A stretch of DNA of 38,453 nt, from the NCBI GenBank assembly GCA_937891735.1, contig CALAGR010000366.1, forward strand, positions 1 to 38,453, in the 5' to 3' direction. Shown here one piece after another: positions 1 through 38,453 of the stretch (its first letter is position 1; each line of letters starts with the position of its first letter). This stretch comes from an uncultured Pseudomonadota bacterium. GTDB taxonomy: Bacteria; Myxococcota_A; UBA796; UBA9615. Both the position numbers and the translations under genes were made by a program. The notes beneath the pieces are model-generated. The model was not told where the DNA came from. It saw only the letters and a list, made by a program, of their open reading frames with translations, and ran no database searches.

Positions 1-502
1 GCGCGGGATCGGCCAGGGCGCTGGTGGCGCGGGCGACCAGCGCCGCGTCGGCGTCCAGGCGCCGGATCCAGCCGGGGATCAGGGCGACGCGTCCCGTCTC
101 GCCCACCAGGGGGCCCACCACGAAGCGGTCTGCGAGCACGCGCTGGGCCGCCTCCGCCGAGGGCGTGGGCAGCAGGGGGGTCTCCGCCGACAGCACGCCA
201 TCCCGCACCGCGAGCAGGGGCGCGGTGGTGACGGCGCGCACCCCCTCCAGCGCCGGCGAAGCGGCCATGCCCACCCGGATCGCCTCGATGGTGGCGACGC
301 CCGCCGCGTCGAGCACGGAGCCGTCCGAGAACACCGCCACGAGCACCACGTCGTCTCCGCCGGTGGCGGATCGCAGGGCGACCGTGGCGCGCTGCACGGG
401 GTGGTCGTCGGGCAGGCGGTACGGGGCGTCGGGCTCCAGGACGAGCCGCGGCAGACCAAGGACCCCCGCCAGCGTCAGGAGCGCGAGCAGGGGCCAGAGC
501 AA
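1..502 (-). CDS. RND/MMPL family transporter, N-terminal part (cut by window edge)
   Basis: The minus-strand frame reads LLWPLLALLTLAGVLGLPRL (first membrane helix), then a periplasmic stretch containing PYRLPDDHPVQRATVALRS and GGDDVVLVAVFSDG, which matches the start of the first periplasmic loop of MMPL/HAE3-type RND exporters. These are inner-membrane, proton-driven lipid or hydrophobe exporters; the substrate cannot be read here. It is the third gene of a minus operon behind the LolA-like protein and the barrel, a combination known from lipid-export systems. The start is a problem. The only nearby ATG (519-517, overlapping the barrel's stop as TGATG) lies in another frame and stops after 14 codons. 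TTG at 502 is the first in-frame candidate. One extra C in the C5 run (503-507) would put the ATG in frame. The gene continues past position 1. Confidence 0.75.
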   Translation of the reverse strand, partial: MLWPLLALLTLAGVLGLPRLVLEPDAPYRLPDDHPVQRATVALRSATGGDDVVLVAVFSDGSVLDAAGVATIEAIRVGMAASPALEGVRAVTTAPLLAVRDGVLSAETPLLPTPSAEAAQRVLADRFVVGPLVGETGRVALIPGWIRRLDADAALVARATSALADPA

Positions 503-518
503 GGGGGCGCGGGCCGCA

Positions 519-2222
519 TCAGAAGGCGTAGCGAACCCCGAGCTCGAGGCGATGGTTGCGGCCGTAGGGCGTGAAGAGCGTGTCCTCGCCGGTGGAGACC
601 ACCACCAGCGCGCCCAGGTTCAGGTCGAGGCGGTCGAGCAGCCGGACCGAGAGCCGGGGCATGAAGAGCGCATCCCCCGCCACGTCCACGAACCCGCGCA
701 GATCCAGGGAGATGGAGCGGGTGAAGGCGAGGTTCACGTTCAGGAAGAAGCCGTGGCTGAAGGGATGCCGCTGCTCCGGCGTGCCGGTGTACCCGGTGGC
801 GTAGTCCGTCGGCAGCACATCGGCCTGGTCTGTGGGATAGCTCACCGCGAAGCAGCCCCGGTCGTGGTTGCCGCCGTCGGCCCCGTCGGGGATGTGCAGG
901 CTGTCGCTGAACCGGTCCGGCCCCTCCTGGGACCTGGCCGGCAGCGTCACGTCGCCGTTGTACTGCGCCCGGATGGCCACGTCGAAGTCCCCCACGAGGT
1001 TGGACAGCACGAGCTCCGCGCCGAAGCCGTACTTCACGTACGGGTCGTCCACGAGGCACGAGCTGTGGCCGGGATCCTCGGTGGCGAAGAGCGCCGCCTC
1101 GCCCTTGAGGACCACCGGGCCCAGGGCCGCGGCCAGGTCGACCCCCGGGATCCACAGCCGCCGGTGGTGCGGCGTGACCTCGATGTGGGCCACCCCCTCC
1201 ACCAGCACGTCCGGCTGGCCGTCTCCGTCCGTGTCATCGGAGTTCAGGGTGCGGTATCCGGTGTAGGTCGGCAGCCGGTCGCGGCTGTACAGGAAGCTCA
1301 ACCCCACATCGAGCACGGGCAGGGACAGGTCCACCCGGCCCCCCAGCTCGATCCCCCGACCCAGCTCCGCGTCTCCGTCCAGCACGCTCGGCAGGAACTC
1401 GCTGTAGTCGTTTGCGACGACCGCGACCTGGTTGAACGGCAGCGGGATCTCCTGGGTCGCGGGCAGGAAGCGCGTGATGTCCCAGCGGGACACGGAGCCC
1501 CCCCGGAAGCGCGACGGGCGGAACGCCGGAAGCACGATGAACTCCGCGGACACCGGCCCCCGCGCGTAGCCCAACAGGAAGCCGGGCACGGGCAGCGCCT
1601 CGGGGGAGAACTGGTCTTCGTAGTCGAAGGCGACGAGGTTGTCGGTCGGCGAGAAGACATCCATCTTCCCCCAGCGCTCCAGCAGCGCCCCACCCTCGAC
1701 CCGAAGTCCCTTGTAGCGCAGGCCCAGCCGGGCTTCCCGAAGGATCAGCCGGTTGCGTCCGGGGTCCACGAAGTCGTGGCGGTACTCGATCTCGGCCGCC
1801 GCCCGCAGGTACTGGAAGCGCGCTTCGAGCCGCGGCGCCACCTTGACCTGGACCACCGAGTCCACCGCGCCGGACAGGGGCTGCAGGTACGGCTGCCAGT
1901 CGAAGCCGACGAACCCGCCCAGCGTGACCTCCAGCGGCGGCGGCATCAGCACCGGAGCGGACGGCAGGATCACCCCGGCCATGGGGTCCGCCCCGGTGGG
2001 GCTCGGCTCGTCCGCCGGATCGGGCACAGGCGGCAAGGGCGGCAGATCCGGGACCTCGGGCACGTCGGCGGGCAGGCTCTCCTCTGCGTCCGGCTCGCCC
2101 TCTTCGGGCTCCGTGTCCTCCTCAGCGGGCTCCGTGTCCTCCGCCTGGGCGGGCCGCACCGCCCCCAGGGCCAGCAACGCCACGGCGAACCCGACCCATG
2201 GCAGCTCCGACACGCGCTCCAT
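519..2222 (-). CDS. Outer-membrane beta-barrel protein with acidic N-terminal linker (DUF1302-like role)
   Basis: The 567-residue product starts with a Sec signal peptide (hydrophobic core about residues 11-20, cleavage after AQA at about 27). A very acidic, proline-rich linker follows (EDTEPAEEDTEPEEGEPDAEE, then PDLPPLPPVPDP). The rest, about residues 90-567, alternates short amphipathic strands with polar turns and ends in VRYAF, the C-terminal aromatic signature recognised by the BAM complex. It lies between a LolA-like protein (8 bp upstream) and an MMPL transporter (downstream). By analogy with DUF1302/DUF1329/MMPL clusters I infer an outer-membrane part of a lipid or hydrophobe export route; the family was not confirmed. 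The ATG at 2222 was chosen because upstream extension gives no signal peptide. Confidence 0.75.
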   Translation of the reverse strand: MERVSELPWVGFAVALLALGAVRPAQAEDTEPAEEDTEPEEGEPDAEESLPADVPEVPDLPPLPPVPDPADEPSPTGADPMAGVILPSAPVLMPPPLEVTLGGFVGFDWQPYLQPLSGAVDSVVQVKVAPRLEARFQYLRAAAEIEYRHDFVDPGRNRLILREARLGLRYKGLRVEGGALLERWGKMDVFSPTDNLVAFDYEDQFSPEALPVPGFLLGYARGPVSAEFIVLPAFRPSRFRGGSVSRWDITRFLPATQEIPLPFNQVAVVANDYSEFLPSVLDGDAELGRGIELGGRVDLSLPVLDVGLSFLYSRDRLPTYTGYRTLNSDDTDGDGQPDVLVEGVAHIEVTPHHRRLWIPGVDLAAALGPVVLKGEAALFATEDPGHSSCLVDDPYVKYGFGAELVLSNLVGDFDVAIRAQYNGDVTLPARSQEGPDRFSDSLHIPDGADGGNHDRGCFAVSYPTDQADVLPTDYATGYTGTPEQRHPFSHGFFLNVNLAFTRSISLDLRGFVDVAGDALFMPRLSVRLLDRLDLNLGALVVVSTGEDTLFTPYGRNHRLELGVRYAF

Positions 2223-2230
2223 GGGCGGGT

Positions 2231-3019
2231 CTAGAGCGCGTCCAGCGCGGTCGCGGAGAAGATCGAGTCGTCCACGGCGGCTCCGGAAGCGCGGCTCGTG
2301 ACCGTCATCACCGTTCGGTTCATCGTCTGCACGTTGGTGACCACCGCCCTGTCGAACCGCCACTTGTCCCCCACCTGCACCAGCCCGTCGGCCTGGAGCA
2401 CCTTCAAGAGCCCGTCGGACTTGTCGTAGAAATCGACCCGATGCACGACCGCATGCTCGTCGTCCACGTACAGGACCACCCGCCCGTACCCGCTCTGCTT
2501 CGCCGCGGCCTCGTTCAGGGGCTTGTCCTCGACCTGGGTGCAGGGGCGGCCGCTGCAGTCCACCGTGCCCAGCGTCGTGTAGACGCGCGTGTCGGTGTCC
2601 ATCGACACCGTGAGGTCCTCGATCGTGAAGTCGCTCTGCACGAACGACTCGCTGCGGTCCTGGGGCGCCACGCGCCGGGTCTGGCCCAGCGCCGGCACGT
2701 AGAGCCAGTTGTCCTGGCCCCCCGCGGGCCGGGTGATGGTCAGGAGCGCGGTCCTGGCGATGGATGCGGGGCTGTCGAACCGGATCAGCGCCTTGCTGGC
2801 CTTGCCCTCGGGCGCGCGGGTCCACATGCGGAAGGTGCGGGTCTCCGTCGCCCCGGTGGCGCGCACCAGCTGCATCGTCACCGACACCTCCTCGCCGGGG
2901 CTCTGCATGGCGGCGCCCACGCGCTTCATGACATCGACGCCGTCGGCGGCGGAGGCCTGCACCGCGACGAGAACCAACAACAAGGCGCTGAGCGCCAGCA
3001 GAGCGCGGGGCGGGACCAT
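2231..3019 (-). CDS. LolA-like outer membrane lipoprotein-sorting protein
   Basis: The 262-residue periplasmic protein has a signal peptide cleaved after ASA (about residue 24). The central block WLYVPALGQTRRVAPQ, followed by SFVQSDFTIEDL, is typical of the LolA-like family fused in function to MMPL exporters (Pfam LolA_like type) rather than housekeeping LolA. Such proteins carry hydrophobic molecules across the periplasm in a hydrophobic half-barrel. It is the first gene of the three-gene minus operon. The ATG at 3019 has a good ribosome binding site (AGGAG, 5 nt spacer), and an extended -10 box lies at 3060-3068. The cargo is unknown. Confidence is high for the family and low for the substrate. 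Confidence 0.85.
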   Translation of the reverse strand: MVPPRALLALSALLLVLVAVQASAADGVDVMKRVGAAMQSPGEEVSVTMQLVRATGATETRTFRMWTRAPEGKASKALIRFDSPASIARTALLTITRPAGGQDNWLYVPALGQTRRVAPQDRSESFVQSDFTIEDLTVSMDTDTRVYTTLGTVDCSGRPCTQVEDKPLNEAAAKQSGYGRVVLYVDDEHAVVHRVDFYDKSDGLLKVLQADGLVQVGDKWRFDRAVVTNVQTMNRTVMTVTSRASGAAVDDSIFSATALDAL

Positions 3020-3059
3020 GGCTTCTCCTGTTGCCGGCGGCCGGGGCGCGGCGCCCGGC

Positions 3060-3068
3060 AGTCTAGCA
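3060..3068 (-). promoter_or_regulatory. Extended -10 promoter of the LolA/barrel/MMPL operon
   Basis: The minus strand reads TGC TAGACT, an extended -10 box (TGn plus TAnnnT), about 40 nt upstream of the LolA-like ATG. No clear TTGACA -35 box is seen. The same TGCTA core recurs before several other genes in this window. Confidence 0.5.
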
Positions 3069-3087
3069 ATCGATCACCGTGGGCGCG

Positions 3088-3435
3088 TCAGTACAGCTGG
3101 GTCGGCAGGTGGCACTCGGCTTCGGCGAGCTTGCAGGTCTGGCCGACGACGCCGCGTCCCATGGAGCAGTCGAAGGAGGCGCGGCGCACCGCGGTCTCCC
3201 ACGCCTGGTACTCATGGCAGGAGCGCGCGATCCGGACGAAGCCGACCAGCTCGTTGCCGCCCGTTCGGGGCGCGCCGGCGACGTTCGCTTCGCACGTCCA
3301 GAAGGAGGCTTCGCAGTCCTGGACCTTGCGCCAGTCTCCGGCGAGCCAGTTGGAGACCGCCGTCATCCCGACGCCGGCCCCCGCGAGGACCGAGCCGAGC
3401 AGCACGACTGCCATGATGTTGGCGCGACCAGCCAA
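3088..3435 (-). CDS. Small Cys-rich membrane-anchored or secreted protein of unknown function
   Basis: The 115-residue product has an N-terminal hydrophobic segment (IMAVVLLGSVLAGAGVGMTA, about residues 7-26) that could be a signal peptide or an anchor. The extracytoplasmic part holds six cysteines (DCEASFWTC, SCHEY, DCSMG, TCKLAEAEC), suggesting up to three disulfides, and it ends in TQLY. I do not recognise the family. The TTG start at 3435 is supported by GGAG six bases upstream. It is divergent from the PAS protein and upstream of the LolA operon, but the latter has its own promoter, so it may be monocistronic. The plus-strand reading frame over the same DNA has no signal or domain. Confidence 0.6.
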   Translation of the reverse strand: MAGRANIMAVVLLGSVLAGAGVGMTAVSNWLAGDWRKVQDCEASFWTCEANVAGAPRTGGNELVGFVRIARSCHEYQAWETAVRRASFDCSMGRGVVGQTCKLAEAECHLPTQLY

Positions 3436-3542
3436 GACGATCTCCTTCTCCGTTCAGACGAACTCCTCATCGGCCGTCCGCCGGAATCCTTGAGCTGACC
3501 CATCTGTCCCGACAAGTCGCGTAGGATTCACCTCGCATCACC

Positions 3543-5018
3543 TTGGGGGGCTCCTTGCAGAGCGCCGGCACCGCAGCGACACAGCACGACATCCCTCTGC
3601 CCGAATGGATGCGGTCGCATCTGGACTCCTATGGTCCGGATGGTCTTGTCTGCATCGACGGCTCGGGGACCGTGCTCGGCTGGAACAGCTCCCTGCCATC
3701 CCTGCTCGCCGCCGACGCCAGTCGGTGGACACTGCGCGCCGTGTCCGAGATCTTCGGCTGGGACACGGGCGAGGTTCGGGACTCCCTGATCAAGGGCGCC
3801 ACGGAGTCCGGCACGGTGCGCATCAGCGCGGCCGCCACCCGGGAGGGCCGCACGTTCCCCGCAGAGCTGACGTGCAGCCAGGTCGCGCCCGAGGGTCAGC
3901 CCCGCTGCTTCTTCATCTACGTCCGGGACGACACCGAGCGCGCCCGCACGGGCCGCGACCGCATGGAGCTGGATCTCCAGAACCGCCTGCTCATGACCCG
4001 GGCGGGCGGTCTGATCCTCGTCGTGGATCCTGACCGCGGGCTGGTCATGCACGCCAACGCGCAGGCCGAGGAGTACCTGCGCATGCCGATCAGCCGGCTC
4101 CGCAGCCGCATGATCGAGGAGGTGATGGAGGAGGTCGAGGCGTTCGTGTCCGAGCAGGGCCTCGGGGTGTTCCGGGTGGGCACCCGCCGAGAGCTGGAGC
4201 TCACGATTCCGTCCGCCGCAGGCACACCGTGGGTGCTGCTCATGAACTGCACCAAGATCACCTGGCACGGCCGCCCCGCGATGCAGTGGGTGGGGCGCGA
4301 CGTGACGGACCGGCGGGCGTCGGCGACGCCGGCGCGAGACCGGGTGAGTCTGCCCCTGTCCGCGGTGACGCCCACGGCCGAAGCGCTGCGTCATCCCGCG
4401 GCGCAGATCGAGCTGCTGACGCGCCACTGCCTGGAGCGCCCGGACCGTCCGTGGCACGAGACCCGCTCCCGGCTGGAGCAGATCCAGGCGCTCGGCGATC
4501 AGATCCGCTCGGCGGCCGAGAACCTGCAGTACATGGCCCGCGTGGCGGACGGCACCCTGGACATCCGCCGCACCGAGACGAACGTGGGCATGGTGCTCGG
4601 CGCGCTCCTGCCGCGGCTCCAGGCGCGTGCGCGGGCCCAGAAGACCGAGATCCACACGGTGCACGTGGAGGAGGACGCGTCCCTGTTCGTGGATGCGCGG
4701 CTGCTGATGCACGCGCTTCGACAGTTCCTGATCCGCGCCGTCGACGCGGGCGGCTCGACCGTCACCCTCACCGCGACCCAGGAGGGCGACTGCGTCTGCT
4801 TCGTGATCATCGATGTGGGGGCGACCATGTCGGCGGCCGCGCTGGCCCGGGTGGAGGGCGAGGACACCCTCGGCCTGCTCGCCCAGGGGGGGGACGCTGA
4901 TCTGCAGGATCTGCCCCTGGTGCTCGCGGCCCACCTGTTCCGCCTCCTCGGCGGGCACATCGAGGTTCAGAGCAGCCCCGGCATGGGCACCCGCGCGACG
5001 CTGACGCTTCGGAGCTGA
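3543..5018 (+). CDS. PAS-PAS sensor protein with degenerate histidine kinase core
   Basis: The 491-residue soluble protein has no membrane helix. It contains two PAS-like domains (about 24-135 and 145-257, each ending in a beta-strand such as CFFIYVRDDTER and MQWVGRDVTDRR), a HisKA-like helical pair (about 278-350) and a HATPase_c-like domain (about 360-491). The usual H-box histidine is replaced by Ala (A279-E-A-L-R-H-P), the N-box asparagines by Q394 and R398, and the G1 box reads D424-V-G-A-T. The C-terminal LGGHIEVQSSPGMGT is kept, so the fold is recognisable. I infer a non-catalytic signalling scaffold. The start is unsure: TTG 3543 has no ribosome binding site, TTG 3555 follows a G-run, and ATG 3609 would clip the N-terminus. 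Confidence 0.8.
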   Translation: MGGSLQSAGTAATQHDIPLPEWMRSHLDSYGPDGLVCIDGSGTVLGWNSSLPSLLAADASRWTLRAVSEIFGWDTGEVRDSLIKGATESGTVRISAAATREGRTFPAELTCSQVAPEGQPRCFFIYVRDDTERARTGRDRMELDLQNRLLMTRAGGLILVVDPDRGLVMHANAQAEEYLRMPISRLRSRMIEEVMEEVEAFVSEQGLGVFRVGTRRELELTIPSAAGTPWVLLMNCTKITWHGRPAMQWVGRDVTDRRASATPARDRVSLPLSAVTPTAEALRHPAAQIELLTRHCLERPDRPWHETRSRLEQIQALGDQIRSAAENLQYMARVADGTLDIRRTETNVGMVLGALLPRLQARARAQKTEIHTVHVEEDASLFVDARLLMHALRQFLIRAVDAGGSTVTLTATQEGDCVCFVIIDVGATMSAAALARVEGEDTLGLLAQGGDADLQDLPLVLAAHLFRLLGGHIEVQSSPGMGTRATLTLRS

Positions 5019-5060
5019 GACGCCGGTTCGGCGATCACACGCCCCACCTCCCCCGTTGGT

Positions 5061-5066
5061 TATGAT
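5061..5066 (+). promoter_or_regulatory. -10 box giving a probable leaderless transcript of the Asp-box gene
   Basis: TATGAT is followed by exactly six bases and then the ATG at 5073, so transcription would be expected to begin at or next to the A of the start codon. No ribosome binding site lies between. The same geometry is seen at 33785-33790 and 37664-37669. Confidence 0.45.
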
Positions 5067-5072
5067 CAGCGG

Positions 5073-6368
5073 ATGCGAACGCCCGCCGTCCTGACCCTCG
5101 CCGGGGCGCTCCTCATCGTCCCCACCTCGGCTCCCGCGCACATCGGGTTGCAGCCCCAGACGGTGGACCTGCAACACCCGCCCGGAGCGGAGCTGCCCCT
5201 CGATCTCGAGTCGCTGTTCGGCTACTTCATCAGCGAGGACGCGGTGTCCTGGCGCTTCACCTGCCACGAAGCGCTGCTGGGCGATCCCCAGAACTCCGGC
5301 GCGCTGCTCCCCCGGTACGTGCGGGCCGGGGACGGCTCGATCCTGGTGACCCTGTCAATCACCGGCATCGGGTTCGTTGCCGACGAGTCCGTCTACCGCT
5401 CGACGGACGGAGGCTGCGACTGGGCGACGGTCGCTGGACTGACCGGCCGCTCCATCACCGATCTGACGGTCCTCGATGACGGGCTCACGGTGCTGGCCGG
5501 CTCGGGGGACATCGGGGGCGACAACGGTCTGTTCTGGTCCGAGGACGGGGGTGCCACGTTCGTGGCCTCGGACACGACGGGCCTGCCCGGCTACTTCATC
5601 AACGTGATCGCCGGCGGCGGGCAGACGGCGTGGGCCGCATCCGCCGATGCGGTCGCGGGCACGGCCACGCTCTTCGTCACGCAGGACGCGGGCCGCACCT
5701 GGAGCGCGGTCCCCTTCGACGTGCTCATCGAGGACGAGGTGCCCACCAACCTGTCCGTGCTCGCCGTGGATCCGATCGACGCAGGACACGTGCATGTGCG
5801 CTCGGCGGGCCAGTCCTTCGACTACGTGCACCGCACGACGGACGGTGGCCTCGGCTGGGAGCTGGTGCACCAGGACGCGTCCACGGTCCAGGACGCGGTC
5901 TGGAGCGGCGCCGAGCTGATCGCGGCGGTGGCCTCCTTGCGGCCCCTGGTGGGCGACGGCGCGACCCTGTCCACCGACACCACCCTGCCCTTCGCCCAGG
6001 GCGTCGCGCGCACCCCGTCGAACCTGTACCTGGCGAGCAACGCGCTCATCGAGGACTTCGCGGTGGCGCGCATCGACGACGGTGCGGTGGTGCCGCTGCT
6101 GGCCTTCGAGGACGTCACCGAGGAACTGGTGTGCCCCGCGGGCACGCGCCACGCCGACATCTGCTCGCAGCTGTGGCCCGATGCCTCGGTGGTGCTCGGG
6201 CTGTTTGCGGGGGATGACGACGACTCCACTCCGGGGGACGACGACGACTCCACGGGGGACGACGACGACTGCACCTGCGCCGCCAGCCACGCCGCGGATC
6301 GCGCGGCACCCCGGCTGTGGCTGCTCGGGGCGCTGGGCCTGGGGATCCTGGCTCGGAGGCGCCCTTGA
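5073..6368 (+). CDS. Secreted Asp-box (BNR-like) beta-propeller protein with poly-Asp linker and C-terminal membrane anchor
   Basis: The 431-residue protein has a signal peptide (cleavage after APA, about residue 22). Four Asp-box-like loops (S/T-x-D-x-G-x-x-W/F) are visible: STDGGCDWATV, SEDGGATFVAS, TQDAGRTWSAV and TTDGGLGWELV. They indicate a sialidase/VPS10-type beta-propeller without any visible catalytic set. The C-terminus has three DDDD blocks (residues 380-399), then CTC, a hydrophobic helix (WLLGALGLGILA) and ARRRP. This resembles MYXO-CTERM/GlyGly-CTERM sorting tails, so the protein is probably processed and held at the cell surface. It is the first gene of a tightly overlapping operon with two cytochrome-like lipoproteins (TTGA overlap), suggesting one surface assembly. 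Confidence 0.8.
   Translation: MRTPAVLTLAGALLIVPTSAPAHIGLQPQTVDLQHPPGAELPLDLESLFGYFISEDAVSWRFTCHEALLGDPQNSGALLPRYVRAGDGSILVTLSITGIGFVADESVYRSTDGGCDWATVAGLTGRSITDLTVLDDGLTVLAGSGDIGGDNGLFWSEDGGATFVASDTTGLPGYFINVIAGGGQTAWAASADAVAGTATLFVTQDAGRTWSAVPFDVLIEDEVPTNLSVLAVDPIDAGHVHVRSAGQSFDYVHRTTDGGLGWELVHQDASTVQDAVWSGAELIAAVASLRPLVGDGATLSTDTTLPFAQGVARTPSNLYLASNALIEDFAVARIDDGAVVPLLAFEDVTEELVCPAGTRHADICSQLWPDASVVLGLFAGDDDDSTPGDDDDSTGDDDDCTCAASHAADRAAPRLWLLGALGLGILARRRP
6210..6269 (+). repeat. Tandem GDDDD-encoding repeat (three units)
   Basis: Three near-identical units of GGNGAYGACGACGAC type encode Gly-Asp4 blocks separated by Ser-Thr. The repeat sits just before the C-terminal membrane anchor of the host protein. 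Confidence 0.85.
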
Positions 6369-6766
6369 GGTCCTGGGGCGTGCTGGCGTTGCTCTTCGCG
6401 GGGATCGGCTGCGATCCGCCCTGCGTGCAGGATCTCGATCTGGACTGCGCGCCGCTGTACAGCGACCTGTCCTGGGACACCGTGCACGCCTCCACCATCG
6501 AGACGAGCTGCGCGTCCGCCGGGTGTCACTCCGCGGACGACGCCGCGGGCGACCTCGTGCTGACCCCTGCCCAGACGGCGTGGGTGGCGCTCGTGGAGCC
6601 GGCCACGGGAGCCGCACGGGTCCTGCCCGGGGACGCCGCGTGCAGCCCCATGATCATCCGGACGGAGTCCGAGGCCGCCGCGTCGCTCATGCCGCCGGGC
6701 GCCCCGCTGGGCGAAGCGGAGCGCTGCGTCTTGCGCCTGTGGGTCCAGCAGGGGGCGAGTCGATGA
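6365..6766 (+). CDS. Small cytochrome-like lipoprotein (planctomycete-type cytochrome c domain features)
   Basis: The 133-residue product begins RSWGVLALLFAGIGC, a short signal with Cys16 as probable lipid-anchor site, although the lipobox is atypical. CASAGCH (49-55) is a CX4CH possible haem attachment site. The ending MPPGAPLGEAERCVLRLWV matches the MPPGG...L..W pattern of small mono-haem domains (PSCyt1 type) common in Myxococcota and Planctomycetes. The TTG at 6365 overlaps the previous stop (TTGA) and the gene's own stop overlaps the next ATG (ATGA), so translation is probably coupled through all three genes. A longer upstream start would lose the signal. True haem attachment through CX4CH needs testing. 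Confidence 0.7.
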   Translation: MRSWGVLALLFAGIGCDPPCVQDLDLDCAPLYSDLSWDTVHASTIETSCASAGCHSADDAAGDLVLTPAQTAWVALVEPATGAARVLPGDAACSPMIIRTESEAAASLMPPGAPLGEAERCVLRLWVQQGASR

Positions 6767-8121
6767 GCCGCCGGACCCCGGTCCCCGCCGCGGCCCTCCT
6801 GCTCCTGCTGGCCTCGGGCTGCGCAGGCTCGCTGACCCGCGAGGAGGTCTACGACCCCGCCAGCTGCGGCGAGTGCCACCAGGAGCACCTGGATCAGTGG
6901 CAGGCGTCCATGCACGCGTACGCCGGGGACGACCCGGTCTTCCTGGCGATGAACCGGCGGGGCCAGGAGGAGACCAACGGGGAGCTCGGCGCCTTCTGCG
7001 TGAACTGCCACGCGCCCCTGGCTGTGCAGCTGGGCGAGGTCGTGGACGGGCTCGAGCTCGAAGACCCCGACTTCCCGCAGTACCTCAAGGGGGTCACCTG
7101 CGCGTTCTGCCACCTCGCGGCCCACGCCGACGGGGACAGCAACAACCCCATCGAGCTGGACCCACGCACCGTGCTCAAGGGGCCGTTTGACGATCCGACC
7201 AGGAGCCCCGCCCACCGGGCGGAGTATTCGCCGCTGCTGGACCGGAGCCAGCGGGACAGCGCCCAGCTCTGCGGGAGCTGCCACGACATCGTGCTCGACA
7301 ACGGCGTGCACCTGGAGCAGACCTTCGCGGAGTGGAACGACACCGTCTTCTCCGAGGACGCGACCCTGACCACCTGCGGCAACTGCCACATGTTCAGCGT
7401 CGGCCCCCCCGACGCCCGCGAGAACCGCAACCCGCGCCCGGTGGCCACGTTCGACGGCGTGCCGGCCCGGGACTTCCACGACCACCGCATGGCCGCGATC
7501 GACGTCGCCGTGTCCCCCTGGTTCGACGAAGCGGACCAGCGCGAGCAGGTCGAGAGCCTGCTGAAGTCCACGGTGCGTTCGCAGATCTGCGTCAACCCGC
7601 TGCCGGGTGGGTTCCAGCTCATGGTGGGTCTCGAGAACGTCTCCGCCGGACACTCCTTCCCCAGCGGCGCCTCGCAGGATCGCCGGGTCTGGGCGCACCT
7701 GAGGGCCGAGGACGCCCAGGGCGTGATCTGGGAGCGAGGGCTCGTCCCCGAGGGCACACCGGCGGTGGATGTGGCCCAGGGGATCCTGCTGCGGGACCAC
7801 CTGGCGGGGGCGGACGGCGAAGAGGTGCACATGTTCTGGGAGGTCGCGTCCATCGAGCGGGACGTGCTGCCCGGGATCCGCCAGTTCGGCCTCGAGGAGA
7901 CCCGGATCTGGACCTTCGAAGACGTGCAGGGGCGCCAGCCCACGTCCGTCACCCTGGCCCTGTACGAGCGCCCCGTGGGGCTGGACGTGCTCGACGACCT
8001 GATCGGCTCGGGGCACCTGGACCCGTCCATCCGGGACGCGGTGCCCACCTTGGAGCTGAGCGGCGCGGCGCTGACCTGGAGCGGCGCCCTGGGCAGCTGC
8101 GCGAGCTCGGACGCCCTGTAG
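6763..8121 (+). CDS. Pentahaem c-type cytochrome lipoprotein
   Basis: The 452-residue protein has a lipoprotein signal (LLLLLASGC, Cys20). It carries five classical haem-binding motifs: CGECH (35-39), CVNCH (79-83), CAFCH (113-117), CGSCH (170-174) and CGNCH (205-209). A His-rich stretch (FHDHRM) and a haem-free beta-rich C-terminal half follow, including AGHSFPSGASQDRR, a segment typical of the cytochrome c554-like multihaem family. It should sit in the envelope, facing the periplasm or surface, and move electrons. It is the last gene of the operon starting at 5073, and the ATG overlaps the upstream stop by 4 bp. No partner oxidase or reductase is encoded nearby, so donor and acceptor are unknown. 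Confidence 0.88.
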   Translation: MSRRTPVPAAALLLLLASGCAGSLTREEVYDPASCGECHQEHLDQWQASMHAYAGDDPVFLAMNRRGQEETNGELGAFCVNCHAPLAVQLGEVVDGLELEDPDFPQYLKGVTCAFCHLAAHADGDSNNPIELDPRTVLKGPFDDPTRSPAHRAEYSPLLDRSQRDSAQLCGSCHDIVLDNGVHLEQTFAEWNDTVFSEDATLTTCGNCHMFSVGPPDARENRNPRPVATFDGVPARDFHDHRMAAIDVAVSPWFDEADQREQVESLLKSTVRSQICVNPLPGGFQLMVGLENVSAGHSFPSGASQDRRVWAHLRAEDAQGVIWERGLVPEGTPAVDVAQGILLRDHLAGADGEEVHMFWEVASIERDVLPGIRQFGLEETRIWTFEDVQGRQPTSVTLALYERPVGLDVLDDLIGSGHLDPSIRDAVPTLELSGAALTWSGALGSCASSDAL

Positions 8122-8133
8122 ACAGCCCGTCGA

Positions 8134-9261
8134 TCAGGGAGGCGGGTTCTTGCCGAAGTCGGTGTCGCGCACGAACGTCAGCAGGGTGCTGAAGTAGTCC
8201 TGCACGCGGGGCACGGCGATTCCGTGCGCGGCCAGCGCGGCGGCGGCGTGGGTGTTGTCGAACAGCGGGTTCCCCGAGAAGTACGGGATGAAGAACGTGC
8301 CGCCCTCCTGAAGCACCCGCCGCTTGGGCCCCCAGATGAACAGATCCACCACGGGGCGCACCCACTTCATGAAGAACGCCGGATCCATGAACCGGATCCT
8401 GCCGCCCCCGAAGAACTCCTGCACCAGCGCCGCGAGGCGCTCGATGGTGACCGCGCCCTCGGTTCCGGCGGTCAGGTGGTAGGTGACACCCACGGCCTGA
8501 TCCGCGCGGCTGAGGCATTCGATGGCGTTCGCCACGAAGTCCACCGGAACGATGTCCACCGGAGTCTGGGCCGAGCCCACGATGGTGCGCCACCAGCCCT
8601 TGCTGTACAGGCGGATCGGCCAGTACATCATCCCGAAGTTGGTGGTGGCGCCGGTGGCGGTCTCCCCCACGACGATGGAGGGGCGGAACACGGTCAGCGG
8701 CAGGGCGCTCGCCTCGGACCGAAGCCACTGCTCCGCTTCGTACTTGCTCTGCTCGTACGGGTTCTTCCAGCCCGCGGTGTGTTCGAGATCCTCCTCGCGG
8801 ACCACGTCGCGCCGCAGCCCCGCCACGAACGCCGTGCCCACCCAGTCAAAGCGGCTCAGCCCTCCCCTGCGCTGGGCCTCCAGGCCGAGGGCCGCGGCCT
8901 GCTGGGTGCCGAACACGTTCTCCCCGCGGGCGTCCTCGATGCGCTGATCGAACCGCACGTTGGCGGCGGCGTGCAGGATGCAGTCCGTCCGCTCGGCGAG
9001 GCTGTTCCACGCGTCCTCGTCCAGCCCGAAGCGCTCTTGGCGCAGGTCGCCCAGCACCGGGCTCATCCGCTCGACCACCTCGGCCGCGCGCGCCTCGGAC
9101 ACAGCGAAGCGCATCGACTTCAACAAGCGCTCCCGGGCGTGATCGACGTCCCGGGCGCGCACCAGCACGTCGATGCCGTCCACGTCCGGCCGCTGAAGGA
9201 CACGATCCGCCATGTAGCGGCCGAGGAAGCCGGTCACGCCGGTGATGAACACACGAGTCAT
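8134..9261 (-). CDS. NAD(P)-dependent SDR, NAD_binding_4 / fatty acyl-CoA reductase-like
   Basis: The 375-residue extended SDR starts with FITGVTGFLGRYMADRVL, a GxxGxxG dinucleotide-binding motif. It has HAAANVRFD after the fourth strand and YEQSKYEAE (YxxxK catalytic pair) about residue 170. The layout fits thioester reductase/male-sterility type reductases that reduce acyl thioesters to aldehydes or alcohols. It follows a FabG-like reductase by 8 bp on the same strand, so the pair may process an acyl substrate. It could instead be a sugar or sterol epimerase-like SDR. The 3' end converges with the pentahaem gene 12 bp away. Confidence 0.8.
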   Translation of the reverse strand: MTRVFITGVTGFLGRYMADRVLQRPDVDGIDVLVRARDVDHARERLLKSMRFAVSEARAAEVVERMSPVLGDLRQERFGLDEDAWNSLAERTDCILHAAANVRFDQRIEDARGENVFGTQQAAALGLEAQRRGGLSRFDWVGTAFVAGLRRDVVREEDLEHTAGWKNPYEQSKYEAEQWLRSEASALPLTVFRPSIVVGETATGATTNFGMMYWPIRLYSKGWWRTIVGSAQTPVDIVPVDFVANAIECLSRADQAVGVTYHLTAGTEGAVTIERLAALVQEFFGGGRIRFMDPAFFMKWVRPVVDLFIWGPKRRVLQEGGTFFIPYFSGNPLFDNTHAAAALAAHGIAVPRVQDYFSTLLTFVRDTDFGKNPPP

Positions 9262-9269
9262 GGCGGCTC

Positions 9270-10013
9270 CTACATCTTGAGTCCGCCATCCACGGCCAGG
9301 ACCTGCCCGGTCATGTAGGCGGCGTCATCCGAGGCGACGAACGCGATGACCGCGGCGACCTCCTCGGGCTGGCCGAAGCGCTGGAGCAGGATCTCGCCCA
9401 GGATCTGATCCTGGGCGGCCTCCCGCACGCGCGCCGACATGTCGGTGACGATGACCCCGGGCGCCACGGCGTTCACCCGGATCTTCTTCTTGCTCAGCTC
9501 GACCGCCATCGCGCGGGTCAGGGCCTCGACCGCCCCCTTGCTCGCGGCGTAGTTGGCGTGTCCGCGCCCGGCCTTCTGCCCCGCCACCGACGACAGCAGC
9601 ACGATGGAGCCGCTGCGCTTCATGAGCATCATCCGGCCCACCGCCTTGATCACGCGAAACGACCCGGTCGCGTTCGTGTCGAGCACGTCGGTCCACTGCT
9701 CCTCGTCCATGCCCAGAAGCAGGCCGTCCCGGGTGATGCCCGCGGAGTTGACCAGCACGTCGATGCGGCGCCGATCTGCGAAGACCGTCGCCACGGCGTC
9801 GTTGACGGACTCGGTGCTGCGCACGTCGATGCGCAGCGGCTCGGCTTCCCCCCCGGCCTCCCGGATGTCCGTCACCACGGCGTGCGCGGCATCCTCCTGG
9901 TGCACGAAGCCCACCCAGACCTTCGCCCCCTCGGCGGCGAGCCTGCGGCAGGTGGCGGCGCCGATGCCTCTCGAACCGCCCGTGACCAACGCGACCTTGC
10001 CTTCGAACCGCAT
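9270..10013 (-). CDS. 3-oxoacyl-ACP reductase-like SDR (FabG family)
   Basis: The 247-residue classical SDR has TGGSRGIGAAT (TGxxxGxG) near the N-terminus, NSAGIT (NAG-type motif), a serine in LLSSVAGQKAG, YAASK (catalytic YxxxK) and the C-terminal VLAVDGGLKM ending. Length and motifs match FabG, which reduces 3-oxoacyl-ACP with NADPH. A role outside core fatty-acid synthesis is likely, because it pairs with an acyl-reductase-like SDR rather than with fabD/acpP/fabF. The ATG at 10013 is preferred over TTG 10031 because a perfect AGGAGG lies four bases upstream. An extended -10-like TGC TAGAAA (10047-10055) precedes it. Confidence 0.88.
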   Translation of the reverse strand: MRFEGKVALVTGGSRGIGAATCRRLAAEGAKVWVGFVHQEDAAHAVVTDIREAGGEAEPLRIDVRSTESVNDAVATVFADRRRIDVLVNSAGITRDGLLLGMDEEQWTDVLDTNATGSFRVIKAVGRMMLMKRSGSIVLLSSVAGQKAGRGHANYAASKGAVEALTRAMAVELSKKKIRVNAVAPGVIVTDMSARVREAAQDQILGEILLQRFGQPEEVAAVIAFVASDDAAYMTGQVLAVDGGLKM

Positions 10014-10046
10014 GAGACCTCCTGCCCGCAATCGGCCGGACGCTGG

Positions 10047-10055
10047 TTTCTAGCA
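10047..10055 (-). promoter_or_regulatory. Candidate extended -10 of the fabG-like operon
   Basis: The minus strand reads TGC TAGAAA, 33 nt upstream of the FabG-like ATG. The last base is A instead of T, so it is a weaker match to the window's recurring TGCTANNNT motif. Confidence 0.35.
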
Positions 10056-10072
10056 GGGTCCGCCAAGCAGGA

Positions 10073-10102
10073 GGAGGGGCCGGACCGAAGTCCGACCCCT
10101 CC
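10073..10102 (-). terminator. 13-bp hairpin with UUCG tetraloop, minus-strand oriented
   Basis: On the minus strand the arms GGAGGGGTCGGAC and GTCCGGCCCCTCC close a TTCG loop as C(UUCG)G, one of the most stable tetraloops. All 13 pairs form, with one U-G wobble. On the plus strand the same position is a C-A mismatch and the loop is CGAA, so the structure favours a minus-strand transcript. No long U-tract follows, so it may be a terminator, a 3' stabiliser or part of a larger RNA. Confidence 0.55.
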
Positions 10103-10900
10103 AATGAAGCGTCCTTGTCGCGTGTGTGCGCCTCTCTTCAGAGACCCGGCTCGTGGCTCGACGGACGGGCGCCCCCGCCTGGTCGTCGCAGCGCTCGTGG
10201 AGTTGGTCTGTCCTTCGACGTGTTGATCCCCGACCGGGGTAGCGGCTGCCTGGCCTGACCGCTCCGCCCATGACCTTGCCCCTCTCGGGTTGGCCTTCGG
10301 CGTCTTTCCCCGGACGAGGTGCGCAGGCGTCAAACCCTGCGCAAGTCATCCGTCCTTGAACTCCGACCTCTCCTTCAGCGCCACCATCGAGCGGTTCCGA
10401 ACCCTCACCCCGTGACGAAGCCACGAGGGAGAAGGCCCGTCGCCTCTCCTGAGATTTTCCCGCCCCTTCGACGCATGGGGTCCACCCGGTCCCTGTCCAC
10501 AGCGCGCGCGGACGCGCTGCAAGGCAGCCGTGCCACCGGCTGCCGGTCCGCCCTTGCCGTTTCTCACGACTTCGACGGCTTGCTCCCGGCCTGGCCCTCC
10601 GACATGTTTCGGTCGGTAACACCCTTGGGGTTCGGCTCGCTCGACTCACAATACCCTGCCCCCTTCGGCCGCAAGGACCACAGGGGACGGGGCCGTAGCC
10701 GCCACCGCGCCGTTTTCAGACGCAGCGGGGCCCGCTCTCCGAGCGAGATTTCTCGACGCACATTCTCAAAGATCGCCCCTGCGGGAGCGACCCTAGTACG
10801 GGGCTCCTCGACCACCAAACCCTGGGGGCCGGCCTCGGTACGTGCGCCCCACAAGGAGCCAGCGCGCAGCGGATCCCTCGCCGGGTTTTTTCTGTGAGTT
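10073..10900 (-). ncRNA. Candidate large structured non-coding RNA
   Basis: Perfect or near-perfect hairpins are unusually dense. They are 10228-10239 (4 bp), 10321-10342 (7 bp, 8-nt loop), 10508-10551 (two-tier: outer GCGGAC/GTCCGC, inner GGCAGCCG/CGGCTGCC), 10654-10685 (two-tier: CCCTG/CAGGG and CCTT/AAGG), 10773-10790 (TCGC-CCC/GGG-GCGA) and the UUCG hairpin at 10073-10102. The wobble in the last points to the minus strand, with the 3' end there. No known class was recognised: conserved RNase P, tmRNA, 6S and group II domain V sequences were looked for and not seen. The boundaries, especially the 5' end, are guesses. Confidence 0.35.
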
Positions 10901-11001
10901 TCTTTCGAGACCGCCAACAACCCACAAACCACACAATGGCTCTTCCCAGTAATTCCAGAATGTTGGATCGGTTGTTCACAGGTTGTCCACAGTGTGGATA
11001 A
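10888..11001. other. Candidate replication origin or DnaA-binding control site
   Basis: Three DnaA boxes are packed in 30 bp: TTGTTCACA (10972-10980), TTGTCCACA (10983-10991) and TGTGGATAA (10993-11001), the last a perfect reverse complement of the consensus TTATCCACA. The first two are in the same orientation, 11 bp apart, about one helical turn. The flanking 93 bases (10888-10980) are about 55% A+T by my count, in a window near 30%, as expected of an unwinding element. The usual origin neighbours (dnaA, dnaN, rpmH, rnpA, parAB, mnmG) are absent. It could therefore be a DnaA-regulated promoter or a DnaA-titrating site. Confidence 0.45.
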
Positions 11002-11065
11002 CCTCGGGCCGATCCTCGTTGGCGCCTCAACCCCCCGGATCTCGGTCGGAAGGTGGCCTAATCTC

Positions 11066-12631
11066 CTACGCCGGGAGCACTCCGTGGCCCTGCAGCGAGC
11101 CCGCGTAGTAGCGAACCAGGGCCGCGTGCGAGGGGCGCACGGTCACCCGCACGCCGGCCAGGACCAGGGCATCGCGCCGTCCGAGCATCGAGCGGGCCAC
11201 GGACCAGATCGCCTCGGCCTCTTCGCCCGAGATCATGTCGGCCTCCAGGTCGAGCAGGGGCCGGCCGCTGCCGGACGCCTCGTCCTCCAGGGCCGACCGC
11301 TCCGCCTTGAGGTCCGCGAGCCCGGGACCCAACAGGATCGGCGCGCGGGCCGCCCTCAACTCCACCAGCAGCGCCGCGATCTCCCGGACCACGTCGATCT
11401 CGGTCGTTCCTTCGGGGGTGTACGCGCCGGCCCGCTCCAGGGCTCCGGCGGCGAGGGGAACCGCGGTGACCGGCACCTCGTGGCCGATCCGGGTCATGAG
11501 CTCGGCGGCGAACCGCTCCAGGGCCACCCGGCGTCCCGCGCGGTCCATGTCCCGCAGGGAGTCCAGCTCGTCGCCGAAGAACTCCCGGATGGAGATCGGC
11601 GGTCCGGCGTGCACCGCGGCCACTCCGAACCCCGTGAAGCGCCGCCGGGCCAGGGTCCAGGCGGAGCTGAACAGCGCGACCAGCCGCACCGCCGCGGCCC
11701 GGGGCACGGTGAACAGGAGCCACGCCAGGGATCGCACCTTGTCCACCGCGTCGGGCTCGGCGAGGTCCCCGGCCGCCTCCTTGAGCAGGTTGCGGTCCTC
11801 GAGCACGCGGTCGAAGTTGAGGCCCACGGGCACGAACCGCACGTCTCCGCCGTCTTCAGTGACCCCGAGCAGCGAGTCGAGCAGCCCCACCTTGGGGGTG
11901 CGAAAGCGGCCGTCCCGGGACAGCCCGCCCTCCAGGAAGATGCCCTGGGTCAAGCCGCCCGCGGTCACCAGCTGCACGTAGCGCTGCAGGGTGCGGTGGT
12001 ACAGGGGGTCCTTCTCCCCGCGTCGGACGAAGTACGAGCCGAAGGACTTGAACAGGGTCTCCAGGGGCCAGACCCGCGCCCACTCGCCGACGGCGTACGA
12101 CAGCGCCACCTGCCGGGACATCGACACCGCAAACAGCACGTAGTCTGCGTTGCTTCGGTGGTTCATCACGTACACAGTCGCGGCTCCGTCCGGCTCCGCG
12201 TCTTCCGCCGCGGCGAGGTTGGAGCGCGAGAACTCCACGTCGTACAGCAGGCGCATCAGGGGCTGAGCCACGCCGTATCCGACCTTGTAGTAGGAGACGA
12301 GATTGAAGTACGGGACGATCTCCTCGATGTACTCCTCGGCGCGCAGCGACAGCTCGGTGACCGGGGTGCCCGTCTCCCGACTCTGCTCCACCATGAACTC
12401 GTTGAGCGCCGGATCGGCCAGCAGCGCCTCGCGGATGTAGTGCTTGTGAGTGAACTTGAACCGATCCAGGCGCACCCGATGACGTGCCAGGTACTGGCTG
12501 ACGGACCGCTCCAGTCGGAGCCGGACCCGCCGCAGCACCGAGGCGCGCAGCAGCTCGTAGGCCAGCACCGCCCCGGCGATGGCGGCCATCCACAGGCCGG
12601 CCTGCGTGAGGAACTCGATCACTTCGTGCAC
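11066..12631 (-). CDS. Glycerol-3-phosphate acyltransferase, PlsB/GNPAT-like
   Basis: The 521-residue protein has a hydrophobic N-terminal segment (about residues 12-26) and four acyltransferase blocks: NHRSNADY (157-164, catalytic HX4D), GSYFVRRG (198-205), FLEGGLSRDGR (232-242) and VPVGLNFD (267-274). The spacing and the GxxFxRR and EGxxSRxGR forms match the PlsB/DHAP acyltransferase branch rather than PlsC. It should acylate sn-1 of glycerol-3-phosphate (or a related acceptor) at the inner membrane. At 521 residues it is shorter than E. coli PlsB (about 800). The GTG at 12631 is chosen because a TATAGT -10 box (12657-12662) lies 25 nt upstream and GGAG is in the leader. Longer upstream frames are not protein-like. 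Confidence 0.85.
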   Translation of the reverse strand: MHEVIEFLTQAGLWMAAIAGAVLAYELLRASVLRRVRLRLERSVSQYLARHRVRLDRFKFTHKHYIREALLADPALNEFMVEQSRETGTPVTELSLRAEEYIEEIVPYFNLVSYYKVGYGVAQPLMRLLYDVEFSRSNLAAAEDAEPDGAATVYVMNHRSNADYVLFAVSMSRQVALSYAVGEWARVWPLETLFKSFGSYFVRRGEKDPLYHRTLQRYVQLVTAGGLTQGIFLEGGLSRDGRFRTPKVGLLDSLLGVTEDGGDVRFVPVGLNFDRVLEDRNLLKEAAGDLAEPDAVDKVRSLAWLLFTVPRAAAVRLVALFSSAWTLARRRFTGFGVAAVHAGPPISIREFFGDELDSLRDMDRAGRRVALERFAAELMTRIGHEVPVTAVPLAAGALERAGAYTPEGTTEIDVVREIAALLVELRAARAPILLGPGLADLKAERSALEDEASGSGRPLLDLEADMISGEEAEAIWSVARSMLGRRDALVLAGVRVTVRPSHAALVRYYAGSLQGHGVLPA

Positions 12632-13705
12632 GGGCCCTGCTCTCCGATCCAGCGCGACTATACCGGCGGGCACAGGGTCGGCGCCCCCGCGCTCCTGGCG
12701 GGCGCCCTGGCTCTGCTCGCGCTGGCTCCGGGCTGCCGTCGGGTGCCCACCCCGACCATGGACCGGGCCACCTGCCGCAGCGAGATCAACGAGGCCTTCC
12801 TGGAGCAGGAGACAGCGGTCATCGCCCTGCGCGCGGCGGACGACGGCCCCATCTTCCGAGACGAGATCCTGCAGGCCCTGGACCGGGTGTGCAGCACCTT
12901 CGAGGACGCACAGACCGACTACGAGCTCGCCGTGAAGTGCCTGACGTCGGTGCCCTTGATGGAGACCCGCAAGAACTCCCTGCCGCGCCAGATCACCATC
13001 CGCGAGGAACTCCCGGCGCCGACGGAGCAGGACGACCACCGGCTGGAGCAGACCACCCGGGATCTCGAGTTTGGCACCGGCGACGTCATGGACGACTCGG
13101 GGCTCGTCGCCTACACGCACCTGCCCCTGGTGTCGTTTCTGGGCGTGGACCTCAGGGCGCTGTTCACCACCGCGGTGGGCGCCGAGCCGCTGCTCCGGGG
13201 GGCGATCGACTTCGGCGACGTGCAGGGGCGGGAGGAGTACGGCGTGATCGCCGGGACCGGGCCGGGGGCGCGCTCGGTGGTGGGCCTGTACGACGCAGGG
13301 GCGGACGGCGCCTTGAAGGAGCTGGTGCACCTGCAGGCCCTGGAGCGGTTCCAGGAACGGGCCGAGGGCCTCAAGACCGTCGCGGGGTCGTTCACGGTGG
13401 TCGATGACCTCAAGACCGTGCGCAAGGGGCTGCACGGGGGCAAGCCCGAGTCCTACACGCTGCCCAAGGCGCGCGCCGAGACCGCGCAGCTGCTCCTCGC
13501 GTTGAGCATGTCGCCGGCGGCGAGGTACGGACCGCGCATCGACGGACGGGAGCGCGTAGCGCTGGTCCGGGTCAACCTGACGACCGTGAACGATGAACAG
13601 TTCGAGCGCACCGTGCGGCGCCTGGAGGCGTTCCTGACGCAGGAGACCGCAGAGGGAGCGACGGCGTTTCTGTGCACGGATCGGCTGCCGGAGCAGCTGG
13701 ACTGA
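12626..13705 (+). CDS. Lipoprotein of unknown function
   Basis: The product is up to 359 residues. A hydrophobic stretch (PALLAGALALLALAPGC) followed by Cys fits a lipoprotein signal, though the P at -2 is not classical. The mature part is hydrophilic, with segments such as EINEAFLEQETAVIALRAAD (helical) and later strand-rich regions; I do not recognise a family. The start is unresolved. GTG 12626 is the only common start codon before the signal, but it adds about a dozen odd residues and has no well-spaced ribosome binding site; CTG 12695 would sit inside the signal. With GTG 12626 the gene would overlap the divergent plsB-like start by 6 bp. The 3' end converges with the lipoprotein at 13718. 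Confidence 0.65.
   Translation: MHGPCSPIQRDYTGGHRVGAPALLAGALALLALAPGCRRVPTPTMDRATCRSEINEAFLEQETAVIALRAADDGPIFRDEILQALDRVCSTFEDAQTDYELAVKCLTSVPLMETRKNSLPRQITIREELPAPTEQDDHRLEQTTRDLEFGTGDVMDDSGLVAYTHLPLVSFLGVDLRALFTTAVGAEPLLRGAIDFGDVQGREEYGVIAGTGPGARSVVGLYDAGADGALKELVHLQALERFQERAEGLKTVAGSFTVVDDLKTVRKGLHGGKPESYTLPKARAETAQLLLALSMSPAARYGPRIDGRERVALVRVNLTTVNDEQFERTVRRLEAFLTQETAEGATAFLCTDRLPEQLD
12657..12662 (-). promoter_or_regulatory. -10 box of the plsB-like gene
   Basis: TATAGT on the minus strand lies 25 nt before the GTG start, leaving room for a short leader with GGAG. The plus strand at 12659-12664 reads TATACC, so the site might also serve the divergent lipoprotein gene. Confidence 0.4.
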
Positions 13706-13717
13706 GCCCGCCTGGAC

Positions 13718-14413
13718 CTACTCGGCGACGACGTTGGTGGTGCGCACCACGCCCTCGACGGACAGCCCGTCGGCGCCGGTCTCGATGTACCGGATCAACC
13801 CCACGTCCACCGCCCACCACTCCTGCCGGGTGTTCTGCAGGGGGTCGCCGCCCGAGGAGACCGTGGTGCGCGTACGCGTGACGGCCACGGTGTCTTCGAA
13901 GGTCCCCAGGGATGTCTGGATCGGCTCGGTCTCGTAGGCCATCTCGATGACGAACTCGAAGTCCGATCCGCCTCCGGCGCCCCCCACGGTGTAGTCCCAG
14001 GTCTGTGTCCAGTCCGAGTCCGTGCCCGGCTGCACCAGGAAGTTCTCGTTGCGGTCGCCTTCGTCGGCGTTGGCGAACTTGTAGACCCAGCCCACCGGAG
14101 TGGCGTCCTCCCCCAGACCGCCGTAGTCCGGCGAGACGTTGAAGCTGCGAAGCAGCGTCTCAAACTCGATGGCCGGGTTGACGTCGTCCTTGTAGGTCTT
14201 GAGGAACTGCCAGTACAGGGTGCCGCGCTGGCTCTGCTCGTTGTCGTCCGCGTCGAGCACCGAGAGCGTCCACTGCTCGTCATTGAGCTCGGAGTTGCGC
14301 ACGAAGAACCCCCAGGTGTTCCCCTCAGCGATCTGGAAGTAGTCACCCACGCCGAGCGAGCTGCATCCGGTGCAGAGCAGCAGGGGGAGGGTCAGGAGCG
14401 CCGCGTGCTTCAT
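13718..14413 (-). CDS. Lipoprotein of unknown function
   Basis: The 231-residue lipoprotein has signal MKHAALLTLPLLLCTGC with a clear lipobox (CTGC, Cys17). The mature domain is rich in beta-strand patterns and aromatic residues (GNTWGFFV, GTLYWQFLKTY, WTQTWDY) and ends with RQEWWAVDVGLIRY followed by an acidic tail. The 'WWA.DVGLIRY' pattern occurs in uncharacterised lipoproteins of environmental bacteria that measure or stabilise envelope structures, but I would not assign a role. It is second in an operon, 18 bp after the AgmX-domain lipoprotein, so the two may work together. Confidence 0.75.
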   Translation of the reverse strand: MKHAALLTLPLLLCTGCSSLGVGDYFQIAEGNTWGFFVRNSELNDEQWTLSVLDADDNEQSQRGTLYWQFLKTYKDDVNPAIEFETLLRSFNVSPDYGGLGEDATPVGWVYKFANADEGDRNENFLVQPGTDSDWTQTWDYTVGGAGGGSDFEFVIEMAYETEPIQTSLGTFEDTVAVTRTRTTVSSGGDPLQNTRQEWWAVDVGLIRYIETGADGLSVEGVVRTTNVVAE

Positions 14414-14431
14414 GTTCGGAACCTCGTTCGT

Positions 14432-15013
14432 TCAGTAGTCCTTGGGCCGGAACACGAAGGGGTACTCCACATCGAAGGGGGACTCCGCCTGTGGAAAGGT
14501 CCAGCTCGACACAGCCCGAATCATGCACGGAACCATCGCGGAATTCCGGGTCGTGTTCCGCACCATGCGCGCCCCGCTGACCTTTCCTGATGCGCTGATC
14601 GTCCAGCTCACCACGACCTTGCCCGACAGCCCCGAGGACTTCTTGAGCTCCTTTTCGTAGCAGGCGCGCACCTGGGGGGTCTTCGCGCTGACGACGGCCT
14701 TGACCTGGCTCGCGGTGAGGGTGCGTCCCCCCAGGTCGGCGGTGACCGCGGCCGATGTGTCGACCCGCTTCTTGCGCACGTCGTCGGGCTCGCGGATGTC
14801 GCCAGGGGCCTGGGTCAGGGAGCCGAGGCTGGGAGCTCGGTCCTTCATCACGATCTCATCGGCGGAGCTGGCGAACAGGCCACCTCCGCCTCCGTCGTCC
14901 TGGGGCACCGCCGCCGGCTCGGGGGGCGGCGGCGCGGACACGGTTTCCTCAACCGGGCACCCCAGGAGCGAGGCGAACAGGATGAGGGTCGGAAGGGACC
15001 AGCGAGCAACCAT
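14432..15013 (-). CDS. Lipoprotein with AgmX/PglI C-terminal (TonB-like) domain
   Basis: The 193-residue lipoprotein starts at ATG 15013 (VARWSLPTLILFASLLGC, Cys19). A proline-rich and glycine-rich linker follows (SAPPPPEPAAVP, GGGGG). The C-terminal domain (about 100-193) has the hallmark VRACYEKELKKSSGLSGKV and CMIRAVSSWTFP, with one cysteine in each block. This is the AgmX/PglI C-terminal domain of Myxococcota, named after a gliding-motility protein and related to TonB-type C-termini. It probably binds an envelope partner. The longer frame (to 15058) would hide the lipoprotein signal. A TACCGT -10-like box (15041-15046) precedes it. It is the first gene of a two-gene operon. Confidence 0.85.
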   Translation of the reverse strand: MVARWSLPTLILFASLLGCPVEETVSAPPPPEPAAVPQDDGGGGGLFASSADEIVMKDRAPSLGSLTQAPGDIREPDDVRKKRVDTSAAVTADLGGRTLTASQVKAVVSAKTPQVRACYEKELKKSSGLSGKVVVSWTISASGKVSGARMVRNTTRNSAMVPCMIRAVSSWTFPQAESPFDVEYPFVFRPKDY

Positions 15014-15062
15014 GCAGACAGACTCCGGGGGCAGGGCGAAACGGTACGACTCGATCATCGGG

Positions 15063-15068
15063 TACGAT
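15063..15068 (+). promoter_or_regulatory. -10 box upstream of cinA-like gene
   Basis: TACGAT lies 29 nt before the TTG start in the 84-bp divergent space shared with the AgmX-domain gene. A clean -35 box is not visible. Confidence 0.35.
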
Positions 15069-15097
15069 CCCCGCCCTTGTCCACATCAGGAGGCCCC

Positions 15098-15859
15098 TTG
15101 AGCCGCAAGACCGTGCGCCTCGTGATCATCGGAAACGAGGTCCTCAGCGGCAAGGTCGCCGACGCGAACACGCCGTGGCTGTTGCGGCGCCTGCGCCAGA
15201 TCGGCGCGATCTGCACCGGCGTGGACCTCGTGCCGGACACCGTGGAGGGCATCGCCCGCGCCGTGCGCACCGCCGCCGCCGAAGCGGACGCGGTGATCAC
15301 CACCGGGGGCGTCGGCCCCACCCACGACGACGTCACGATGGACGGGATCGCCCTGGCGTTCGGTGTCGATGTCATCGAGCATCCCGCGCTGGTCGCCGCG
15401 CTGGAGCAGCGCATCGGCTCCGCGCTGGTGGGCGTGCAGCGCCGCCTCGCGCGGGTCCCTCGGGGCTCGGAGCTCGAAAACCTCGGCGCCTACCCCCAGG
15501 TTCGCTACGGGAACGTGTGGATCTTCCCGGGCGTGCCGGCGCTGCTCCGGCACAAGTTCGAGGAGATCGCGCGGTCCCTGGCGGGGGAGCGCATGCCGTG
15601 CACCGCGGTCTACACGAACCTGCGAGAGACGGAGCTCGCCCCCCTCCTCGAGGCGACGGTGGCGTCGTGTCCGTCGGCCGAGATCGGCTCGTATCCCCGG
15701 CACGGGCAGGACGGGTGGCGGGTGCTCCTGACCGTCGAAGGACGCGACCGCGCCTGCGTGGATCAGGCCGTCGCGGAGCTCTGCGGTCGGCTGGGCGACG
15801 CGGTGGTGCGGACCGAGCCGGACTTCCATCCCGAGGACGCCGGCGGGCTTGGGGAATAG
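15098..15859 (+). CDS. CinA N-terminal domain protein (molybdopterin-binding fold), stand-alone
   Basis: The 253-residue protein begins SRKTVRLVIIGNEVLSGKVA and contains TTGGVGPTHDDVTMDGIA, the MoCF_biosynth/CinA signature. IFPGVPALLRHKFEEI follows, as in CinA and in the FAD-synthase-associated domain. Full CinA proteins have about 420 residues with a C-terminal NMN deamidase domain (PncC); this one lacks it. The family hydrolyses ADP-ribose or FAD-type pyrophosphates in some members, which is the best guess. Start TTG 15098 is preferred over TTG 15077, because AGGAGG lies four bases before it. The gene is divergent from the AgmX-domain operon. Confidence 0.85.
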   Translation: MSRKTVRLVIIGNEVLSGKVADANTPWLLRRLRQIGAICTGVDLVPDTVEGIARAVRTAAAEADAVITTGGVGPTHDDVTMDGIALAFGVDVIEHPALVAALEQRIGSALVGVQRRLARVPRGSELENLGAYPQVRYGNVWIFPGVPALLRHKFEEIARSLAGERMPCTAVYTNLRETELAPLLEATVASCPSAEIGSYPRHGQDGWRVLLTVEGRDRACVDQAVAELCGRLGDAVVRTEPDFHPEDAGGLGE

Positions 15860-15975
15860 CGGGCGACGCTGTGCCCGATCCGCGGGCGCGTCGTTCGCAC
15901 TGCCCAGGCGTGGCCTCATCCAACCCCCCTGGGATGTTGCGACGATGTGAAAGAGGGGTGGGAGCGCCAATGAGC

Positions 15976-16005
15976 TTGGTACGTCCACCCCGATTCGACT
16001 ATAAG
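15976..16005 (+). promoter_or_regulatory. Sigma-70-like promoter of the choice-of-anchor/IPT gene
   Basis: TTGGTA (15976-15981), an 18-bp spacer and TATAAG (16000-16005) lie in the 202-bp gap after the cinA-like gene. The predicted leader is about 50 nt and includes GAGG before the ATG at 16062. Nothing else is seen in this gap. Confidence 0.5.
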
Positions 16006-16061
16006 ACCCACGTCCCTCCCTGCATTCGTGCACGCGGGGTGGGAACCATGGAGGCTCCTTG

Positions 16062-17507
16062 ATGAAGCTCTCGCTTCGCTTCTCCCTGCCCGTCGTCGCG
16101 CTCCTGCTCCCCTCGCTGGCCCTCGCGTCGGCGGCCCCGGATGCGCTCATCGCCGCGATGGACATCGACCAGAACCTGATCGTGGGGGGCGTCCAGACGC
16201 CCGGCACCTCGGCCACCATGTTCGATGTGCGCAGCTCCCTGGGTCCGTTCAGCGCCCAGAACGCGCCGACGGCCGCGCTGCTCTCCACGGGCAACGTGGA
16301 CAACATCACGCAGCTGCAGGACTTCGACTACCCGGGCACGGGCGGCGACACCTCGGCTGGCGATCACGTCACCTTCGGGTTCGACATCGCCGTGCCCCAG
16401 TACGCGAACAGCTTCTCGTTCAACTTCAACTTCTTCAGCCGCGAGTACCCCGAGTGGGTCGGCTCTGCCTACAACGACACCTTCGAGGTGTGGCTGCAGA
16501 GCCAGAGCTACCAGGGCCAGATCGTGTTTGACGCGTTCGGCAACCCGGTGACGGTGAACAACGCGCTGTTCAGCGTGACGGACCCCTCGCTGCTCGTCGG
16601 CACCGGCTTCGATCAGGACGGCGCGACGGGCTGGGTGACCACGATCGCGCCCTGCACCGGCGGCGAGACGATGAACATCACCTTCGAGATCTACGACGTC
16701 GCGGACGGCGTGTGGGACTCGGCCGTGATGATCGACAACCTGCAGTTCAGCGAGACGCCGCCTCCGGGCGACGGGCCCTGGACCGGTGACGACACCCCCG
16801 AAAACCCCATCGACGTGTTCTTCGTGAGCCCCAAGGAGGGCGTGCTGGGGGGCGGCAACGACGTGATGCTGTACGGGGTCAACTTCACCCCGGACATCAC
16901 CGTGTACTTCGGCGGCGCCCAGGTGACGGACCTGACCGTGGGCTCGGGCGGCGACAGCCTGACCCTGAACGGCGTCCCCGACGCCGTCAGCGCGGGCACC
17001 GACGCCGCGGGCGGCCCGGTGGACATCGTGCTCATCCGGGGCCTCGAAGAGGTCACCCTGGGCGACGCCTACACCTACTGGGAAGGCTCCGGCGGCGACA
17101 TCCCGCCCCGCGTCACGAGCGTGTTTCCGTCGAGCGCGAACCCCAGCGGCGGCACCGAGATCCGGGTGCGCGGGGTGGGCTTCGTCGAGGGCGCGACCGT
17201 GGCGTTCATCGACGGAGATGGCGACCTCGCCGGTGACGTGCAGTCCGTCCAGGCGATCGAAGGCGGCATGGAGGTCAGCGTGCTGACCCCCGAGCACGCC
17301 GAAGGCTGGGTGGAGATCGTCGTGACCAACCCCACGGGGCTGGCCTCCGATCCGGGGTACCCCTTCCAGTTCACGACCAACGCGGCGGCCCCTCCGAACG
17401 GCGGCTCGGGCCCCGGTCGTGGCTGCAGCCAGGTTGGCAGCACCGGCGGCACCGGATGGCTGTTGCTCCTCCTCGTCGGCGCCGGCCTGCTCCGGCGGCG
17501 GCAGTGA
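16062..17507 (+). CDS. Surface protein: choice-of-anchor domain, two IPT/TIG domains, MYXO-CTERM anchor
   Basis: The 481-residue protein has a signal peptide (cleavage about ALA-SA, residue 23). An N-terminal choice-of-anchor L-type domain (about 30-230) shows FNFNFFSREYPEWVGSAYND. Two IPT/TIG immunoglobulin-like domains follow, at about 247-345 (VFFVSPKEGVLGGGNDVML) and 349-450 (VTSVFPSSANPSGGTEIRVR). The tail has GRGCSQ, a Gly/Thr linker, WLLLLLVGAGLL and RRRQ, a classic MYXO-CTERM signal cut by myxosortase so that the Cys can be lipidated. It should be displayed at the outer surface. The ATG at 16062, with GAGG 7 nt upstream, is preferred over TTG 16059. It is followed 14 bp later by a lipoprotein gene, probably co-transcribed. 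Confidence 0.9.
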   Translation: MKLSLRFSLPVVALLLPSLALASAAPDALIAAMDIDQNLIVGGVQTPGTSATMFDVRSSLGPFSAQNAPTAALLSTGNVDNITQLQDFDYPGTGGDTSAGDHVTFGFDIAVPQYANSFSFNFNFFSREYPEWVGSAYNDTFEVWLQSQSYQGQIVFDAFGNPVTVNNALFSVTDPSLLVGTGFDQDGATGWVTTIAPCTGGETMNITFEIYDVADGVWDSAVMIDNLQFSETPPPGDGPWTGDDTPENPIDVFFVSPKEGVLGGGNDVMLYGVNFTPDITVYFGGAQVTDLTVGSGGDSLTLNGVPDAVSAGTDAAGGPVDIVLIRGLEEVTLGDAYTYWEGSGGDIPPRVTSVFPSSANPSGGTEIRVRGVGFVEGATVAFIDGDGDLAGDVQSVQAIEGGMEVSVLTPEHAEGWVEIVVTNPTGLASDPGYPFQFTTNAAAPPNGGSGPGRGCSQVGSTGGTGWLLLLLVGAGLLRRRQ

Positions 17508-17521
17508 AAGTGGTGAGTCCC

Positions 17522-18466
17522 ATGCGCAACTTCGTACTCGTCCTGGCCGCCGGAGCGCTCACCGCCGGCTGCGCTGAGCCCACCCAGATCCGGGCGCTGC
17601 CCAACGACGCGCCCCTGGCCGTCGCCGCGATCTACCGCGGCGAGAACATCGACGACCAGAGCGCCCAGTTCCTGGGCTACACCATCGCCGGCGAGACCGC
17701 GACCCTGGACGCGCGGCTCTCGCGGGACCCGGACGGCGACGTGGTGGGCTGGACCTGGACGCTCGAGGACTGGCCCGAGGGCAGTGAGATGCTGTCCGAA
17801 GACATCTTCGTGCCCGAGGACAATCCGGACACGGAAGAGAACGAGTCCCTGTTCCCGACCTTCGCGCCCGACGTGCTCGGCACCTACCGCATCGGCCTCG
17901 TGGTCACCGACAACGACGACGACGTCTCCGAGATGGCGCTGGTGTTCGTGCAGTCGGTGCCGCCCAGCGGCATGGAGGTCGAGCTCGAGTGGCCCGAGGC
18001 GGGCGCCGATCTCGACGCGCACCTGATGACCCCGGGCGGCGTGTACTTCGACTTCGCGGGAGGCACGGACTGCTTCTCGTGGAACCCGAACCCCGACTGG
18101 GGCGACGGCAGCCTCGCGCTGGACAACCCCGAGCTCGAGACGGACGCCGACGGCGTGGGCTCCGGCCCCTTCCGCGAGACCATCTACCTGGACACCCCGA
18201 CGGACACCACCGAGGGCTTCCTGGTCCGCGTGCACTACTACGCGGACCACGTCGCGATGACCGGGGGCACCACCCTGCCGGCGAACCCCATCATCCGCAT
18301 CAAGGTGCTCGACAACCTGGTCGCGGAGCTCACGCCCAGTCAGCCCCTCGTCTTCGGGGATGTCTGGACGGTCGGCACGTTCACCTGGCCGGACCGCGTG
18401 TTCAACCAGATCGGAACGCTGACCACCCACACCGCGCTCAACGGACCCGACTACAACCAGCAGTAG
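17522..18466 (+). CDS. Lipoprotein with PKD-like domain and YfaP-like DLDxHL domain
   Basis: The 314-residue lipoprotein has signal RNFVLVLAAGALTAGC (Cys17). The first domain (about 50-150) resembles PKD/Ig-like folds: LDARLSRDPDGDVVGWTWTL and GTYRIGLVVTDNDDDVSEMA. The second (about 155-290) has ELEWPEAGADLDAHLMTPGG, the W...DLDLH..P.G pattern of DUF2135/YfaP-like domains that often bind metal or carbohydrate. ATG 17522 is 14 bp after the surface-protein stop, so it belongs to the same operon. It is probably exported together with the IPT protein as an envelope or surface component. No enzyme motif is seen. Confidence 0.85.
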   Translation: MRNFVLVLAAGALTAGCAEPTQIRALPNDAPLAVAAIYRGENIDDQSAQFLGYTIAGETATLDARLSRDPDGDVVGWTWTLEDWPEGSEMLSEDIFVPEDNPDTEENESLFPTFAPDVLGTYRIGLVVTDNDDDVSEMALVFVQSVPPSGMEVELEWPEAGADLDAHLMTPGGVYFDFAGGTDCFSWNPNPDWGDGSLALDNPELETDADGVGSGPFRETIYLDTPTDTTEGFLVRVHYYADHVAMTGGTTLPANPIIRIKVLDNLVAELTPSQPLVFGDVWTVGTFTWPDRVFNQIGTLTTHTALNGPDYNQQ

Positions 18467-18488
18467 CCGACCGGCAAGACGATCACGC

Positions 18489-18514
18489 GAGGGCGGGCCT
18501 GAGGGTCCGCCCTC
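18489..18514 (+). terminator. Strong hairpin between convergent operons
   Basis: Arms GAGGGCGGGCC and GGTCCGCCCTC form 11 pairs around a TGAG loop. The single non-Watson-Crick pair is G-U in the plus-strand RNA but C-A on the minus strand, so it best serves the upstream plus operon ending at 18466. There is no strong U-tract. Confidence 0.6.
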
Positions 18515-18532
18515 TGCGCTTGGGCCTGGGGA

Positions 18533-19624
18533 TCAGCCTCGGGCAGCCTGACGAAGCGCGTGATCCAGCAGCACCAGGGCCACCATCGCCTCCACCATGG
18601 GCACGGCCCGGGGAAGCACGCAGGCGTCGTGGCGGCCCCGGGGCTTGATCACCGCGGCCTCCCCTGCCCTGTTGACCGTGTCCTGCTCAGAGAAGATCGT
18701 GGCCACGGGCTTGAACGCCACCGCGATCCGGATGGGCATGCCGTTGCTGATCCCGCCCTGGATCCCGCCGGAGTGGTTGGTCCGGGTGACCGGCCCGTGG
18801 GGCCCGGGAACGAAGGCGTCGTTGTGTTCGCTGCCGCGCAGCATCGTGCCCGCGAACCCCGAGCCAACCGTGAACCCCTTGCTCGCGGGCAGGCTCAGGG
18901 CCGCCTTGGCGAGGTCCGCCTCCAGCTTGTCGAAGACCGGCTCTCCCCAGCCCACCGGCACGCCGCGCGCCACGCAGCGGACCACGCCCCCGACGGTGTC
19001 GCCGTCGTCCCGCGCCTCGAGGATCGCCTCCTCCATCTGCTCGGCGGAGTCGGGGTGGGGGCAGCGGGTGGCGTGCGCGTCCACCGCCGCTTCGTCCACG
19101 GTGTCCTCGTCCACCGCGCCGTGGGGCACCAGGATGTCGGCCACCGAGTCCACCCAGCCGACGATCTGCACCCCGAAGCGCTCGGACAGCACCTGGCGCG
19201 CGATGGCTCCCGCCGCCACCCGGCCCACGGTCTCCCGCGCAGAGGCGCGCCCTCCGCCGCTGCGGGCTCGCAGCCCATACTTCGCGTCGTAGGTGTAGTC
19301 GGCGTGGGAGGGGCGGTACAGGTCGTCCAGATCCTCGTAGGCCGCCGGCCGCGCGTCGGTGTTGGGGACGGTCATCGAGATCGGTGTACCCAGCGTGCGC
19401 CCATCGGGGGCGAGCCCGGACAGGATCGTCACCACGTCCGTCTCCTTGCGCTGGCTCACGAGGTGGCTCTGCCCCGGCCGCCGACGGTCGAGCTGCCGTT
19501 GGATCGCGGCCACGTCGAGCTGCAGGCCCGGCGGGCATCCGTCCACCACGGCGCCGACCCCTCCGCCGTGGCTCTCGCCCCACGTGGTCACGACAAACAG
19601 CACCCCGGTGGTCGATCCAGCCAT
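18533..19624 (-). CDS. aroC: Chorismate synthase
   Basis: The 363-residue enzyme forms chorismate from EPSP with reduced FMN, the last step of the shikimate pathway, in the cytoplasm. The family signatures are intact: [20 protein letters not shown] near the N-terminus, [37 protein letters not shown] (FMN/EPSP loop) and [16 protein letters not shown]. Length is normal. It is translationally linked to the upstream GT-C glycosyltransferase (stop and start share one base, TGATG) and has no promoter of its own visible in the overlap, which is odd company for an aromatic amino acid gene. A hairpin follows the convergent junction. Confidence 0.96.
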
Positions 19625-21354
19625 CAGCCATCACTCCGTCGATACAGGACCAGCCAGTAGCCGTCGTTGCGCATCCAGTGGGTCTCCCACACGTAGCGGG
19701 ACTGGAAGCGGGGGTCCGAGAAGATCCCCTGCGCGTGTCCGTTGCGTTTGAGGTGTGGGGCGAAGAGCGGCTCGACGGGCTCCTGGGCGCGGCCTGCCTG
19801 CCGGACCTTCCGCTTGAAGTCCTTGCGCTGGTTCTTGCTGATGTAGGCCACGAACGCGATCCACTCGGGCTCCTGCTCGAGCACGTCGTCCCGGATCGCC
19901 TTCTCGTACGCCTTGACGGCCTGGGCCCCGCCCGGAGTGCCCCGCCGCTCACCCTTCATGAACGGGTTGACCCGGTGTTTGCGGCACTGCTGACCCACGA
20001 AGCGGTTCAGGATCCCGATCGTGTCGATCCAGACCAGGTCACCGCCCGCGAAGGGCGCCGCGCCCATGTCCTGGAACGCGATCTTGTCGCCGGGCTCGCT
20101 GCGGTCGGAGACGTAGGCCCCCATCTCCTGAAAGCTGCGCTCGGACCAGCCCAGGTACTGCCCGTGCCAGTCCGCCTTGCTCGCGGTGTACTCCACGCAG
20201 AACTGCACCATCCAGCCGGTGGCGAGCAGCGCCGCGAGCAGGCCCACGGGCAGACGGCGGGGCAGCTTCAGGGAGTCCGCGGCGCGGGTCAGGCCCCCGC
20301 CGATTTGCCGCATGCCGTCCGCTGCGAGGGCCACCACCAGCGGGTACAGGGGCAGGAAGAGCCGGAACCACTTCATCTCGTCCCGGCCGATCTTGACCAT
20401 GTAGAGCATGAAGAATGCGGCGACGCCGACGCCCCAGAGCTTGGCGCCCCGCCGGGTGCGCCCCAACAGGGACACCAGGGCCAGCCCGAACACTGCGCCG
20501 TTGACGTTGAACCCCCACAGGCTGGCGAGGAACTCCCGGCCCCGCACCCACACCTCCGGGCCCGCCGAGGCTTTGACGTACATCGTGTTGGGGAACAGGT
20601 CGCCGAAGTAGGCGACGCGCCAGGCGTGGTAAGGCAGCAGGATCGCCAGGACGATGCCCGCCCACAGCAGCCACCACCGCGACAGGGAACGCCGGCGGAT
20701 CACGTCGATGACGGCCATGCCGCCGGCGAGCACGAAGAACGCGTGGGCGTCCGGACGGGTGAGCCCGGCCCCGGCCAGCAGGAGCGCGCTTCCGATGGCC
20801 AGGCCCTTGCAGTCCGGGTCCGTGTCGTCGTTGCGCGACCACAGCATCATCGCGGCCAAGGTGCCGCCGCTGCACAGCAGGGCCATCATCGGGGGCTCGA
20901 GGCCACCCTGGGACCACAGCACCACCGAGCTGCTGGCCGCCCACAGCGCCGGCGCCACCAGGGTGTAGCCGTCCCACCGGTCCCCCCCGAAGAAGCGGGC
21001 CGCGAACCAGCAGAGCACCAGCCCGCCCTGCGCGCACAGCGAGGCGAGCACCTTGACCCACACCACGGGATCGACCCCGAGCCAGAAGGCCGGCACGGAC
21101 AGCAGGATCCACAGGAAGTTCGTGTAGCCCTCGAGGCGGTCGCCAGGGTTGAACACCACCCCGAGCCCGTCTGCGATGTTGCGGGCGTACCGCAAGGAGA
21201 TGAACGCGTCGTCCTTGATGTACCCGCGGTACTGCCACTGCCAGTACCCCAGCAGCGCCGCGAGGCCGGCCAGGACCAGCAGCTCGCCGGCGATGGCGGA
21301 GGCCGGCTCGCCGGCGCGGGCGGGGGCTGGAGACGATGGAATCGGCGCAGACAT
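19624..21354 (-). CDS. GT-C glycosyltransferase, AftB-like integral membrane protein
   Basis: The 576-residue protein has about ten hydrophobic helices in the first 400 residues and a soluble C-terminal domain. After the first helix comes [20 protein letters not shown] and [14 protein letters not shown]. The DDA(F/Y)I..RYA loop and the G.TN.LW motif are typical of polyprenyl-phosphate-sugar-using GT-C enzymes such as mycobacterial AftB and related transferases. It should add a sugar to an extracytoplasmic acceptor; donor and acceptor are unknown. ATG 21354 is chosen because an extended -10 (TGC TACAGT, 21363-21371) ends 8 bp before it. It shares a base with the aroC start. Confidence 0.8.
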
Positions 21355-21362
21355 GGCCGCGG

Positions 21363-21371
21363 ACTGTAGCA
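21363..21371 (-). promoter_or_regulatory. Extended -10 of the glycosyltransferase-aroC operon
   Basis: The minus strand reads TGC TACAGT followed by 8 bases and ATG 21354, so the transcript would be nearly leaderless. A divergent TGC TAGCGT on the plus strand lies at 21414-21422. Confidence 0.5.
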
Positions 21372-21413
21372 GCCGCCGGGATCTCCTTGTCCCGGGTCGA
21401 GGGGGCCGGTCCC

Positions 21414-21422
21414 TGCTAGCGT
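21414..21422 (+). promoter_or_regulatory. Extended -10 of the Asp-repeat lipoprotein gene
   Basis: TGC TAGCGT on the plus strand is followed by a 17-nt stretch containing GGGAGA before ATG 21440, giving a very short leader with a ribosome binding site. Confidence 0.45.
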
Positions 21423-21439
21423 CACGCCCAGGGAGACCC

Positions 21440-21997
21440 ATGCCTAACCTGCCGCTGCTGCTGCTCCTCGCCCTGCTCGTCGCCCCCGCTTGTGCGACGA
21501 ACCGGGACGACGACGACACCACCCCCGATGATGACGACGCCAGCGCCGATGACGACGACTCGGGCGACGACGACGACACGATCGGAGACGATGACGACGC
21601 CACCTCCGGGGACGACGACGACAGCACCCCCGCCGCGAACGCGCCGGTGATCGTGTCCATCCAGGCGTGCGAGACCCAGCTCATCGGCAGCGCCTACATC
21701 GGGTTCGAGATCGAGCTCGACGACCCCGACGGCGACCTGCTCGCCCCGGTTCGCTACTTCCAGAGCTGGGAGAACATGGACAACGGAGATGCCGGGCCCC
21801 TGACCCAGTTCACGGTCGAGGAGGACATGGGGAACGGCGGCACCTTCACCCACCTGGTGCGCATCGGACAGGACGGGATCTCGCGGAACCGGCAGTACGA
21901 GTTCACCTACTACGTGCTCGACTCCGCCGGCAACCAGTCCAACATCGTGCTGTTGCCCTACTTCGTGTGGCCCGCCGCCGGTCAGGACCCCTGCTGA
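21440..21997 (+). CDS. Lipoprotein with six DDDD blocks behind the lipid anchor
   Basis: The 185-residue lipoprotein has signal PNLPLLLLLALLVAPAC (Cys18). Six tetra-aspartate blocks occupy residues 23-61, separated by two to four small residues such as TTP, ASA and SG. The C-terminal domain (about 65-185) looks like an Ig/PKD-type beta-sandwich: IGFEIELDDPDGDLLAPVR and YEFTYYVLDSAGNQSNIV. Position and composition suggest an extended, negatively charged, possibly Ca2+-binding stalk that lifts the domain off the membrane. No function can be assigned. It has its own promoter and is followed 43 bp later by dusB. Confidence 0.8.
   Translation: MPNLPLLLLLALLVAPACATNRDDDDTTPDDDDASADDDDSGDDDDTIGDDDDATSGDDDDSTPAANAPVIVSIQACETQLIGSAYIGFEIELDDPDGDLLAPVRYFQSWENMDNGDAGPLTQFTVEEDMGNGGTFTHLVRIGQDGISRNRQYEFTYYVLDSAGNQSNIVLLPYFVWPAAGQDPC
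21506..21622 (+). repeat. Tandem poly-Asp coding repeat (six units)
   Basis: Six blocks of four Asp codons (mainly GAC with some GAT) are separated by 6-12 bases. The units vary in linker sequence, so this is a protein-level repeat rather than a simple DNA satellite. Confidence 0.85.
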
Positions 21998-22005
21998 CGC
22001 CGAGC

Positions 22006-22034
22006 TTGTGTGGCGTGGGCATTTCGTCTAGACG
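22006..22034 (+). promoter_or_regulatory. Candidate leaderless promoter of dus gene
   Basis: TTGTGT (22006-22011), a 17-bp spacer and TAGACG (22029-22034) are followed by six bases and GTG 22041. The -10 match is weak at its last base, but the geometry equals that of the other proposed leaderless genes. Confidence 0.35.
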
Positions 22035-22040
22035 GCGCCC

Positions 22041-23117
22041 GTGACGTTCCACATTCGCGATCTGCCCATCCACCGGGTGGCCGTGCTCGCTCCCATGGCG
22101 GGCATGACCGACGTGTCGTTCCGCCGGCTGTGCATGGAGCAGCGCTGCGGGCTCGTGTACACCGAGCTCGTCCACGCGGAGCTGCTGGTGCGCGGCGTGC
22201 GGCGCTCCCTGCAGAACGCCGAGACCACCTCCACCGAGCGCCCGGTCGGCGTGCAGCTGTACGGGCCAGATCCGGCGACGCTGGCGGAGGCCGCGCGCTA
22301 CGTGGAGGAGCACATCCCCTGCGATCTGATCGACCTGAACATGGGCTGCCCGGTGGCCAAGATCGTCAGCAAGGGGGCCGGCGCGGCGATCATGAGGCAG
22401 CCGCACCTGGTGGAGCGCCTCGTGCGGGCGGTGGTGGACGCGGTCGACCTGCCCGTGACCGCCAAGACCCGGTCCGGCTGGAGCGACAAGGAGATCAACG
22501 CGGTGGACGTGGGCAAGGCGGTGGAGGCCGGCGGCGGCCAGGCGCTGGCGGTGCACGCGCGCACCAAGGCGCAGCGCCACGAGGGCCCCGTGGACTGGGA
22601 GCTGCTCGCGGAGATCAAGCAGGCGCTGAGCATCCCGGTCATCGGCAACGGAGGGATCCATGACCCTGCCCACGCCCTGCGCATGCGCGAGCAGACCGGG
22701 GTCGACGCGGTGATGGTCGGGCGCGGAGCCTTGGGAAACCCCTGGATCTTCAGCCAGATCGACGATGCCTGGCACGACCGGCCGGTCCTTGTGCCGAGCG
22801 CCGCGGAGCGCAGGGCGCTGATCGTGGGCCACGTCACCTCCACCCACGAAAGCTTCCGGCGCTGGGCCCACAAGGCGCGGGAGGTCGGGGCCGCCGAAGG
22901 GCGCGCCATGGCCTACCTTCGCGGGCACTTGATTCATTATGTGGACGGCGCTCCTGGAGCAAGAGACTTCAAGCGTCTCTTGAACACGCTGTTCTCCGCG
23001 GAGGACGTGATCGCGGCGATCGACACAGCGTGGGAGTGGGACCAGCCGCTCCGCGCAGAGCCGGACGCCGCGCGGATCCTGGCGCCCCGACCCGACCACG
23101 GGTTGCGCACGGGCTGA
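22041..23117 (+). CDS. dusB: tRNA-dihydrouridine synthase, DusB type
   Basis: The 358-residue flavoenzyme reduces uridines in the tRNA D-loop with FMN and NADPH. It shows the TIM-barrel start VAVLAPMAGMTDVSFRRLC, GVQLYGPDP, the catalytic cysteine in DLNMGCPVAKIVSKGAG (a DusB-type signature), VTAKTRSGW, AVHARTKAQRHEG and the phosphate site GNGGI...GVDAVMVGRGALGNPWIF. Length is normal. The GTG at 22041 is the likely start, with a promoter immediately upstream. In Enterobacteria dusB is linked with fis; here no fis gene follows. Confidence 0.93.
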   Translation: MTFHIRDLPIHRVAVLAPMAGMTDVSFRRLCMEQRCGLVYTELVHAELLVRGVRRSLQNAETTSTERPVGVQLYGPDPATLAEAARYVEEHIPCDLIDLNMGCPVAKIVSKGAGAAIMRQPHLVERLVRAVVDAVDLPVTAKTRSGWSDKEINAVDVGKAVEAGGGQALAVHARTKAQRHEGPVDWELLAEIKQALSIPVIGNGGIHDPAHALRMREQTGVDAVMVGRGALGNPWIFSQIDDAWHDRPVLVPSAAERRALIVGHVTSTHESFRRWAHKAREVGAAEGRAMAYLRGHLIHYVDGAPGARDFKRLLNTLFSAEDVIAAIDTAWEWDQPLRAEPDAARILAPRPDHGLRTG

Positions 23118-23210
23118 CCCGGATCGGGGGGCAGACGCGTCTTTCGTGGTGGGGAGCCCGTCTGTATGCTGCCCCCGCCCAGCCCTGAGTGAACCACCGA
23201 GGACCTGAAC

Positions 23211-24182
23211 ATGTTGAAGCAGCTGAGTCTGATGGCCGCGCTCTCCTTCGCCGTCCCCTTCGCCGCCCAGGCGGCACCCCCGAGCAGCGACCTGCCCGGT
23301 GGCATCGACGTGGACGACCTCGGCAAGCAGCACGTCAAGAAGGACAAGAAGGACAAGAAGGGCAAGAAGGGCAAGAAGGACGCCGAAGTCGCGACGCCGG
23401 CGCCCCCGCCGCCGGATGGGGACGGCGATGGCGTGATCGACGCTGACGACAAGTGCCCCGCCGAAGCGGAGGACAAGGACGGCTTCGAGGACGCGGACGG
23501 CTGCCCCGACGCGGACAACGACGGAGACGGCGTCGCCGACGCGGACGACAAGTGCCCCGACGAGGCCGAGAACGTGGACGGCTGGGACGACGAGGACGGC
23601 TGCCCGGAGGCCGCTGCGGCGATCACGCCGTTCATGATCAGCGCCACCTTGATGGACGGCACGAAGATCGCCGGCAAGGTCATTCGCATCGTCGCCGAGG
23701 ACGAGGACGAGCCCGACAGCCCCGCCTTCGAGCCGACCAAGCTCAATCTCGTGGTCAATGACGAGGCGGAGTTCGAGACGGACTGGTCCAACGTCAAGTC
23801 CCTGACCTCGGAGAAGGTGAACTTCACCGAGGCGGTGGACTGCTACTCCGAGGGCGTACAGGACCTGGGCGACGCGCCGACCTGGGAGTGCACCCTCAAG
23901 CACCCCACCGTGGTCAAGCTCGTCACCACCGAGCACAAGGGCACCCTGCGCGTGGTCGACCGCAAGATGCATCGGCTGGACTTCAAGATCGACGAGCTCA
24001 CCTGTGAGGGCGAGTCCTGCGAGTCCATCGAGAAGGCCCGGGGCGTGTCCTGGTACCTGTACAAGCTCATTGGCTTCGCGGACTCCGAGGAGGAGAGCGA
24101 GGCCGTCGGCAAGCTCCAGCGAGCGCTCAAGGTCACCCAGAAGACCCAGGTCAAGACCGCGACGTTCAAGCCCGTCGAGTAG
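23211..24182 (+). CDS. Periplasmic TSP3-repeat protein with a lysine-rich segment
   Basis: The 323-residue secreted protein has a signal peptide (cleavage after AQA, about residue 21). A strongly basic segment spans about residues 43-57 (KKDKKDKKGKKGKKD), followed by ATPAPPPP. Two thrombospondin type 3 units (about 69-137) have DGDGDGVIDADDKCP and DNDGDGVADADDKCP, Ca2+-binding loops with Cys pairs. The C-terminal domain (about 140-323) has an SATLMDGTKIAGKV strand motif and four Cys (DCYSE, WECTL, TCEGESCES); no family was recognised. The polybasic patch could bind polyanions such as LPS, nucleic acid or the Asp-rich tethers of neighbouring proteins (inference). It is transcribed with or just before the secreted unknown at 24216. 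Confidence 0.78.
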   Translation: MLKQLSLMAALSFAVPFAAQAAPPSSDLPGGIDVDDLGKQHVKKDKKDKKGKKGKKDAEVATPAPPPPDGDGDGVIDADDKCPAEAEDKDGFEDADGCPDADNDGDGVADADDKCPDEAENVDGWDDEDGCPEAAAAITPFMISATLMDGTKIAGKVIRIVAEDEDEPDSPAFEPTKLNLVVNDEAEFETDWSNVKSLTSEKVNFTEAVDCYSEGVQDLGDAPTWECTLKHPTVVKLVTTEHKGTLRVVDRKMHRLDFKIDELTCEGESCESIEKARGVSWYLYKLIGFADSEEESEAVGKLQRALKVTQKTQVKTATFKPVE

Positions 24183-24215
24183 GCCATCCGCACCGGGGTC
24201 CCACGCCGTTCCCCC

Positions 24216-25124
24216 TTGGGGAGCGCAGTGCTCGGGCTGCTGCTGGGCGTCGTTCTGGCGCCCGCGGCGCGAGCCCAGGACGTCGATCCGCTCGCCGACG
24301 AGGAGGCGTGGAAGGCCGGGGTGACCCGCGAGCTCCTGGACGAGGCGGGGGACGCGCGCACCCAGTGCAACAAGCTCGTCGATGACGTCAATGAGCTGGC
24401 CCGCCACTGGGAGGCGGTGCGGGTGGGCACCATGGACCGGGACACCCTCGCGGGGGTCCTCGGTGACTCGGAGCGACAGTGGGTCGGGCACCGCGGCGGG
24501 TGCGACGTGGCGATCACCCGGCTGCCTGCGGGGGCCATCACCGAGAGCGTCATCACCCGCCAGCGAGAGCAGCTCGTCACGGTCTGGAAGACCCTGAAGG
24601 ACCTCTGCCAGGCCTGGATCGCCGCGGCCGACGCCGACACGATCAGCAAACACGCCCAGCGCTACGCGGCAGAGCTCGCCGCGTACGCAGGCTGGCTGGA
24701 GACCGCGGCGATCTTCTGGGAGGGCGACTACCTGGAGGATGACGTGGTGGCGACCTGCCTCGTGGATGTCCGGGCCGGGGCGCGGGAGCTCGCCCGGGGG
24801 ATCCGCCAGCAGATGGTGGTGCCCCCCGCGGCGCGGGACGCGAGCGCCCTGCAGCGCCTCAACGTGACCCGCACCGGCCTGACCCGGAGCGTCGCGCTGT
24901 GCAGCGATGGAGGCGGGCTGTCACCGCGATCGCTGGTGGAGCTCAGGTTCATCGACGAGCTGCTCGGGTCCTATGTCATCGGCATCGCCGGCCTGATGGC
25001 AGGTGATCCGCAGCAGCTCGAGCAGGCGATGGACAACGAGCAGTCGATCACCGCGCGGCTGATGCAGTGCCGCAAGGAGTACGCCACCGATCCCTCGACC
25101 GTGTCGGCCGCCTGCGCGCCCTGA
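24216..25124 (+). CDS. Secreted helical protein of unknown function
   Basis: The 302-residue product has a Sec signal (VLGLLLGVVLAPAARA, cleavage about residue 20). The mature chain is mostly helical, with paired helices such as QCNKLVDDVNELARHWEAVR and REQLVTVWKTLKDLCQAWI, and it contains seven Cys. No known family was recognised. TTG 24216 is the first usable start after the TSP3 gene's stop (33 bp gap); GTG 24228 would shorten the signal. It probably belongs to the same transcript as the TSP3 protein. The stop abuts the stop of the convergent NorD-like gene in a TGATCA palindrome. Confidence 0.7.
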   Translation: MGSAVLGLLLGVVLAPAARAQDVDPLADEEAWKAGVTRELLDEAGDARTQCNKLVDDVNELARHWEAVRVGTMDRDTLAGVLGDSERQWVGHRGGCDVAITRLPAGAITESVITRQREQLVTVWKTLKDLCQAWIAAADADTISKHAQRYAAELAAYAGWLETAAIFWEGDYLEDDVVATCLVDVRAGARELARGIRQQMVVPPAARDASALQRLNVTRTGLTRSVALCSDGGGLSPRSLVELRFIDELLGSYVIGIAGLMAGDPQQLEQAMDNEQSITARLMQCRKEYATDPSTVSAACAP

Positions 25125-27878
25125 TCAGGTCGTCAGGCGTCGGTAGATGGCGGGCAGCCGGGCCGGCAGCTGCTCCACCGAGTCGATCATCGCGTAGCGC
25201 ACGTCCCCGTACATCTGGCGCAGGTACTCCTCGCCGTGGGGATCGACGGTGATGCAGAACGGATGCACGCGGTGCTCCCGGGCCTCGCGGAGCGCCATGC
25301 GTGTGTCCGCCTGTGCGTAGGCGGCCTGGTACAGATCGCAGCCGCAGTCCAGGGGCTTTCCGTCGCTGAGGAGCACCAGGAGCCGCACCCGCGCGTCCAC
25401 CGCGGCGAGGCGGCGCGTGGCGTGCCTGATGGCGGCGCCGTCGCGGTTCTCCATCCGGTAGTTCATCGCCCCGATGCGGCCCTTGACCTCGTCCCCCCAG
25501 CGCTCGTCGAAGTCCTTGAACACGTCGAACGTGACCATCTGGCGGCCTCGCCCCGAGAACCCGAAGATCCCGTAGCGGTCGCCGAGGGCCTCGAGCGCTT
25601 CGGACATCAAGACCAGCGACTCCTTCTCGACCTCGATCACCGACTTGCCGCCTTCGGCGACCAGCTCCCGGGTGGACGCAGACAGGTCCACCAGGAAGGC
25701 CACCGCCACGTCCCGCTCGCGCCGGACCCGGCGCAGGTACACCCGCCCTTCCCCAGGGCGCCCCAGCCGGGTCTCCACGAGCTCGCCCACCAGGGCGTCC
25801 ATGTCGAGGGCGTCCCCCTGCCGGGCCCGGCGCTCGCGGCCGAGCCCAGTGGGGCGGAGCATCTGGAACTCGCGCCGCAGCTGCGCGACCTTGGCGGCGT
25901 GCTCGTCGAGCACGGAGTCCACGAACCCCGTCGCGCGGCCGCTGGCCCGCCGCTCCCAGACGCTGCACCACCGCGGGCGGTAGTCGCCGATCAGCTCGTC
26001 CCACTCGGGGTAGCGCACGATCTGGACGCCCGCCTCGTCCCCTTCCCCGTTGGGCCGCAGCAGGCTCTGGGAGGGCTGATCGCCCCCTCTCCGCAGCCCC
26101 TCCCGAAACGCCTCGGTGATCGAGCGCTCCAGGGCCGCGTCCGTGAGCTCCGGATCGAGCCGCAGGGCCGCCAGGATCTCCCGCAGGGGGGCGGGAACAC
26201 CCCGCGCGTCCAGGGCCCGCTGGATCCGCGCGGCCCGCTCGGCCAGCTCCTGCTCCCGCACCGCGCTCGCGTCCGGAACGACATCGGCGTGATAGATGCG
26301 CCCTCCCGGCGCCGCAGGCTCCCGGGGGCCGTCCTGGTCACCCGGGCCGGTTTCCCCTCCGAAGACGGACCCGCGCCCCTCGGAGGCCGGCTCCAACGAC
26401 CCCTCGTCGCCCGGCGGCTCCCCCTCGCCGTCGTCTTCGGGCCGCTGTCCTCGAAGGATCGCCAGCGCGGTCAGGGGGCTGGGCGGGGTGTCCGGCAGCG
26501 GCGGATCACCGGGCTCACCCTGCCCGCCGAAGAGCCGGTACAGGGTCACCGCAGCCGAAGCCGAGTCCTGCACCCGCGCGCTGGGGTGCCGCAGCGCCTG
26601 CAACAACCAGGAAGCCTGGCGGTACCGGCTGAAGACCTCCCCTTCGGGCAGGGGCTCTCCGTACCAGAGCCAGCGCGCCAGCAGCTCCAGGGCCTGGTCG
26701 ACCCCCTGGAGCGTGTCGATGTCCGGACGGGCCGACCGGTCCAGCTCCGCCATGTCCTCCATGTCCCGCGCCAGCCCGGGGTACTCGCGCCGGATGCACG
26801 CATCGACCCGCAGGTCCTCGGCGAAGAGGAACACCCGGCGGGCGAGGTCCGGCTCGACAAAGCGCGCCGCGAAGGCCAACACCGGGTTCCCTGCGTCGGC
26901 CGGCTCGTCCCGCTCGCCGCCCTCCAGGACCACGGGATCCAGGCCCGGGACCCCCCGCGGATCCAGCGTGAACGTGCCGAACTCGATGCGGCCGACCTCG
27001 TGGGCGAGCGCGACCTTGTACAGCAGGAAGTTGCGCGCCTGATCTTCGAACCGGTCCAGCCGGGGGGCGAGGTAGACCGTGCGTCCGTCGGTCACCGCGA
27101 TGGCGCGGTCGGGCAACACGAGCGCGTCGGGCAGATCACCGGTGCTTCGGATCTCGACCCGCTGCCCCGCGTGGGCCTCGGCATACAGCTGGAGCACCCG
27201 GGCGACGTCGATGAGGGCGAGGCCTTCGCGCTGGGCGTCCCATGCTTCCTGGCCGAGCCGGGACTCCCGAAGCAGGAACGAGCGCGCCACCGACTCGCTC
27301 CCCCCCGCCAGCGTCAGCGCCTCCTCCAGAAACCCCGCCAACGCCTCCGCCGAGCTCTCCTCCAGCAGCCGGCTGACCGTGGGCAGGGCCGCGAGGCCGA
27401 GCCCCGGGTGGCGTCGGCACAGGTCGGACAGCGCGGTGATGATGCGCAGGCGCGGACCCTTGTCAGGCACCTCGGTGGCGCAGCGGGGCAGGACCCGGGC
27501 GAGTTGACGGGCCAGGGTCCGGTCGGACTGCACGGCCCGCGCCACGGCCTCTCCCACCCACTGCACCGAGTCGGGGTGCAAGCTGGCGAGATCGGGCAGG
27601 TTCTCGGCGAGGTGCGCGGCCGCGGTCCAGTCCTTGCGTGCCACCAGCAGGACCGCGCGGCGAACCACCTGGAACGCGGAGGGGGCGAGCCGGCCCCGGG
27701 CCTCCGCGAGCGCGCGGGTCGCATCGGCGGCGGCCTTTGCGTGTTCGACGGGAGCCTCGCGAATGCGCGTCCGGGCCAGGACCAGCAGCTCCGCGGCGTC
27801 CCCGACGTGCAGGGAGCCCAGGCGTGACCGCAGGCCCCCCTTCTTGCGATCACCGCCGTCGTCGTCGCCGTTGGCCAT
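25125..27878 (-). CDS. NorD/CbbO-like von Willebrand factor A domain protein
   Basis: The 917-residue cytoplasmic protein has a helical, HEAT-like N-terminal half, an acidic low-complexity linker (about 470-530) and a C-terminal vWA domain (about 715-917). The MIDAS motif is intact: VAFLVDLSASTRELV (DxSxS) and LLVLLSDGKP. The RYGIFGFSGRGRQMVTF and NRDGAAIRHATRRL segments are typical of NorD/CbbO. In known systems a CbbQ/NorQ AAA+ hexamer plus this protein remodels a metalloenzyme (nitric oxide reductase or Rubisco). No such target is nearby. The cognate ATPase is the upstream gene, 29 bp away. Start ATG 27878 was chosen over the long upstream extension, which is antisense-like. Confidence 0.9.
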   Translation of the reverse strand: MANGDDDGGDRKKGGLRSRLGSLHVGDAAELLVLARTRIREAPVEHAKAAADATRALAEARGRLAPSAFQVVRRAVLLVARKDWTAAAHLAENLPDLASLHPDSVQWVGEAVARAVQSDRTLARQLARVLPRCATEVPDKGPRLRIITALSDLCRRHPGLGLAALPTVSRLLEESSAEALAGFLEEALTLAGGSESVARSFLLRESRLGQEAWDAQREGLALIDVARVLQLYAEAHAGQRVEIRSTGDLPDALVLPDRAIAVTDGRTVYLAPRLDRFEDQARNFLLYKVALAHEVGRIEFGTFTLDPRGVPGLDPVVLEGGERDEPADAGNPVLAFAARFVEPDLARRVFLFAEDLRVDACIRREYPGLARDMEDMAELDRSARPDIDTLQGVDQALELLARWLWYGEPLPEGEVFSRYRQASWLLQALRHPSARVQDSASAAVTLYRLFGGQGEPGDPPLPDTPPSPLTALAILRGQRPEDDGEGEPPGDEGSLEPASEGRGSVFGGETGPGDQDGPREPAAPGGRIYHADVVPDASAVREQELAERAARIQRALDARGVPAPLREILAALRLDPELTDAALERSITEAFREGLRRGGDQPSQSLLRPNGEGDEAGVQIVRYPEWDELIGDYRPRWCSVWERRASGRATGFVDSVLDEHAAKVAQLRREFQMLRPTGLGRERRARQGDALDMDALVGELVETRLGRPGEGRVYLRRVRRERDVAVAFLVDLSASTRELVAEGGKSVIEVEKESLVLMSEALEALGDRYGIFGFSGRGRQMVTFDVFKDFDERWGDEVKGRIGAMNYRMENRDGAAIRHATRRLAAVDARVRLLVLLSDGKPLDCGCDLYQAAYAQADTRMALREAREHRVHPFCITVDPHGEEYLRQMYGDVRYAMIDSVEQLPARLPAIYRRLTT

Positions 27879-27907
27879 GGGGTGAGGATAGCGTCCCCGC
27901 CGCCGGC

Positions 27908-28729
27908 CTAGAAGAAGTCCCGGATCACCTCGGTCATCGACCGCTGAAGGTCCAGGTCGTCGGAGAGGGGCTCCACGATGGCGGCCCGACACGCCACCGC
28001 GGGGGTCAGGCCACCCTGGATCAGGCGCCCGGCGTAGATGAGGAGCCGCGTGCTGACGCCCTCCTCGAGCCCGTGGTTGCGCAGCTTGCGCACCCGGTGG
28101 GCCACCCGCACGAGCCGCGAGGCGCACTCCTGGGTCACGCCGCCTTCGTGGGCGACGATCTCCGTCTCCAGATCGCGCTCGGGGTAGTCGAAGCTGAGGG
28201 CCACGAAGCGCTGCCTCGTGCTCTGCTTGAGGTCCTTGATCACCGACTGGTAGGACGGGTTGTAGGAGATGACGAGCTGGAACTCCGGGGGCGCCCGGAG
28301 CAGCTCGTTGCGCTTCTCCACGGGCAGGATGCGCCGGTCATCGCTGAGGGGGTGGATCACGACGAGCGTGTCATTTCGGGCTTCGACCACCTCGTCGAGG
28401 TAGCAGATCGCTCCCATGCGCACCGCGGCGGTGAGCGGACCGTCCACCCACTTCGTCTGTCCGTCGACGAACAGATAGCGGCCCACCAGGTCGCTCGCCG
28501 TGAGGTCCTCGTGGCAGGCCACGGTGATGAGGGGGCGGCCCAGCTTGTGGGCCATGTAGCTGACGAAGCGGGTCTTGCCGCAGCCTGTAGGACCCTTGAG
28601 CAGCACCGGGATCGTCTGGACCGCGGCCTGGGTGAACAGCTCCACCTCCTCGCCCGTGGCCCGGTAGTACGGCTCCTCGGTCACCCTCCAGGGCTCGGAG
28701 TTCAAGGCCAGGACGGGGGGCTCCGTCAC
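27908..28729 (-). CDS. NorQ/CbbQ-type AAA+ ATPase (MoxR-related)
   Basis: The 273-residue ATPase has Walker A ([12 protein letters not shown]), the family's [20 protein letters not shown] block, Walker B ([11 protein letters not shown]), sensor 1 ([10 protein letters not shown]) and arginine-finger region [14 protein letters not shown]. It probably forms hexamers that act with the NorD/CbbO-like partner as a metallo-chaperone or activator. The GTG at 28729 overlaps the stop of the M20 gene as GTGA, which argues for translational coupling. Length matches CbbQ/NorQ (about 265-275). Confidence 0.93.
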
Positions 28730-29859
28730 GTGCAGTGCTCTTCGATGGCGGAGCGGTAGACCTCGGCCGCTTCTTCCAGCGCGTCCAGCTCCACCCACTC
28801 GTCCACCCGGTGCGCCTGCTCGATCCCCCCGGGACCGCAGATCACGGTGCTGGCGCCCAGGTCCGTGAAGAAGGCCCCCTCCGTATAGAAGGGCACGGTG
28901 CCCGGCGCGCGGCCCGTGCGCTCCGCAAGCCAGCGCACGATGGGGGCGTCTTCGGCGGTGGCCAGGGGCACGTCCACCTCCACCCGCTCCATCTCGACGA
29001 CGATCCCGCGCACTCGCCCCGCCGCCGCCCGCGCCGCGGCCTCCACCTCGTCCAGCAGCGCGCTGGGATCCTGGCCCGGCAGGGGCCGGATCTCCACCGT
29101 GAACGCAGCGCGCTCGGGGACCATGTTGCGGGCCGCCCCGCCGTCGAAGAGCCCCACGTTCAGGGTGGTCCAGGGAGGCTGGAGCCGTCCGGTGGGATCC
29201 ACCCGCTGCCGCCACTGGGTGGCCAGGCCCATCAGCGCCTGCACCGCGAGGGCGCCGGCGTGGATCGCGCTGACCCCCTGGTCGGGGTCCGAGCTGTGGC
29301 AAGGCACCCCCCGCAAGTGCACGCGGGCGATGACGTAGCCCTTGTGCTGGGTCACCGGCCGCATTCCCGTGGGCTCGCCGATGATGCAGTGCTCCACCGG
29401 CAGGTCAACGCTCCTGACCAGGTGCTTCGCCCCGAGGCAGCCGATCTCCTCCTGGAAGGTGAACGCGAGGGCCAGCGGCTTGCGCAGCGTCGTCCGGTCC
29501 ACGCGCTCCACCGCACACAGCATCGCTGCGATGGCGCCCTTCATGTCGCACGTCCCCCGCCCGTACAGCCGCCGCGCATCCCGCTCGGGGCGGGTCGTGG
29601 CGCGCATCGTGGCGTCCCAGGGCACGGTGTCTGTGTGCCCGGCGAGGGCCAGCCCCGCGCGCCCCGAGGGCTCTGGACCGAGCCAGGCGAGGATGTTGAC
29701 CTGCTCCGGATCGTCCACCTTGGGGAGCCGTTGCACCCGCGCCCCCAGGGCCTGCAGGTGCTCGGCGAGCAACGCGGCGAAGGCCGCGTTGGGTCGTGCA
29801 GACACCGTGTCCAACGCCACCAGCCGCTCGGTCAGACGGACGGGATCGAGCTTGGGCAA
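28726..29859 (-). CDS. M20 family metallopeptidase, ArgE/DapE-like deacetylase
   Basis: The 377-residue zinc enzyme has all ligands: [11 protein letters not shown] (His and Asp), [14 protein letters not shown] (bridging Asp), [11 protein letters not shown] (catalytic Glu), IIGEPTG (Glu) and [10 protein letters not shown] (His). The bacterial dimerisation lid domain lies between. The motif set is closest to acetylornithine deacetylase (ArgE), which removes acetyl groups in arginine synthesis. DapE or another N-acyl amino acid hydrolase is possible. TTG at 29859 is the best start, 5 bp after the OmpA-like stop; the upstream frame is unlike protein. Placement between OmpA and NorQ is unusual. 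Confidence 0.87.
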
Positions 29860-29864
29860 GGGTG

Positions 29865-31745
29865 CTACTCGCCCCTGCTCTCGGCGGGCAGATCGACGCC
29901 GCGCATCTCGACCTGCGGCTCGGTCTCCAGGATCGTGAACTCCACCCGACGGTTCCGCTCCCGACCCGTCTCCGTCTTGTTCGTGTCGATGGGGCGGGCC
30001 TCGCCGTACCCCACCGCGGTGAGCTTGTCCGGGTCCACGTTCGCCTTGACGAGGTAGCGCAGGATGGCGTTCGCGCGCTTCTCCGACAGGGTCTGGTTGT
30101 ACTTGTCGCTGCCCTTGTCGTCGGTGTGTCCCTCGATGCGCACCTTGAGGATCCGGGGGTTGTCGAGCAGCGTCTGCTTGACCGCCTCGAGGATCGGATA
30201 GGAGCGCTTGAGGATCACGTCCTTGCCGCTGATGAAGAGGATCTTCTCCAGGATGAGGATCTTGCCGTCGCGGACCACGGCCATGACGTCGTCGGGGCAG
30301 CCGTCGTCGTCCTTGAACTTGTTGACGTTCTCGGGCTCGTTGGGACACAGGTCGTCGGCGTCCAGGAAGCCGTCGCCGTCGTTGTCCGGCTCCGCGCAGC
30401 CGTCGATGTCCTGCCAGCCGTCCAGATCCTCGGGGTCCTGGGGGCAGGAGTCTGCTGCGTCCAGGATCCCGTCGCCGTCGTTGTCGGGATCCGGGCAACC
30501 GTCGTCGTCCTGCCAGCCGTCGACGTCCTCGGGCTCGTTGGGGCAGGCGTCCTCTCCATCCAGGAAGTTGTCGGCGTCGTTGTCCGGGTCCGGGCAGCCG
30601 TCCTCGTCCTGCCAGTCGTCCTTGTCCTCGGGATCGTTGGGGCAGCTGTCGAACACGTCCGCGACGCCGTCGAGGTCGTTGTCGATCTCGGGGCACCCGT
30701 CGGCGTCCTCGAACTCATCGAAGTCCTCGGGCTCCTCGGGACACTCGTCCCTCGCGTCGACGATGCCGTCGCCGTCCCGGTCGAAGCTCGGCGCGTAGCT
30801 GACGCCGGCGATCACCCGGAAGGCCGGCGTGCCGATGCCCGTGGTGATGCCCCACCCCACGCCCGCAACCGCGGCCCAGCCGTTCTTGATGTGGATGCGC
30901 GCATCCACCAGGGCCTCCAGGGGGCTGTGCACGATCGCCTTGCCCGCGTAGTCGCCCGTGACGCCGGGGCTGCGGCCGGGGCCGACGATGCCGGTGCCGA
31001 ACAGCTCGATGTTCACGTCGAGCCGGTCCGGCACGACCTTGAAGCCCAGGCCCGCGGAGTACATGAGCTCGTCGTCGGCCGCCACCCGGTCGCCCAGCAG
31101 CTTGTAGCCGGGGTTGCCGAGCTTGAGCCGGTAGCCGATGGAGCCCGCCAGCCGGAACCGCCAGATCACCTTGCTGATCATCGCGTTGGCGCCGAAGGTG
31201 GGCACCCCGGAGGTGAGCAGCAGGTTGGGGTTGCCGGTGGGGAAGGTCACGAACGGCATCACGGCGACGGAGACGAAGTGCTTGTCTTCCCGGAGGAGCC
31301 GGAACCGTCCCTGGACCCACAGGTCGCCGAGCGAGAACACCTGGTCCAGGCTGCCGCCGATGTCGTTGAGCCCATCGCCGGTGCGAGCGAACTGCATGAA
31401 CGCCAGGATGGCGTCGATCTGGACCCAGTCCGCCGGCGCGAACCCGACCCGCGCGTGCCCCGCGAAGAGCCCGTCGATCACCCCGATGTCGCGGCTCTGG
31501 CTCGAGGTCAGCTTCTGCAGCGGCCGGAACGCGAAGTCGAGCTGCACGTCGAACGCGAACTTGAGCTTGGGGAGGATCGTCGCCTCCGGCACCACCAGGA
31601 ACCCATGGTGGTTGCCCGCCGGCAGGTAGCGCTGGGCGTCGAAGCTCGGCGTCGGCTGCGCCTGCGCGGCCGGGGCGCACACCAGGAGGCCGAGGACGAG
31701 GGCCAGCGCGAGTCCCCCAAACCGAGCAGCAGCATTCGAACCCAC
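29865..31745 (-). CDS. OmpA-family outer-membrane protein with five TSP3 calcium repeats
   Basis: The 626-residue protein has a signal peptide (cleavage after AQA, about residue 29). A 30-320 region has beta-barrel character. Five thrombospondin type 3 repeats (about 322-490) are marked by CPEEPED, CPNDPED, CPNEPED, CPQDPED and CPNEPEN, each with DxDxDG Ca2+ loops. The C-terminal OmpA peptidoglycan-binding domain (about 495-612) shows VRIEGHTDDKGSDKYNQTLS and EKRANAIL, with conserved D and R. It should link outer membrane and cell wall. The GTG at 31745 has GGAGG five bases upstream and an extended -10 at 31776. It is the first gene of the four-gene minus operon. Confidence 0.92.
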   Translation of the reverse strand: MGSNAAARFGGLALALVLGLLVCAPAAQAQPTPSFDAQRYLPAGNHHGFLVVPEATILPKLKFAFDVQLDFAFRPLQKLTSSQSRDIGVIDGLFAGHARVGFAPADWVQIDAILAFMQFARTGDGLNDIGGSLDQVFSLGDLWVQGRFRLLREDKHFVSVAVMPFVTFPTGNPNLLLTSGVPTFGANAMISKVIWRFRLAGSIGYRLKLGNPGYKLLGDRVAADDELMYSAGLGFKVVPDRLDVNIELFGTGIVGPGRSPGVTGDYAGKAIVHSPLEALVDARIHIKNGWAAVAGVGWGITTGIGTPAFRVIAGVSYAPSFDRDGDGIVDARDECPEEPEDFDEFEDADGCPEIDNDLDGVADVFDSCPNDPEDKDDWQDEDGCPDPDNDADNFLDGEDACPNEPEDVDGWQDDDGCPDPDNDGDGILDAADSCPQDPEDLDGWQDIDGCAEPDNDGDGFLDADDLCPNEPENVNKFKDDDGCPDDVMAVVRDGKILILEKILFISGKDVILKRSYPILEAVKQTLLDNPRILKVRIEGHTDDKGSDKYNQTLSEKRANAILRYLVKANVDPDKLTAVGYGEARPIDTNKTETGRERNRRVEFTILETEPQVEMRGVDLPAESRGE

Positions 31746-31775
31746 GCAGACCTCCAGATGGACCAGACGGGGCGC

Positions 31776-31784
31776 ATCGTAGCA
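31776..31784 (-). promoter_or_regulatory. Extended -10 of the ompA-M20-norQ-norD operon
   Basis: The minus strand reads TGC TACGAT about 30 nt before GTG 31745, with GGAGG in the leader. No -35 consensus is visible at 17 bp. Confidence 0.55.
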
Positions 31785-31882
31785 AGCCCACAGCGGACCG
31801 CCTCAGTCTGACTCTTCGTACGGGATCCCAGGATCGTCAGTCACTTGCCGCCCGGTGGTGGACAACGGGGCCCGCCGGTGCG

Positions 31883-32944
31883 ATGTACTGCCCCATGTCC
31901 AGCAGCTCTCCGTGGTCTCTATCGACATTGCCCGCCGTCCTGTCTGCGCTGGAGGCCGTCGCAGCGGCGGGTCCGGTGGACACAACCGTCGTGCACGCCA
32001 GCGGCGCGGCGCTCTTCTCGCTCGCCGGCAGGGCGGTGCTCGAGGTCACGGGTCGGGACCGGATCCGGTTCCTGCACGCGATGCTGAGCAACGACGTGGC
32101 GGCCATGGATCGCGCCGGCGTGGGCCACGGCCTGCGGGCGAGCCTCAACGATCTCAAGGGTCGTCTGGTCGCCGACGTGCACCTGTACCTGGTGGACCAG
32201 GACAAGAAGACCGGCTCGATCCTGGCGCTGCTCGAAGACGAAGCGGAGGCGCCGCTGGTCCAGATGCTCGACAAGTACGTGATCGCCGAGAAGGTGTACT
32301 TCGAGCGCACCGCGCACGAGGTGCTGGCGGTGGTGGGCCCGCGGGCGTCCGAAGCGCTCGCTGCGGCCGGCGCGACCCTGCCCGAAGCCGGGGAGCACGC
32401 CCACTGCCTCGCGACCCTCGGCGGCGCGCAGGTGCGGATCGCGCGCCAGGACCTGGGCGGGGGCGACGATCTCCTGATCTTCGTGCTGCCCGAGGGCGTG
32501 GAGGCCGTCCGGCAGGCGTTGGCGGCGCTCCCCTGCCCTGGCCCCGAGGTCCTCGAAGCCCTTCGCATCGAGGCCGCGCTGCCCCGGCCCGGCGGCGACG
32601 TCACGACCATGCACATCGTCCTGGAGGGCGGACTCAAGGACCGGTCGGTGTCGTTCACCAAGGGCTGCTACATCGGGCAGGAGGTGATCTGCCGCATCGA
32701 CTCGATGGGCACGCCGGCTCGGCTGCTGGTCCAGATGGCGGGGGGCGATGAGGCGCCGATGCCCGGCACGGACCTGTTCGCGGACGGCAAGAACGTCGGA
32801 TACGTGACGAGCTCGGTGTTCTCGGCGCGACGCGGCGGGCCGGTGTTCCTGGGCTACCTGAAGAAGCGCGCGAACCCGGTGGGCGGAGCCGTACAGGTGG
32901 GCGAGCCGGACGGCCCCGAAGCCGCCATCGTGGCCCACGTCTGA
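31883..32944 (+). CDS. ygfZ: YgfZ/GcvT-type folate-binding iron-sulfur assembly protein
   Basis: The 353-residue protein has the GcvT/YgfZ fold: LFSLAGRAVLEVTGRDRIRF (first fold segment), LSNDVAAM, DLKGRLVADVHLYL, and the diagnostic KGCYIGQEVICRIDSMG (KGCYxGQE with redox-active Cys). YgfZ helps repair or assemble Fe-S enzymes such as MiaB with tetrahydrofolate. The start is either ATG 31883 or ATG 31895; the second gives SSSSPWSLST at the N-terminus and both are viable. It is divergent from the OmpA operon (137 bp between) and convergent with the phosphatase gene 15 bp downstream. Confidence 0.9.
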   Translation: MYCPMSSSSPWSLSTLPAVLSALEAVAAAGPVDTTVVHASGAALFSLAGRAVLEVTGRDRIRFLHAMLSNDVAAMDRAGVGHGLRASLNDLKGRLVADVHLYLVDQDKKTGSILALLEDEAEAPLVQMLDKYVIAEKVYFERTAHEVLAVVGPRASEALAAAGATLPEAGEHAHCLATLGGAQVRIARQDLGGGDDLLIFVLPEGVEAVRQALAALPCPGPEVLEALRIEAALPRPGGDVTTMHIVLEGGLKDRSVSFTKGCYIGQEVICRIDSMGTPARLLVQMAGGDEAPMPGTDLFADGKNVGYVTSSVFSARRGGPVFLGYLKKRANPVGGAVQVGEPDGPEAAIVAHV

Positions 32945-32945
32945 C

Positions 32946-32960
32946 GAGGCGACACGCCTC
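32946..32960. terminator. Small hairpin between convergent genes
   Basis: GAGGCG and CGCCTC pair around an ACA loop immediately after the ygfZ stop, overlapping the first base of the stop of the CysQ-like gene. The symmetric stem could end both transcripts, but there is no U-tract. Confidence 0.4.
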
Positions 32961-33778
32961 TACAGGAGCGTGCCGGCCTTCTTGATCTGCTCCATGACGT
33001 GGCTGTGCACGCCACGGACCGCGCACACGATGCCGCGGCACAGCGGGTCCGGCCGGTTGAAGCGGTGGGCGTTGCCGTCCAGATCGGTCACGATCGCGCC
33101 AGCCTCCCGACACAGCAGCACGCCGGCCGCGATGTCCCACTCGTTGCGGGGCTTGCGGGTGAAGTACGCGTGGCCGTTGCCCGCGGCGATCATGGCGAGC
33201 TTGTAGGCCGTCGAACCGACCACCTGCACCTCGAACTTGTCCTCGAAGGGGCGAAACTCGCCTCGCTCGGACTCGGTGCGGCTCGCCAGGAGCTTGCTGC
33301 CCTCGAGCTTGTTGCGGGGGCGCGCCCGGACGGGCTTGCGGTTCAACCGGCAGCCCCGACCCGCCATGGCCTGGAACAGCTCATCGCGAGCGGGGTTGTA
33401 CAGGACCGCCAGGCGGGGCTCGCCGTGCACGGACAGCGCCACGGAGATCGCGAACTCGTCGATCCCGTTGATGTACTCCTGGGTGCCGTCGATGGGGTCG
33501 ACGATCCAGACCATCTGTCGGTCCAGTCGCACCGGATCATCGGCGGTCTCCTCCGAGAGCCACCCCGCATGGGGCAGGGCCGCGGTGAGTCCTGTCCGCA
33601 GGATCTCGTTCGCCGCCAGGTCCGCCTCCGAGACGGGGTTCTGGATCGGCCCGTCCGCGGACGCAGCGGCGTCCTTCTCCCAGACGGTCTGGGAGCGTCG
33701 GAATCGATTCATCACTTCGACGGACGCGGCCTTCACCACTTCCACCGTTTGCTTCAACAGCGCGTCAGAGACCTGCAT
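32960..33778 (-). CDS. Inositol monophosphatase-family phosphatase, CysQ/BPNT-like
   Basis: The 272-residue cytosolic Mg2+-dependent phosphatase has the three metal-site motifs: GWLSEET, VWIVDPIDGTQEYING (DPIDGT) and RNEWDIAAGVLLCREAG (WDxAAG). The DGTQEYI form is closer to CysQ (3'-phosphoadenosine 5'-phosphate nucleotidase, DGTKEF) than to SuhB. It therefore probably hydrolyses PAP from sulfate assimilation; other phosphates such as inositol phosphates are possible. ATG 33778 is directly preceded by a TGG TACGAT extended -10 with a 6-bp gap, implying a leaderless mRNA. Confidence 0.9.
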   Translation of the reverse strand: MQVSDALLKQTVEVVKAASVEVMNRFRRSQTVWEKDAAASADGPIQNPVSEADLAANEILRTGLTAALPHAGWLSEETADDPVRLDRQMVWIVDPIDGTQEYINGIDEFAISVALSVHGEPRLAVLYNPARDELFQAMAGRGCRLNRKPVRARPRNKLEGSKLLASRTESERGEFRPFEDKFEVQVVGSTAYKLAMIAAGNGHAYFTRKPRNEWDIAAGVLLCREAGAIVTDLDGNAHRFNRPDPLCRGIVCAVRGVHSHVMEQIKKAGTLL

Positions 33779-33784
33779 GGGCGG

Positions 33785-33793
33785 ATCGTACCA
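33785..33793 (-). promoter_or_regulatory. Extended -10 with leaderless geometry, CysQ-like gene
   Basis: The minus strand reads TGG TACGAT, six bases (CCGCCC), then ATG 33778. Transcription should begin at or beside the start codon. The arrangement is nearly identical to that before the HD gene (37664-37672). Confidence 0.55.
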
Positions 33794-33838
33794 AGGCTGA
33801 GCGTTCGATCCGCGTCATGGCCATCGGATCCGCACTCA

Positions 33839-34678
33839 CTACCAGCTGATGGAGAAATGTTGATACTCGTGGCAGAGGCCCGAGCAGTGCCCGCTGTCCA
33901 CGGTGATCGACTCCGGCATGCCTACGGTGGGCGCCAGATCGACGTGCGTGGTGGGATCGATGATCTCCCCCTGCGGGTCTACGTTTGGATGACACCACGA
34001 ACAAGGGATCCCGTGCATCGTGTGCTGCAGATGATCGCCCGACATGTCCGACTGGTCCGTGGCCAGGCTCTCGGGCCCGGGATGGCACCCGTCGCAGGTC
34101 AGCGGCGCGTCCGAAAGAAGCACCTGACCCTCCGAGAGCCCGTCGCCGTGACAGGCGTTGTTGCTGCACCCGACGCTGTCCCAGACGGTCTGCGGGGACT
34201 GGCCGGCGTCGAACAGCACCTCGGCCCGGCCCGGCGTGTCGTCCAGGACGTGTCCGTCGCTGAGCACGTCTTCGGGCTGCACGTGGCACTGGGTGCAGTC
34301 CCACTCGGCGTGCACGGTGCCGGTCACGTGCGTGGTGTGCGGTGCAAACGTGCCGTCGGGCCCGCCGCGGCCGTCGATGTCGCGCGGCGGTGCGCCGCCC
34401 TCGGTCTCGTCGCCGCCGTGACACAAGGTGCAGTCCTGCCGCCAGCCGTCGTCGTGACAGGAGTCGCACCCGACATCGGTGGGCCACTCCCCGGCGGGAG
34501 CTCCCCCCGCCAGGTCCGCGCCGTGACAGGGACGGCAATCGACCTGCTGGAGCTTGAAGGGGGCCGCATGAACGCTCGGTGCCGCGTAGCCGATCGGGTG
34601 GAACGTGGGCGCCTCAGGGGGTGTACAGCCCGCGGCGAACAGCGCCCCCATCAACAGCCACGCAGGACGGCCGCTCAC
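33839..34678 (-). CDS. Octahaem-type CxxCH/CxxxxCH cytochrome lipoprotein
   Basis: The 279-residue lipoprotein has signal WLLMGALFAAGC (Cys18). Six canonical haem motifs are CRPCH (48), CDSCH (71), CTLCH (83), CTQCH (128), CDGCH (195) and CSWCH (226). Two expanded ones are CSNNACH (171-177, CX4CH) and CSGLCH (265-270, CX3CH). This matches Geobacter-type CxxxxCH/CxxCH proteins used in extracellular electron transfer. Extra histidines (HTTHVTG, HLQHTMHG) can serve as distal ligands. The GTG at 34678 starts one base after the stop of the Asp-repeat lipoprotein, so they are co-translated. If all eight motifs bind haem it is an octahaem protein. Confidence 0.87.
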   Translation of the reverse strand: MSGRPAWLLMGALFAAGCTPPEAPTFHPIGYAAPSVHAAPFKLQQVDCRPCHGADLAGGAPAGEWPTDVGCDSCHDDGWRQDCTLCHGGDETEGGAPPRDIDGRGGPDGTFAPHTTHVTGTVHAEWDCTQCHVQPEDVLSDGHVLDDTPGRAEVLFDAGQSPQTVWDSVGCSNNACHGDGLSEGQVLLSDAPLTCDGCHPGPESLATDQSDMSGDHLQHTMHGIPCSWCHPNVDPQGEIIDPTTHVDLAPTVGMPESITVDSGHCSGLCHEYQHFSISW

Positions 34679-34679
34679 C

Positions 34680-36182
34680 TCAGAGCGTCCCGGACCGGGT
34701 GATCCCCTTGACCGCCCACTCGTCCATGTCCCAGGGCAGGATGATGATCGGCCGGGTCAGGTCGTCCTCCTCGTATTCGTGGTTCCGCTCACCCAGATCG
34801 GCTGCGTCCACCCGCTCGAAGCGGAAGCGGCTGCGTCCTCGGGGCAGGTCCTCGAACAGGTTCGTGTCCAGAACGAGCATGGGCACCCCGGCTGGCACGC
34901 CCGCTGCAGGCAGCGACCACGCCGAGCTCTTCCAGGTCCATCCCGCGGCTGGCGCGCCGTAGACTTCACCCACCAGGGCCCCCACCGCGGTCAGGTCCAC
35001 GGCCTGATCCGTGCGTCCCCCCGCCGCGCTCAGGATCCACCGTTGGGCGCCCGAGGCAGAGGCCAGCGCGACACGCAGGACGTCGGTGGGCGCGCCCCCC
35101 GTCAACGCCCCGCTCCAGTCCACAGTCAGGGCGGTGTCCGCGCTGATGCTCGGCGCCGCGGCGTCGGCACACACCGACTCCGGGAGGGGATCCAGGCTCA
35201 TCAGGGTGTTGGAGTGGCGCGCCACCACGGCGTTGTCCAGCATCAGATCGCTGTCCACGATGGCGAGGGTGCGCGCTGCGCAGCCGCCTTCGTAGGCGCT
35301 GATCGTGTCCGTGATGGCGACCTCGTCGTCAAAGCGCCGCTCGTTCGAGATGAGGGGGAAGGACACCTCGGCTCCCTGCTTCGTGCCCAGCGGGACGACC
35401 GTGCCCCCTCGGGAGAGCCAGGTGGCGTGGGTCGTCACGCTCGTGGCCGGGACCGTGACCTCGACGTCGTAGCCCTCGGGGGTGTGCGGGGCCCCGGAGT
35501 CGACGTTCCAGAAGTCGATGGGCGCGTTCGGATCCGCGCCGGAGTCCAGCACGCGCAGGATCATCTGCAGGTTCACCGTGCCGTCGCCCCCCAGCCGGTG
35601 CGCGATCAGGTCGAAGTGGTCCGGTCCGCCGGGCACCATGTACTCGGTCAGGGTCGATGAGAGGTTCTGGAACGCGCGGCTGCCGACGAACAGGGACCAG
35701 AGGTCGCCCTCGACCCCGATGACGTCCCCGGACAGCACCCCCGCCCCATCCCGCAGCACCTCTTCGGAGCAGGCGAGCACCACCGAGGGCTCGGCGGCCA
35801 CGGTGGACAGATGCACACGGGTGGTCGCGCGTGCGAGCCCGACGCAGGCCAGCAGGACCCCGTACTCGCCCTGGGGATCCGCGACCGTGAACTCCCCTGC
35901 CAGGTCGGTGAGGGCCAACGGTGCCCAGGGGCCATCGCCGTCCTGGACGAGGACCACGCTCCCGACCGGGGCGTCCGCCTGGAGGAGCACGACGGCGGGC
36001 GGCGGGTCGGTGACGTCGTCGTCGTCTCCGATGGACGAGTCGTCGTCGTCCGCCAGCGTGGTGTCGTCGTCGTCGTCGACGGCCGAGTCGTCGTCGTCCG
36101 GCACCACGAAGGGAGGCACGACCGGCTCCACACACCCCGCGAGGAGGGCGATGAAGACCGCATGGATGGTGAGTCGGGACAC
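34680..36182 (-). CDS. Lipoprotein with poly-Asp stalk and large secreted domain
   Basis: The 500-residue lipoprotein has signal SRLTIHAVFIALLAGC (Cys17). Residues 29-56 contain four poly-Asp blocks (DDDD, DDDDD, DDDD, DDDD) with small linkers. The rest is a long beta-rich region (PPAVVLLQADAPVGSVVLVQ, DHFDLIAHRLGGDG, DFWNVDSGAP) with few helices and four Cys; no family was recognised. It precedes the eight-haem lipoprotein by one base. I infer a surface partner or substrate-binding component of the haem protein. GTG 36182 is preferred over GTG 36203 because AGGAG lies about eight bases upstream and it gives a proper lipoprotein signal. Confidence 0.78.
   Translation of the reverse strand: MSRLTIHAVFIALLAGCVEPVVPPFVVPDDDDSAVDDDDDTTLADDDDSSIGDDDDVTDPPPAVVLLQADAPVGSVVLVQDGDGPWAPLALTDLAGEFTVADPQGEYGVLLACVGLARATTRVHLSTVAAEPSVVLACSEEVLRDGAGVLSGDVIGVEGDLWSLFVGSRAFQNLSSTLTEYMVPGGPDHFDLIAHRLGGDGTVNLQMILRVLDSGADPNAPIDFWNVDSGAPHTPEGYDVEVTVPATSVTTHATWLSRGGTVVPLGTKQGAEVSFPLISNERRFDDEVAITDTISAYEGGCAARTLAIVDSDLMLDNAVVARHSNTLMSLDPLPESVCADAAAPSISADTALTVDWSGALTGGAPTDVLRVALASASGAQRWILSAAGGRTDQAVDLTAVGALVGEVYGAPAAGWTWKSSAWSLPAAGVPAGVPMLVLDTNLFEDLPRGRSRFRFERVDAADLGERNHEYEEDDLTRPIIILPWDMDEWAVKGITRSGTL
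36015..36098 (-). repeat. Poly-Asp coding repeat (four units)
   Basis: Four blocks of four or five Asp codons (residues 29-56 of the lipoprotein) are separated by short small-residue linkers. As in the gene at 21440, the repeat follows the lipidated Cys. Confidence 0.8.
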
Positions 36183-36265
36183 GCGGGTTCTCCTCGTCGG
36201 CACGCACGGGCGCGGCCTTGCAGAACAGACAGATCGGTGCGCTGGGACCTTACTTGAGAGGCGCG

Positions 36266-37657
36266 TCAGACGAGCCGGTCGATCGCCGCGCCTGCGCGCT
36301 CCGAGGCGTCGGGAGGCACGTACACCCGACTCAGGCTCAGCTGGGCCTCGTAGCGCTCGAAGAGCTGGGTGCTCTCCCCGAGCTCGGACACGTCAGGCAC
36401 GGTCGCCCCCCGGTAGCGATGCCGCAACACGTAGATGGGGGCCGTGGCCAGCTGGTCGTCGGCGTGCACGCCGCCCAGGGGCAGCTTCCACTGCATGCCT
36501 CCTGCGGCCTTGCGGTGGGCGAAGTACTTGCTCAGCTGCCCCCTGCTCTGGGCGGTGAAGAACGGGATCCCAGCGGCGGTCAGGGCGTCCGTGACGGGGC
36601 TCAGATCCACCTGGGCGGGGCTGCCGTGCCGCTCGATCAACAGCTTGTATTCCTTGCGCAGCACGATCCGGCGCGCCCAGGGGTCCCGGGACCGGCGCAG
36701 GTGCGCGAGCAGCGTGGAGTCGTCCACGACCGCGTAGTCCTCGATGTCGGTGGGGAAGCTCCACCCCTCACCCCCCGACTGGAAGTAGCGCTTCAACATC
36801 TCCTCGAAGGCCACGCTGCGGTAGTGGAAGTAGACCATCAAGAACATGTGGTAGCGGGCGATCAGGAAGTCGTCGAAGGCGTAGATCGCGCGGTCCCGCA
36901 GGGCCAGCCACGCCTTGCCCCCCTGCACGTGACAGGCGAGGTGGGACGTGAGCCAGTCCACGTCGAACACGCCGTAGTGCACGCCCGAGAAGTGGGAGTC
37001 GCGGCGCAGGTAGTCCATGCGATCCACGTCCAGCTCGGAGCTGATGAGCTGCTGGAGCAGCGGACGCCAGTCGACTCCGCCGGCCTGGTACCAGCGCGGA
37101 TCCACCGGCAGCCGCGGATCCACGAGGCCCGCCACCGCCAGGGCGGGGTACACGCCGTCGCCCTCCACGATGGGGGTCAGCGAGGAATCGGTGATGACCT
37201 TGATCCCGTAGTCCTCGTGGGTGGCCTGTCGGTGGGGCGGATACAGCTCGGGGAACTCGCGGTAGATGGGCACAGCGAGGGTGCCGACCGCGGGCATGGC
37301 GAACTCGGAGCTGTGGGAGAACGGCGCGTGACCCACGTCGTGCAGCAACGCCGCGGAGCGCAGCATGGAGCGCAGCTGGGCCCGCCGCGCCGGGTCCACC
37401 CGCTCGCCGATCTCCGAGTCGAAGATCACATCGAACGCGACCCCCGCCAGGTGCATCGCCCCGATGCTGTGCAGGTAGCGGGTGTGCGTCGCGCCGGGAA
37501 AGCTGAGGTCGGAGAAGCCCAGCTGCAGGATGTGCCGGAGCCGCTGAAACAGCGGGTGATCCAACAGATCCCGCTCCCGCGCGGAGACCGCGATGGCCCC
37601 GTGGAGGGGGTCGCGGATCTCGGTCGAGCGGCGCAGCATGGGGGTGGTCGGCGGCAC
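36266..37657 (-). CDS. HD-domain phosphohydrolase (dGTPase/SAMHD1-like)
   Basis: The 463-residue protein carries RSTEIRDPLHGAIAVSARER at the N-terminus, then THTRYLHSIGAMHLAG (His), LLHDVGHAPFSHSSE (HD pair) and LDVDRMDYLRRDSHFSG (Asp), the H..HD..D metal site of HD hydrolases. The DPIHG start is typical of the YwfO/SAMHD1-like group that cleaves deoxynucleotide or nucleotide phosphates; the substrate is unproven. GTG 37657 is chosen because a TGG TACGCT extended -10 lies exactly six bases upstream, as in the CysQ-like gene; ATG 37639 also fits the motif start. It is divergent from asnS, with 42 bp between the starts. Confidence 0.88.
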   Translation of the reverse strand: MPPTTPMLRRSTEIRDPLHGAIAVSARERDLLDHPLFQRLRHILQLGFSDLSFPGATHTRYLHSIGAMHLAGVAFDVIFDSEIGERVDPARRAQLRSMLRSAALLHDVGHAPFSHSSEFAMPAVGTLAVPIYREFPELYPPHRQATHEDYGIKVITDSSLTPIVEGDGVYPALAVAGLVDPRLPVDPRWYQAGGVDWRPLLQQLISSELDVDRMDYLRRDSHFSGVHYGVFDVDWLTSHLACHVQGGKAWLALRDRAIYAFDDFLIARYHMFLMVYFHYRSVAFEEMLKRYFQSGGEGWSFPTDIEDYAVVDDSTLLAHLRRSRDPWARRIVLRKEYKLLIERHGSPAQVDLSPVTDALTAAGIPFFTAQSRGQLSKYFAHRKAAGGMQWKLPLGGVHADDQLATAPIYVLRHRYRGATVPDVSELGESTQLFERYEAQLSLSRVYVPPDASERAGAAIDRLV

Positions 37658-37663
37658 CGGCGG

Positions 37664-37672
37664 AGCGTACCA
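37664..37672 (-). promoter_or_regulatory. Extended -10 with leaderless geometry, HD gene
   Basis: The minus strand reads TGG TACGCT, six bases (CCGCCG), then GTG 37657. It decides the start choice for the HD gene. Compare TGG TACGAT CCGCCC ATG at the CysQ-like gene. Confidence 0.5.
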
Positions 37673-37685
37673 GTGGCCATGGGTG

Positions 37686-37691
37686 TAGGCT
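37686..37691 (+). promoter_or_regulatory. Possible -10 of asnS
   Basis: TAGGCT, preceded by TG, lies 8 bp before ATG 37700, so the leader would be absent or a few bases long. No -35 box is seen. This is a weak call. Confidence 0.3.
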
Positions 37692-37699
37692 CCGCCGCC

Positions 37700-38453
37700 A
37701 TGACTGAGCCGTCGTTCACCTCCCGCCCGCCCCGTCGCACCCCGATCGCAGCGCTGCTGGCGAATCCCGAGGAAGGACAGCGCGTCCTGCTCACGGGCTG
37801 GGTCCGCAACAAGCGGGTCAGCAAGAACGTCGGGTTCCTCGAGATCAACGACGGCTCCCAGCTCGCCAACGTGCAGCTGGTCTTCCCGAAGGACGGGGTC
37901 CTGGGGCCGGAGGCCGCCGAGCCCATCAACAAGGGCGCAGCCATCCGCGCGGTGGGCACCCTGGTGCAGAGCCAGGGCAAGGGCCAGGCCTGGGAGGTCA
38001 TCGCGCTGGATCTGAAGCTGGTGGGCGACTGCCCCCAGGAGGGGTACCCGCTCCAGTCCAAGCGCACCTCGTTCGAGCACCTGCGCACGATCGCCCACCT
38101 GCGTCCGCGCACCCGCACGTTCTCGGCGTTGTTCCGGGTGCGCAACGCGCTGGCGATGGCGATCCACGAGTTCTTCCAGGCGCGCGGCTTCCTGTGGATC
38201 CACACCCCGATCATCGCGGTGAGCGACTGCGAGGGCGCCGGGGAGATGTTTCGGATCTCGCCCATCGAGGGGAAGGAGTTCTTCGGCGAGCCGGCGTTCC
38301 TGACGGTGTCGGGGCAGCTCAACGTCGAGCCCTTCGCCTCTGCCTACACCGACGTGTACACCTTCGGGCCCACGTTCCGCGCCGAGAACTCGAACACGCC
38401 CCGTCACGTGGCGGAGTTCTGGATGATCGCGCCAGAGATGGCCTTCGCCGACC
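37700..38453 (+). CDS. asnS: Asparaginyl-tRNA synthetase, N-terminal half (cut by window end)
   Basis: The visible 251 residues contain the OB-fold anticodon-binding domain (VLLTGWVRNKRVSKNVGFLE, INDGSQLANVQLVF) and the start of the class II catalytic domain. That part has HLRTIAHLRPRTRTFSALFR, then IHTPIIAVSDCEGAGEMF (motif 1 and the AsnRS SDCEGAG stretch), FLTVSGQLNVEP and motif 2 FGPTFRAENSNTPRHVAEFW. It charges tRNA-Asn with asparagine in the cytoplasm. SDCEGAG and NTPRHVAEFWM distinguish AsnRS from AspRS. The gene runs off the window; about 460 residues are expected in full. Confidence 0.95.
   Translation, partial: MTEPSFTSRPPRRTPIAALLANPEEGQRVLLTGWVRNKRVSKNVGFLEINDGSQLANVQLVFPKDGVLGPEAAEPINKGAAIRAVGTLVQSQGKGQAWEVIALDLKLVGDCPQEGYPLQSKRTSFEHLRTIAHLRPRTRTFSALFRVRNALAMAIHEFFQARGFLWIHTPIIAVSDCEGAGEMFRISPIEGKEFFGEPAFLTVSGQLNVEPFASAYTDVYTFGPTFRAENSNTPRHVAEFWMIAPEMAFAD

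Follow-up and report, generated by a model that had tools for sequence, protein, structure and literature searches.

The stretch of DNA analyzed here (hereafter, the window; 38,453 nucleotides, to which all positions refer) contains a gap between an acyltransferase gene (PF01553; minus strand; 3' end at ~11066) and a fabG-like gene (PF13561; minus strand; start at ~10013). None of the open reading frames at 10060-10900 had a Pfam match, no open reading frame in the gap was accepted by a codon-usage gene finder, and a search of 10060-10900 for tRNA and tmRNA genes returned nothing. This agrees with a sequence-only reading of the window, which had seen no plausible gene at 10073-10900 and had instead proposed a large structured RNA on the minus strand. 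Consistent with that proposal, the minus-strand RNA folded better than shuffled sequences (z = -3.4; 0 of 20 shuffles as good) and the plus strand did not (z = -0.34; 7 of 20 as good). The proposed span was essentially correct; homology places the RNA at ~10786-10070, which makes 10790-10900 the promoter region. The features assigned to the locus are as follows.

10070..10786, minus strand: large RNA of the short subtype, inferred transcript of ~715 nt (transferred by homology and consensus structure)
10073..10102, minus strand: 3' terminal hairpin capped by a C(UUCG)G loop, resembling a terminator although the window copy has no U tract
10140..10675, minus strand: seven YYGAAG motifs spaced 77-104 nt apart, all of them at or close to an internal loop rich in purines
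10238..10264, minus strand: 3'-domain hairpin, consensus GCGGC..AACCAAU..GCCGCUACC (columns 998-1024 of alignment A4, with compensatory changes; mapped to the window)
10519..10635, minus strand: conserved core (models R1 and R2; 64-member alignment A3)
10523..10544, minus strand: core helix P3, the GGCAGCC-GUGGCACG-GGCUGCC region (covarying hairpin, A4 columns 551-569)
10548..10578, minus strand: core helix P2, CCGUC-GAA-GUCGU-GAGAA-ACGGC-AAG-GGCGG, two stems and a 3x3 purine internal loop
10599..10616, minus strand: core helix P1, CCGAC-CGAAACAU-GUCGG, with conserved loop RUGMAACA (covariation in A3)
10762..10774, minus strand: boxA-like anti-termination element GAUCUUUGAGAAU, aligned with GCUCUUUGACAAU of relatives
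10793..10821, minus strand: candidate sigma-70-type promoter GGTTTG-N17-TACTAG, at the aligned position of the relatives' TTGNNC-N17-TANNNT
10972..11001, no strand assigned: three DnaA-box-like 9-mers (TTGTTCACA, TTGTCCACA, TTATCCACA) within 30 bp, upstream of the RNA promoter

The ends of the RNA were inferred from the position of its boxA and promoter and from the 3' hairpin, without expression data. We classified the window copy as a short subtype because its boxA lies 139 nt before the core, compared with ~300 nt in long members of its family (f1). In minus-strand RNA the terminal hairpin reads GGAGGGGUCGGAC-UUCG-GUCCGGCCCCUCC. Its C(UUCG)G loop and its U-G pair, both pointed out in the sequence-only reading, are present, and on the plus strand the two paired positions would give an A-C mismatch.

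Searching 39 related genomes at the DNA level revealed a segment of ~43 nt that is scattered over 9 of them, in some at several sites, and is surrounded by a core of ~118 nt. A covariance model of this core (R1) gave matches in 39 of the 71 genomes searched in the class, at 1-6 copies each and E-values to 1e-24, and a refined model (R2) detected it in 74 of 379 genomes sampled across the phylum, in many families. These scans covered Myxococcota genomes only. The window's genome has three core copies (the window, C40:22878-22996, and C224:1559-1671), with the window core scoring 96.7 bits (E = 5e-19 in its own genome). When one genome per GTDB species was scanned for an exact pattern, the 10 contigs returned were labelled as Myxococcota, Deltaproteobacteria, proteobacterium, or Oligoflexia MAGs, and all correspond to loci already found in same-class genomes. 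The RNA was not found in plasmid and phage collections, nor in viral contigs using the exact pattern. Orthologous loci exist across genera (e.g., 53-68% identity between the upstream genes of L068, L094, and L065), implying that copies are mostly inherited in place.

Several loci depart from a simple single copy. A second, weaker core lies beside the first at L111 (4001-4327), L069 (2315-2701), and G048:C118:2562-2945, which suggests internal duplication of modules. One genome carries two copies (G065:C168 and G065:C194) with equal core scores and near-identical promoter sequence, representing either a recent duplication or an assembly or contamination artefact. Other copies are truncated by contig ends (G066:C9:198-215 and G050:C453:388-462), which makes the copy numbers counted in these assemblies minimum values.

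Compensatory changes were abundant in the core. Across the 64 members of A3, we counted 163 cells with double changes versus 41 in shuffles (0 of 500 reached 163) and at most 47 when pairing partners were slid. Pairing was kept in 99.7% of cells in one stem of P2 and in 94% in the other, and single positions showed as many as six pair types. Since A3 was fitted to the P2 stems, P1 provides the cleaner test: 87% of its cells were paired and 4 of 4 pairs had double changes. Helix P3 forms part of a two-tiered hairpin that had been recognized from the window alone.

Structure beyond the core was assessed with A4, an alignment of 10 members of family f1 running from boxA through most of the transcript, from which the window was left out. 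Default consensus prediction gave 139 pairs, 89 of them with double changes, and RIBOSUM scoring gave 191 pairs, 118 with double changes; the latter comprised 244 double-change cells versus 44-70 in slid controls. The alifold energy was -347 kcal/mol, compared with -150 ± 8 kcal/mol for 15 column shuffles (z of about -25). When the window was aligned to A4, 109 of the 139 consensus pairs could form, versus 55-65 in slid controls. The hairpins initially reported are present and, on this evidence, belong to a much larger fold. A conserved pairing of boxA with A4 columns 691-695 showed no covariation, and we do not claim it.

The core is by far the best-conserved part of the RNA. This would be expected of a precursor, that is, a long transcript processed into smaller regulatory RNAs with the 118-nt core among them, and the second core in some copies (L111 and L069) would fit as well. 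However, covarying pairs are spread over most of the transcript, long-range helices among them (A4 columns 116-427, 438-676, and 864-1070), which favors one intact molecule, and we regard processing as improbable.

A recurring arrangement in A4 is a series of short helices with symmetric, purine-rich 3x3 loops between them (e.g., GAG/GAG or GGA/AGG), and [UC]UGAAG is 3.3-fold enriched over 60 members (121 observed versus 36 expected). Sponge small RNAs are long and have repeated motifs, which raises the question of whether this RNA sequesters CsrA/RsmA in the manner of CsrB. Against this, GGA is not enriched (1912 observed versus 1858 expected), nor is A.GGA (388 versus 397), leaving the sponge explanation with scarcely any support.

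The sequence-only reading would have been refuted by a lack of homologues with compensatory changes or by a protein frame conserved in relatives. Neither situation holds. The core tolerates indels of 1-3 nt among members, which speaks against a conserved frame, and no gene overlaps the core in any relative. A hidden protein was therefore rejected on the basis of these indels, the absence of Pfam matches, and the codon model. The core lies in a gene-free gap at all 61 loci (60 relatives and the window) according to the codon-model gene finder. Members are related, so counts over loci, including those of promoter elements below, are not independent events, though several families are spanned.

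An Rfam scan had been named as a check in the sequence-only reading, which had found no match to the RNase P, tmRNA, 6S, or group II intron consensus. At gathering thresholds, Rfam 15 likewise gave 0 matches in the window and 20 relatives, with GOLLD, ROOL, OLE, HEARO, RNase P, tmRNA, 6S, and group I and II introns included among the models. Relaxing the threshold to E-values up to 5 returned only weak chance-level or hairpin-like matches. One of these, BASRCII26 (E = 0.0007), was dismissed because it covered only a terminator-like hairpin and fell far below its gathering score. Taken together, we consider it practically certain that the locus belongs to a genuine family of large structured RNA genes. 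Judged from sequence alone, it fits the loose class of large stand-alone structured noncoding RNAs, being a long noncoding unit with covarying structure.

The surroundings of the loci bear on whether the RNA is a gene in its own right. In the window, fabG follows the RNA on the same strand after ~57 nt, as would be expected of a 5' leader, i.e., a riboswitch-like element acting in cis on the downstream gene. Yet genes flanking the 61 loci occur in all orientations, the downstream genes vary and at many loci lie on the opposite strand, and in relatives the RNA is closed by strong hairpins with a U run behind them. A leader function is thus barely tenable. Where a sigma-54 start and a terminator were both callable, the inferred transcript spans 954-1715 nt. 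The 100 flanking genes matched 165 Pfam families, and among the 25 of these 165 families listed there was no neighbor shared across loci, no reverse transcriptase, and no recurrent mobile-element gene. Association with defence islands was also rejected, as defence models gave only scattered single matches near the loci.

The same evidence applies to the idea that the RNA is what is left of a group II intron or of some other mobile or selfish element; a decayed group II intron had been suggested from the window. The RNA is multi-copy and structured, and two near-identical copies coexist in G065, as such an element might. Nevertheless, no Rfam intron model matched even at permissive thresholds, including those for group II intron domain V and domains I-IV. 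Loci have their own promoters and terminators and are found at the same positions across genera, no reverse transcriptase or recurrent mobile-element family appeared among the neighbors listed (25 of 165 families), and the RNA was absent from the plasmid and phage collections and, by exact pattern, from viral contigs. We therefore abandoned the intron interpretation and hold any mobile origin to be very improbable.

Many members appear to have a sigma-54 promoter. A strict -24/-12 box (TGGCAC-N5-YTGC-like) was present upstream of 27 of 58 members versus downstream of 1 of 58, with 0.35 expected. These members (e.g., CTTGGCACGCCGCTTGC) carry the GG-N10-GC -24/-12 element by which a sigma-54-dependent gene is recognized; the upstream activator site that such a gene should also have is represented by the palindrome described below. 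It is highly probable that many members are expressed conditionally through sigma-54, albeit in the absence of expression data. About half of members have no such box by the strict pattern, and the window copy, which lacks the box, does not qualify as sigma-54-dependent. Its family f1 has sigma-70-like promoters (TTGNNC-N17-TANNNT), and a paralogue in the window's genome (L067) has both a sigma-54 -24/-12 box and a boxA. The window's own sigma-70-like promoter is weak, in that a consensus scan called no promoter there, and a scan for canonical terminators in this copy found none. Given the weak promoter and missing U tract, the window copy may be poorly expressed, although no expression data are available.

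Upstream of the sigma-54 box we identified a palindrome, TGGGAA-N6-TTCCCA, at a distance of either 58-61 or 182-185 bp, two spacings that differ by about 12 helical turns. Searching 71 genomes for the palindrome together with the sigma-54 pattern gave 14 matches, 13 of which were beside a detected core; the 14th was at a contig end where the sequence continues into the RNA. The palindrome alone was searched for in 13 genomes (79 Mb) selected for carrying it, and all 21 sites were at RNA loci, compared with four sites for a reversed control pattern. Twenty were in RNA promoters, including two at contig ends that were recognized by sequence. The remaining site (L117; G037:C7:3983-4000) is not in a promoter but inside the RNA body, ~240 nt past the core. 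These counts imply that the site is nearly exclusive to the RNA gene, a distribution that points to a dedicated activator, although the binding protein has not been identified.

In RNA-repair operons with Y RNAs, too, a noncoding RNA is governed by an enhancer-binding protein of the sigma-54 type, RtcR (PMC7790460). The Myxococcota RNA is far larger, and no linkage to rsr or rtcB was seen among the recurrent neighbors listed (25 of 165 Pfam families). RtcR was considered as the activator, but searches for it found nothing in 7 of the 13 palindrome-bearing genomes. PADLOC RtcR models matched one flanking gene each. The only clear sigma-54 activator picked out among flanking genes was a receiver-AAA-type regulator beside L115, and the RtcR match, for that reason, probably reflects only the AAA domain common to such proteins. 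RtcR was rejected accordingly.

A boxA-like sequence was found upstream of 36 of 58 members versus downstream of 6 of 58. Of the 20 copies with both elements, 19 have this sequence 74-122 nt downstream of the -24 box; in the other, L067, the distance is 37 nt. In the window, the element resembles GAUCUUUGAAAAGC and GGUCUUUGAAA of 16S rRNA leaders in relatives, and across the family it matches (G)AUCUUUGA, which is present in the 16S leaders of genomes related to these. Thus, the RNA gene resembles rRNA operon leaders (PMC4807359, PMC10250234) in having a boxA-like sequence before a long untranslated structured RNA. It differs from rRNA in having no Rfam rRNA match and, in many members, a sigma-54 rather than a sigma-70 promoter. 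Anti-termination mediated by boxA is likely. This suggests that some bacteria apply rRNA-style anti-termination to a giant non-ribosomal RNA.

To our knowledge, only a handful of bacterial RNA classes of such size exist, most without a known cellular role, and we know of no report of a sigma-54 promoter, an upstream site of this kind, or a boxA-like element for GOLLD, ROOL, OLE, or HEARO. Like those large ornate RNAs (PMC12286853), the Myxococcota RNA is hundreds to more than 1000 nt long, is noncoding, and has elaborate covarying structure, and its cellular role is unclear, as is that of most of them. It differs in having no sequence or structure match in Rfam and 1-6 dispersed chromosomal copies, and, as far as is known, in its sigma-54 promoter with a nearly exclusive site upstream and its boxA-like element. 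The resemblance is therefore confined to size and ornateness. We found no description of the family in the literature searched, which did not include most subscription papers or any preprints. We regard the family as an apparently undescribed RNA class, with the proviso that "large structured bacterial RNA" is already an existing loose category.

Because the genes are independent, end in terminators, and are dispersed, we infer that the RNA acts in trans. The explanation we favor, with moderate confidence, is a multi-copy family of trans-acting noncoding RNAs under a dedicated activator, with boxA anti-termination, serving as an RNP scaffold or sequestering hub. Under this model, an enhancer-binding protein devoted to the RNA would switch it on under some condition. 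BoxA would recruit Nus factors, such that Rho would not stop polymerase on an untranslated transcript of more than 1 kb. The predicted fold of the RNA consists of rods in which 3x3 purine internal loops lie between short helices; these repeated modules may bind protein or each other, yielding an inducible scaffold or hub. A scaffolding or sequestering RNP is our best guess on the strength of the repeated modules and the precedent of large bacterial RNAs. The scaffold role itself remains tentative, as it is drawn by analogy and no protein partner, activator, or phenotype has been identified.

The RNA could alternatively self-assemble into an RNA-only multimer without needing a dedicated protein. 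Its size, ornate fold, repeated modules, and lack of a conserved protein neighbor are all compatible with this, and GOLLD, ROOL, and OLE provide a precedent by forming RNA-only multimers in vitro (PMC12286853). However, we detected no homology to these three RNAs at permissive thresholds, and the missing neighbor is uninformative about a protein partner because the copies are dispersed. RNA-only assembly is a serious alternative to a scaffold or RNP, even if we think it unlikely and have no assembly data. Returning to the favored scaffold or hub, its fullest form is possible, if short of probable: a giant RNA whose own sigma-54 activator has no other target, or almost none, whose transcription involves anti-termination of the rRNA type, and which acts as an inducible, abundant machine or scaffold with several diverged paralogues per genome. 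The palindrome and sigma-54 promoter, boxA-like elements, terminators, and paralogues are strong built-in clues that make the timing of expression, the driving activator, and the binding partner directly testable.

Two further observations concern the sequence around the RNA. DnaA-box-like 9-mers were present in 8 of 57 upstream regions versus 0 of 57 downstream regions, and in L097, L098, and L108 similar boxes precede the sigma-54 box by a constant ~84 bp. Near the RNA locus in the window, an open reading frame at 6700-8121 on the plus strand contains several CxxCH motifs and resembles a multihaem cytochrome.
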